This document shows positions 1-64,000 of a stretch of DNA of 64,000 nucleotides, piece after piece (positions within the stretch are counted from its first letter, which is position 1; every line of letters begins with the position of its first letter). The translations under genes were made by a program, and so were the position numbers. A model generated the notes under the pieces. That model was not told the DNA's origin. It saw nothing but the letters and a program-made list of their open reading frames with translations, and ran no database searches. The stretch comes from Thuidium tamariscinum (taxonomy: Eukaryota; Streptophyta; Bryopsida; Hypnales; Thuidiaceae): assembly GCA_947034885.2 (NCBI GenBank), contig OX344753.2:24754347-24818346 (forward strand), read 5' to 3'.

Positions 1-38
1 AAAAACATGAAAATCCACTATGCGTGCATGCACAAAAA

Positions 39-88
39 TGTGGCAAAAAGAACCACACTCAATTTTGAGTGTGATTTTTTTTACCACA
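39..88. repeat. Near-perfect hairpin without loop
   Basis: A 20-base palindrome (54-73, CACACTCAATTTTGAGTGTG) is flanked by a second complementary pair: TGTGG plus an A-rich run on the left, and a T-rich run plus ACCACA on the right. Together they make an imperfect stem of about 25 bp with no loop. It may be the collapsed core of a fold-back transposon. No coding or RNA-gene signal accompanies it. Confidence 0.5.
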
Positions 89-2017
89 ATTTGGTATAGT
101 GTTGGGCTCTTCAATGTTTAGGGTTTCACTTTGGATCTAGGGGATGGGGGTTTAGGTTGACCCACATTTTCGAACCCAGTGCTTTCAACCACTTTGATGG
201 CAATTGAAGAAACTTCTTATTCACTCCACAATGTAACTTGTTTTTTAGTAGACTTCTTTTGCACAATGTTACACGCCAAGTCTGAATTTGATGTTTTATA
301 GGCAATTTCAATATGTTCTAGTGGACCTTGGGGACGACTAGCTCGTGTCCCTTCCCATATGCAATGTTCTGCTTAGTTAACTTCCAAGACATGGACAATT
401 CCAATCGCACCCTAAACACCAAAAAAATTGTCCCTAGTCTTGTAGACCCACATAGAGCAAATACACGGATAGCAAGTACACCCCAATATAACTAGAACAT
501 TAAACAAGTTGTATGCAAAGTGGAAGTACTACTTGATTTAAAATGTATCTTAAATAATCACGTCCAGAAATGACAAACAGTTGTTCATTATTGTGGTCGC
601 ACTTTTAGAACAAATGATCTTAACCATTCATTGATTTTGCTACCCTAAATCCCATTTTCTATATCCTAAGGTATAATAATCAAGCATATGTAAGCAATAC
701 CGTACAATGAAGCTATCGGTGGTCATATTTCAAAAGAACTACAAAAAAATTTATCCTTTGTAAAGTTGGGACTCAAATTTCATCACATGTCCCAATGTAG
801 TATGCAGGAAGTAGAATAGACTAAATGAAAAAGTGTTTTTTTGCGTGATTGGAATTAGAAGAATCTACAGATTGGAAATACGTCCCCTACATTCCCGGCC
901 TTCTAAGACTTCTATGTACTTCCACGGTTATAGGATCTTCAACATCTATATAGAAATATTTGTAAGGTATCAAAAATACAAAGTTCAGTACAACTGTGTC
1001 ATAAGATAAATTTTTAACCCTGAAGGAGGCCCTTACAAATTGACATGCAAAGCTATTTATTGAAGGCTAGAGTTGATAGCCTAAGTATGGAATATGTGTC
1101 ACTACCTTGTGTGAATCTCATCAAGTACTTTTGAACTTGTCAATGTAAAAAATTCACTTCCAGTACCAAAGATACCTATTGTTCTAGTATCCAATAAGAG
1201 GCATTTCATAGTGCAAACATCATGAGCATGAATTACCAATGATCTTACACAAAAAAAAAAAGTCTCAAATAGTAATAAAAACACATGAGCCATTCATACT
1301 TAATTGCACCAATTTTGTCCTTCTCCAAATCAAATAATCCCTCAATGTTCTTAATATTTGAATGACAAGAAGTACCTAATGTCCCATTACCATATTAAAC
1401 AACATGTACCTTTATAAACATCATGATGTCAATATGGATGGAAGTAGGGGATAAAAATTGTCCTTTCTTTGAGGCCTCTTCGACTGTTCAAAATTTTTCT
1501 AATGATACAATTGGAGCTGATTTTCATCCTATCCATTCCAAACCTTGAAAAAGAACACGCGGAGCTTCTGCTCGACCGATCGATCACGCTCTGTTCGTTT
1601 TTGGACGATGCCCCATTTACCAACTTTGTGCGACTCTGTTCGAGCTGGTGGTGGTTCCGACTGACCAGGGATGCGGAAATGGCAATGGAGTGCGACGCAA
1701 ACCTCTGCACCCAAATTTGGGAAAAGCAGTTTGATTTCATTGGTGTTTCTGCGTCACTTATGGGGTGGCTTGGAGCCTCCGTAGTTAGGTGAAGCATTGG
1801 AATGTAAGACAATCTACTATCAGTTCACTAATGTAACTCAATTCCTAGTTCATTTGCTAGTTCATTCCTTGGATTAGGTCGAGTCTTTGACCATTAAGTT
1901 GCACCAAACTAGGTCTCTTTCAGTTGCAATCATCCCTGTGGAAACTCTTCGTGTTCACTTGCACTTCGCAATTGCTTTTGATCAGATCGAGTCAGCAGAC
2001 ACTGAAGAATTTCAACA
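89..2017. other. Non-coding, no gene recognised
   Basis: This stretch is AT-rich up to about 1.48 kb and has no convincing open frame. A more GC-balanced patch at about 1500-1795 is open on both strands (107 codons plus, 127 codons minus). Neither frame shows a motif I recognise and I cannot choose between them. The patch lies just upstream of the ARF pseudogene and could be its former promoter or leader. Confidence 0.5.
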
Positions 2018-2790
2018 GTGGGAGTGATCCCTACAAAGCTTCTCTCCGGTGTGAGTTGGAGGAACCAGAAGCTGGCAGTCCTCATGCTGGGCCTTGACAA
2101 TGCGGGTACGCAATCCTTCCTTACTTGTTTTCTTCGAGAGTTCAATACTTTATTCCTTCTGGACCATCCATGCTTAGTGCTTCATTTATCTTGTCTTGAC
2201 GTCATGCTGGGCCTTGCCAGTGCTGGTATGTAAACCTTCCTGACTTGTTTTCTTGGAGACTTCGATACTTTATCCATTTTGAACAATTCGAGCTTAGTGC
2301 TTACATGTCTTGTCGTCTCGACGTGTAGGGAAGACGACATTGCTGTACAGATTGAAGCTCGGGGAGAGGGTGGACGCATCCCCACCATCGGCTTCAACGT
2401 GGAGTCCGTCCAATTCCGCAACGTGAACTTCACTCTGTGGGATGTCGGAGGCCAAGACAGGATCCGGCCTCTGTGGAAGCACTACTTCCACAACGCTCAG
2501 GGCTAGGGGTTGATCTTCGTGGTGGACAGCAACGACAGGGAGCGACTCGCCGAAGCGTGATACGAGCTGCAAAGACTGCTGAGCGAGGATGAGCTGCGGG
2601 AGTCAAGGTGCTAGTGTTTGCGAACATGCAGGATCTGCCGCACGCTGTCGACATGTCGGAGGTGACGGAGAAGCCGCGGTTGGCGACAGTGCGAGCCCAG
2701 CAATGGTACTTGCACGGGTGTTTTAGCACCACTGGTGCAGGCCTGCACGAAGGTCTGCCCTCCGTGACGTTGCCTAATCATCTAGCTTTC
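2018..2790 (+). pseudogene. ADP-ribosylation factor (ARF1-class small GTPase) pseudogene
   Basis: Working ARFs are about 181-residue GTPases that recruit vesicle coats at the Golgi. Exon 1 (2018-2105) reads like the ARF N-terminus, with TKLLSG and LMLGLDNAG, but the expected ATG is GTG. An intron (2106-2328) interrupts the P-loop; joining restores [22 protein letters not shown], the DVGGQD switch II motif, LWKHYF, VVDSNDRER and FANMQDLP (normally NKQD) follow. Damage seen: a frameshift near 2388; a six-base insertion giving TAG at 2504; CGA-to-TGA type stop at 2558; a frameshift near 2603; and a duplicated exon-intron boundary. The last recognisable part, GLHEGL, lies near 2750. It is intron-containing, so a decayed gene duplicate rather than a processed retrocopy. 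ARF identity is firm; loss of function is close to certain. Confidence 0.9.
2083..2324 (+). repeat. Tandem duplication of ARF exon-1 end and intron
   Basis: Units 2083-2202 and 2203-2324 are about 120 bp each and clearly similar. Both begin CATGCTGGGCCTTG and both contain a GT splice donor (2106 and 2226). Shared internal blocks are ACTTGTTTTCTT and AGCTTAGTGCTT, and both end in GACGT. The duplication placed a second P-loop half-exon and donor inside the intron. Confidence 0.85.
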
Positions 2791-3551
2791 TTCTCTTTTA
2801 TCTGCACGTTGTCAGCGCTCACTGCAGATAGATCTATGTAGATTCAATTGTATATTAATTTGAAGTCTGCTGCGCTTGTCAGATCTCAAGGTCTTTCTGC
2901 ACTTGGTGGAGGAAGTGGTAGCTTAGCAGGAATGACATTACTGAATTCTTACTTGAGTTTAGGGTCGATTCAGAGCTCTTTTATGCACTCTTCTCACACA
3001 AAGTGTTTACTTTTGAATGCATTTAATATAGTAAAAAACCATCTTTTTTATCCCTCAATGATCCCAAGTGTTGTATGATTGTTCATCGTTGTTTACACTC
3101 TGATCTCTTTAATCTGCCTATTTAGGGTCCCCCCAAAAGGATCATGGCATAGTTTGAAACATGTTGGATGAGTAACTTAGAGGTCAATAACAATTGAGCT
3201 ATTTTCATGATTCTTCCACTTTCTGCTCTGATACATGATTCTAAGTTTTTTTCGTTACTTTGGACACTTCTCTGCCTCACATTAGCGTGTTTCTATGAAT
3301 TATATGGATGAACCTTAGTCTATGGGGTAGCACGAATGAAAGTAGTGTAATCAAGGCGTGTACCATACCCTCTAATTAACATGGTGAATTTTGCATGTTC
3401 CATGCTCCTCCAACGACATAGATCATAAATGTTATCATTTCCATTTCTGAGAATCTGCTAAAAAAACAACGCCTACGAGGTTCACATCTTGACAAGGACT
3501 AGGAGACAATGACAACTTCTTCGATCAGCTGGTATCGCATCACTCCCCTGT
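2791..3551. other. Intergenic, no gene seen
   Basis: AT-rich DNA between the ARF remnant and the BED-finger remnant. No open frame with recognisable motifs and no clear inverted-repeat element was found. Confidence 0.5.
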
Positions 3552-3833
3552 TTGAGGCAGAAGAAGAATTGGTACCGATGCAAGGTTTGCGAGAGCATGT
3601 TGGGCGGCATTCGAGAGCCTGACAAACTGCCAAGCTGGAATCTCGTGAGTCTTATGAGCTGGAACTTGCGCAGTTGTACCAAAGCCTGGCCAGAAAGTAA
3701 GCAAAATGCTTGTCAAGCATCTGGGTCCTGTTTTCATCATCAATGCAAACGTATTTTGAAGGAGCCACGGTTGAAAAGACACTTGGAAAAAATGGATGCA
3801 ATTGATGGGTGTGCCTCTAAGGAGGTTGTATGA
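3552..3833 (+). pseudogene. BED-type zinc-finger fragment, probable hAT transposase remnant
   Basis: One open frame reads KKNWYRCKVCE, then after about 55 residues RLKRHLEKMDAIDGC and KEVV. The order Cys-X2-Cys, then Arg-Leu-Lys-X-His-Leu and a Cys eight residues after the His, is the layout of BED fingers at the N-terminus of plant hAT transposases. The frame opens at TTG, not ATG, and no catalytic or dimerisation region follows. It therefore looks like a decayed N-terminal scrap. The spacing between Cys pair and His is longer than usual, suggesting an insertion or an unspliced stretch. Family assignment is by motif only. Confidence 0.4.
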
Positions 3834-4857
3834 CCATAACGAGTTTGTACTAGTAATGCTGACATTGATGTAGTGAAGTTTGAAGATCAATTTTGTAATA
3901 TTGGCATAATCTGGGGCATCAAAATTTGGGACATTCATTTGCACATACCAATCTAAAAATAAGGGTTGGTATGGATACATAAGCCTTCAAATGTGTCAAA
4001 GTTGAAGAAATTGAAATTGAACGAAATTGAGGAAATTGAGATTGCTGTCACTAGTCTGGGAAATTCCATTAGTCTTGGAAGGTGCCAAACCCAACGATAA
4101 AGAGCCCTAATGGAAGCTATTAGATTGGCTCACAACATGGCCATTGTTGTACATAACTAGATAACAGCGAGAACTAAGACACTTGTCGATTATTCATGCC
4201 AAATTAGTCAAGAAATTTGTAGTTACCTCGTGCTCTTCATTAAGAATCCAATTATGTCTGCACATCTTGCAAAGAACCATGCTTTTAGTTTGAAGTATGG
4301 TTGCTTGCAAGCCACATCGTCGAGATAGTGAGTCTAGGTTTTTGATGTCCAAAGTTGCTCTGTATATCATGTTCTGTGCGTCGCCTTGAGCCTACGCGCA
4401 AATTCCTGATACAATATTGTAGCACAATCTCCCACGTCAAAATCTTTTACAGTGCGAACTCATACAAAAATCACATTTCTCTTCAGTGCTCCTCTTCCCA
4501 TTCACTGCACTACACTGCACCCCACCACCTAAAAAGCAGGCATAACAGTAGACCAGCCTTTGGGGCTAATACAGATATTACTGACTCTCTAATTTCACGG
4601 AGCGTGTCCTCCCCTGGCCACGATGAGTACACAATAAGGCTCTGATGTTATTAGTAGATCTATCTACGACCTAACTCCTTCAATTTCGCCGTGAGAGCAT
4701 TCTAATGTGAAAGAACGGCACCAGGAAACACTTGTTGAGAGGCGATCGAGAAGGGAGACGAAGAGCGTCAAGGTCGTGAAGGTATCAAGAAATTTTGGGT
4801 CGCACTGAGGAAATTTGCAAGTGCAGCCATGTCTCAGTGCGACCAGGAGGAGACGAG
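3834..4857. other. Intergenic, no gene seen
   Basis: Mixed-composition DNA between two remnants. One 96-codon plus-strand frame (4355-4645) has no recognisable motif. The last 200 bases before the BAHD remnant become purine-rich and may be its former leader. Confidence 0.5.
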
Positions 4858-5873
4858 ATGCCGTTTGCGAAACTGAAAGTGATGATGAAGGAAACTACAC
4901 AGGTGATCCCAGTTTCCCTCACACCGAAGCACGGCTACTTCCTCACCAACTTGGACCAGAACATCGCGGTGAACGTGCGCTCCGTTAAACTACGTTCCCA
5001 ACGCCCAGGATGACAAGAAGCACGAAGATTCAGCGTGGGTGTTGAAGGAGACGCTCGGGAAGCTGCTGGTGGAGTTCTACCGCATGGAGGGAAGGCCGGG
5101 CATCAGCTCGGAAGGCAAGCTGCAGGTGGAGTGCGAGGATCAAGGGGTGGTATTCGTGGAAACCACGGCGGCCAATTGTCTGGCGGGGTTCGGGGAGCTT
5201 TCTAGTCCGGCGCCGTTCATGCGGCAGTTAGTGAACGATGTGCCCAGCGCCAAAAACATCCTCGAAATGACGCCGTTCATTGTGCAGGTAACATTGCCAT
5301 GGCCATCGTCTAGTTGTAATCCTGCTCCCAATCCTCTGTTTTTGGCGATGGTTTCGAATCTCAGCTATGGTGATTGTTTGGGTGTGGGCAGTAACATGTT
5401 CACAGTGAATCACAGCATCCCCGTCTCCCCACTTTGCTAGTGGCATTGGAAGGAACTGGTTGTTCCTGGTCGCACATTGCATTCCAGTGGCTAGTCCTCT
5501 TGCCTAATCGAGTGAACTCCACACTTCGGAATAACGAGAGAGTTTCGCACTTCCGAGGTCGGGTAACCAGTCCGATGACGTTTGTCGAACTTCCTCAAGT
5601 CACAGATGTGAAACCCATGACATGATACTGAGCGGAATGTCTGAAACCCAGTGTTCTGTCAAAATGCAGGTGACGACATTCCAGTGCGGAGGCTTCGTGC
5701 TGGGCCTTCACAACCACCACTGCCTGATGGACGGTCTCTCCGCGAACGAATTTCAAGCTCGCGGCGTGGCCATCACGCACCCCCCGCTGGACCTTCACAA
5801 AAACCAGTCTTCAGAGCGAAGACAAATTTGGTCATTAGAACTCAAATTTACAGCACCAATAATCGTAGAATGA
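4858..5873 (+). pseudogene. BAHD acyltransferase (HCT-like), frameshifted and truncated
   Basis: BAHD enzymes move acyl groups from CoA thioesters to alcohols or amines, for example hydroxycinnamoyl transfer in phenolic metabolism. Exon 1 (4858-5287) starts MPFAKLKVMMKETTQVIPV, the typical acyltransferase opening, and contains YRMEGR-like text. An intron (5288-5669, GT-AG) sits at the usual BAHD position inside VQ|VTTF. Exon 2 carries HHCLMDG (5715-5735), the HxxxD catalytic motif. Defects: one extra base in about 4986-4993 shifts the frame just before NYVPNAQDD, and the frame stops at 5871 after about 210 codons. The family is normally about 430 residues. The whole C-terminal half, including DFGWG, is absent, and the sequence turns AT-rich from about 5810, so the break looks like a deletion or insertion junction. 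Confidence 0.85.
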
Positions 5874-5929
5874 GCCACCATGTGATAACTACTACCGTTA
5901 TGAAGCTATAATTGCAAACTACAACAGAC

Positions 5930-6770
5930 TGTATCTAATAAGTATGCAAAAATCCATGCAATCAACAGAAATGATAAGTGTGACTAATTAGCACTTGGAG
6001 GGGTTAACTATAGACTTGGTTTGAAAATTTGGTTCAAGGATCGCATCAACTCCCCAACAACGAAGTCAAGAAACTCAGAAAATAAGCACCAAAGCATGGT
6101 TCATATTAATCACTTGCCTTAGATTTGTTGGGGCTTTTTGGAAACTAAGAGAAATCAAGATTCTATTGGCATGTCTTTCTAAGACACGGTTTGAATAAAC
6201 TATGAATTTTCTCATTACTAATAATGGATGAACCAAAAAAATCAACCCTAGGCTCTCATGTCTAAAAGGAGTACATTATAGGCAAGAGCACATTTTAGGC
6301 AAGAGTCTATATGGATAAGTTCTTGTAAAATTTTCAATATTACTTTATGAAATTTTTTCAAGATTCAATGCAAGGTAAAGGCACCCATAATTGATCAAAT
6401 AAGAAATTCTAGACATGATTTGGGTAGTGCAAGGCAAAGCAAATATTTTCAGAAGTGCTTCAACATAAAATGACAAGGATTGCAAAAATTTTGGTAATTT
6501 TATCACTTGAATTGAAATTACTACAAATTTTGGGAGACAGTGTGATAGACTATCCTCTTCCAATTCTGACCATTCAAAAACTACTTTCCTGCTCATTGCA
6601 TCCTACTTTGTTGCTCACTTGTGTCATTAACTTATTAGTCCAAACCTAGAAAAAGGAGAAAACACGCATTCCAAAGAGAAAATGGAAATCTGTTCCAACC
6701 TTGGTTGCAAATACGACCCCCTATTGATTGTTGATGGGGTGCCGGTCAATAACGGGTGCCTTCACCTTAC
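5930..6770. repeat. Dispersed AT-rich repeat, blocks in order A-D-B-C
   Basis: Four blocks match 51.78-52.84 kb but in a different order. A is 5930-6180, D 6181-6340, B 6345-6690 and C 6690-6770 here; in the other copy the order is A-B-C-D. Parts of B and C also occur at 23.4-23.85 kb (shared text includes TTATTAGTCC and CCTTGGTTG). This is a dispersed, rearranged repeat rather than unique flank. No coding capacity is visible. Confidence 0.6.
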
Positions 6771-8012
6771 ATCCTGCAGGTACAGACAATTTGTTTAACA
6801 TACATTCAACGTAGGCCATCTATGTTGTCAGTAGTTTCCTCACAAATTCTTCACAGCACTTTCATGCGTCACAAACAAACCAGCAAAGAGAAGATGGGGC
6901 ACTTGGCTAGCCATCGAGGAGAGAAATTATATACTGTTGCTCATCACCTCAAACAAGCACTTACATTCACAAAATTTTAATTTTATGCTAATGTGAGTTA
7001 CCTAGAACAATTAGATCAGTACTAAGATAACGTAAAACTAATGTCAAAAAAATGATAACTAGATAGATTATTAGTCACTAAGGCCACTAACACGAGTAAC
7101 CCCGATTAAGTTAAACTGGTATCAACTTTAAAATAACTGAACTTGAGTGTTATAAGAATTGGATGTCTATAACCTAACCCTTCAACAATCCCAAATCCTT
7201 TTGTCAATCTGAGCATATTTTTCCTCGTAACCTTGTACAAACATGATAACATGCCTCAATTTCCTTCAAATTAATTATCAAGAAAGGCTTCTAAATTCAT
7301 TTATTATCAAAAAGAAGTACATAGGATAAATGAGAAGCTGTTTAGAGTAAACATCACCACGAAGCACTTCTGTTCTCTACATCATCCAGAATACGGACTT
7401 CGGGGCACTAACCAAAAAGAACTTCGTCAATCAAGTAGGGAATTTTTTTTGAAGATCCTTTAAAAACCTGACACGACGAGATCTCAAGAGATACAATCGC
7501 CTAACGCTCTTGGTCGCAACCAGTCTCCAATTTTGAGCCAGTGGCATCCAAGCTTGATAGCTACTGGAGAAGGCTTTTCATTTCTACAAAAAAGCAACCA
7601 CAACCAGCGCAAAGGCTAGGAGAACACCCAAACCTTTATATCAATAGGAGCGCAAAGTCGAATCTGCCGGTCAGTCTAAACTTCAATTATAATCCACAAA
7701 CATTAAAGGCAGAAGGCTATCAAACATGACTCTTGGGTACGAATTCAAGTAAGATGATTCGATGGCAAGAATACCAGTCCGTACCTTGTGTAACAAAGAA
7801 TTAGGATAACAGGGGCTCTAGCTTTGTTGTAGCTCGGACTTTGAGTCAGCAACTCCTCAATCTTCCTTCCTCACATTCACAGCACATTCCTGCAGATGAA
7901 GCTGGTTGTCGACGTCCATGCAAAGTCTCACTCCGACGGTCCAGCGACAACGAATGCTTTGTGGGGATGTCATAGCTTCTCTCCTGAAGCAACACGCATG
8001 ATGCACTGATCA
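6771..8012. other. 3' flank and probable 3' UTR of kinase gene copy 1
   Basis: No gene of its own. The stretch is conserved with 53.15-54.35 kb, for example around CATCATCCAGAAT (7381-7393) and CATTCCTGCAGATGAAGCTG (7883-7902). Conservation of the last 500 bases before the stop codon fits a transcribed 3' UTR on the minus strand. I cannot place the polyadenylation site. Confidence 0.5.
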
Positions 8013-9158
8013 TCAAGGACCGTGTCCTTTGCCACGAAGGCGTCCAATGAATTTTGAGACACCCCACTTTCGCTCAAGTCCGCTCACCAAAGGCTGAGGC
8101 ACGCCCCGGTTTTTAAAGACGGCTTCAAGAAAACTCTGAATGTCTCCAGATTTCATTTTATCACAGGCATCGAAATCAAGGTTCGTAAAATAGGCTTCGG
8201 CGCACGCTTCAGCTTCCCTAAGGCCGAAATCGCCACTCGCTTCAGCAGGAACCAAACCGTGAATGTGTTCACGTTCCCTATACAAAATGGTTGCAGCGTC
8301 TTGCAAACAGAATGGAACGAACTTGGTTGCTTCCTGAGGATTTCTCATACTTGGGAGAACCTCAACATAACTTAGAGGAACATCCCAATACGAACACAAA
8401 AAATTAAGGATGAACTCCTTACTCCGGTCTACTGAATATTCCTTTCTTCTTCTAGCAGCAATACCAACAGGAATGACTATTCCATTTGATCCCAGTTGCT
8501 CTCGTATATACCCAATGATCGTCGCCGCGTTTTTGATTTCAGCTTTTGTTTTAACCTCCCAACAAGTTCGCCAAAGCCTATTCTTCGCATCAGCATCCTG
8601 TAAGTCAACTTTTATGATCAAATCCTCCACGCGTTGGCTATCGTCAAAGAAACGCTGCGTCCACCGCACTTTATTCTCATACAGTTCAGTTCCAGTCACT
8701 AGAATTTGTACCGGAACTCCATTAAGCTCCTTGGTGATGTCCCCCCATTGCAAGGCATTCGGAAGGTCATCCAGCCTCTCGCAGACATACCACACCATAT
8801 GCAACCTCGAGCTACTATTCGGGAACGGCGTAGCGTCTTCGGGAGAATAATACAGGTCTTCACTCCAAGCAGCCTTCACGTTCGCGTGGTGCCAGCGTTT
8901 GTTCCTCACTTTCACAAAGCTCATAATGTCCGTGTAGTCAGCTTTACTCCTCGCTGCAACTCGGTACAGACACATAGGCGGCGAAATACTAACACTTTCT
9001 TTCAAGAGAATCTGATCTTCCATAAGGTGCCCTGAATCCCCACATATCGACATGCACGTCGCCTCCACTAATTTCGCATTCCCTAGGACAAGGATTCTCA
9101 ACGCTCGCGCGCCAGGCTGGAAAGTTCTTCTACCGTTCTGCGCCAGAGCAATTGAACA
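8013..9158 (-). other. Pseudo-GTPase exon of kinase gene copy 1
   Basis: Exon 3 alone: 381 codons plus stop, exactly the same length as in copy 2. The open frame extends a few codons upstream to an ATG at 9170, but that ATG lies in the intron. The matching intron stretch in copy 2 differs by one base in length and lacks it, so it is not a separate start. After the G-like core come helical stretches IGYIREQLG and CAEAYFTNLD, and a basic end, GKGHGP. Confidence 0.7.
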
Positions 9159-11315
9159 CTGAATTAGCATAACTTAGCTACGTACAGTATCCGAAGAAAT
9201 AACCTGGATTAGTAAAGCACACTTCTAGGAATAAACGTGGGAGAGGTCATAATACTATATTGAACAGTAAATTGTGTCGAGTTCTCTTTGGCTAAGAGGG
9301 AAAATATTGTTATTCATAACACTGTATTGAAAGCGAGTCCTACGATAAACCATAAAGCACTCTTGGACGTTATTAATGTAAAGAGTAAAACTTAGCACTA
9401 TGTCCAATAACTTTCTTGAGCCTCGAGGCTCATAGAGATAATCTAATCCATAGCGCTCGCTCAAGCCAAAAAGGGATGCGACTTTAGGCATTATCGAAGA
9501 AATGTTGGCTCTCGATTGTTGTAGGTGGATTATCCTATCAAAGAACTCAAATACTCAAATAAACTTCATGACAGCACGCGGCACGGAAGTACATCTCTAA
9601 ACAAAACACGGGTAGAAATTGCACTGACCTCCGGAGAACTTGTTCCAGCTTGATCTCCTTCGGGAACATCACCTACGTCAAGAGATTTGTCAGCACTAGG
9701 CAGAGAGCATTTCCCGGCAGTGACCATCATCAAAAGAAATTGCGACTCTAAGTTGGTGCGATTGATCCCTAAAAGTTCAAAGTCGATGAGAACCCCACAG
9801 ATCTCTCATGATACCGATTCATTTCATAGAAAATGCAAGACTCAGTGGAAGTTCGCATGAGATGTACTCACTTGTAAGAAGCAAGGCCTTTAATTTTCTC
9901 AATTTCTCACAAATTGCAAAGAACGAAGCAGGGCGTTTGGAAGGCTCTGGATCCCAACACTCTTTGAGAAGAGTAGTTAACTCAGCAGGACAGTCTTCAG
10001 GCAAGCTAGGTCTACCGCCTTTCTTTACGAACTTACGTAACCCTTCCATTCCAAAAGCGCGTATTGTTTCTTCGTAAGGCTCACAGCCAGTCAAGATGCA
10101 GCTGCAAGTTACACCAAACGAGAACATATCTGCCTTCAACGATTCCCCGCGGATTTTGTCTTCGCCGGGTTCGGGTGCGCCAGTCATCTCCGGAGCTCTG
10201 TACCTTGTAGTTCCAACATTTGGGGTGTGTTTTGAGGACTTTTCAATTGCTGCACGCACTTTTGCCAGCCCAAAGTCAGCCACTTGTAATTCCAACACTG
10301 AAACGTCTTGTCCACTAACCTGCTTTACCAGTATATTCTCCGGTTTTAGATCTCTGTGAGACACACGTTGAGTGTCACTCAAGTACTCCATGCCTTCACA
10401 TACTTGCAAGATCAGATCTACAGCTTCAAGGGGAGGCACAGAGGACCCTGTTGATACGGACTTCAAATAATCTCGTAAATTCATTGAGAGCTTGGGCATC
10501 ATGAGAAACTGCTCATCCAGATTCTTGTGAAAAAGTATCAAGTTCACAATATTTGGATGACAGCATTTCTCCAGAATAGCAACCTCCGTGTCCAGAGTTC
10601 CAGAGGTGACTGATGGAGTTTTGATGGCAAATTTGGTTTTCTTCCACTTGAAATTGTAAACTTCACCAAATCCACCCCTCCCAATAGGTTGACCTTTCCT
10701 TTCGACTGGTGGAACTCCAAGGGTGTCATCATAAACCACTGGGTCTTTCTTGTCCTGGAGCCGACGCAGGAGGGTCGCACAAATTTTCTGGTGATCGCCA
10801 GGCTTTAGAACATGTTTTCTGAGCACGTCTTTGAAATCTCTGAGATCCTTCTCTACTATGATCCTGGTACCCTCTACAAGTGACCTGACCTTCTCCTTCC
10901 AATCAAATCCTTCAAGCTTTTCGGAGGCCACTCGCGCACCTTTGGCATCCTTTACGCGTTCAATCAAGAAGATGCACCAATCCAACTCTACGTGGTACTT
11001 GATGAACCTTTCTTTATGGGCAGAAACTTTGATGGCTGCTAAAACAAAATCACTATCCCACTTGTAGCAACAATCATCTCGAAAGGTCTTCACTCTGAGT
11101 ACCACTCGGTAAAGTTCACGGAACACTTTGCTATACTGCGCTGGATGCCTAAAAGATCTGTCCTCTTCCTCCGCCAAGTCCAATGTCTCCATTACCTTCT
11201 CTAGCAGCCGTGAGCATTGCCCTCGGTAAACTTTGATCGATTCTGCAGAAGGAAATTTCGCTGTCAAAACTCGCGCCTTCCGCAGGTCCTCTGACATGTT
11301 TGCCAGCTTCGACAT
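8013..11315 (-). CDS. Protein kinase fused to degenerate P-loop GTPase-like module, copy 1
   Basis: Predicted spliced gene: exon 1 11315-9872, micro-exon 9672-9629, exon 3 9158-8013; 877 codons from ATG 11315, or 871 from ATG 11297, the only Met shared with copy 2. Residues 1-200 are mostly helical with no recognised domain. The kinase follows: glycine loop GRGGFG 212-217, FAIK Lys232, Glu244, HRDLKPEN from 320, DFG 347-349, APE 374-376. All catalytic residues are present, so it should be active; the look is TKL/Ser-Thr-like. Exon 3 encodes an Era-like G-domain relative: a beta strand running into LGNAKLVEAT (Walker A decayed: Gly to Val, Lys to Glu), RLHMVWYV at 614-621, and ILVTGTEL where TKxD is expected. 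Nucleotide binding is doubtful. Introns are 199 and 470 nt with good donors (GTGAGT, GTCAGT). Exon 3 could instead begin at 9137, also in phase. Function is unknown; a receptor-like or immune role is inference only. Confidence 0.8.
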
Positions 11316-14300
11316 TCCAATCTTCTTTGCTCATCATGAGACTAAAAGTCTAAAGCCTTTCAGGATGGCAGAGGAATCTCCCTACAGCATGGTGGAAAAT
11401 GAGATGGAGGTAGCCGAAGATGGTGGTGCAACTTTTTCTACCCGACCGAACAACGCCACCAAGCAACGAATCCATACTAGTTTCTTAAACTCAGAAAGGA
11501 TCCGCAGGACTTTCCTTTTCTCCAACCTGAATACATCAATGTCTTCCTCCAGCGCAGTGATATCCTACATTCCCCCGATTCTGCCTGTCCAAGTTTGATC
11601 CAAACAGAGCCTCTGTCGCACCCGCAATAGTAGACACCAGTTCTCACGGGAGATACACCACCATTTCACTGCAACATGACAAAGTATCTCTCAGGTCACA
11701 GCAAGAACATGCATTTCTCAATCCTGGATTTCTTGAAATAGCAAAGAATTCAACGTGGGAATTATTTCGCCCAGCTGGCTAGGCTCCAGAACTCACTTCA
11801 CTGGTGACTAATGCTCTCGACAGAACGTTAAGCACAGTTTAAGAGGACATAGCCTAACATTCGAAGGGGCCGTTTATCCATAGGCCGGTAAGAATCGAAG
11901 GGATTAAGAAACGCGAAAAGAAAGTCCACGACGACAAATAACAGTCATGGGAATGTCGAGGGAGGTTATTTCCATAACAAGGCTCTATTTCATGTTACTT
12001 GACATGATATCAATGATTGGATCTTCATAAATCCGGCTCAATAAAGGGTCTAGAAAGACGGACACCATGATCATGGAAAAGAACGAAAGTCTGACATATG
12101 ATCGTGCTCCCCATATCCAATGGTCAGTTCCTCTTCTACAAAAATGGGCTCCATTGAGGTTATAGGGAGCGTCAATCACAACAAGACGTACATGCCATCA
12201 CCGAACTAATACACCTAATACTTCGTTTTCAACTTCTCATACCTAGAACCATTACTATCTTCCATCAGATTTGGAAACCACTTTGGTGACGCCTGGGCTT
12301 AGGAGAAATCTCTTCACAAACAGGGAGAAAACTCTAAGTGGGAAATCAGAATGACACTACAACGCCGACGGAAAGATTGAAGTTCTCGCATAGAATGCAA
12401 AAAGGGTTCACAAAGGCACAGACATCGACCATCTCTAGCGACCCATGACCAGGTGCACAGACAACTGGAACATCGAGAAGCTTCAAGCTCATAATTCACG
12501 TTTGTGACCCTTGACACATCTTAAGGTGAACAGAGATAACGAGCAAAACGCACCTAGACCATCGTTGGGCCGGGCCTACAGGACAGTGGTGACTCAGCCC
12601 AATGAAGAAAAAACTACTCCAGCGTTGCGATTCTGAGCATTAAGGTTGGCGGCAGGACAGCAACTCCATCGCACCACCTGCGTGGCGGCGTAGGCGTGAA
12701 GGGGCGAATGAGTATGCTAGCTGTGGCAGACCCGAAGACCTAAAGCTTCTGGGCCTGGCAACCCCAGTGCAAGGACCCTACCAGTTGCTGCGGTTCTTCA
12801 GAAAAGGGCTGCGCCACACGGCTTCAATTTAAAAGCTGCGAAACGGAGAAACTGCGAACTCAGAGGGGTGCCGTGAATGATCACTCTGGGCTCCGAACAT
12901 CCGCAGCACAAGCGTAATCATCCGATGAGCCTCCGGCACCCAACTTGCCTGCTCGCATACAGAGCTAGAATTCACTTCGAAGGTACTGTTTGGTGAATAC
13001 TCTATCATTCTTCTGTCTACATTGCGTGGTTCGGAAGTAAGCTTAAGGGGAGCGCCCTACTGTTATCGAAGCAGCAGAGGGTGAATACAGTGGTCATTAA
13101 GACATTAGATTCTCAATAGGTGCATCCAAGATGATTCGTCAGTAGAAGAATTGCTCGAAACAAAATTCCCTACAGCAGTAGCCTTAAGCGTCACAGTTTT
13201 AGAAAACACTGAAGTCTTAGCCTGAGTGAGAGGCCAGCTGTGCCGTTTAAGAGTCAACAGTGTAATGTTAACCCCGTACCAAGAACATAAGAAAGCAAAG
13301 TCTTTCTAGGTCTTTACGGTATCGGCGTCAAAAAATGAAAAGAGAATAATCAGTTCTTCATCAAGAAGGGGACTAAACATTGAAGTCACCCTGTTGAAAG
13401 TTGCGTTCATTGCCCGTATGGCCGACAAACTGCGATAATGGGCCCAGGCTCACCAAATCCAGTCCCTAATTTCCTGCTCTTAAGATCTTTGAGCACATCG
13501 TATGGAACGAGTGTCATGGTCTCCCAAAGTGCAACCTAGGAGTCTGGCACGAACCCGCCCTTGGTCCCAGCCTGCTAACGCTTCAAATCCACTAATCACC
13601 ACGAACAATTGATAATGTTCAATTGCCAAGAAAGAAATGCAAAAAGGTTCTTCCTTGAAAACCTATGACACATCTAGATTCAAGTTTCGTACAGTTGCAC
13701 AAATCTTTCCCACTTCAACAAATACTTGCCAATTTAACTAAAATTCTTTCAGAATCTTAATGTACACAAAAGATCCTGATCGCACATTCCACAAAACCTA
13801 GAGCCACAAAGGAGGTGTCCAGACACCAATCTATCAAAGAAACAACACACTTAAATCACCACAAATTCGACCAAAGGGCCAAGCACGTACTTCTTAAAAA
13901 GAATTGTGGATTCCTATAGCTATTCCAAAGCTGACCTCTGAAATACGAATTCGCACTCACGAAGGTTCATTCACAAATGTCCAGAGACCCTAAACATCGC
14001 GACGACCAAAACTAAAGCTGTCGGACGCTTTTCCTTCTTGAACAAGCAAGCATCAAAATAAGATACGCAAGCCAAGCATAAGGCGCCGCAAGCGACTATT
14101 CCTTCGACAACCAAAACAGCTTGAGGTCACAAGACTTGCACAAATTTTCAAAATTCCAACGCCAGGTTCTCAAACCTCACTTGGCTAAAGAAAAGCACCA
14201 ACGGCATATTCCACCGCCAGTAGGGTTGATCGAGCCAACCTCCGAAACAAATCTTAACATCCTGAACGGAATGTGAACACAGACCTAAGACATGTCCAAA

Positions 14301-14640
14301 TCTGAGCAAGAGCAAAAGTCGGTAAGGGCTCACCTGATACTCTCGAGCTTAGCAACATACCCCGTGGCGACAAAAGCTCAGCGTTGGCCATGGATTAACA
14401 CAGCAGCCCTATCGCAAAGCCGCCTTGTGAACTGCATCCCGAGTTCGAACTCTGCACCACGCGAAGCATACAGCCGGTCCTTTGCTTTTCTCGGCTCATG
14501 AAGCCTGAGACGCGAAGTCAGCCCCGTTTAGTTGCAGGACATGCTATTCGCGAAAGCTCCCTCGATCTGACGGGAAGATTCTTACCTTACGCCGCGTAAG
14601 CCCCTCCGTCGAGCAAGCCTATAATTTTCCTACAGTCCTA
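11316..14640 (-). promoter_or_regulatory. Probable 5' UTR with long intron, kinase gene copy 1
   Basis: No protein-coding gene is supported here, although the stretch is more GC-balanced than the intergenic DNA and is duplicated at 58.0-60.05 kb. Both copies keep a donor, CAG|GTGAGC (exon end 14334; 59747 in copy 2), and a candidate acceptor CTGTAG just before the start codon (exon resumes at 11381; 58075). That suggests a leader exon upstream of 14334 and a 5' UTR intron of about 2.95 kb. In-frame TGA codons directly before the start show that the coding frame does not extend upstream. Confidence 0.4.
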
Positions 14641-15154
14641 CCGTCTGCTGCTACTGCAACCTCGAATCAGGCGTGCGCTTGCACCATGGCGTGTGCTTGC
14701 GAGAGATTTCCGTCACCATCCACCCGTGGCTGAGGGTAAGTAACTCTGCGAAGGACGCCGAAGGATCTTCTCTCCACGTCGTCATGGGCCTCAGCTTCGT
14801 GTTCGGGTATCTTAAGCTTATTCGAAGTTTTCTTACAGACAGAATGCTTTAACGTACCACTCAGTACGTTAAGCCGTGTTTTCATATTTTTGAGGTTAAT
14901 TTTGTTTTGGGAAAAATCAGTTTGAGGAACTGGAGAGGACGGCCGACTGGGTGCAAAAGCAGGCGGGGCCACTGTGCAAATCGGGAACGAATGAATGAAA
15001 AATCTCTGCAGGAGGTTGACAGAAGGATGTACAGAGTCCCTCAGTCCCTGACTTGACTGGTCTCCTGTATTCATTACGGAGCATATCGGATGCTGACAGT
15101 CGGTAAAAACTGGTATACTGTTTGAAGTATGAACTACGGTAGAGGTACCCATTA

Positions 15155-15428
15155 AAGTAGGTACACCCAAAAGCCCCACTTGTTCATACTGTGCCTAGTT
15201 ACTGTTATTAGCTAGTTCATATTTTTATGCAGTCTTGTTGGCAAGTGAAAACATGTTCCAACGCACCAAAAAACGAAACATTTGGATACTATATGCAAAA
15301 GTTATTAACAGCCAAAGTCTGTTTTTGAAAGCACCATCTACAGTCTATGAACATGACTGATTTTGGAAATGTATGTGCATTGTAGATAGCGCTTTTAGGA
15401 ATAGGACACTTTTGGGTGTACCTGCCTT
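15155..15428. mobile_element. MITE with GGTACACCCAAAAG termini
   Basis: 274 bp with terminal inverted repeats AAGTAGGTACACCCAAAAG and its near-complement CTTTTGGGTGTACCTGCCTT. ATTA occurs at both edges and may be, or include, the target duplication. A second copy in the opposite orientation lies at 52873-53150 and matches along the interior (CATACTGTGCCTAGTTA). It has no coding capacity, so it is non-autonomous. Confidence 0.85.
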
Positions 15429-16343
15429 ATTAACCAGCACCCCATTAACAATCAATAGGGTACCCTATTTTTTGTAGGATGTTAAACCTAGCCCATCCAA
15501 TAGGCTTGATTTATCCAAGGTAAAACATAGAATTTTGTATTTTTTGCACAAGTTTTATTTTGCAAATTCTAAATTCATACTTGCAATCAACACCCCTAAA
15601 TTGAATGGCTAGAACACACCCAAGATATGGCTCAAAATAGGGGTCTTTTTTTACTTTTATACCCATCAAAATTCCAAATGATCTTATTGGGCCCACTTCA
15701 TAGGTTGGATACCCCTATTTTCAACCAAGATTAGGATGGATTTCCATTTTCACCTTAGAATGAATGTTTTCATCTTTTTCAAGGTTAAGACCAATACATT
15801 AATGACACATAAGTGAGCAAGAAAATAGGAAGTAAAGAGTGGGAAAGTAGTTCTTAAATGATCAAAATTGGAAGTCTAGATGTTAGTTATGGGTCAAGCT
15901 AAACTTTTACCTCTCAAAATTCAAAGTAATTTCAATTCAAAATATAAAATTACCAAAAATTAATAATTCCCATCATTTCTATTAATACACCTCTAAAAAT
16001 ATTTTATTTGCCTTACACTACCCTTGATATGTTTAGGTATGCCTACCATACTAATGAAGTATATGCACCTATACTATAATTCTCAATAATTACAACTAAT
16101 AAATTGTACATTGAGATCAGATTCAAGGACAGGGAAAATTGCTCCCTTTATCCCCCCCCCAAAAAAAAATTGCTAAAAATTTATTTTCCACACTTGATAA
16201 AATTTGCAAATTTTGAATTCATGATTGCAATCAGAGGCTCTAAATTAGCAAAGGAGGATGTATAAGGAAAATTAATTAAGGATAAAATAGAGGGCTTTTT
16301 TTTACTTCCACCCTTAGAATGACTTAGAGGGGCTAAGCAAAAG
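15429..16343. other. AT-rich intergenic
   Basis: No gene. Homopolymer runs (for example C9 A9 near 16152) and low-complexity AT sequence. Confidence 0.5.
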
Positions 16344-16612
16344 TATTAGAAGATATTTGAGGGATCTAAGAGACTTTGAGTTCCTGCACTCTGGGAACAC
16401 ATGAAAGTACAGAATTGCAGAAATTTGATGTGGCCAAGGCAATGTCACGTCATTTTTTTTGTTGAATTTTTTTTTTGGATTTCATTTTGCATTTCAGGAC
16501 CCAAAAAACCTTTATTACTTAAATGCTAGCGTGATAGAAGCTGGCCATTTCAGGAACTATTTTGGGAACAATCCCGAAACAATCCTTTAGAAGCCTCAGA
16601 TTTCATCTAATG
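16344..16612. mobile_element. MITE, TTAGAWGAAATYTGAGG family, copy a
   Basis: Starts TATTAGAAGATATTTGAGGG and ends CCTCAGATTTCATCTAATG. Interior features shared with copy b are GGGAACA..CCCGAAAC near the right end and a T-rich run in the middle after TGTCACGTCA. It is non-autonomous. Confidence 0.75.
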
Positions 16613-16641
16613 GGCCAATTCACCTTGATGCCTAAGGCATC

Positions 16642-16917
16642 CATTAGATGAAATTTGAGGGCATTAGGAGACTGCGGGTTCCCAGACCACAGGAACGCAA
16701 TTTTTGCCCTGTGAACTCGAATCCTCCGTGGTCGGGATACTGCCACGTAATTATTATTATTATTTCAAAAAAAAAATTCTTGGACTTACTTTCATATTTA
16801 AGGACCCAATTTTATTTTTTTTGATAAAAATCAGCCTGACAGAGGACAACGGCATTGGGAGCCATTTCGGGAACAGACCCGAAACGGCCCTGTAATGCCC
16901 TCAGATTTCTTCTAATG
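16642..16917. mobile_element. MITE, TTAGAWGAAATYTGAGG family, copy b
   Basis: 276 bp, 30 bp after copy a and in the same orientation. Ends are CATTAGATGAAATTTGAGGG and CCCTCAGATTTCTTCTAATG. It carries CTGCCACGTAA, an ATT microsatellite and GGGAACAGACCCGAAAC like its neighbour. Related elements lie at 21939-22765 and 49638-49976. Confidence 0.8.
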
Positions 16918-19900
16918 CAAATGTGGTGTCAAAGAAACTTTGAAGTTAAATAAAACCTTACCAAATTCTATTTTTAGTAGTTTATATTTTTGGAAGATTT
17001 TTTTTAAGTCTAGTTTTAGCATCAATAATTTGATTTTGATAATGAAGGATTATGATTTTTCTTTTCAAGATTTAGTGCAAGGGTCCCCATTGCAATCTTG
17101 ACATTCCATAGTGTTAAAAACTCTTGGAAATGAACCTCAAATACACTAGATCTTAGAGAAAAAATCACATTAAAAATTCATTTAAAAAAATTGAAGAATA
17201 GATTTTGAGAAGCCATAAATTGATTGGCCAGTCTTATTCTTGTTAGGCCCTTCAACCTCATATTTTTTTGGTGACCAACTTTTTAGATTTGATATGCTAA
17301 AAGAGAGCTCAAAGATTTTCACAATTTTTACACCCTCATGATCAAACATTATAATCTTTCAATCCATAAATGATATTGTTGTATTTTCTTTTTCTATGCC
17401 ATCTCTAACATGTCTATGTGAATTTGGACACTTCCAATTCAAAAAAATTTGATTCAAATTATCAAAATGTTGGATTTTTGTTCAATTTAGAGCAAATTCG
17501 AAGAAGCTCAAAATAAGCCTTGGGCATTTAGGAGTTAACTGAATTAAATTTTTTAGAAGTTTATTACATAGGATTTAGAATATTTTGTGACCTTTGGCAT
17601 GGTTTAAAATATTTTGTGACTTTTAGTAGTTCATGCAACTTTGTTGGAATAAAGGTTTAATCAATACTCATAGCTTTGGCTTTGTGAGGTTTATAAGAAT
17701 TAAGATTATTTTCATAAATATTTTCTATTCTATACAATTACTCCTCATTATAATTTCTAGAAATCTCATCACATGCCATATTTGGATCCAAGCGTGCTTG
17801 GCGTATCCCATAAATGGCATCACACAATCAAATTCACTAAGATTCATTTCTTTAATATAGATTAAAATACAATTCTTCTTATAGAAACATAATTTTAATA
17901 CAAATCTGCTTACTTCAAGTAGAATTTAATATGAAACCATCAAAAGAAAACTTTCATTAATTAATTAAAGTTGTTAAATTGATTCCTATAACTCCATTTA
18001 GGACTTTGTCACAATGTCCATTTTTCATTAAAGGAATTAAAAAGGAATCTAAAAATTTATTAGAAAGTGTATTCAAATCACTTTATTGGTTTATGATGTT
18101 TTGATAACCAATTGAAGTAATTTATAACTTGATATGGGATGTTTAATTATTTTTAGTTATTTTTCAAATCATCTTATATATTACAAAGAAGGGCTATGTT
18201 TAAAAAGAATTCAGAATTGAAGATTTTTTTCAATATCATATTTGAAATATGAAAAGTAAGTTGTGAAGTAGTGAATGGGCCAAAAATCATAGTAAAATTC
18301 TTCTATATACTTTGTATTCACTATTGACATGAAATTAGCTGCTAAATCTTAATAAATTATATGAAAATTAAAATTTTAAAGATTTAATAAGTTTTGATTC
18401 TTGAAAATAATTTGACTATATGTGTTATAAGAAAAACTAGTGTTTTAAAAAAAACTACTTTCATTTTTATTTGTAAATTAGGCTTATTTTATTCATAATT
18501 TCTTGGTTCCCAAGTAGAGCACCTCAATTATGCTTGTACCTATTTATTTATATTTTGAATTTCTTTTAATGAATCTAATCCTACTATAGGGTAGTTGATA
18601 ATATTGAGCATAAATCATTCTAGGTGGCAAGTATTGAAGACTAATATGTACTAGTGTCTTATACACTCTTAAAACCTTATTATCTACATCTAGAGTAGTC
18701 AATATCTAGTTTGCTTTTGAGGACAAATGAAGATATTACTACATTTGAGGCATTTATTGATAATGTGATGCTAATGAATATTTGAATTGGATTCCATATA
18801 AGATCCATCAAGGTGATTCTAAAGTGTATAAATATTCCTTTCAACTAAAATTTTTATTGGTTAACTTATAAAGTCTTAAAGCCTTTTTATTAAAACAACA
18901 ACTTATCATTGTTATTTCTATTGCAAAGGGCAAACTAAGAGGTTTAAAAATTATTTCTTTAAATATCTAACCAACACATTTTGGACAACACTAGTATAAA
19001 AATGTGTAAAAGAATTTTCAAAAGTTTTGACTGTATAGATTGCAAGATATTTACATTTAAAGTGAAGAAAATAGGATTATTTTACACCTTGAGTAATTAG
19101 AATATAACTTCACTTTGAATCTATTTAATTTAATTAATTTTTATTATAAATTTTAAACTAAAAAATATTTATGTTGGGAAATTGAGTTGAAGATCTTGAA
19201 AGAAAAAATAATAACAATAATAATAATAATAGTGATTTTAGTTCATCAATGAATTGTTAAGTAGATAAAGGTGTAAGATAGAAGAATGAACTAAATTATG
19301 AATTTCTTCAAGATGAAATTGAAGTGCCCTATTTCCAACAATAAGTGTTCTATAAAGCAAATAGAATCGAGTGTTATTTTTTTTAAATAGTAAAAATTCA
19401 ATTAAAAAACAAATAATCCAATATATTGTTTTCTCAAAAAGATGCCATGATTGCTTGCCAAAGAAGCTTCTTAATTTTCACATCACTATTTGAAATGGAT
19501 TGAAATAAGCTTTCTATTTAGACAAAAATATGGTCTATAATGAACAAGTTGCAAGAAAAATCATTTCAATTTGTTTTTCATGCAAGAGTGTTTAGTCATT
19601 TACTTTTGGAACTTGAAAGTGACATATTTTTTATTCCCCTAAATTATTTCAAACAATAATTACTATACTAAAAATCCAATGTGCTTCCTATCTTAATCCC
19701 TAAAAGACCAGCTTGCTAAATTTAGCAACATAGTGATTTCGAGCACGTACATGTGATTGGAGATTTCCATATTGTAGGCCCAAATTTTAATAGAAGGTGG
19801 AGACAAAGAATTAATTTTTGGTCTAAACTAAATTGAATGATTGTTTATAGAAAAGAAAAAATTTGGAAATTTGGAATTTATATTATGAATCTAGGACCTA

Positions 19901-21938
19901 AGATTAGTGTAGGTATATTATGAAATACTTTGTTACTATTGTTCCACAATAGTTTGTTTTTTCATTTGTTTATGAAGTGAAAATATTGGAGAGTTTGCAC
20001 GTTGAATGACATATAATTAGATAATAGTCTAGCCCAAGCCATTAACAATGTCATTAGAGTAGGCAAATGTATAGTAGACCTTGATCCAATTGTAGTATAA
20101 TCTAATTTTGTCTTTATACTTCCTAATGTATAAAAAATTCAAGTCACTAAAGAACTAGAGTCAATGGTTTGGAATCAAGTCACCATTTCATGCATTCAAT
20201 GAGCACCACCATACAACTTTATTCATTAATCCACAATTCAAAGAGACCATTTTGGATTGACATTGGAACCATGTAGGAATTAACTTCTAAAAGAACTAAA
20301 AAAAATCCACCCTAAGGTTGATAGCAAGAAGCTATGCGATTTTCTTTTGACCACATGTATTTTTTTTTCAACAAGTGAATTTACCCAAACATGTCTGAAA
20401 TATTGTCCAATTTGCAATTATATTGTAATTTTTTTAATAATAAAGTGTAACTACTACTATACCAAGTGATAAGGCCAACTTTCGTTGCAAAAAATTAATT
20501 CAAGTTGCCAAATGTAATTTTCCAATTGCCTAAGGAATGAAAACTTTCTTTTTTGCATACAATTTCTTCAAAAATATTATCCCAACAATTTTGTCATTTG
20601 TTTTTAGAATTATTGTTTGCTCACCCTAACTACTAGGTATAATACGTGCAATGATCAAAGGGTCTAAAATTTTTTATTTTTTTATTTTTTTATCATTTTA
20701 GCAAGTTTTTGTACAAAGTTTTGTATAGCCCCAAAATCATTTCAAAGCACATATCCTTAGAAGCTACTAGTTGTACAATATCTAACAACCATGTTACAAA
20801 ATTTAATATTGTCCCATTTCAAAAAAAATTGCACATTGTAGAATATTATTGACATTTTATTTCTTAGAATAATTAACATTCAATTCTTACACAATCACAA
20901 TCAAGTATACCAAATCTCGAATTCAAGTAAACAAAACTCCATTTTGGTGAATTGTTTTATTTAATATTCATAGATTTACTTGATAACTGCCTGAAAAAAC
21001 ATTGATGAGTTTTTTAATAACTTGATTGTATAGAAATGTATCATGAAGCATCTACAGTGGAAACACCCAAAACCGTCCCAATAAGGAATTCAGCATGGTT
21101 GGAGGCATCTTTTTCTAAAATTGATATTTTTCTAGTATTAGCGAGAGAAAATAATGAATATTAAAAAAAAATTTAAATTTTCGGAATCAATATGTAATTT
21201 CTACAAATTTTCAAAGAGTTGGCTCCCTAGACCATTGGAACCGTCCTATAGGTGTACCCTAAACTGAACTCTGCTGAAATTAGTTGTCAGTGAATGAAAA
21301 CTATACATGTGTCTTACAACTGTGTCATCAAATTAGAGTTAAACATTTGTCAGACACTTTAATGAACGCTTGTGGACAAATTTAGTGACACTCTAGGGAC
21401 CAGGAATAGGTACATGGATGGAAATGGGTGTTTCTCCCTTATACAAACATCTTTCATGGTAGAAAAGCACACCCTTTAAAGAGCAAAATATGATCTAAAC
21501 TTATGCAAAATTCAATATACAATGTTGTATGACCAAACTTTATAAAATACATATTTCTATATTCTAACTATAGAAGACTTTAGCAAAGTAATTGTACCAT
21601 TGTAATCAAAAGGTACATAATTAGTCATAGCTTAAGCCACAGTCAAATAACAAAATCAAATTAAGTTACAATTGTATTCTACATTATGTGTGAGATTATC
21701 TTATTCCAATGGCACAATAGGGTGTCTCAACACGATTCCCAATTTCCCGGGTGTACAAAAAAAATAAACATGATTCTCGGGTATTGTATTGTCCAGTACA
21801 CTTGTCGAGCTGTGACAGGCTCGCAAAGAGCAAGTTGGGTGAGGTCATTGTTCCATTGGACTTGTGATGAGGAAACCGTTTTCCTCCAAAAGTGTCAAAC
21901 GCTCCTCTCGAAGGTTGCGGTAATGGATTCTGCGTTCA
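16918..21938. other. AT-rich gene desert
   Basis: About 5 kb with no open frame over 75 codons and no recognisable gene. Short A/T homopolymers and an ATA/AAT microsatellite near 19207-19230 are visible. A block at 19430-19560 resembles 35340-35470 and 44890-45000, so at least part is old dispersed repeat. Confidence 0.6.
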
Positions 21939-22765
21939 CATAAGAGGATTTCTGGCCCCTAAGAGCATCCCCGCGCAGCTCAAGAAATGGCGCAATCTGG
22001 GGATATGGGCGGGCCGAGCAAAAATAAGTTCCCCACCGCATGTAACAGAAGACTCATGAAAAGTCCGGGCACGGCCAAATTTGGCGAGCACCCGGCAAAA
22101 TGGGGAGGAAGAGACCGCGCTCGGTATCCCTTTCGGCTCTCCCCCCAAAGTCTGATCCTTGAATGCGCAGCGCCAGAAGTCAAGGAGACGGGAACAACTG
22201 AACGGAAAAGATGGGGGAGGGGCCCCATGCACGCACCCCAACATAGAACCTGACAAAGGCTGTGCACAAACTGTTCTTAGCTTTTTCGGGAAAAACAATG
22301 ATGATCTCCTTTCCGTCCCTTTCCCTGAGTCGCGAGTGGGGAACCCTCATTCGACATGCTCCAGCCGGCTTCTTGAATACCACCGGCCCGAGCCTCTTCC
22401 TGAGCCGAGCGTTGGGGATGCTCTAAGAAGACTGTTTCAAGGGTGTTCCCAGAAACTGTTCCCACTGCTGCAGACCAGCCCCGTGTTGGTCTGAATTTTG
22501 GAATTTTGGAAAAAAAAAATTTCAAAAAAAATTTTCAAAAATTTTCAGAGTGTTTAAAAAAGAAAGAAAATGATTTTTAAAAATAATTTTTTTTTCAAGA
22601 AAATATTTTTAAAATATTAAATAATTAATTAAAATAATTAATTAATTCTTATTTTCTGACGTGGCAGTCGCTCGACCACATCAGCAGTGAGTTCTCGGCG
22701 TTCCCAATGCATTCCCAATGTTTGGGAACTCGCAGTCTTGTAAACTAGCTGAAAATCCTCTTATG
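21939..22765. mobile_element. MITE-like element (outer), carrying a nested insertion
   Basis: Ends are CATAAGAGGATTTCTGG and TGAAAATCCTCTTATG. The right part has TGACGTGGCAGTCGC, CCCAATGTTTGGGAAC and long A/T runs, matching the style of the 16.3-16.9 kb and 49.6 kb elements. Without the inner 461-bp insertion and its target duplication it would be about 363 bp. No target duplication could be settled. Confidence 0.65.
21963..22423. mobile_element. Tourist-like MITE nested in outer element, TAA target duplication
   Basis: 461 bp, bounded by GAGCATCCCC and GGGGATGCTC and flanked on both sides by TAA (21960-21962 and 22424-22426), the 3-bp target typical of PIF/Harbinger elements. The interior is strikingly GC-rich against its AT-rich surroundings. 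It is open in several frames (120 codons minus, 111 plus), but none has a recognisable motif, so I treat those frames as composition effects. Confidence 0.75.
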
Positions 22766-24131
22766 ATGGGGCCAGGATATGGAATTCTTTTGGCACGGCT
22801 CTGGATTTCGGTCTTACAGTATATTTAGTCTTTGGATTTAACCCTGAAACATCTCAATCCTTTTTTGAATTTTTGCACATTTTCACTTATAACTTTGTAT
22901 AGATATATCATTTACCAGAATTTAATGAATTTGGTCATTAAGGAAGATTGTCTTTTTTAGATTTAAGTGTTACATTTGATAAATGAGAAATTAATTGGAT
23001 GAAATAGTGCCTTGAAGTCCTTTGTTCATCGTCCAGAATATGGACGTCGGAGCGCTTCAGGGTTAACCGTGGAAGGACGCAGGGTCTTTTGTGAAATTCA
23101 TGATTTCTAAAACCATGGAAAGCATTGGTAATAAAATATTCAAAAAAACTCATTTGAAGTCAAAGAATTATAAAAGATCTTCACTTTTCACTCCTAAAAC
23201 CAAAGATGAATGATTGCAATTTGTTTTACATGCAAGAATTCCTTGTCATCCATCGGATCTCTCTAGTTTGCCGTGGAGATCACCCATTTTTTTTTATCAC
23301 TATTCCATTCTTGCAAATTAGACTATTTGATTTTTGATTGGCTTAATTGCAAGTAACAACTCACCTTCCTCTAGATCCACAAAAAGCAATAACAATGTTT
23401 AGGAAATGTAAGGTAGAACCACCTATACCTAATCATTTAAGCAATTTTAGAACAAATCATGTGGAAGATGAAGCTATGTGAATTTTTGCCATGTAGAAAG
23501 ATAGGAAATATGGAGATTGCTAATTTTTCACAATTTTATTCCCCAAACTAAAATTATTATGCTTTTTTGAAGCCAAAAAGCACTTTGAATTGATAGCGAA
23601 TTCTTAGAGTTTTTCAATTTGGATCATAGCCGAGACTACTTTTCTACTTGGTACTTCCCACACACTTTATGACACTTTGGGACATGTGTCATGACTTTAT
23701 TAGTCCCAACCTTGAAAATGGGAAAAAAATACATTCCAAGCTTTGATTAGAAATCTCTTCTAGCCTTGGTTGGAAAAAGTCACATCCTACAAGTTGGGTA
23801 TGGGTCCCTACTCAAGAATAGGTGAAAGCATACAATGATCATAGTGTGTACATTGAAAGCCTTAAAAACAATTTTGCAACCATCCAATGATTGAAAATAG
23901 GTTTGTGTGCATATCAAGAATAGAAATAATAGGATCTTCATAAAAAAAATTCATGAGAATTTTGTTTTTGAAGAAAAAAAGTTTAAAAATTATGCTATCA
24001 ATCAATGATCTATTTCTCTATAATTGTAGAGAAATAAATTATAGATGGATAGCATGATTTTTAAACTTTTATGTTATAAGAAATATTTTTCTAAAATTGT
24101 CACTACTGACATTGCAAATAGGTAGAATTCC
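22766..24131. repeat. Relict third copy of duplication-flank repeats
   Basis: 22975-23060 (AAATGAGAA.., CGTCCAGAATATGGACGTCGG) matches 7325-7410 and 53685-53765 in the two duplication copies. 23430-23850 (AGCCAAAAAG.., TTTATTAGTCCCAACCTTGAAAA) matches 52030-52400 and 6590-6700. The kinase gene itself is absent. The site corresponding to the 230-bp insertion at 52.38 kb is uninterrupted here. Confidence 0.6.
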
Positions 24132-24678
24132 TTAACCCTTAAGCGTTCAAACGACCATTTTTTGGTTGCTACCTAACTTTGGACAAAAATTTGGGGTAGA
24201 AAAAAAACTTTTTTCAAATTTTTATTTTTTTCAATTTTAAAAAAATTGGGTTTTCTTTCAACATTTATATTCAAAACTAACATTAGTATTGTCAAACAAA
24301 AATTATAAGAGATATAGCACAAAAGGTTTAGAATTGCCTAGTGTTGAAAAACTTACTATTTTGGAAAATTGTTGATGCTCTCATTACTAAATCTTTTGCA
24401 TTTTTTCACAAATCAATAGAAACTACAATTTTGACCAATCAGAAAAAAATTCATATACTAAATAAAGAAATTATATTTTTGGTGAATTTTTGAAGTTATA
24501 TTTTCAAAATTCATTTGAAGAGAATCTAAAAATAATTTTATAATTTTGACCGTATAAATACTTTCTACATTTTGTACTTCACATTATCTTCTTTGATACT
24601 AACTTCAAAAAAGTTACAAAACTTACATTTTATAACACATTTGTGTTTTGTCCTAACACTTGGACTTTTAGGGGTTAA
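24132..24678. mobile_element. Element with TTAACCCCTAAAG-type ends
   Basis: 547 bp from TTAACCCTTAAGCG to CTTTTAGGGGTTAA, AT-rich inside, without coding capacity. It is a diverged relative of the elements at 43.4-46.3 kb. Confidence 0.55.
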
Positions 24679-25759
24679 TTGATCAATAATAAGTGATCAT
24701 CCTGATCATATTGAATTCAGAGTGTAGAACTGGTGATTTCTTGTGTCAAAATTGCAGATCACAAGCTCCTGTTGATGTATCGTTTGTCCTTGCATGTTTG
24801 CATTGGGCATGTGATTCAAAGCTTTTGGAGTCTACCTAATAGAGGTGATAGCTTTGAAGCTAAAGCAGTTCCCAAAGGAGGAAGTTAAATCCTACCATTA
24901 AAGGTGGACCTAGCAGGATGGATTTACTTCAAGGGAAAAAAAAATGAATTTTTTATTTTTTGCAATTTTATATATATATATTCAAATTTTGAATTCATAC
25001 TTGCAATTAGAGACCTCAAATTAGCTAGTAGGGGTCTAAAACATATCCTAGACACGACACAAAATAGGGGACTTTTTTTCACTATTAACTTAGAGAACCT
25101 AAAATTTACCCTATTGGATCCATCTTTGATGGTAGGATTTAATGTCATGTGCTCCTAGACATTGATTGTATTCCTATTCATTTAGTTAGGGCTTTTGCAA
25201 TGCAACAATGCAATATGGTTCAGTATCAGTAAAACTAACTTTTGAACAATAAACAATTAATTAAACATTCAACAAGTACTTCTAAAGCAATGTAATAGTT
25301 TGAAATTTTATTGTTCAGGATTAGTAAAGCAAAATTTAGCAAAAAAAAAAGACCATTGTCCCTCCTAAAATAATTAGAGAGAAATGTAATTTTTGTTTGT
25401 TAAGAAATGGTTTAGGAGACAAAAAAAAAATTAGTTTTATATTTTTCCAAGTTTGTATAAGTGTGTTATGAATTTTTGAAAGCAATTGGTTAGATGCACT
25501 TTTTGTGAACTCTAAATTACCACCACAGCGGGCACCAAAAGCGACACATAATAACTTTGAATCCTATGTGGATGATTGGCCACTTCTTGAAAGAGTGACA
25601 ACTTTTTTGAAACCTCACTTGTTTTCTTTAGAACCCCACATGTCTTCTTTCAGGTCACTTGAACTTGGATTCAAGTAAGTGCTTTTCTAGGTGCACGTGA
25701 ACGACTAATGTTGCATTTGGGTGCTTCTACCTTGTAACTTCCAAGTTCCAACTGTGCAG
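24679..25759. other. AT-rich intergenic
   Basis: No gene. A short (AT) run lies near 24971-24980. The last 150 bases contain several copies of GGTGCAC-like text and lead into the GC-balanced transporter upstream region. Confidence 0.5.
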
Positions 25760-27927
25760 GTGCACCCACAGTACGGAGTATAGACAGAGTGTCAGTGGGT
25801 CCATCGGAAGCTACCCGTAGCTCTGTCTGCAATCTGCAACCAGTCAAGTGGGCTCGATTCAGTCTGTCGGAGCGCCCCGACTGTGGCTACGCTTACTGTG
25901 CGGTGCCGGATTGCCGGACTGGTCGTTTTGTGTTCGTAGCTTAAGCTTCATTATCCCAATCCCCTTCGTAGTATGTATTTCGAAACCATCTGAACTTATA
26001 AACTTGAAGGGCCAACTTCCATGTCGAGAAGGCCGGGGCCGGATCCCACCGATGACCGGTGAAATGGGGGCTCCACGTATTGTGGAATCGCTTTTATTAG
26101 ATGCAGGTAGACCCGGCCCAGCTTTGACTTTCGACTCCTGAACGCGTTATAAAGTCGCTAAGTCGAATGTGCCCCTCTTCTTTGTCAAGAAGTGATTTTG
26201 CATTGATGCGCAAGTGTGCCCTGCTGCCTACCTTAGTATCACCTTTGACGAGGTGGGCGGATCTGTGTCCGTGGTACTGACAAGTGCTCGATCATTCGTG
26301 TTTGCCGGCAACTGGAAGTGGGGGGCTCGGTCAGTGCAAGCGTACTGAGCAGTCCATTGGTGCAGGGGAAGATTTGATTGCCGGTGAGGGATGGCGGAGT
26401 CGTTTGCGCAGGTACGTAGCTTGTGCCCGCAATCTCGGTCACCGTTAGATGTGTCAAGGGTTTGAATTCTCAGTTTGAAGCTGCTCTAGATATGTAGGCG
26501 ATAGGGCGTATGTGAGTGAATGCCTGTGACGTTGTGAATTATCCCGCAGTAGAGTATAGTCATTCTCTCCATCAGTGTTTTAGTAGTATATTGTGTTGGC
26601 ACCGTGAATTTCCTACCTGTTTGTGAAGAGATTTTGGCTTGCTCCGGTTGGCGCCAAAGTGGTCCTCTTACCAGATGGATATGGAGATAGTTTTAGTTTG
26701 GGGAAGGTAAAACTATGTATTAGGTATATTGAAACGTCGATGTCGGTAAATGGGTGGAGATTCACGGTATTTGCACTTTCAAGGCGGGCGCGGGCGCTTG
26801 AAAACCTGAACCTATTCCAGTCCTAGTTTCGGTTGAAAGCTTTGTGCAAACGAGTGCTACAATTTTGGGGCTATGAATTGAAGTTACGAGTTCTGTCTTA
26901 GGTTTTGAAGATTTTTGCAGATGGGTGTCACGGTGGAGCTATGAATTCCACCGTTAAATCGTACTTCAGTGTGCACACCTAGGGCACAATGCCAAGTCCA
27001 GTGTACAAGGCTACCATGAAACTGTCGCATTCGCCAGTTGGAAGGCGACAAAATCCCATAGTTCATTTCCTGATTCGATTGAGTTGAACAACTTGGGCAT
27101 CATTTTTGATAACCCTCTTGAGCTTCCTGGCTAGCTCCTGACCATTTTCCAATCCGTAATCTCTAAGTAAGGCCTATTTCAGTAGAGGTAGGCTAACAAG
27201 AAAGCATTGAATATGAAGTGCATAGTTGTGTCTTTGTATCTTTCCCTCTCTAGTATTATGGTGTCTTCTTTTGTAAACGCGTGATTAAATAGTCCTACAA
27301 TGTGAAAGTTAAACATCGGAACGGGAATAGCATCCCATGCCAGCCACTCTTCTGGCTCTACTTTCTCGAAACCTTGTCCGTAACACTGTTGTCGTTGTAT
27401 GGACACGGATGGAGTCCATGGGCCTGCTAGAATGCTGGGCCAGTGTAGATCTCTTCCGATCTTCATATGGTAAAATGAATCACGGTGTTGATGCTGAAGC
27501 CCAGCTAGGTGTGTGTAGAAGCTATTTTCCTCCAATTCCCATATTGCACTGTTTTTTCTAGTACCGAGTCCAGTTTTTTCTCTATTTTTTACTCTAATTA
27601 GAAATTTTATAGATTCTTTCACCAGGTTTTTGATACCTTAAAATTACAACCGATCTTTTTCCCAATTCCACCAGCCAACAATGAACTAACCAGCGGTTCT
27701 CCCCGAAACTCTGAACATTGGTGTGAATAATTTATCCCCACAACACAGTGGAGAAGCACTTCAATGTTGTTCCTGTTACCCGAGTGATCAGATGCCCTAT
27801 TGTCAATTTCGTTACATATGCTTGATTCCAGCGCCAAAAAATGTGACATACATCTTTAGGAGGATGCCAATGACCGAGTATATTTCATTTCAGTGTTGTG
27901 CACTGAGCGTATTCTGGTGATAGGTCT
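25760..27927 (+). promoter_or_regulatory. Upstream region and possible leader of the amino-acid transporter
   Basis: More GC-balanced than the DNA on either side, which suggests a transcribed or promoter region. No open frame has a recognisable motif; the 97-codon frame at 25848 opens with GTG. Donor-like CAG|GTAGAC (26103-26111) and several acceptor-like sites would allow a spliced 5' UTR, but I cannot fix exon borders. No distinctive promoter element was identified. Confidence 0.35.
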
Positions 27928-30900
27928 ATGCTCAGTGAATGGGATGTCCACGCGACTCGACACAAAGCTCTAGATAAAGACTACCGCGAGTATAGATTTA
28001 CATTTCAGGCAGCACGTCCTGAAAATGCCCAAGTAGTAGAAACTGCGAATTCAAACGAAATTGATGCCTACGTGATTTTGCTGCAGAATGGTGAAGCTAC
28101 TCCCCATCACAGAATCCGCATCCGACGAGCAGACGATGATGACGGTATTCCAAAGACGTCCAATTGGTGGACAGCAGCTGCCTACAACATCACCGCCATC
28201 GTTGGCCTTGGGGTGCTTGGTCTGCCGCATGCGATGGTGTTCCTCTCCTGGTTTGAATTCGTCTTGCACCTCAAAATCCTTCTCTGAAACTTGTATGAAT
28301 ATGTTAATTTTGTCAGTTTCAGAATATTGGTTCCAAGGAAAATTTCTTATTTTAAAGATTTGAGCATGACTTTGAATGAGACGTTATTTGGGCAAACATC
28401 ACTTCGTTTGCCATCCTTAGTATGGACTGTGGAGTGTGTAGGGTTAAGAAGTAACAATAAATTTTGGAAGTGGTGTTCATTGGTGCAAGTTTGATCTTAG
28501 ATTCTCGAATACACTAGGAGCTCGTCCCCCCCCAAACCCATCATCCGTCCAGAATTCGATTCCCAAGAACTTCTAAGGATTAAACTTTGAATTCCTGAAC
28601 TAAACTAAGACTGAAATTAACTCTGAAACCCTGCATCGTCGAGTGCATTCCCAAAATAAGAGCATTCACCGTACACACCGGCAGACGAGATTGCACGTCC
28701 GTCTCCATTCCAACAATTCACAAAAACGAACCCTAACCCTAAAATTTGACTTTGATTCCAACTCAAAATCTTCATTTATACGAGACTATAAAGTGTGCCA
28801 TGGAATTCCAGGGATCGCTTCCGTGCTGTCTAATGCAAAACCTTTAATCCTGTGCAATGTCATTTTTCTGACCGCCCTGATGTTTGCTTTCCTTTTGAGA
28901 GCTAAGTGAAACTTTAGGCATGAATCTATATAGTGTTTGGTCTTGCCAACAGGATTGCAATTATCCTGGTCTAATCACCAGTCAGATTTTGCCATAGATG
29001 GCGGTATGTCTAAGCTGAGCGTATGCCTCGACTCAGAATTTTTGTGTGTCGTTGCAGGGGTGGCCTGGCGGTAATGGCTCTCACATGCTTCATCACTTAT
29101 TTAACATTGAAGCAACTGGTGGAACTCCATGAAGTAGACCCTGGGAAACGGTACAAGACGTACCAAGATCTCGGGGATCGAGCATTTGGCGGCAATTGGG
29201 GTCAAAGAATTGTTCTGCCGATGCAAATGGTTGTAGAGGTCAGTCTGGATGTGCTCTTCACCATTGCTGTAGGAGAGGCTATGATCCGAATACTGGGAAA
29301 TTGCCAAGTGCACATATTTGTTTGGTTTGTAGCATTCGGTGCCATCCAAATTGCCCTCTCTTGCAGGTTGCCCTATTATAGCTCCATCAGATGGATTGCA
29401 GTGGTTGCAGCAGTCATGTCATCTTGGTAAGCTTTTACTAGCCATGTATCCATGCAGTACAACAGGATGAGTTTGACCATGACTTTAGGTACGTGCACCC
29501 AAAATCACCACTCGAAATCAATACCCTGTGTACTGATTTTAGGTGGCGATTTCTGGGTGCACAGAACTTAGATTTGTTGGAATATGTTCTGCATCAATGT
29601 TCAATGTTGCTTGAAGTCCTAAAGTTTAAACATTCCAAAAAGATTTGAGCAGTTGAGGTTGATATGCATCAAATCCATTCTGTCACTTGGATTTTGATTT
29701 CGGTTGTTGCGATGCTCACAACTTCCTCTCCTTGATTGACAGCTATTCAACAATTGCGTGGATCTCGCTTGTGTCAAGCGGTTTCAAGCATCGTGGTGAT
29801 GCCAAGTATGGGGAACCTGAGAAACTGCCAGCAAACAACGTCGGTTTCCATCAAAATCAAGTGGACTTAGATGAAGTTGATCATGTGTTTCAAGCCTTCA
29901 ATGCAATTGGAATCATTGCGTTTGCGTATGCTGCGCACAATGTTGTTTTGGACATTCAAACCGAGTTACCGTCGCCTTCGGAGGAGGCGATGATGAAGGG
30001 AGTGAAGTTCACGTATCTGGTGGTAGCACTTTGCTACTTCCCCATGGCCATTGCGGTCTACGGTTTGTATGGCAACCAAGTAAGCAACAATGCTTTGGGT
30101 TTCATGGTGGGCAGAGTCCCACGAGGATGGGTGATCACAACCAACATCATGTTAATCACTCATCTTGTTGGAAGTTATCAGGTAACTCACCCCACTTGAA
30201 TTTTGAGAATTTTGTTTCCTAAATCCAACAAACCTCAATTTTTTCTTGTCATTTTGAGGATCTCATCTATGAATTATGCTGCTTTTCACAAGTTAAGAAA
30301 CACATGTTGTGGACATTAATTGAATATGTTGAACACAACCAAGATGAAACTTATTTTGTTATGAGCAAAGATCACAATAGCATAATGCTTTTGATGGACG
30401 AATTGATTTTGGATGGTGACCCCTGCTGTGACAATATTTCATTTATAGGATGGATTTTCCTATCATGATCATAAATCTGGCATTACTATTGAATGCTAGA
30501 ATTCTTTGGGTATGCAACTCAATTAAATATTACAAATAGAGGATCTTGTCAATAAATACATGAAAAACAATTAATTTTTCATTTTCATTGTTGTCAAACT
30601 AAAATGAATTGTAGCACTTACGCATTGGATTCTAATGGATTAGAATCATTGCATATAAAAAATTGTTGTAAATTGCATACTTTTGCAAGGATTCTTTTCT
30701 AAGAATGACTTGATCAAATTTAAATACATATGCCATTTATTCTTGCAGATTTTTGCCATTCCTGTATTCAAGCTTTTACAGGTCAAAATGAAATATGACC
30801 AATATACTGTTCGAATAGTTTATATAAGTAAGTACAATACTCCTCATGATTGGAGTTTCAAAATTTGTTGATTTTGTGTAAGTGATTTGCTATTATGTGG

Positions 30901-31966
30901 CATAATGTCTTATTCAAATCTATTATGACATTAATGACATTGATAATCTTTGAGTGATACGTTTGTGGGATTGCAGTTTCTACAACATTACTTGCAATGG
31001 TGTTTCCAATCTTCTCTCCACTCCTTGGATTCTTTGGAGGATTTGTAATAGCTCCAACTACATACATTGTATGTCATATTCTTTATTACTCTATCTTTTT
31101 TTGAATTATTTGCTACTAGATATTTTACTTAATTGAATTTGAAAACTAGCCAAAGAAATCTATAATAGATCTCTTTACAATTATATTATTTAGAGTCCTT
31201 ATTAATGACATAGGTGTGTCATGTTGTTTGTAGCTCCCTTGTATATTATGGTTGTGTATAAAAGGAAAATCAAGCAGGTGGACAAAATTCACAAGAGCAC
31301 ATTACATCAATTGGGTAAGTTCATTAGCTTGATTATATTTTCTTATTTCCCCCTTGCATGAATGTATCTTGATTTGGTCTCTCAAGTATATAGAAATGAA
31401 CTTGATGGCATTTTCAATTAAGTTATATTTGTAACATTCAAGAAAATATGCATTTACCACATTAGTGTTGATTATAGTACATTTGTTATGGTTACATTTA
31501 AACTACCTCTTTGAAAAGGAAAAAAATTTGAAATGATAAGATTTACCACTAATGACTAGGCAACCTTGTATATTTCCTAGCAAATATAAATTTCATCATG
31601 TGAATATTTTTGCTACAATTTTGGTGAACATTTTGTTGATTTTCTAATGATATGAAATTTGGTTCAAATGAATTAATCTTTTACAATTCAATCAAATTTG
31701 TCATCTTTTGAACATCAAGCGTTGGTTTTGTAGAGGTTGAAGGATTTGGAGTGCCCTAATTGCATCTAATGTGTTACATGGTGGCCTTGTTGCAGGCTTG
31801 TGTCATAGTTGGAACCATTATTATGTTTGTTGCCGTAGTGGGTGGAATTGGCAATCTTATTAAACAGGCTAAAATTTATGATTTTTACCAAATCTTTACA
31901 AAGTCATGGAGAGGATCTGGATTTTATCCTAACCGTCATTGCAATGTGTCTTCAAATTATTTATAA
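27928..31966 (+). CDS. Lysine/histidine-transporter-like amino-acid permease (AAAP family)
   Basis: Proton-coupled amino-acid uptake carrier of the plasma membrane, by family. Seven exons with GT-AG borders: 27928-28250, 29058-29426, 29743-30181, 30749-30827, 30977-31068, 31234-31314, 31796-31966. They sum to 1554 nt and stay in frame for 517 residues. Landmarks: SNWWTAAAYNITAIVGLGVLGLP (78-100, written here as the family's first membrane segment), VELHEVDPGKRY in exon 2, YSTIAW at 232, FAYAAHNVVLDIQ ending at 303, ALCYFPMAIAVYG in exon 3, FFGGFVIAPTTYI in exon 5, LPC in exon 6 and QAKIYDFY in exon 7. Unusual parts are a long acidic N-terminus (about 78 residues before NWW) and about 27 residues after the point where LHT1 of Arabidopsis ends (YKFYS). 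The start is uncertain: an acceptor-like site at 28008 (TTTCAG) could bring in an upstream first exon. Otherwise it appears intact. Confidence 0.85.
29493..29562. repeat. Imperfect hairpin in transporter intron 2
   Basis: The left arm GTGCACCCAAAATCACCAC pairs with the right arm GGTGGCGATTTCTGGGTGCAC around an AT-rich loop. The 70-base fold-back could be a small transposon remnant or a structured intron segment. Confidence 0.5.
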
Positions 31967-34900
31967 AGACATGGAATAAATTTTGGATTTATCTAGATTG
32001 TACAAAAGACCATTCTTTATGAGTTTCTTTTAGTAGAAATCAACTCTTGCAACAAGATGGGCTTGTTGTGACAATTGCTTACAAACTTCATGGATAGAGA
32101 AATTGGATCATACTTCAATTCTAGAGCACCTACAATATTTGGACACTCACTAATTAGATTGACATTTCAAAGAGAATTGTTTGTAAATCCATATTTACCT
32201 CTCTAAATGGAAGCAATAAAGTAAGGAATTTGTCTTTGAATCAAACATGCGATTGTCTTACTCATTCATTGTAAATGTCATAGATTGTTTTGAAATTGGC
32301 ACATAAAGCAAATCACAACTACAAGGAGACAATGATTTATGTAACATAATCCACAAGAAAAATAATTGAGATTATTGCAATGATCAATGATAATCATAAT
32401 ATTTAGAATGCTTTTTCCTGCTAAAATTGTGACAATTATAATCCAAATCAATCAAAGTTTAGACATAATCAAGGCTCAAAATCAAAGGATAAACTTTGTT
32501 ACATGAATGTCTTTTGTCTCTCCTAAACTCAATTAATCCCATTAATGTGAACTATTTATGTTACAATGTATGGTAAATGCATCTTATAGGTAAACACTCT
32601 ACAATTTCTTTGCATTTTTAGCTCGACAAATGGAAAAATTGGTCACTTTTGTGTCAAGATTTTCAAATGAAAGAAATGTAGATATAATGAAAATTATGAT
32701 TCTAAGATCTTGATCTCAACTTCATATAGGATCTCAACTTCAAAAAGTTCAAACTAAAATTCATTACCATTTGCAAGACCTACAATCTCAAAGTAGAAAG
32801 TTTTTTTTTTCCATAACATATTCATGGGGGGATCTCAACTTTAGAATTCAACAAGCATTATAGGATGTTCAATTAAAATTTCACCTTTTAGTGTAATGTA
32901 CTACTAATTAAATGCTAAGGTTGGAAGCTAACATACAAGAAATCTAAATCTAAATTTACTTCATAAAACTTACACACCTTACAATACTATGATCCTTTTG
33001 AAAAGAATAAAACATCAAAAGCATCTATGAATTTATCAAAATATTAAAATGTTCTATACTATTTAATCAATACATTCTTGTGTAGGAAGTTTTTAAAGAG
33101 AAATTTTATTGAAATAAAGGTTTAAAAGCACAAGTTTTAGGGCATAGAAGATGATTATTCATGCCATTGCCCTTTAGTTAACGAAGAAAGTCCCCATCCA
33201 TAGAAAAACTACAAAGCAACAATTCCTTACAAGTAGAAACAAGATGCTTGAGATGAAATCACTCCAAAATTTATAGGAAATGCATCTACACTCAAATGTA
33301 GGTGCATTTTATGTTTTTGGATTTGTATTAAAAATGCCCAAAGTATAATTTTTTGTACATAAACAAGTAAAAATTCAACCCACTATAGTTGATCAAAACC
33401 TTGAAAATAACAATTTGGTTGCAAAAGAATTTTAGGGTTTGATCCCTTAAGGACTAAGAAGGCACAATGGCAAATTCTCAAGATAGAAACAATCTCAATA
33501 TTTTGTTGAGTAATAAAAATTAACATACAATTTTTGCATTTTTGCATTTTTAAAATTTTTATGTGAGAAGTATTTAAAATTTATTTAGAATATGTAGTCT
33601 TGTAGAAAGAAAGAAGAAGAAGAATTTTTTTCCAATAAAAGGAATAGAAGGGATGGGAGAAAAAATTTCTTGGACATTTCTTATCTTTACTCTCAAACAA
33701 ATTGGGTTAGAAGAATTTTTCCAAATTTGATGTCTTAGCAATTTCTAAAATAAAACTCTCAATCTTGTGTAATTAAGAATAAAAAATAGTTAGAATCATT
33801 CAAAAAAATTTGAAGATGTTCCAAATAATATGCTAATTATAGAAATTGTTGAATTTCAAAAATTAACACATACAGATTTTAAAAAATAAATTGGATCCAA
33901 CTTAATCATATGTAGTTTCCTACTCTTTCTATTTGAAAATGTATACAAATTTTGAGAGAATTTTTATTTCTCATTTTAAAAATTAAAATATACTACATTT
34001 ATCCTAAATTCCAATATAATATTTGGATGGGATAAAAAAAACTTGTTCATCTTCTTATAATTTTTCTTCTACAAAAGCTCTGTTTTTTTGCTTATAAAGT
34101 TGATCATCTAGAATTATTGTAATCTAAAAATCCAATGGTCAATATTTAAAAAAATTAATTCCATGCGTACTAGACAAAATAGTCTTTACTTGTTTACAAT
34201 TACAATTACAATTTCAAGCACATCCATGTGCAAAAAACATCAAAATGGGACAATTCATTGAATTAAAATATTGTGTAAAAATTTCTAAGCCTTGAAGGGT
34301 TAACAATGGGTGATTGCAAGAAACACTTCACGTTTTTGGCTCAAAATGTTGTTTTTTGGCATAGTATTGGCAGTACTACGTGATCTTGACAGTACAACGT
34401 GTCTGACGCACGCCTGCAAATCTCAACTGTCGATTTCGGGCACTTGCAAATCTGGGCCGTCAATGTAGTACTATGCAATATTATATAGTACTATGGACTA
34501 CTACAAGTACTTCATAGGCCACAAGGAGCAAAAAATAGCAAAAAAAGGGTTTGTGGACCTTTTTATTTTTAACAATTCAAAAAGAAATTAAAAAATTATT
34601 TTTAAAAAATCCATTTTTCTAAACAAAATTGTTCACACATTGCAAGAAAAAATTCCTCTAAAAAAGTTTTTCCCTCTTCGTAGAGTTTGTGCAAAGGAAG
34701 GTCACTTTGACCCCATGTAGACAATAGACATTTTACTATTTTATAAAAACTCACCATCAATCCTTGAAATGTTAGTAGAACTCCAACTTGTTCAATTTGT
34801 GGCTTCAAATTCGGATTTTTGACTCAAAAATAGGACTAAAACCCCCCCAAAATGGCCAAGGTAGATAGCCAACCGGGGGCAGTTTAAAAATAATCAAAAA

Positions 34901-37560
34901 ATTGAAAAAATTGAAAAAATTACAAAACATATGAAACTTTTGTGTGCACCTTCATTCCAAATTTCAAATTGATAGGAAAAACGATGCAAAAGTTATAAGC
35001 AAAAAACTACCTATTGGAGGTCAAGGGGACAAAATATGACAAGTGTTTCTTGCAATCACCCTAGTAGACTAAGCTATTTGTAAGTTATGAAAAAATTCCT
35101 AGAACAAGGTAAATTACATTGGTATGGTCAATTTTATCATACCTATCTCTTATAGGTCTTCAACTTTTTTAAATACTAAAATTGCAAATCAACATAAAAG
35201 AATGAAGGTCTATTTTTCATCAAAAATTGCTCACAATCATCAAAGATGGAACAAACTTATCTCAAGTGAATGGTTAACCTTGTGGAACATTTTGTGTCAA
35301 GAAAATGTGAAAATTGAATTCAAAAACAAATACCATATGTTATTTTCTGAAAAAGATGCTATAATTGTTTACAAAATAAGATGCTCAATAATTTCTACAT
35401 CACAAATTCAAATCAAATGAACTAAAGCTTTATATATAAACAAATCTACCATCTATAAGAAACAAATTAATTTCATTTTTTCAAGTTTCTGTAAACTTTT
35501 TTCCTATTCACAAGTCCAATTTTGGACTTGTTGTAGTATAACTTTTGCTCCTAGGCACTATTTGAAAAAAAAAATTATATTACTAGAAAGCTAATTATTT
35601 TTTATTGTTTTGTAAGAAAGTTTCAAAAAGTATTACCAAAAATTGAGCTCATAGGAACCTATTCAAAATCTATTTTGTCCCTCAATGAGACAATGATCTT
35701 TAGAGATTAATGATATTGTACATTTTTCAAACTTCTGTCTATAGAAGAATGTGATTCTTAGACAATTATAAATGTTTTAGATATATATATATATTTTGAT
35801 TCAAATTCAAAATGCTTGTATGAATTGTGTACTAGTGAAATGTCATCAATTTAGTATGAACAATTTAAGATTAAATCTGAGTAAAACACTTTATTACACC
35901 TCTACATCATCCTCCATTTGTGATACCGTATACCTAATGAACTAGTAAGAAAAATTATAAACAAGGATATGTTCACACATTTTCTAAACCTAACATTTTT
36001 TAACAACATTGATAAAAAAAGAACTATAAAAGAAAGTCAAAGAGTGGAATATGAGTAAATTGACACTAATAGCCCTTCAAAATGTATAGTAGGAAGCCCA
36101 TTGTGGAATATTTGCTCATTGCACATAAATAAATGTATAGGATTCACAAATTTCTTTTGCAAAAGAATGACAAATCAAGGTTCATTTTACATATATCTCA
36201 ATCAACTCATTATTGAAAAAAAAAATAATACATTATAAACATTCAAAGAAAAGACATATAGCTTTCTTTGTAGTCCCTACGGGTAACTATTCTTGTCATT
36301 TTGGATTCTCATGTAGCTCTTTTACTTTCCTACATGGTTCAAATACAAATCCTGAAGCACCTCTTTGTATAGTGAAAGAAAGAATGAACCCTTTTGCTAT
36401 GTATAGAAGACACATGAATGAGTTCATCGGATTTATTAAACGGTGACTTTCCAACTCAATTCCAACTTTTTCATTCCTAATTCCAAAACTTTGAGTTGCA
36501 ATTGAACACTCAATGCAATAAAAACTTTGGAGTACATGACTACAAACTGAATTGGATCCAACAATAGAGCTTGGAATTGGGTTGTAGTCCATAATGGGTC
36601 TGCTTACCTTATGTGGAGTGTATTAGTATAAAATATAAAAGATCCAAATACAATAAATTTGAGGTAGTGAATACTCATGTGGGTGCTGCAGATAGCAAAT
36701 ACCGACTTCTTATCAGTGAATATTTTAGAGTTTTACCTCGATCAAGCGAAAGGTTGCCAAATGATTGCTAGAGGCGCCTTCCTAGCAACTACAACCAAAA
36801 ATTCCACCCACCTTTTTGGCTATAGGACTCTTTTGTCGTTGGTGACTTTAGCAACTCCTTTTTGACACTGTAATTTTTTTGGTGAGTCTCTATGCTTGTT
36901 AGATGCTCATGTGGCGAGTTCTCTGTATTCATTAGATGCTTCTGTAGCAAATCATGAAAAATAACATTGCTTAGGGGATTCAAACCCGCCGTGAAGGCCT
37001 TGCTGAAGTGCAATGAGCAATCCCCCCCACCCCCAACCAAGTTAGTAAGTTGATAAAACTTGGAATTGCAAACTTGCCATCATAATGGAAATGGAGCTTA
37101 CATTTCCATTCCTCTGCGAGATTTCTCCTCCTACCACAAGATGATTGCCTTGTTCACAGGGAATGTTTGCAATGTAAAGAAATCATGTGAAAAGAGCTTG
37201 ACACAAGTGTCAACATGTCCACCACTTAAGTAATTTCAAAGATTAGACTTTATGAAGCTTAGTGTGGAGAAAGTGTGCAGTGCAACATCGAGAAATTAAA
37301 AGAGGCAAAAATCAGAAGAAAACAACACATTGCAAAATTCAGAAGTAGACAACATTTACATCAAAAATTCTTTTGTCAGAAAGCAAATTCAAAAATAATG
37401 CCTTCGTCAGCTAAACCTTTGCAATGCAGACGTTGAATTCTAATTCTATGAAGGCGCTAGGCTTGCAAATTTCATCCAACGCAAGTAAACAAGAGAACCC
37501 TAATCTAATTTGAGAAAACACACAACTTCAGAATTAATGAACACTAACTATGATTGTGGG
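31967..37560. other. AT-rich intergenic with old repeats
   Basis: No gene recognised. 35335-35715 closely resembles 44890-45250 (TATAACTTTTGCTCC, AGAAAGTTTCAAAAAGT and the following text), marking an old dispersed repeat. A less AT-rich patch at 34375-34520 contains repeated AGTACTA / GTACTAC text. An (AT)n run lies near 35781-35792. Short open frames at 36213-36592 on both strands have no motif. Confidence 0.55.
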
Positions 37561-38759
37561 CAAGGTTGCTAAAGTATGAGCATTGAGCATTGAGCGGGAA
37601 GATTTGAGCATTAAGAATTTAAAAAAAATTTAAGAATGAACGTTTAAAAATTAAATTTATAAAAAATAAATCTTTAGATGTAAATGCCTTATTTCATTCA
37701 TTACTTTAGATGTATGAAAATGATACAAGATGAATGTATTTGAAAAATATAGATGAAAAAATTAAGAACTATGGATGTAGATTATTCTTTGGGCTGTAAA
37801 GAGCCTTTATTGAAAGAACTTTTTGGCATCAACAAAAGGCTCCTTGGATCCAAAGACTCTTCCTTGGGTTTAAAAGAGTCTTCATTGCAAGAATTTTTGG
37901 ACACCAATAAAGGCTCCTCGGATCCAAAGAGCCTTCTTTGGATTCCGAGGAGCCTTCATTGCAAGAAGTTTTGGGTACCAAAAAAGGCTCCTTGATCCGA
38001 GGAGCCTTCCTTGGGTTCCGAGGAGGCTTGTAGGGAAACAATACTAAAAAGCAATGATGGTTTTAAGGCCTCTTCAATTCAAGAATGCTCTTAATGAGCT
38101 TTTTGGCACAAATGAAGAGCTCATTGATTTGAAGTACCCTTATTTTAGTTCCAAAGTGGTTTCAATGAAAGACCTTTTTGCACCAAAAAATGCTCCTTGG
38201 ATTCAAGAACTTTTTTATGAATTCAAAAAGCCTTATTAAAAAAAGCCTTTTGGCACTAAAAGAAACCTCCTCAAATCCGAGAAGCATTCTTTAGGTTCTA
38301 AAAAGCCTATATTAGGAGGGCTCTTTGAAATGAGAAGCCTTTTTGGGATTCCAAAGAGACTTTTAGGGAGACAATATTAAAGAGCACGGATGGTTCAAAG
38401 CCTCTTTGGTTTCAAAGAAGTTTATAATGAGTTGCAAAAATTTTAACAATTTCAAAATTGAATAATGAATGATGGATGGATGACATGGATGAAGTTCATT
38501 CACACATGAATGAATGGGTGTTCAATCATGCAACCTTTCATTATAATATCAACTGTTTTATATAATTTTTTTGTAGATATTTTTAAAATTTTAAAATTAA
38601 ATTTTTTTTGACTTTATTATTTTTGGATTTGATAATACTATTTATTGCTCTAACATGTCTATTTTTAGAAAACATTCTTGCAATGAGCATTCAAGTTTCA
38701 TTGCTCATTGCTCGTTGCTCAACGCTCACTGCTCCCCGCTCATACTCTAGCATCATTGC
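37561..38759. mobile_element. 1.2-kb inverted-repeat element with GAGCATTGAGC subterminal repeats
   Basis: The left end CAAGGTTGCTAAAGTATGAG and the right end CTCATACTCTAGCATCATTG are inverted copies. Inside each end lie repeated motifs (GAGCATTGAGCATTGAGC on the left; GCTCATTGCTCGTTGCTC on the right). No clear target duplication remains. No transposase frame is visible. The 230-bp element at 52382-52611 has closely similar termini. Confidence 0.7.
37795..38430. repeat. Decayed minisatellite, ~75-bp unit
   Basis: Unit text is GAGCCTTCATTGCAAGAA..TTTTTGG.ACC.A.AAAGGCTCCT.GGATCC.A, with three good units between about 37800 and 38025 and more diverged ones to about 38430. The open frames across it (80 codons plus, 70 minus) come from the repeat and are not recognised proteins. 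It lies wholly inside the 1.2-kb element. Confidence 0.75.
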
Positions 38760-41547
38760 ACTCAATCCAAGCAACCTCCTACAAAACTGCACAAGGAGAC
38801 GAAATCACAGAACCTGATCAACAGTTCAACACATACAAGTGAAGTTAGTGAACGCAGTGGCCCACCAGTGTTTCCACCACTCGAGCTTCAAACAAATGTT
38901 TAGGAAACATAGGGCCTAGGAGTTAATATAAACTGGCGAGGGAGGGAGAAAGGTGAAGCGTGCAAGCGAAAAAGGAGCAACGCGCCGAAACGGCGACATG
39001 ACATGGGCCTAGGTGGCTGAAGTGGCCCCCCCCAGCCACTTGGATTGTCTCCGTCAGGCGACAACTCAAGGTTAGGGTTAAAAATTTTCATATAGTAAAT
39101 TCGTCAATTCCAAAATTGAGGTAGTTTTTGACGAGTTTTTGCCATCAAAAAAACCATTGTTTCCTATCTTACATGAAAACATGAGCAACATAATCAACAC
39201 TGATCCCGGATCCTGGATCCCTACTCTTTAGTAAAATCTCTAAACCTAATTGCACCTTGCAAAAAGCCTCCCCTACTCTCCACAATCTAGATGGGACACA
39301 GAAATACACACCTCATATATTGTGGTAGACCAGCCCATTTCCATTTGCAATCAAATTCCACCAATTAGAATAGCCTATTTCCATTATTCTAGCTTTGGTC
39401 GAGTTTCCATTTAAAATCCCCAATTTCCTTCATTCTATGATAAAATCAGGGATTTATGATAAATGGGTACCATGTCACACCTTTAATAGAGAATATCTAA
39501 TCTTGATTAGGTGGTTATAAGATGTTTATGAGTTGTTTGTGACCCTAGTCTAGAGGTGGTTTTGAAATTTAGGACTAACCACTTCAAAAATTCACAGAAA
39601 TTACAATTTAGATCAAAAAATTGTATTTTTACTTGGATTTGATTCATGAAACATGTGCGCACTTTTGAAAAATATATGGGCCTCTTGGAATTGGTTCCAA
39701 CGTAGGCAAGACGCTAAATCCTCCATTCAAAGGTGGACCCAATTGACAAGACAAGTGGGATGGACCTCGGGCGCACGCTTTGATCCTACACCCTAGCCAA
39801 CCCACCTTAGAAGGAGCCTAATCCAGTAGCCAATGCCTACTTCCATTGTCGCTCAATGGAGCAATACTGTAATTGAGACGGACCACATCCATAATCTATT
39901 GGTGAACTTAGGGTTTGAATTGCATTGCTAGTAGATCTTTTTGCATTTTCATTGGTGCTTGTGTATTGTGAAGTTCTTGCTTAGGCTCATAGGGTGTGAT
40001 ACCCTCATTTGGCACTCAAGGGTTAAGATTTTTTTGAGTGATTTGGGATTTTGAGCAAGCGCACTCTTAGGCTACATTGCGCACAACAAAGACTTGTTTT
40101 TTTTGAGGAATTTGAGATTTTGGGTAGGCATACTCTAGTTAAAATTGTATGCTTGTGTAATATGTGTCTTTTACAATAATGATTTTGGGTTTAAGGTGAG
40201 GAGGTTTAAGGCTTTAAGGTTCACTCACCACAACATTAAAAAGTACTCTAGTAGACACTTCCTCTATTCTCCTACTTGCGACTCCTTCCACCATCACTGC
40301 AACATCACCGACCATGTTGTAAATGTGTAGCATCCACCATGCAATGATGGAGCATGGACAATTTGATAACAAGGTAGTCGTCATCTGATTGTTTCCACCA
40401 CAAGCTTGTAGGAGATTTTCTATAGTCAACATAGAATTGATGAACTTGTCCAAAGAACCTGAAAAATATTGTAGCTTATTGGATTGGAAGAGAATTAACA
40501 TTTTTATAGAAGAAACATACTCAGTCACGTATATGAATTTTTTTACCCATTCTTGATAGTTTTGTACAAGATTTTCACATCAAAATTCCATTTAGAAGCT
40601 TCTTTATATGGTTACATATTGATATAGCTTCTTCTAGGTTGTTAATTCCATAAGAATTTTGCTCTTGAACAAGATTACTTGTAAACATTACTTCTGAATG
40701 AAGTGATGCCTAATGCCCTTTATGTTTGAGGCTTGGTCGTATGAAGAAGAAAAATCAACAAATTGCAAAAGTTATAAGACTAAATAAGGTTGTTTCTTGT
40801 AACAAATCACTATTTGTAATAATATTTGCAATCTAACAATAAGGATAGGGGTCAATTGAAGAACCATAGCTAGAAACTGAGGCAATAATCTCAACAACAT
40901 TTTGAATACCATCGAGAACACTTTACTACACAAATTAACATCAAGTTGTTAAAAAAAAAAAGACAAAGTTAAGCTTGAAAGATCAACTTCACAACTAGGC
41001 ATAGTCTCATCAACTAAGTTCATGTTCTTCAACAAGTTCGCTCTTCTTTCAAGACACTTGTATTCATTCCCTTTTAGTTAATACAAAAAACATTGTGTGA
41101 TGTTAATCTCAAATGACATTGCAAATGAAGATCTCAAAGAGCTATAGACCAAGCCACAATCAAGTAAGAGCTTGAAAGGAGCTAAAAAAGAAATGGAAAT
41201 TGTGGAAGCATGCTACATATGAAAGTCATCTTGAAGAAGGATGATTGCGAAAAGGAGGCAAAGAAAATCAAAGGGTGGAACACTACTGTCAATGAAATTA
41301 GACCTAGAGCAACATGGAAATTGGGTGGGAGCTATTCTTGAATCTCTTAACTCATCATATGCATGCAAAGTTTCATACAATGTGACAAAAAGTGGCGTAC
41401 CACCCAGGTCAATTAATTAGCCCCCCCTCCTCTCTCAAAAAATTTACAAGCCATTGATAAAAAAAAAAGAGATTATCTTTGTAATCACCATTGATTTCTC
41501 AAAAATTCCCAAGCCATTGATCGGGTAAGATTTAATCTGAACTGTTT
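38760..41547. other. Intergenic, no gene seen
   Basis: 38.9-39.07 kb is briefly GC-richer; the rest is AT-rich. A 104-codon minus frame at 40214-40528 has no recognisable motif. Confidence 0.5.
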
Positions 41548-41640
41548 AGATATGGATATGGATATGGATACTCTACATACACTATATGGATTATATGGAT
41601 ATTGTCTAGATACGAATACGAATACAAATACAAATACATG
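41548..41640. repeat. Hexanucleotide-like simple repeats
   Basis: Runs of ATGGAT / ATATGG followed by ACGAAT / ACAAAT units, interrupted in the middle. Confidence 0.7.
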
Positions 41641-41870
41641 ATCACTTGTCCCATAATGTTTGTCAATTAGTTGGTTTCAAAAAATTACAAGAGGGGAGGG
41701 GGGGAGGGAAATGAAGACTTAAAGGTTCGAAATTTTAAATTTTTTTTGGATTCACAGTGATTGTGCACCCAAGAAAAATTTAAATTTTTAAATTTTAAAT
41801 TATTTGTCTTCTAAAAACATGCCAAGTGTACTAAACCCAAACTAAAATTTTAAATTTTTTAGAATTATTA

Positions 41871-41926
41871 GTTATTGCTACTTTTGGATACATTGTTTAC
41901 ACAATGTACCCAAAAGTGGCAGTAAC
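41871..41926. repeat. 56-nt hairpin with 26-bp stem
   Basis: The left arm GTTATTGCTACTTTTGGATA continuing to CATTGT pairs with ACAATGTACCCAAAAGTGGC continuing to AGTAAC. 23 of 26 positions match around a TTAC loop. CCAAAAGTGGC resembles the MITE ends at 15.15 and 52.87 kb, so this may be a collapsed relative. Confidence 0.6.
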
Positions 41927-42279
41927 TACCAACTGTCATCCAACAATCATGTATAATTTGATTGCAATACATCAAATAAAATAATAAGTAAGCATCAAAT
42001 TGCTAGTGCACTCTTCATCATGTAGACAACAACATTTTATAGTGTGAAACAACTATAAAAATGAATTACAATTTTATAAGGTTGCAACAATCTTAGAGTG
42101 CTCAAAGAATACCTACACGTCCAAATTGAGGTCAATTAGTGGACAATGCTAGATTTGGAATGCAAAATTTAAATAGGTGACACTTAATTATTAAAAAATG
42201 CATTAAAAATTGCACAATGAGTTTAATATACTGTAGATAAATTCCATTATGAATTAGATTAATTTGTATCACTTGTTCA

Positions 42280-42421
42280 CACTACTAGAAAATGGGAATA
42301 TTAATGATTTCTTCATAATGACTACACCAACAACAATAACTGCAAAGCAATCATTCTATAGTCATTGTTGTTGATGCAATCACTGTCGATAAGTCATTTA
42401 TACCCCCATTTTCTAGTAATG
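42280..42421. mobile_element. CACTA-type MITE, 142 bp, TCA target duplication
   Basis: Begins CACTACTAGAAAATGGG and ends CCCATTTTCTAGTAATG. TCA lies directly outside both ends (42277-42279 and 42422-42424). Terminal CACTA and a 3-bp target duplication define the CACTA superfamily. The element is far too short to code for a transposase. Confidence 0.88.
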
Positions 42422-42424
42422 TCA

Positions 42425-43403
42425 AGAGAAAATTTCTCACAAGCTTACCTTTGTTATTACTTGTAGTCAAGAAGTCCTAAGCACCACCAAAAATGCACAA
42501 AGAACCATTGGCAACATAGCTCAAATCCTATTGTAAGCTCATCCACAAATGGACGTGGTTTGTCTTTATTGTAGTGCATCTTTGTCAAGCTACAATGGGA
42601 GGAGGCATTGGCTCCTAGGTTGAGCTCCATCAATGGTGAGTCAGCCAAGCTACAAAGTCAAAGCGTGGCCCATAGTCTAGCCCATTTGCTATATTAGATG
42701 GGCCCACCTTTGAATGGAGGATTTGGTAGGCGATTGCAAGAAACATTTGTCCTATTTTGTGTTACATGTTGTATGTGGAAGTTGTTTTATGTCAGAAGTA
42801 TTGTAAAAATGATTGATGTGAAATTTATAATGAAGCTTCTTCAAGCATCAAAGATTTTATTTGAATTTTTGCAAATTTTTCAAAAATAATAAAGTAGGAG
42901 GATTGAATTTTGAACATATATCACAAATGTGATTTTGGTGGTTTTTATTATTATTGAGTACCTTTTCTGAAGAATAACATTGTGAAATTTGGTAGGATGA
43001 GCCTTCTAATATAAATACACTTTCCTAGGAGAAGAATTCCTATAATCATTTTCCAAGTGTGTTTTATATTGGCTTAAAGTGTGCATTATTAAAGTTGAAT
43101 TTAATTATGTTGAATTAAAATTGTTTTTTCAGATCTAGCTTTGATATTCTATCTTTGCCCTTAGTGGGCAGCAATAGCCGTTTTTCAAATGAATTTTCTA
43201 ATTTAATTAAATAGAAATGTGAAAGTCTCATTTTCTAGCATAAATTGTAGCATATGGCTCAAAATAGTATTTCAGGGTACACAAAAAAATTCAATAGTAC
43301 TACTGGGAACCCATAGTACCTTTAATTTGTTCATGAAAACTTTTTTTATGGAAAATTTAGTATTACCATTTGTCCTTGCCATTCATTGAAAATTACAGGT
43401 TGT
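42425..43403. other. AT-rich intergenic
   Basis: No gene. Short frames at 42457-42648 (minus) and 42698-42889 (plus) have no recognisable motif. Confidence 0.5.
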
Positions 43404-43620
43404 TTAACCCCTAAAGGCCCAAGGCCATTATTCTATCAAAAACCACTCAAAATTGTCATTTTTGTTGCGTTCATCCAAAAGAAAAAAAAAAGTGTTTTTA
43501 TAAAATTTAACCATAAGATCTTGCTTTATTTGTCTGAAATTATGTGATAAAAATTTCATGAAGTTTGACCATATCTAGATTGGAAGATATGAGCATTCAA
43601 AGTTGGACAACAGAGCTCTT
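43404..43620. mobile_element. Truncated TTAACCCCTAAAG element
   Basis: It begins TTAACCCCTAAAGGCCCAAG and runs directly into the next element. Its interior (AAAAACCACTC, AAGATATGAGCATTCAAA) matches 46806-47010. The right end is missing. Confidence 0.6.
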
Positions 43621-44552
43621 TTAACCCCTAAAGCCCTGAACAACGTTTTTTGAGATTATAAATTTTTTGGGTAGCTCACTACAGAAAGATTTTTTATTTT
43701 TTTTCTTTGAAATTTTGAAGCAATGTGTGCCCAAGGAGTAGCTTTAAGGCCTGATAATTTTCATAACTTTTGACTTCATGGTTAAAAAGTTATGGTAGGA
43801 TATGTTGTTTTCTTTAGTCGGCGGGCAGCCCGGGTAGCTGAAAAAACTTTTTAAAAAAAAAGTGAAGTTTTAAAATGATTCTTTAGGTTTATACAGATAT
43901 GGAAAGCTTTGAATCAATCCATTCCGATCAATGAGTCAAAAGTTATGAAGATTTTGAGTTTGGGGTAGTTTACAGCCAGTTATAGAATCTCTACAGTACA
44001 ATTTTTTTTTGAAATTCTTCATTTAATTCAATTTTTCATATTTTTGAAAAAAATAAAAACAAGAGGTGTAGATTGATTATTACAACATTTTAATCATTGG
44101 GATTGAAAATTTTCAATTCCATGAAGAAAATGTTCATAATTTAGTATTTTGGCTCATTTTTTACTTCTTTCTACGTACTTATTTTTTCCTATATGTTGTA
44201 CAATTCCAAATGGTTTGAAATTTTTTGAGAATGTAGCCAACTTGCATTGAAGTATGAATTCAAAGAGTAACCACCATTTTGAATTTTTTTCCACACAAAT
44301 GTGACCTTGTGGAGTGCAGCTGCCTGGGTTTTTGCAAGGATAAAAAAACAATTTTTGTCAATTCAAATGCTTATATCTTGCAATCTACAAGGTGGAAATT
44401 TCTGAAATTTTTTTCACATGTTTACAAACCACCTTACTACAAGATCCTATGGTTACATAAGTCAAAAATGTGTTTTAAAAAAAATTGCACTTGTATTAGA
44501 AATGGCAGCTTTGGAGCATTTTTAAACATAGTCAAAAACCTTTAGGGGTTAA
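43621..44552. mobile_element. TTAACCCCTAAAG element, full length
   Basis: 932 bp from TTAACCCCTAAAGCCC to CCTTTAGGGGTTAA, giving inverted ends of about 14 bp. Interior blocks shared with 45460-46283 include GTAGCTTTAAGGCC, AACTTTTGACT.CATGGT and GTGCAGCTGCCTGG. There is no transposase frame. Confidence 0.75.
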
Positions 44553-45459
44553 ACATTATCTTGCAATTTCAGATGACTTTGATTGCCATTTGTTGAAGTT
44601 TTTTGCACTATAGACTTCGAATTAAAAAATTTATGTTTAATAATTGATTCAAAAGTCTAGGGAAAAAATTTCAGAAATAAATGCTTGATTTTCATTCTTT
44701 AAAAAATCATTAAATAGAGGTAGGTCTAAGATTGAAAGAAAAATTAAATTGTTAATAGCTCTAAGATGGAATTGAAACATAATAATTCCAATTTTGAGAT
44801 TTTTCTAGAAAGAAAACTTAACCTTTTCAAACCATTTTTTTTGAAAAAATGTAAAAATTACATTCAGAAATGAATCCTACAAGTTTGTTTTTTCAAGAAG
44901 GTGTTCAAACTACCGAAAAAATAAGATTGTTCATAACTTTCACATAACAAATTCAAATGGAATGAATGAAATCTTCACACATAGACAAAAATATAATCTA
45001 TAAGAAAAATAATTTAATTTAATTTCAATTTTTTGTGGATTTATTTTTCTACCTACCAAGTTAAAATTTGGGCTTTTTGTCGTATAACTTTTGCTCCCAG
45101 GCACCAATTGGAATAAAAATTATATTTCCATGAAGCTAATCAATTTTCCTATCTTATGAGAAAGTTTCAAAAAGTTTCACTAAAAATTGAGGTCATTGGA
45201 ACCTACTCGAACTCCAAATTGTCTCTTGAGGGGACAATAGGCTTTTAGGGGTTAAATAGTAGATTAAAAATCCAATCAACTCTCTAGATGTCATATTCTA
45301 TGCTCTAAATAGTACTAAAGGTGGCTCATAGTACAAAAAGTACAAAATTACTAAAAATAAAAATGTAACAAATAGTACAAGTGTTTCTTGTAATCACCCT
45401 CGTGTCCTACCCAATATATAGCCAAATTGCAAATGAGGGTGGTAATAGGCATGTCTACC
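44553..45459. repeat. Repeat related to 35.3-35.7 kb, with an element right end
   Basis: 44890-45250 matches 35335-35715 and ends CTTTTAGGGGTTAA (45243-45256), a right terminus like that of the neighbouring elements. The matching left end is not clear. Confidence 0.5.
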
Positions 45460-46283
45460 TTAACCTCTAAAGGACCAAATTGTGTTTTTTTGGCAACATA
45501 GCAATTACAGGCAACTCACTACGAATGGAGTTTTTGTTTTTATTTTTTGAAATTTTTACAGAACATGTGTCCAAAAAGTAGCTTTAAGGCCCAACAATTT
45601 TCATAACTTTTGACTACATGGTGAAAAAGTTATTGAATGATATGTAGTTTATCTACTTGAAAAGCTTTAAATCATTCCATCTTGATTGATGAGATGAAAG
45701 TTCTAGGAGTTTTAGTTTGTGGGTAGTTATGGAATCTCTACTCATTTATTTTACTCAATTTTTAATATTTTTGAATAAAACTAAAAACATTGGGTGTATA
45801 TTTTTTGTTACAATATTACAACCATTGGTATTGGCATTTTTCAATCCCTTAAAAAAATAATTAACAATTTAGTATTTTGAATCATTTTCTATTTACTTAT
45901 TTTTTCCTACATCTTGTACAATTCCAAATTATTTGAAAGTTTTCAAGCATGTAGCCAACTTGAATTCAAGAATGAATCCAAAGAGTTAAAAATATTTTGG
46001 ACATTTTTTCATATAAATGTGAGCTACTAAAGTGCAGCTGCCTGGATTTTCGTATGGTCAAAAAATAATTCTTTGACAATTCAAATACTAATATCTTGCA
46101 ATCTACACAATAGAAATTTCTGAAATTTTTTTCCACACCTTCTCAAACTAGCTAGAGTAATACAAGATCCTTTGATTACAAATGTTCAAAGATGTTTTTT
46201 TTCTAAAATTTTGTACTTGCTTTAGAAATGGTAGTTTTGGAGCATTTTTAGTTAAAACATAGTCAAAAATCTCTAGGGGTTAA
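45460..46283. mobile_element. TTAACCCCTAAAG element, second full copy
   Basis: 824 bp from TTAACCTCTAAAGGACC to CTCTAGGGGTTAA, collinear with 43621-44552 but shorter and diverged. It is AT-rich and non-coding. Confidence 0.75.
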
Positions 46284-46805
46284 TTGTACAACCTTTTGCA
46301 TTGATTTTAAAGATACTCTAGCGGTTGACATTCAAAAGCACCATTAATGAAGGCATGTGTAGAATACCAATTGGGTGCCTTGTTATGGCCTCATTTGTAG
46401 ATGTCTTCTACACTATTTGTACTTGTCCTTACAAATACTTTCTTACAAGAAGACCCTCATATAAAAAAATGGAGGTGATCCATGAGTTGGGCATAGATAG
46501 AGGATTTGACAACATCTAAGCTTATAGCTAGCTCACATCCAAAGATTGCATTAGACACTAAGGCAATCTTATTTTTTTAAACTGAAGATGGACAAAGGAC
46601 TAAGTGAGTAGCATAGTAGATGTGCCATCTACAACTACAATTGATAGGGTATCATAGACAACGAAGTCCTATGCGTTTAGACTAAGTGAATTGGGGTCTT
46701 CAAAACCATTAGATGTAGAAGAAGACACAATATAATGCACAAGAGGTAAATTTGAAGAAATTTGGGTTTCTTCTTTTGGGTTCTATGAAACAAACTAACC
46801 AAGTG

Positions 46806-47110
46806 GATTAATTTCACCTCTAAAGGACCAAGGCCACTTTTTGTCAAAAACCACTCCTAAATGTCATTTCTACTAAATTCATCTACAAAATTTCCAAAAA
46901 TCTTTTTTTTAGAATCTAATTGTTGGATCTTAAACTTTGCTTGTCTAAGATAATGTGGAAATAATTTCATAAAGTTTGATTGTATAGATTATAAGATATG
47001 ACCATTCAAAATTCAAATTTTTTTTTTTGAACACTACCCTACATTTCTAGCTTTGACCACTTGTATAGGAAAAAAACTTGCTCTTGATACAAAGTTGAGG
47101 TTTGATTTTT
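46806..47110. mobile_element. Partial TTAACCCCTAAAG element
   Basis: It begins TCACCTCTAAAGGACCAAGG and follows 43404-43620 closely through AAGATATGACCATTCAAAA. The right end was not identified. Confidence 0.5.
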
Positions 47111-49637
47111 CCATGTATGAGACCATATTAGGAATGTGTGGAAAAATTTTCAAATGAATTGGAAGAATAGAAAATATTGAAAAAATCTTGCAATGTGAGA
47201 AGGTCTTCAAATTTGTATATTGACTAGATGAATTTGCAAGCATTGTGTAACTTCCAAAAATGAATATAACAGGGTGAAATTTTCATATTGACTAGATGAA
47301 TTTTCAAGAATTGTGTACCTTTCAAAAATTAATGTAACAAGGTAATTGCAAGATACACTTGTACTATTTTCCGTCACACATCACAGGTTGATTTGTTTTT
47401 TGGCTATAACTTTTGTGGTTTGGCTCCAAATGACTCAAGACAGATAGAAAAGGTACTCATGATTATGATAAACCTTATCTAATTTTTTTTCATAATTTTC
47501 AAAAATAGACCCCAATTGAATGTCACAATTGCCAATTTGGAGGTTTTTAGTACTATTTAGTATCCAAAAAAACAAATTTTGATGTGAAAGTTGGATGAGG
47601 TGGTCTTCTAGTAGACTTAGAGCTATTGGTAAAGGAGTTTCAAAATAATTAATTTTATATAGTGCGGAAGTGACGGAAGTCTACAAAGTCAACTTCTTTT
47701 TGTTGTATTTTGAAACATATAAAATGTTATTTTGGTGGGTTTTTTGGTGAATGACCATCTTTTTAAAATTGTTACAAATGTCTTGTTTTTATTTTTTTAT
47801 TTTCTTAATTTTACTATTTTAAACTAACTTAAACATCAAAGTACCTATTTTCTTGAGGTTTGGCACTTTTCAAGTTCTCCTACTTAGAAAATTTTCTATG
47901 CATTTCCTTACATTGGTACCTTCATCTTAAAGGTGTATATTTAAGTTTTGTTTTTTTAAACTTAAAATTAGTTTTCTAATTTTAAAGTGTTCTAGAAAAA
48001 TTCATGAGCATTGTTGTAAAACACAACAAATAGTATAGATGTTTTTTGCAATCACCAAATAGAAATCCAAACAATGAACATATTGGAATGTCATAGTTGT
48101 AGAATATGAATATTTTTTTAATAAATTTTAGTCTCTAAGAGAATTAATAATACCAAGTTTAATTTTTGAACCTAGTTAGTTTGTCCAAAATGGATTCTCC
48201 CTAGGTCCTTTCCATCCAAAGCCCCTTCCTCTATAAATCTTTGAAGGACCTTAAGCAAGCACTGCTGAGTAGCTATCATTGGCCTTGAATAGTGCCCTAT
48301 TTGTAGGCGTTGCTAAGCAACTATTGTTATTGGTTTTGTACAACAAAACAAGTGTTGATGCTATGAAGCAAGGCTTCATAACATAGTAGCTATCTCACAA
48401 GCATCCCCCCTCTTTGCATTCCTTTCCTTTCCACTTATATTCCTGTTTCCACCCTAACATTTCTATGCTCTATATTAGGTTTTCTTGTTGCATTTCAATC
48501 ACGCAACATTGGAAGTGTTGTCCAATGTTGTAGGCCTCATTTTGGAAAGCAAGAAGGTACATTGTCATTCCATTTATAGAACATGACTTGAGAATGGAAA
48601 TGGAAAATTTCTTGAAGTACTTTCTATGAAATATTGCTAAATCAGTTGTTTACATATGCAATACATTTGGCATGGCAACAAGTAATTTTTTTTAATCAAA
48701 TTTTGCATTTAGCACCACATTATGATATTAAAAAAAAATCTAGGCAGATGTGTAAATGTAGAAAATTTTAATTAACTTGTGTTTTTGCTCTCGTTTTTGT
48801 TGTTTTTGTTCTTTTGGGTGTAAATAGGAGACTCTAATTTAATTTTGGAATGTCAAATTGCTAAATAGTTGATCTTAATGTAAAAGAAAATTTCATCATA
48901 GATTTGAAAAGGATAAGTTGGCAAGATTAGAAGAGTGGCTATGTAACTTGGTGTCATAATTTAGAATCAAACAATGGACAAGTCATCTTTTATATTTTGG
49001 CTATTTAGGAATGTCAAGTTGTCTTTTTAGTTTTCGGTTCATATAAAAGCCTAATACTCAGATATGGCTCATTGACAATATTTACTTGTGTATTCATTCA
49101 ATCAAGTTTAAATATTCAAATTGTTGTGTTATTTAATTTTGCTATTGTGTGTGTATCAAATTGTTGGGCTTGAAGGTAGTTGGTGTTGTTGTAGGTTGAG
49201 AGTCAGGGACTCTAGTTGGTTTATCAAGTCATCATTTAAAACGTAGAGGCTATTAGCTATAGAATGAATGTAATGTTGGTTGTTGAAAGAGATGAATTTG
49301 TCTAATTGTTGTTGTAGTTGATTTTGGAGTCGTGAGAGAACTTTGTGGGCAAATTGTTGACTCTTGAATTGTCTTGAATAGGTTTTGGGATTCTTTGTTG
49401 TATATAGAATTGATTGAAGAAGGAAGAAAAAACAAAACCTTTAATTATGTTTATTTTGCATTATATTATTGTTTGTTTGTGGTTGATGTCTAGTTGTCAA
49501 TAATTGAATTACTCTTGGTTTATGCAGCTAATTGTATGTGGCAGTACAAATAGACTTAAGATATGAAGGTGGGGTTATTTTGAATTTAATTGCAGGCAAG
49601 TATTCCCAAACTAAGTATAATTTGAAAAGAAATTAGA
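47111..49637. other. AT-rich intergenic
   Basis: No gene seen. 47216-47260 and 47280-47325 are a short diverged direct repeat (TATTGACTAGATGAATTT.CAAG.ATTGTGTA). No long frame is present. Confidence 0.5.
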
Positions 49638-49976
49638 CATTAGAAGGGATTTGAGGGCAAGAGAAGTTTGTCTTAGGGTTGTTCTCCAACCTATTCTTGT
49701 GTTCTTAGAAAACTGTAAACCAACCCTATCGGCTGAATTTTTCATATTTTTGAAAAAAATTAATTAATTTTTTTCTTACAAAAATTCTAAAAAGTGAAAC
49801 AATTTCTTTTCCAAAATAATATTTACAAAGTAATTAAAAAAAATTAAAAATTTAAATTTTCTAATATGGCAGTCTCTAAACGATACCAAACTAATGTGGC
49901 ATGTTCCAATAATCCAAGAACTCAAAAACTTGCGGTCTCTTATTGCCTTCAAATCCCTTCTACTAAGTTGAGAAAA
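49638..49976. mobile_element. MITE, TTAGAWGAAATYTGAGG family
   Basis: 339 bp, from CATTAGAAGGGATTTGAGGG to GCCTTCAAATCCCTTCTACT (the inverted copy). The middle is A/T runs followed by ATATGGCAGTCTC and GGTCTCTTATTG, in the style of the 16.3-16.9 and 22 kb relatives. Confidence 0.75.
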
Positions 49977-51779
49977 TGGCTAGTTGCCCGATAAATTTAG
50001 AATTGTATTATAAAGTTGTTATTGCATTGCAATTGGTGATTGAATGAAGCAAAATTTATTGTGAAGCAAATTGACTAGAGTGAGTATTGTGAGGTATGTA
50101 TATGAACCTCTATTTCATCATTTGGAACTTGCTATTCTTTTTTTTCAATTTTTTACGAGATATAATGTAGAAAATAGTACAAAACCCCCCAAAGAGTATT
50201 AAATCAAAAGAGTGTAAAACCAAAATAATTGTGTTATATGCCAATATAGTATTTGCGGGAGTATTTGGTCATATTTTGAGTATTTTTATCCAATTAAGAT
50301 GCAATCCCACTTGTAAATAGGTTAAAAACCACCAAAATTCAAGTAATACCCACCTTCAGTAGAATTATTCAAAATAGCCGCATCTATTGCGCATATGATG
50401 AATTTAGCTAGAATAGGTTTGAAAGAAGTTGGTAAGAACCCTAGAGCCCAATTTCACATATAGGTTTCAAGTTCCCCAATTGATTCACTTTTTGTGGAAA
50501 ATCCAATTGTTAGCTTGCAGATTTGAAAACGTCACTGTGGATCGATGAAGGAAGTCTATGGTTAAAGGATGGTGTTCTATAATTACAATCACACTAAAAA
50601 TTCAATAGTGTAGTCGCTTTGCCAAGATTCTTTTTTGTGTGAAAGATTTTCTAGAACTTGATAACTAAAGGATGAGTGGGATTTTACTCTCTTTTGACAA
50701 TTGTATAGAATCCAAAAATGGGCTTATACATCTTTTGTCGGATTCCATGGGAGGTTCTACCAAAAAATTAGAAAGATTTGGATATTCAAAAGATGCCTTT
50801 TTAGATAGTCAACGACTTTATTTCCAATAGGAAATTTGTAGAATTATCTATGTTGTAGTAAATAATGCCCTTTAGCAATGCAATAAACCATGTAGTTTTT
50901 TTAGGATCAAAGTGCCTACACCGGCATCACTATGAGCCTTCATGGGTCTCATTTTACAGTCTTATGTTCTCTAATGCTCAATTTTCTTATAAAGATTCTT
51001 CTATTTTCTCAAGATGAATTTTCACAAACACTCATATATTTGTCTTCTACTATCTAAGAGCAATATGCAATCATTTGTATGTAAAAATAATTGACACCCA
51101 AAATCAACTATAAGATAGCCAAATACAACATATACAAATTGCAATCCCTAAATACAAAACTCACACAATTAAATTATAGAAAGAAAGATATAATTAAAAT
51201 TTTAATTATATATTGATTATACTTAGAAAATGCTGAAAAAATTATTGTTTTTGGAGGCTTTATGTAGCCCTCCCTTGAGAAAGTCACAAATCTTCCCATG
51301 GATTGCATCTCTTTATTTTATTTAATTATACTACTTTTATTTTATTCATATTTATTATTATTTTAAAAAATTCTACCCTAAACTAAATTTCTAAGAAAAA
51401 GAATAAATGTAATTCTAAACTAAAATTTTGCACTACACTATCCAAAAAAGATATAGACATTGGTTTTTTTCAACAAGTGAAAATTGAAGACCTCACATTT
51501 AGCAAATGAGTAGTGATCAATGCTCCTTAAAAATGCTCCCTAAGTCCCATGTTTTAGTATAAAGTGCTCCAAAATTCATAGTTCAACATTGATAGGAATG
51601 TAGCCAATCCTACCTATACCTCACGTTATACCTTCAAACATTTGGATTAAAATAATGTCATTTTGAACCTTAATCATGAACATTTTTTTTGACAAAAAAA
51701 TCATCTAAGATAGAGGGAGAATTTTTGTTACAATGCCATGATTGTAAAGACAATCCAAGTTACAAAATACTTTATCTTT
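49977..51779. other. AT-rich intergenic
   Basis: No gene or bounded element recognised. Confidence 0.5.
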
Positions 51780-52381
51780 TAAGAATGCAAAAATCCAAAC
51801 GTTGAACACAAATGATAAGTATGAGTAATTAGCCCTTGTCATTAACAATAGCGTTGGTTTGAAAATTTGGTTCAAAAATTGCATCAACTTTTCAAAAACT
51901 TAGTTAAGATAATTACACAATGATTGTGCATATAAGCACCAAAGTATACTTTGTCTGATTAAAAAGCATCAGACTTTGTTAGGGCATCAAAGCAATTCAA
52001 GAGAATCTTAGATTCTCTTAAGGTAGAGGCACCAATAGTTGCTCGTTTAAGCAATTTTGGAGAAAATTGTGAGCAAAATGAGGTCAAAATTTATTTTCCC
52101 ATAGAAGGAGATAGGAACTATGAAAATGGAAAAAATTTCCATATTTTATTTGCAAAATTATTGTGAATTTTGAAAGCCAAAAAGTACACTTCACACATAG
52201 CCAATGTTTAGAGTCTTCCAATTCCAATCATTTTAGAATTACTTTTCCATTCACTTCTCCCTACTTTCTTACTCACTACTTTGAGATATGTGGCATAACT
52301 TTATTAGTCCCAACCTTGAAAAAGACCAAAAGAACACATTTCAAGCTTTGGTTGGAAATCTTGTTCATCCTTGGTTGGAAT

Positions 52382-52611
52382 CACGGTTGCTAGTATGTGA
52401 GCATAGAAGTGTGAGCTTGTGAGCCTCAAAGATGATACACCTCTAGTATAGGTGCTTAAACTATAGAAACCTTCTATGATAAGAGTGTATTTATACTATA
52501 GGTACCTATATTATAGGCATTTTTACTATAAACACCTTCAAAGGTGGTAGTATATCTACTTATATACATATTAGAAGCTCACATGCTCACGCTCACACGC
52601 TAGCATCGTTG
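52382..52611. mobile_element. 230-bp MITE with 10-bp target duplication
   Basis: Inverted ends CACGGTTGCTAGTATGTGAGC (left, 21 bp) and its near-complement ending CTAGCATCGTTG. TGGTTGGAAT is directly repeated outside (52372-52381 and 52612-52621). Related DNA at 23.7 and 6.7 kb reads through this point uninterrupted, giving natural empty sites. A 9-11 bp duplication is the Mutator pattern. The termini match the 1.2-kb element at 37561-38759. Confidence 0.82.
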
Positions 52612-52872
52612 TGGTTGGAATTATTGCATTCATACTAGTTGGGTACTAGGCACGGTTGACAATTGGTGCCTCAACCTTAGTATGTATTTATGAGATAGGC
52701 TTGAATAAACTATAAAATTCTGAATTGCTAATTATGGATGTATCCAAAATCAACTCTAATCTCTCATGTCTTGAAGATGTACACTTTATGCTAGAATCTA
52801 CTTGGATTAGTTCTTGTAAAATATTTGATACATTCTATATTTCTATAGGTACACACACAATTTGTTCAGAAT

Positions 52873-53150
52873 AAGGTAGGTATACCCAAAAGTGCACCAT
52901 TTCTAAAAGGGCCATCTACAATCAATGTACATTTCCAAAATCAGTGATGTATATATGCAAGCTATAGATGACACTTTTAGAAACAAACTTTGATCTTTGA
53001 TAACTTTGCATGCGGTATCCAAATGCTCTATTTTTGGGTGTGTTGGAACGTGCTTTCACTTGCCAACAAGACTATATGAAAATCTGAACAGCCTAATAAC
53101 AATAACTAGGCACAGTATGAATAAGTGGCGCTTTTAGGTGTACCCACCTT
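52873..53150. mobile_element. MITE with GGTACACCCAAAAG termini, inverted copy
   Basis: 278 bp from AAGGTAGGTATACCCAAAAG to CTTTTAGGTGTACCCACCTT. It is the reverse-orientation counterpart of 15155-15428 and lies between the repeat block and the kinase gene's 3' flank in copy 2 only. Confidence 0.85.
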
Positions 53151-54355
53151 ATATGCAAGGTAGGCCACCTCTATTGTAAGTAGTTTCCTCACAAATTCTT
53201 CACAGCGCTTCCATATGTCACAAACAAACCAGCAAAGAGAAGACGGGGCACTTGGCTAACTCTCCAGATGACGCCAAAGAAATACTGTTGCTCATCACCT
53301 CAAACCAGGTCTTAGATTCATAAAATATTAAATATATGCTAATGCGAATTGAATAGAACATTAGATCAGTACTATGATTATGTAAATTAATGTACTATGA
53401 TTATGTCAAATCAATGTTGACTAAATGATGCTCCGTAGATTATTAGTTGCCAATGCCATTAACATGGGTAACACCGATTGAGTTACACTGATATGAACTC
53501 AAATATAACTGAACTTCAGTATCACAAGAACTCGATGCCAATAACCGAACCCTTTAACAATCCCAAGACCTTTTGTCAATCTGAAGATATTTTTCTTGCA
53601 TCTTTGTACAAACATATTACATTCCTTTCAAACTAAATATGCAGAAAGGCTTCTAAAATCATTTATCTGAAAGCACTACATTGCATAAATGAGGAGCTGC
53701 TTGGACAAAACAAGCACTCCTGTTCTACAGTATTCATCATCCAGAATGTGGACTTCGGGGCATCTAACAGTAAGACCTTTTTCAATCAAATGTTTCTTTG
53801 TTTACAGACCCTCTAAAACTTGACACGACGAGATCCCAAGAAATACAATTACCAAATGCTCTTGGTCGAAATTACGCTCCAATTTTGAGCCAGTGACATC
53901 CAGGCTAGATAGCTACTGGGGAAGGCTTTTCATTTCTACAAAAGTGCAACCACAACCAGCGATAAGGCTAGGCATACAACCAAAGGCTTAATATCAATAG
54001 GAGCGCAAAGAGGAACATGCCCATGAGTCCAAACTATAACCCACAAACATTAATGACAGAAGGCCATCAAACATGAATCTTGGGCAGGAATTCAAGTAAA
54101 ATGGTTCGTTGGTTGGAATATCAGTCCGTACCTTGTAGAATGAAGAGCTACCATACGAGTGGCTCTATTCTTGTTGTAGCTCGATTTTTGATACAGGGCC
54201 CATTCAAACTTCCTTCCCCATAGTCACCGCACATTCCTGCAGATGAAGCTGTCGATGACGATGCAAAGTTTCCACTCCAACGGTCCAGAGACAACAAAGG
54301 CTTTAGGGCCAGTCAGAGTTTGTCTCGTGAAGCAATACGCATGATGCAATGATCA
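53151..54355. other. 3' flank and probable 3' UTR of kinase gene copy 2
   Basis: Counterpart of 6.79-8.01 kb and similarly without a gene. Small indels separate the copies. Confidence 0.5.
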
Positions 54356-55501
54356 TCAAGGACCGTGTCCTTTGCCAAGAAGGCGTTCAACGCATTTCCA
54401 GAAGCTCCGGCTTCGATGAAGTCCATTCACCAAAGGCTGAGGCACCTCTCCGTGTACAAAGACGGCCTCAAGAAAACCGTGTGCGTCTCCAGATTTCATT
54501 TTATCACAGGCATCGAGATCCAACCTCGTAAAATAGTGTTCGGCGCACGCCTGAGCTCTCCCGAGGACGAACTCGGCGCTTGCTTCCGCAGGAACCGAAC
54601 GGAGATGTTCATGTTCCCTATACAAAATGGTGGCAGCGACTTGCAAACAAAATGGAAGAAATTTGGTTGCTTCCCGAGAATTTTCCCTAAGAACCTCAAC
54701 AAAACTATTTGGAATCTCCCAATACGAAATCAAAAAATTAAAAATTAAATCCTTACTCTGGTCCACTGAGAATTTCCTGCTTTTACTAGCAGTAAGACCA
54801 CGAATGACTATTCCATTTGGTCCCAGTTGCTCTCGTATATACCCAATGATCGTCGCTGCGTTCTTAATTTCAGCTTTTGTCTTAACCTCCCAACAAGTTG
54901 TCCAAAGCGTATCCTTCGTTTCAGCATCCTCCAAGTCAACTTTTAGGATCGAATCCTCCTCGGGTTGGCTATCGTCAAAGCGGAACCGCTCCTTATACTT
55001 CAGGATCCTCTCATACCCATCAGTTCTTGTCACTAGTATTTGTACTGGTACTCCATTAAGCTTCCTGGTGATATCCTTCCATTGCAAGGCATTCGGAAGC
55101 TCATCCAGCTTCTCGCAGACATACCACACCATATGTAACCTCCGGCTCCTATTTGGGAAAGGTGTTTGGTCGTCGTTGGGATGATTTAAGTCTTCCCTCC
55201 AAGCAGTCTTCAAGTTATCTTGGCGCCAGCGTTTGTTCCTCTCTTCCACAAAGCTCATAATGTCCGAGTAGTTTGTGTAGTCAGCTGTACTCCTCGCTGC
55301 AACTCGGTATAGACGCATAGGCGGCGAAATACTCACACTTTCTTTCAAGGGAATGGGACCTTCCGTATGGTGTCCTGAAGCCCCACATATCCACATGCAG
55401 GTCGCTTTCACTAACTTCGCATTCCCTAGTACAAAGATTCTTAAAGGTCGAACGCCAGGCTGGAAAGTTATTCCACCGATCTGCGCCAGAGCAATTGAAC
55501 A
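54356..55501 (-). other. Pseudo-GTPase exon of kinase gene copy 2
   Basis: 381 codons plus stop. The open frame runs 24 bases upstream of the splice acceptor, but from a GTG, so there is no independent start codon. The C-terminus GKGHGP is identical to copy 1. Confidence 0.7.
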
Positions 55502-57990
55502 CTGATTTAGCCGAAACTTAGCCACGTACAGTATCCGAAGAAATAACCTGGATTAGTAAAGTATACTTCGAGGACTAACACATGGGAAAGGTCATAATCT
55601 GTATTGAACAGTAAATTGTGTCCAGTTCTCGAGGGAAAATATTAATATCCATGACACTTTATTCAAAGCGAGTCCTACTAGAAAACACTCTCGGACGTTA
55701 TTGATTTAAAGACATTAGAGAAAATATGGACTCTCCACCTCTCCGGAGGGTCACCAAGGTTTGACAAACCAGTCTATATACACAGCCCTACGGAGCTACG
55801 GAAAGGGCAGAATCTTTGACAGAGCTGCTTGACAGAGGTGCGTCAGCTTGTGTGAATATCTTGGGTATGTATGAGTTTCTTGCCTTTTTTTAATTCCTGA
55901 TCTATCAATGAAGGGTAACTATTGCATGCTCCTCCATTTAACTAATGGTTCTTTGTGATTCAATGCACTGATAATTGCAAAACTGACATGAGCGACAATA
56001 GGGAAAAAAATTTGTGAAGGGGAAATAAATGTTATCTAAAGGGTCCCCTCCAGCACTTCTTAGCAGCCCTCCAGAGAGTCCATATTTTCTCTAATGAGTA
56101 AAACTAAGCACTATGTCCGGTATCTTTCTTGAGCCTCGAGGCTCATAGAGATAATCTAATCCATACCGCTCGCTCAAGCCAAAAAAGTAATGCGAGTTTA
56201 GGCATGATTGAAGAAATGTTGTCTTTCAGTTTTTGTAAGTGGATTATCCTATCACAACACTCAAATCCTCGAATAAACTTCATCGCTGCACGCGGCACGG
56301 AAGTACGTCTCTAAACAAAACACGGGAAGAAATTGCACTGACCTCCGGAGAACTTGTTCCAGCTTGATCTCCTTCGTGAGTACCACCTACATCAAGAAAT
56401 CTGTCAGCACTAGGCAGCAATCGTTTCTCAATAATGTCCCATCAACAAAGGAGCTGCGACTCTAAGTTGATGCGATTGATCCCTAAAAGTTCAAAGTCGA
56501 TGAGAACCCCACAGATCTCTCACGATACCAATTCATTTCATAGAAAATGCAAGACTCAGTGGAAGTTCGCATGAGATATACTCACTTGTGAGAAGCATGG
56601 CCTTTAATTTTCTCAGTTTCTCACAAATTGCAAAGAACGAAGCAGGGCGTTTGGAAGGCTCTGGATCCCAACACTCTTCGAGAAGAGAAGTTAACTCAGC
56701 AGGACAGTCTTCAGGCAATTTAGGTCTACCGCCTTTCTTTACGAACTCACGTATCTCAGAACCGAAAATTTCTTGGTAAGGCTCACAGCCAGTCAAGATG
56801 CAGCTGCAAGTTACAGCAAACGAGAACATGTCTGCCCTCAACGATTGCCCGTGGACCTTGTCTGCGCCAGGATCAAGAGCCAACTCCGGAGCTATGTACC
56901 TTGTAGTTCCAACATTCGGAGACAGATTCGAGGACTTTTCAATCGCTGCACGCACTTTTGCCAGCCCGAAGTCAGTCACTTGCAATTCCAACACTGAAAC
57001 GTCTTGTCCACTCACCAGCTTTACCAATATGTTCTCTGGTTTCATATCTCTGTGAGACACACGTTGAGTATCACTCAAGTACTCCATGCCTTCACATACT
57101 TGCAAGATCAGATCTACAGCTTCAAGACAAGGCAAAGGAGATCCTTTTGCTATTGACTTTAAATATTCTAGTAGATTCATTGAGAGCTTCTCCATCATAA
57201 GAAACTGCTTCCCATCTGGATTCTTGTGAAACAGTATCAAGTTCACAATATTTGGATGACAGCATTTCTCCAGAATAGCAACCTCCGTGTCCAGAGTTCC
57301 AAAGTTGGATAATGGAATTTTGAGGGCAAATTTGGTTTTCTTCCACATAAAATTGTAAACTTCACCATATCCACCCCCTCCAATACGTTCCCCTTTCCCT
57401 TCGACTGGAGGAACTCCAAGGGCGCCATCATCAACCACTGAGTTTGTCTCCTCCTCAAGCCGACGCAGGAGGGTCGCACAAATTTTTTGGTGATCGCCAG
57501 GCTTTAGAACATGTTTTCTGAGCACGTCTTTGAAATCGCTGAAGTCCTCCTCTACTATGATCCTCGTATCCTCTACAAGTAACCTGATCTTCTCCTTCCA
57601 ATGAAATTCTTCAAGCTTTTCAGAGGCCACTGGCGCACCTTCGGCATCTCTTACGAGTTTAATCAAGAAGATGCACCAATCCAACTCTACGTGGTACTTG
57701 ATGAACCTTTCTTTATGGGCCGAAACTTTGATGGCTGCTAAAACAAAATCACTTTCCCGCTTGTAGCAACAGTCATCTGCAAAGGTTTTCACTCTGAGTA
57801 CCAATCGGCAAAGCTCACGGAACACTTTGCTATACTGTGCTGGATATTTACGAGATGCTTTCTTCCCTATTTCCAATGTCTTCAATAACTTCTCTCGCAA
57901 TCGTAAGCATTGCCCTCGGTGAAGTTTGATCGATTCTGCAGCAGGAAATTTAGTTGTCAGAGCTCGCACCTTCCGCAGGTCCTCTGACAT
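54356..57990 (-). CDS. Protein kinase fused to degenerate P-loop GTPase-like module, copy 2
   Basis: Paralogue of 8013-11315 with the same structure: exon 1 57990-56586, micro-exon 56386-56343, exon 3 55501-54356. The start is the ATG at 57990, because the upstream in-frame codon at 58008 is TTG here; that gives 864 codons. In numbering from 58008 the kinase has GGGGYG 210-215, Lys230, Glu242, HRDMKPEN from 319, DFG 346-348 and APE 373-375, all intact. The GTPase-like exon has LGNAKLVKAT (the Walker A lysine is kept although Gly is Val), a WYVCE strand, and ILVTRTD, close to a TKxD guanine motif. It is therefore less decayed than copy 1 at both sites. Intron 1 is 199 nt as in copy 1. Intron 2 is 841 nt because of a 384-bp MITE. 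The open frames, phases and splice sites of both copies support each other. Confidence 0.8.
55713..56096. mobile_element. 384-bp MITE in intron 2 of kinase gene copy 2
   Basis: Perfect 23-bp inverted ends (left 55713-55735 beginning CATTAGAGAAAATATGG; right 56074-56096 ending TATTTTCTCTAATG). Copy 1 at about 9384-9372 has the uninterrupted sequence TAAAGAGTAAAAC. The target duplication is either GA, or TA inside the palindromic CATTAATG if a small deletion occurred in copy 1. The interior is non-coding. Confidence 0.88.
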
Positions 57991-60050
57991 GTTCGCCAAT
58001 TTCGACAATCCAATCTTTCTTGCTCATCATGAGACCGAAACGTCGAAAGCCTTTCAGGATGGCAGAAGAATCTTCCTACAGCATGGTGGAAAAGGAGATG
58101 GAGGCAGCCGAAGATGGTGGCGCAACTTTTTCTTCCCAATCGAACAACGCCACCAAGTAACGAATCCGTACTCGTAGGTCTTTCCTTTCCTCAGACCTAA
58201 ATATATCATTGTCTTCCTCCAGCACAATGATATCCTAAACGTGAGCTACACTGCCATTTCACTGCAACACGACAGAGCATCTCTCAGGTGACAGCAAGAA
58301 TATGCATTTCTCAATCCTGGATTTTTTAAATAACAAAGAATTCAGCCCGGGACATATATCGCCAAGCTGGCTAGGCTCTAGAACTCACTCCACTGGTGAC
58401 TGATGTTTTCGTCAGAACGTTACGCACAGATAAACAGTAGCCTAGCATTCTCAGTGGTCGTTTACTACATCCAAACCCATAGGACGGCAAGAATATTAGG
58501 GACTAAGAAACGTGAAATAAAGCCTCACGATGAGAAATAACGTAAGAGTGGCGGGAGGTTATTTCCATAACAAGGCTCTACTGCTAGTAGAACCCTCTTC
58601 CCAAACAGGGAGAAATTCACGGTGGGAAAACAGAATTACACTACAAAGAGGATCGAAAGAATGAAGCTCTCGCATGCAATGCACAACGGATTCACGAAGG
58701 CAAAGACATCGACCATTCTAGTTCTTTAGAGAATGGGCGTCAAAAAATGAAAAGAGAGCACTTAGTTCATCAGGAAGGGGACTAAAAATTGAAGTCACCC
58801 TGTTGCGCGTTGCGTTTATTGTCGGTAAGGCCGACAAACTGCGATAATGGGCCCAGGCTCACCAAATCCAGACCCTAAATTCCTGCCCTGGAGATCTTTA
58901 ACCACATCGTACGGAACGAGTATGGTCTCCCCAAGTGCAACCTAGGAGTCTGGCACAAACCCGCCCCTTGGCCCCAGCTGGCTGGCGCTTCAAATTCACT
59001 GATCACCACGGGTAATCGGTAATGTTCAATTGCCAAGAAAGAAATGCAAAAGAGTTTCTTCCTTGAAAACCTAAGACACATCTAGATTCAAGTTTCGTAC
59101 ACTTGCACAAATCTTTCCCATTCCAAAAAATTCTGGCCAATTTAATTGAAATTCCTCCACAATCTTAACGCACACAAACGATCCTGATCGCACAGTCGCA
59201 CACAAACCTAGCGCCACAAAGGCGGTGTCATACATCAATCTATCAAAAGAACAAGAGACTTAAAATAACCACAAATTCGATCGAAGGGCCAAGCAAGTAA
59301 AAAAAATCGCGGATTACCATCGCTATTCCAAGCTAACCTCCGAAACACGAAACTACAATCACGAAGATCCACTAACAAGTACTCCAGAGGCCCTCAACAT
59401 CATGACGACCAGAGCTAAAGCTATCGAAAGACATTCCTCCTGGAACAAGCAGAGCATCAAAGATATGATACACAAGCCAAACATAAGGCGTGCAAGCGGC
59501 TATCTGAAAAGTTTCGAGAACCAAAACAGCTCTAAGTCACAAAATTTGCACAAATTTTCAAAACTTTCAGCGCTAAATTATCGGAGTTTTGTACCTGGTT
59601 GAAGAAAAGCATCAATGACACAGTCCACCGCCGGTAGGTTTGATCGAGCCAACCTCCGAAACAAATCTTAACATCCTCAACGAAATGTGAACACCGACCT
59701 ACGACATGTCCGAATCTGAGCAAGAGCAAAGTCGGCACGGGCTCACCTGTTACTCTCGAGCTTTGCAACACCCCCCGCGGCGAGAGTACGGAAGCACGGC
59801 GCTTGCCATGGGTTGACACACAGCAAGCACCCTGTCGCAAGCTACCTTGCAAACTGCACCCCGAGTTCGAGCTCTTCACCGCAAAAATCGTGCTTCCAGT
59901 CCTTAGCTTCTCGCATCTCGCAAGGACTGGTACACGAGGTCCCGTTCAGTTGCAGGGTAGGTCCTTAACTACGCCGTGTTACCCGTGTAAGACCCTCGAG
60001 CCGGTGTCGGTATCTCACCCTATACTTTCCCTGCAGCAATGCTGCTGCAA
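57991..60050 (-). promoter_or_regulatory. Probable 5' UTR with intron, kinase gene copy 2
   Basis: Counterpart of 11.32-14.64 kb. The conserved donor CAG|GTGAGC (exon end 59747) and acceptor CTGTAG before 58075 would give a 5' UTR intron of about 1.67 kb. It is shorter than in copy 1 because two blocks are missing. No coding frame is supported. Confidence 0.4.
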
Positions 60051-60251
60051 CCTCGCAGTACTACCCACCCGTTCGTGAGGACGACGGAGGGATCTTCTCT
60101 CACGGGCTCCGACGCTCCGTCACGGGCCCTTCCTTGGTGTTGACCAAAAGGAACACGTGTATTTCGGTCAAAAGCATGGGCGCCACAGTCCGGTGAGTTA
60201 TGTAAAAATTTCGGAGAATTTTTTAGCTTCTAGATTGAAGAAGGCAATAAT

Positions 60252-60613
60252 GTTTATATTGGGCCTGGGGCTGGATGAAAGGTCAGCCAGATTCACTAGA
60301 AGAAAATCGTGTAAGAATGGTGTAAAATGCGTCACCTTGTTTATGTTAAAAACCATGTTTGCAACGCAGGAAAAACGCTCGAAAACGCGTCCCACAAAAC
60401 ATGTGCAAAATGAGCCACCCGGGAAAACGTATTTTATTTTCTACGTTTCTCTGCATTTCCCTACGTTTTTCCTGCGTTGCAAACGTGGTTTTCAACATAA
60501 ACAAGGTGATGTGTTTTACACCATTCTTACATGGTTTTCTTCTAGTGATTGGTCTTCAATCAGGCCTTCAACCAGCCCAATTTTCCCATCCAGTCCCAAT
60601 TAATATAAACCCC
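60252..60613. mobile_element. Decayed inverted-repeat element split by a CACTA MITE
   Basis: GTTTATATTGGGCCTGG.GCTGGAT on the left faces ATCCAGTCCCAATTAATATAAAC on the right, around the 254-bp CACTA element. Similar text (TATAAACCCC, CCAAGTATAAAC) recurs at 60990-61090, suggesting a family. Confidence 0.45.
60294..60547. mobile_element. CACTA-type fold-back MITE, 254 bp, ATT target duplication
   Basis: Begins CACTAGAAGAAAATC and ends GATTTTCTTCTAGTG-like (TGGTTTTCTTCTAGTG). ATT flanks both sides (60291-60293 and 60548-60550). The inverted repeats are about 84 bp each (60294-60377 and 60464-60547), leaving only about 86 bp between them. A transcript would fold into one long hairpin. There is no coding capacity. 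Confidence 0.9.
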
Positions 60614-61100
60614 TTCAAGGGCTGGATTCTAGAACCCAATTTCTAATTCATGTGCTCTTGGATTTTCTCAATGCTCAATAAAATCAATTAAAAAAAAAAT
60701 TTTAAACTTTAAAATATGCATGTTTATCTTTTCACTTCCTCTAATCTTTATCAAAAAATAAACAAAAAATATTTGTTTTTGTTGCTCTATTTTCTTCCTA
60801 TTTATTTTACTTCAGAAATAAAAATATTGTTTTTCTACAAATTTTTTACCTTACAAATTAGTCGGAGGTACTACAAATCTAATGAGACCATTCAAAGATG
60901 TACAAGGTGGACTATCAAGGAAAAAAACTCATTGAAATTTCATACAATCTAACATTAGAATGGCCATAGAAAGAAGTTTCAGTTTATAAACCCCAAGTAT
61001 AAACCCCTTGGACCAAATTCAGAGAAATTGAGTGATCCTATTGGTTCAAACTTGGAGAGTTCTGGCCGGCTTTCAATCCGGCCCCAAGTATAAACGGACC
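60614..61100. other. AT-rich intergenic
   Basis: No gene. 60976-61093 contains GGGGTTTATA / TATAAACCCC and CCGGCTTTCAATCCGG inverted text that may be another small fold-back element. Confidence 0.4.
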
Positions 61101-62450
61101 CTAAGAACTTGAAACTTGTTCATAATGGCATCAAGGGCCTTCCTTGAAGCATTTTTTTATGTCCCTTTCCTTCGTATACAAGCTAGGAATTTGCCCCAAA
61201 ACTCCTTACCAACAGCCAAAGCAATGGCTAATGTTTTTCCTATAGGGGTCCTAGCAACCTCTTGAACAATATGTGCTCATATGGTGTCTATGGAATACCA
61301 TCTGCTTGTAGATGACTATGGCTACTTAAATGAATGTAAGCCTGGATCATGTTAGTTGAACCTATAATATAATAAATTTTGTTGTTGCAAAAATTTATGC
61401 AAATAGGAGGCACCTTACAAATTTTAGAATCTAATATTCAGTCCTTTGGGAAAATTGTGCCTACTAGAAAAGAAGTGCTTGTGTTACATGACCACTTAGT
61501 TTCATTTCTCTTGGAATATTGCTTCAAGTAGTCACAAGTAATATTTGTGCATGTCAAATGACCAACACGAGTTGAATAACTAATTTTTTGAATTTTAAAC
61601 CAAGATCATTGTGAATATTGGAGGTTATAGTGCAACACCATACATGTCCATTGTAGCGTTTATTCATGCCATTCATGTTCTTAGAAGAACTACAAGATGC
61701 TATTGACTGACATGGTGGCAACTCAAACACAATGTCACCATCAAAAGTAGTTGGAAGAAATTGAACCTTATAGTAGTTCAAGGAATCAAAATCAAGAGAA
61801 GCAAACTTATTTTTGGATTCACAAATAGACCCTAACTTTCTCAAGCCTTGCATTATAGTAGAAAACTTCCTAATCAATTGGATAGAATGGAAGACATGAT
61901 AGAATTGAACTACTAGCACTACTGTCACATGCACCATCAAATTGTGTTGAAACCAATGTCCTAGAAGCATATATTGTGTAAGATGTAGAAGAATGAGGGT
62001 AGCCATCTATTGGCTTGTCTTCCGAATTACTTGATAAATCAATTATCAGACTAAAAATTTCTCAATTTGTAGAATTGATACCAAAACAATCATGTACATC
62101 AATTGACTCAATTGGACTTCTTGTTTCAACTTTCACAATTCAAAAAAATGGCACTTGTGCCATGGATGCATTAGATTTAGAGGTGAACATCTCTATAGAA
62201 GCAACTACTACAACTAAAGGCAACCCAAACTACTGATCAACTAGCGATTGTATTAAGTGTTAATATTTCATTATTAGATGCAAACTCACTAGATGCAATT
62301 TTTTTCTTTCTACACCGCATGCAAGGTGAGGATAAGTTTTTTTTGGGATTGCCGCACGTCCTTGTCTTTATGAGGGTTGCAAACTTTGCACATACCAACT
62401 TAATTGTGGGCTCTATGTGAAAATTTGATCCCCAAAAAGGACCCCACAAA
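61100..62450 (-). pseudogene. Possible decayed BED/hAT-type transposase
   Basis: Reading the minus strand from 62450: PFWGSNFHIEPTIKL, then after a one-base frame change CKVCNPHK, resembles a BED finger opening (aromatic positions and Cys-X2-Cys). A 150-codon frame at 62006-61554 includes NKRYNGHVWCCTITSNI, and further coding-like but interrupted text continues to about 61100. No catalytic motif could be identified, so the assignment is tentative. It could be another transposon class or chance. Confidence 0.25.
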
Positions 62451-62461
62451 GCCCAACAATG

Positions 62462-63063
62462 ATCAGAGTGTCATCGACCTCTTGGTACCAAGAGATGTTT
62501 CTAGGTTGCCAATTCTCGTGGCTTTTCCCAAATAAGCATGTGCTCTCAATACCAAGAGAGTTGACTAAGGTGACATAGATTACAATGTAATCGGAGTAAA
62601 ACTGTGCTCTCGATACTAAGACAACTTCCATGGGTGTTGATTTTTACGGTGTCAACGGAAAATGATTGCAATCCTAGTATTGAGACAAATGACTTGGGTG
62701 TTGACTCTTACTACAATATTGGAAATTGTTTGAGCTCTCAATACGGAGAGATGTGACCATGGTGCCTATATTGGTAGTGCAACTAACATGAGATTAAGTT
62801 ATTGGCATCAAGAGATGTGGTTGTGGTTCAAATACTGTAATGTTGATGGGAGTGAGAGTTTGTTCTACGTACTGAGAGATGTGCCAAGAGTGTTGATGCT
62901 TGTAGCTTAAACAAAGTGACTTGTTGCTCTTAGTACCCAAAGAGGTGTTGGTTCTTGTAGGATGACCCCTAGAGATTCAACTCTTGGTATTATGAAAAGG
63001 ACTTAGGATCCAGATGCTTGCAACTTATCTCGATGGAGGAAGATCTCTTAGTATCAAGAGAAA
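62462..63063. repeat. Diverged tandem repeat with CCAAGAG / TATCAAGAG core
   Basis: A motif like CTC[T/A]..TA.CAAGAGA followed by GTTGAC..GGTG recurs at irregular spacing of roughly 60-75 bases (for example 62491, 62554, 62612, 62735, 62807, 62862, 62929 and 63050). It looks like a decayed minisatellite without coding capacity. Confidence 0.5.
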
Positions 63064-63327
63064 AAATTGGGCTAATGATAGTTGAATCACTTATCCAAGA
63101 AGAAGCTAAGGTGACAATGGTGGCAACATAATTGTAGTATTTATTTTGCAATTACTCTCATCAATCAATCACCGGGATCACCAAATAAAATGTGTAAGAA
63201 TGAGCAGTTTTAAAATTTGGATAGCATTCACTACCAAGACACAACACTCTTTTAAAAGTTCTAATGCAATTAAAACTTTTTCAAATTAGTCTTTGTCTAT
63301 TACATCAGAAAAACTCTGAGATCAATA

Positions 63328-64000
63328 ACCCCTAAAGGTCGGAGGGATAGTTTAGAAGAAAGTAGTCCAAAAAAGGGTGTCTAGAGAAGAAAAAGAGCAG
63401 ATAGTAAATTTCAAATTTTTTGTAACTTTCAACCATAAGATCTTAAACTTATCTACACCATCCATCTCCTTACCAATTTTCACTTCAAAATTCATCAAAT
63501 TGAGTGAGATCTAAAGGTTCAAAGTTGACATTTACTATTTTTTCATTGCTAAAATTTCGGGCAGCTGCACTTTGATTGCTGAATTAGAGATGAATGAAAT
63601 TCCATTTTTATGGTTACCCTTTAGATTTTACTTGTCACATAAGCTAGGAACATGCTCCAAATTTTTCAGACCAATCCCATAAGTAGAATATATGCAAAAT
63701 GGAAAGATTAGAGACGTAGGTTCCACAAAATTGCTTTATACTAGCAATTTTTCTAGGGATGAATTTCTCATTCAAATCATTTCCCTTGATAAATCCAAAT
63801 GGTGAAGTCAATGACATACATGTAATTCAATACAAGGATGTGTCATTCCTCAAAAAGATCAAGAATTCAAAATTTGACCAAAAAAAATGAGGTCACAGAC
63901 TCTGTTCCCAGATACAATTGTGAGGACAACCCAAAGTGTTGGGCCACCTTCCACAGTTGAAAAGGTGTGACCTTGACACCCTCCCTCCACATTCCCTTCA
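63328..64000. mobile_element. TTAACCCCTAAAG-family element running off the window
   Basis: It begins ATAACCCCTAAAGGTCGGAG and contains CATAAGATCTTAAACTTATC and GGGCAGCTGCACTTTGATT, which match interior blocks at 43.4-44.4 and 46.0-46.9 kb. The right end lies outside the window or is decayed. Confidence 0.5.

Follow-up and report, generated by a model that had tools for sequence, protein, structure and literature searches.

The window, a stretch of 64,000 nucleotides from Thuidium tamariscinum (C5:24754347-24818346 in the 363-Mb, 19-contig plant assembly that we searched), holds two copies of a gene, A and B, in which an N-terminal region and a protein kinase are followed by a micro-exon and a C-terminal module, here called X. 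Table 1 lists their parts together with the other features of the window.

Table 1. Features of the window, with positions counted from its first nucleotide
Feature	Position	Strand	Description
Open frame	4973..5437		Match to Transferase family PF02458, 3.1e-15
Gene A, exon 3	8013..9137	-	Tail module X, 374 residues, without recognised fold; stop codon 8015-8013
Gene A, intron 2	9138..9628	-	Phase 0; 491 nt up to the acceptor favoured by comparison
Gene A, micro-exon	9629..9672	-	44 nt, coding (S)DVPEGDQAGTSSPE
Gene A, intron 1	9673..9871	-	199 nt, GT..AG, phase 1
Gene A, exon 1	9872..11297	-	N-terminal region (approximately residues 1-200) and protein kinase domain; Pfam Pkinase, 5.8e-40
Amino acid transporter exons	27907..30199	+	Between copies A and B; Aa_trans, best match 1.6e-22
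Gene B, exon 3	54356..55480	-	Tail module X
MITE-like insert in gene B, intron 2	55713..56096		384 bp; ends are 23-bp perfect inverted repeats
Gene B, micro-exon	56343..56386	-	44 nt
Gene B, exon 1	56586..57990	-	N-terminal region and kinase

Exon 1 of gene A ends at a phase-1 donor (ACAA/GTGAGT at 9872, the slash marking the exon boundary), and its micro-exon is preceded by ..GTAG and followed by GTCAGTGC. The reading frame is open across the whole join of exon 1, micro-exon and exon 3, which predicts a protein of approximately 870 residues. Intron 2 is 862 nt long in B versus 491 nt in A. A third copy (L011) with the same structure lies on the same contig about 50 kb away, beyond the window, with identities of 87% in exon 1 and 91% in exon 3. 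Two diverged genes on contig C2 (L012 and L013) have the same exon order, which brings the arrangement of kinase exon, micro-exon and exon 3 to five loci, three on C5 and two on C2. Although identity between the kinase exons of C5 and C2 is no more than 46-50%, the exon 1 donor ACAA/GTGAGT, the micro-exon donor GTC[AG]GTGC and the splice phases are kept at all five. The genome contains seven open frames of module X itself, three of them on C5 and four on C2. Across these loci the micro-exon measures 44, 44, 44, 50, 101, 77 and 65 nt, always 2 mod 3, is free of stops in every case and has an AG acceptor in six of seven. The comparison supports reading the kinase frame and the exon-3 frame as one three-exon gene for one spliced protein; the in-phase join through donor, 44-nt micro-exon and acceptor that the earlier note had proposed is borne out at the five kinase-X loci, as is its claim of identical joins in the second copy (Table 1).

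Comparison of C5 with C2 sequences indicates purifying selection on both outer exons. For A versus L012, dN/dS is 0.30 in exon 1 and, in two estimates, 0.38 or 0.35 in exon 3, and exon 3 has remained open despite 478 substitutions, although 22 stops would be predicted in unconstrained sequence (the count is simple and takes no account of mutation bias). Between A and B the corresponding values are 0.51 and 0.64.

The kinase of exon 1 was previously claimed to be active, and its motifs agree: the catalytic Lys, HRD, DFG and APE, read from the alignment, are present in all five kinase-X copies. Among 872 PDB sequences the top matches of this kinase are 6lba and 6ka4, which we take to be Arabidopsis MLKLs. 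For the region ahead of the kinase, a Pfam search gave no match, DUF1221 included, and neither did a PDB search with the profile of that region alone. A profile built from six pre-kinase regions of this genome placed mouse MLKL (4btf, residues 13-77; E 0.034) second in the PDB, after a splicing factor that is unrelated (E 0.027), with residues 12-87 of 6ka4 at E 4.3. The region is probably MLKL/HeLo-like, to judge from these profile matches.

Comparing the kinase with its own genome (89 kinase frames scored among 678 candidates) sets the five X-partner kinases apart, at 50-100% identity versus 36% for the next frame. The N-terminal region is shared more widely, since 28 of the 84 other scored frames begin before query residue 100; the helical N-terminus of the earlier note therefore corresponds to a region common to many kinases of this genome. 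At least seven of the 89 scored frames have NB-ARC downstream on the same strand, no more than 1.2 kb away (49 of 126 NB-ARC matches were compared), and exon 1 aligns with these seven at 31-33% identity from query residue 29-32 onward. By this homology, exon 1 is a member of a large family of predicted helical kinases that also front NB-ARC genes in this genome. Two further members of the family were seen in passing. Downstream of one kinase frame lies a weak TIR_2 match (L039:2835-3359, minus strand; 0.0055, below the cut-off), possibly marking a kinase-TIR gene, and in a cluster on C8 one helical-kinase gene (L040:3322-5082, minus strand) has no NB-ARC match within 6 kb among those compared.

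Two known kinds of protein offer comparisons. Kinase-NBS-LRR receptors occur in mosses (PMC3352924, PMC3991678), a class that has been called moss-specific (PMC3352924), and the kinase frames ahead of NB-ARC in this genome are in keeping with a moss; for a P. patens NLR kinase, the cell-death response is described as modest and variable (PMC11218826). Like these genes (PNL or Pkn-NLR; PMC3352924, PMC3991678 and PMC11218826), the kinase-X genes place the kinase exon first and a regulatory half behind it and form clustered duplicates, and almost the whole of their exon 1 is homologous to kinase frames that precede NB-ARC in this genome. Unlike moss PNL genes, they carry tail X, and neither NB-ARC nor LRR was found in them. 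The intron phases differ as well: PMC3352924 reports a phase-0 intron after the kinase for PNL and phase 2 for TNL, whereas in kinase-X the intron that follows the kinase is in phase 1 and leads to a micro-exon. The second comparison is with plant MLKLs (AtMLKLs) and the wheat resistance protein Pm13, described as MLKL_NTD plus an active kinase (PMC10951266), which likewise have an N-terminal region (putatively helical in kinase-X) ahead of the kinase; as in Pm13 (PMC10951266), the kinase of kinase-X retains its catalytic motifs. Unlike plant MLKLs and MLKL_NTD-kinases, kinase-X has X as a third domain, and the similarity of its N-terminus to MLKL is weak. A literature search found no kinase or TIR joined to an X-like tail, which agrees with the earlier note, whose author knew of no described family with exactly this order; since no name exists for the family of X, its absence from print is not firm.

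Not all X modules follow a kinase. At two C2 loci (L014 and L015) a TIR exon takes its place (PF01582, 1.5e-30 and 9e-30, respectively), and the chain runs from a TIR exon ending in phase 2 through a 68-nt exon and the micro-exon, entered in phase 1, to X. The in-frame joined length is 614 residues in L015 and 615 in L014. All splice sites are intact in L015, but L014 has lost the AG acceptor of its micro-exon, which makes L015 the more likely of the two to be functional; together with a dN/dS of 0.80 for X between L014 and L015, the lost acceptor suggests possible decay of the TIR-X pair. Their X frames have nevertheless remained uninterrupted across 147 substitutions, a number that in unconstrained sequence should have produced 6.8 stops. 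Broken pieces of X lie on C2 near 36.007, 36.093 and 36.150 Mb. The one at 36.007 Mb (L016) stands downstream of a broken TIR (65% identical, one stop), and for another broken X with stops (L017) neither a TIR nor a kinase match had an E-value below 1.

The TIR exon may derive from a TIR-NLR gene. Beyond the C2 cluster, the five TIR frames that match it best (C3:33662286, C3:7539437, C1:6739559, C1:6747269 and C3:3689605) each have, by eye, an NB-ARC frame about 1 kb or less downstream on the same strand. The TIR-X intron contains a stretch, again found by eye and interrupted by stops, that includes GMGDIGKTTPA, which we take to resemble an NB-ARC P-loop; Pfam searches with two pieces of these putative leftovers gave no match. 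Like TNL genes, L014 and L015 have a TIR exon, a phase-2 intron and a short next exon (the TNL phase being that reported in PMC3352924). Unlike TNL genes, their NB-ARC region is apparently reduced to the stop-containing intronic leftovers, and X follows.

Divergence of X suggests an order of events. For X, dS from L012 to the TIR-X loci is 0.31-0.32 and that separating L014 from L015 is 0.16, versus about 1.4 between C5 and C2. From these values, the simplest history would be that kinase-X is older and that the 5′ end of a TNL replaced the kinase in the C2 cluster. All TIR-X loci fall within that one cluster, so the swap may have been a single event, and at a dS of 0.3 versus 1.4 it is, as judged by sequence divergence, recent on the scale of the family. 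With TIR-X at two C2 loci and at a broken third, X has, by comparison of these gene structures, two kinds of N-terminal partner, kinase and TIR, in the manner of NLR C-termini. NB-ARC-LRR halves are combined with TIR, kinase and other fronts.

These observations are best accommodated, with a probability of roughly 0.55, if the window genes encode an NLR-like receptor, presumably immune, made of the N-terminal region, a kinase, a linker and X as its regulatory or sensing half. Because X is joined to two unrelated fronts through one linker exon, a role for X as regulator of the front is the most economical reading. Each window gene would give a single protein with a possibly MLKL/HeLo-like N-terminal region, a kinase that is catalytically complete by its motifs, a short acidic and proline-containing linker encoded by the micro-exon, and X at the C-terminus. 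At rest, X would keep the N-terminal half inactive by autoinhibition. Once a cue is sensed, X would change shape or assemble, and the kinase (or the TIR in the sister genes) would then signal, probably toward defence or cell death. We would go further only tentatively, in suggesting that X is a new switch or sensor domain unrelated to NB-ARC, which replaced NB-ARC-LRR and has carried at least two fronts (MLKL-like kinase and TIR), making it a second, independent NLR-like architecture of plants. If so, plants have placed at least two signalling fronts on a C-terminal half other than NB-ARC-LRR, which would show which parts of an NLR can be replaced, and gene A would offer a small receptor in which the control of a kinase or a TIR by a regulatory half could be studied.

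A possible, though not probable, alternative is that kinase-X is an ordinary non-immune signalling kinase whose tail serves localisation or substrate binding, with TIR-X as a recombination accident. Most family kinase frames listed have no NB-ARC within 6 kb (with the at least seven above as exceptions among the NB-ARC matches compared), as would be expected of such a kinase, and the lost acceptor of L014 and the possible NB-ARC leftovers with stops in the TIR-X intron fit an accident. An accident would not explain why X stayed open in the TIR-X loci, however, and the clustering and fast evolution of the duplicates, along with the homologous N-terminal half in front of NB-ARC genes, argue against this alternative.

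For X itself, the earlier note had suggested a degenerate Era-like G domain, which would make the gene a kinase fused to a pseudo-GTPase. We consider this unlikely. Its appeal lies in hydrophobic stretches (RILVLG, LHMVWYVC, PVQILVT) that by eye follow one another in the order of P-loop strands, and in a TRTD of copy B at the place of the GTPase [NT]KxD. Against it, none of the seven X proteins has a Walker A (GxxxxGK[ST], G1) or the G4 motif [NT]KxD, and searches of Pfam, NCBIfam, PHROGs, PADLOC and PDB returned nothing significant. Comparison of exon 3 with GTPase profiles, a check akin to the one that the earlier note had proposed, did not help the claim either: hhalign scores were 10.1 against YfjP+YkfA+Era, 12.6 against YfjP+YkfA and 17.0 against Era, all within the range of 60 column shuffles (means 14.9-15.0; maxima 23.8, 22.2 and 21.4, respectively), in a test made weak by a profile Neff of 1.9. 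The Era score lies between the mean (14.9) and the maximum of its shuffles. This outcome is an absence of support for a GTPase rather than proof of another fold. An AlphaFold2 model of X from the two window copies had a mean pLDDT of 34.2, too poor for a fold search, and with no family match, no GTPase motifs and no usable model, X stands without a recognised fold. Pfam searches of exon 3 found no LRR or NB-ARC, and none of the 126 NB-ARC matches listed falls in C5 24.7-24.9 Mb or C2 35.9-36.3 Mb. A search of the same genome for more remote X relatives, with E up to 10, gave 17 matches, every one at the C5 and C2 loci already described, while 116 pattern matches in viral contigs and 57 in bacterial and archaeal genomes yielded no confirmed relative.

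The remaining question is whether kinase and X could belong to two adjacent genes. The intron sequences differ in what they contribute here: between C5 and C2, intron 2 is 42-47% similar (ungapped columns) versus 55-62% for the flanking exons, and intron 1, at 57-59%, is about as conserved as exon 3, so that its divergence by itself is no argument for the join. The exon-3 frame has no in-frame Met upstream of its acceptor before a stop at five of seven loci, and in none of the seven does its first internal Met come before residue 29, which places it past the first conserved strand and leaves X ill-suited to be a separate gene. A kinase ending within intron 1 beside an independent exon-3 gene is therefore very improbable: in A, B, L012 and L013 read-through of intron 1 does add a short open tail that ends in a stop, and exon 3 has one upstream in-frame Met each in A and L011, but that tail differs between A and L012 whereas the donor is conserved, five exon-3 frames have no such Met, the micro-exon is in phase at all seven loci, and exon order is conserved at all five kinase-X loci.

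For the single spliced gene, comparison also settles on likely ends. Of the junctions first proposed for gene A, 9872/9672 and the micro-exon end at 9629 stand; the start of exon 3 at 9158 is less likely. Position 9158 is a second in-phase acceptor with no counterpart in the C2 genes, and L012, L013, L014 and L015 all have their exon-3 acceptor at the position matching GCGCAG/AAC of gene A, which favours 9137 as the most likely first base of exon 3. Gene A has an extra in-frame ATG at 11315, a position that reads Leu in copy B (frame LSKLANMSEDL), so the start common to both copies is 11297 in A and 57990 in B.
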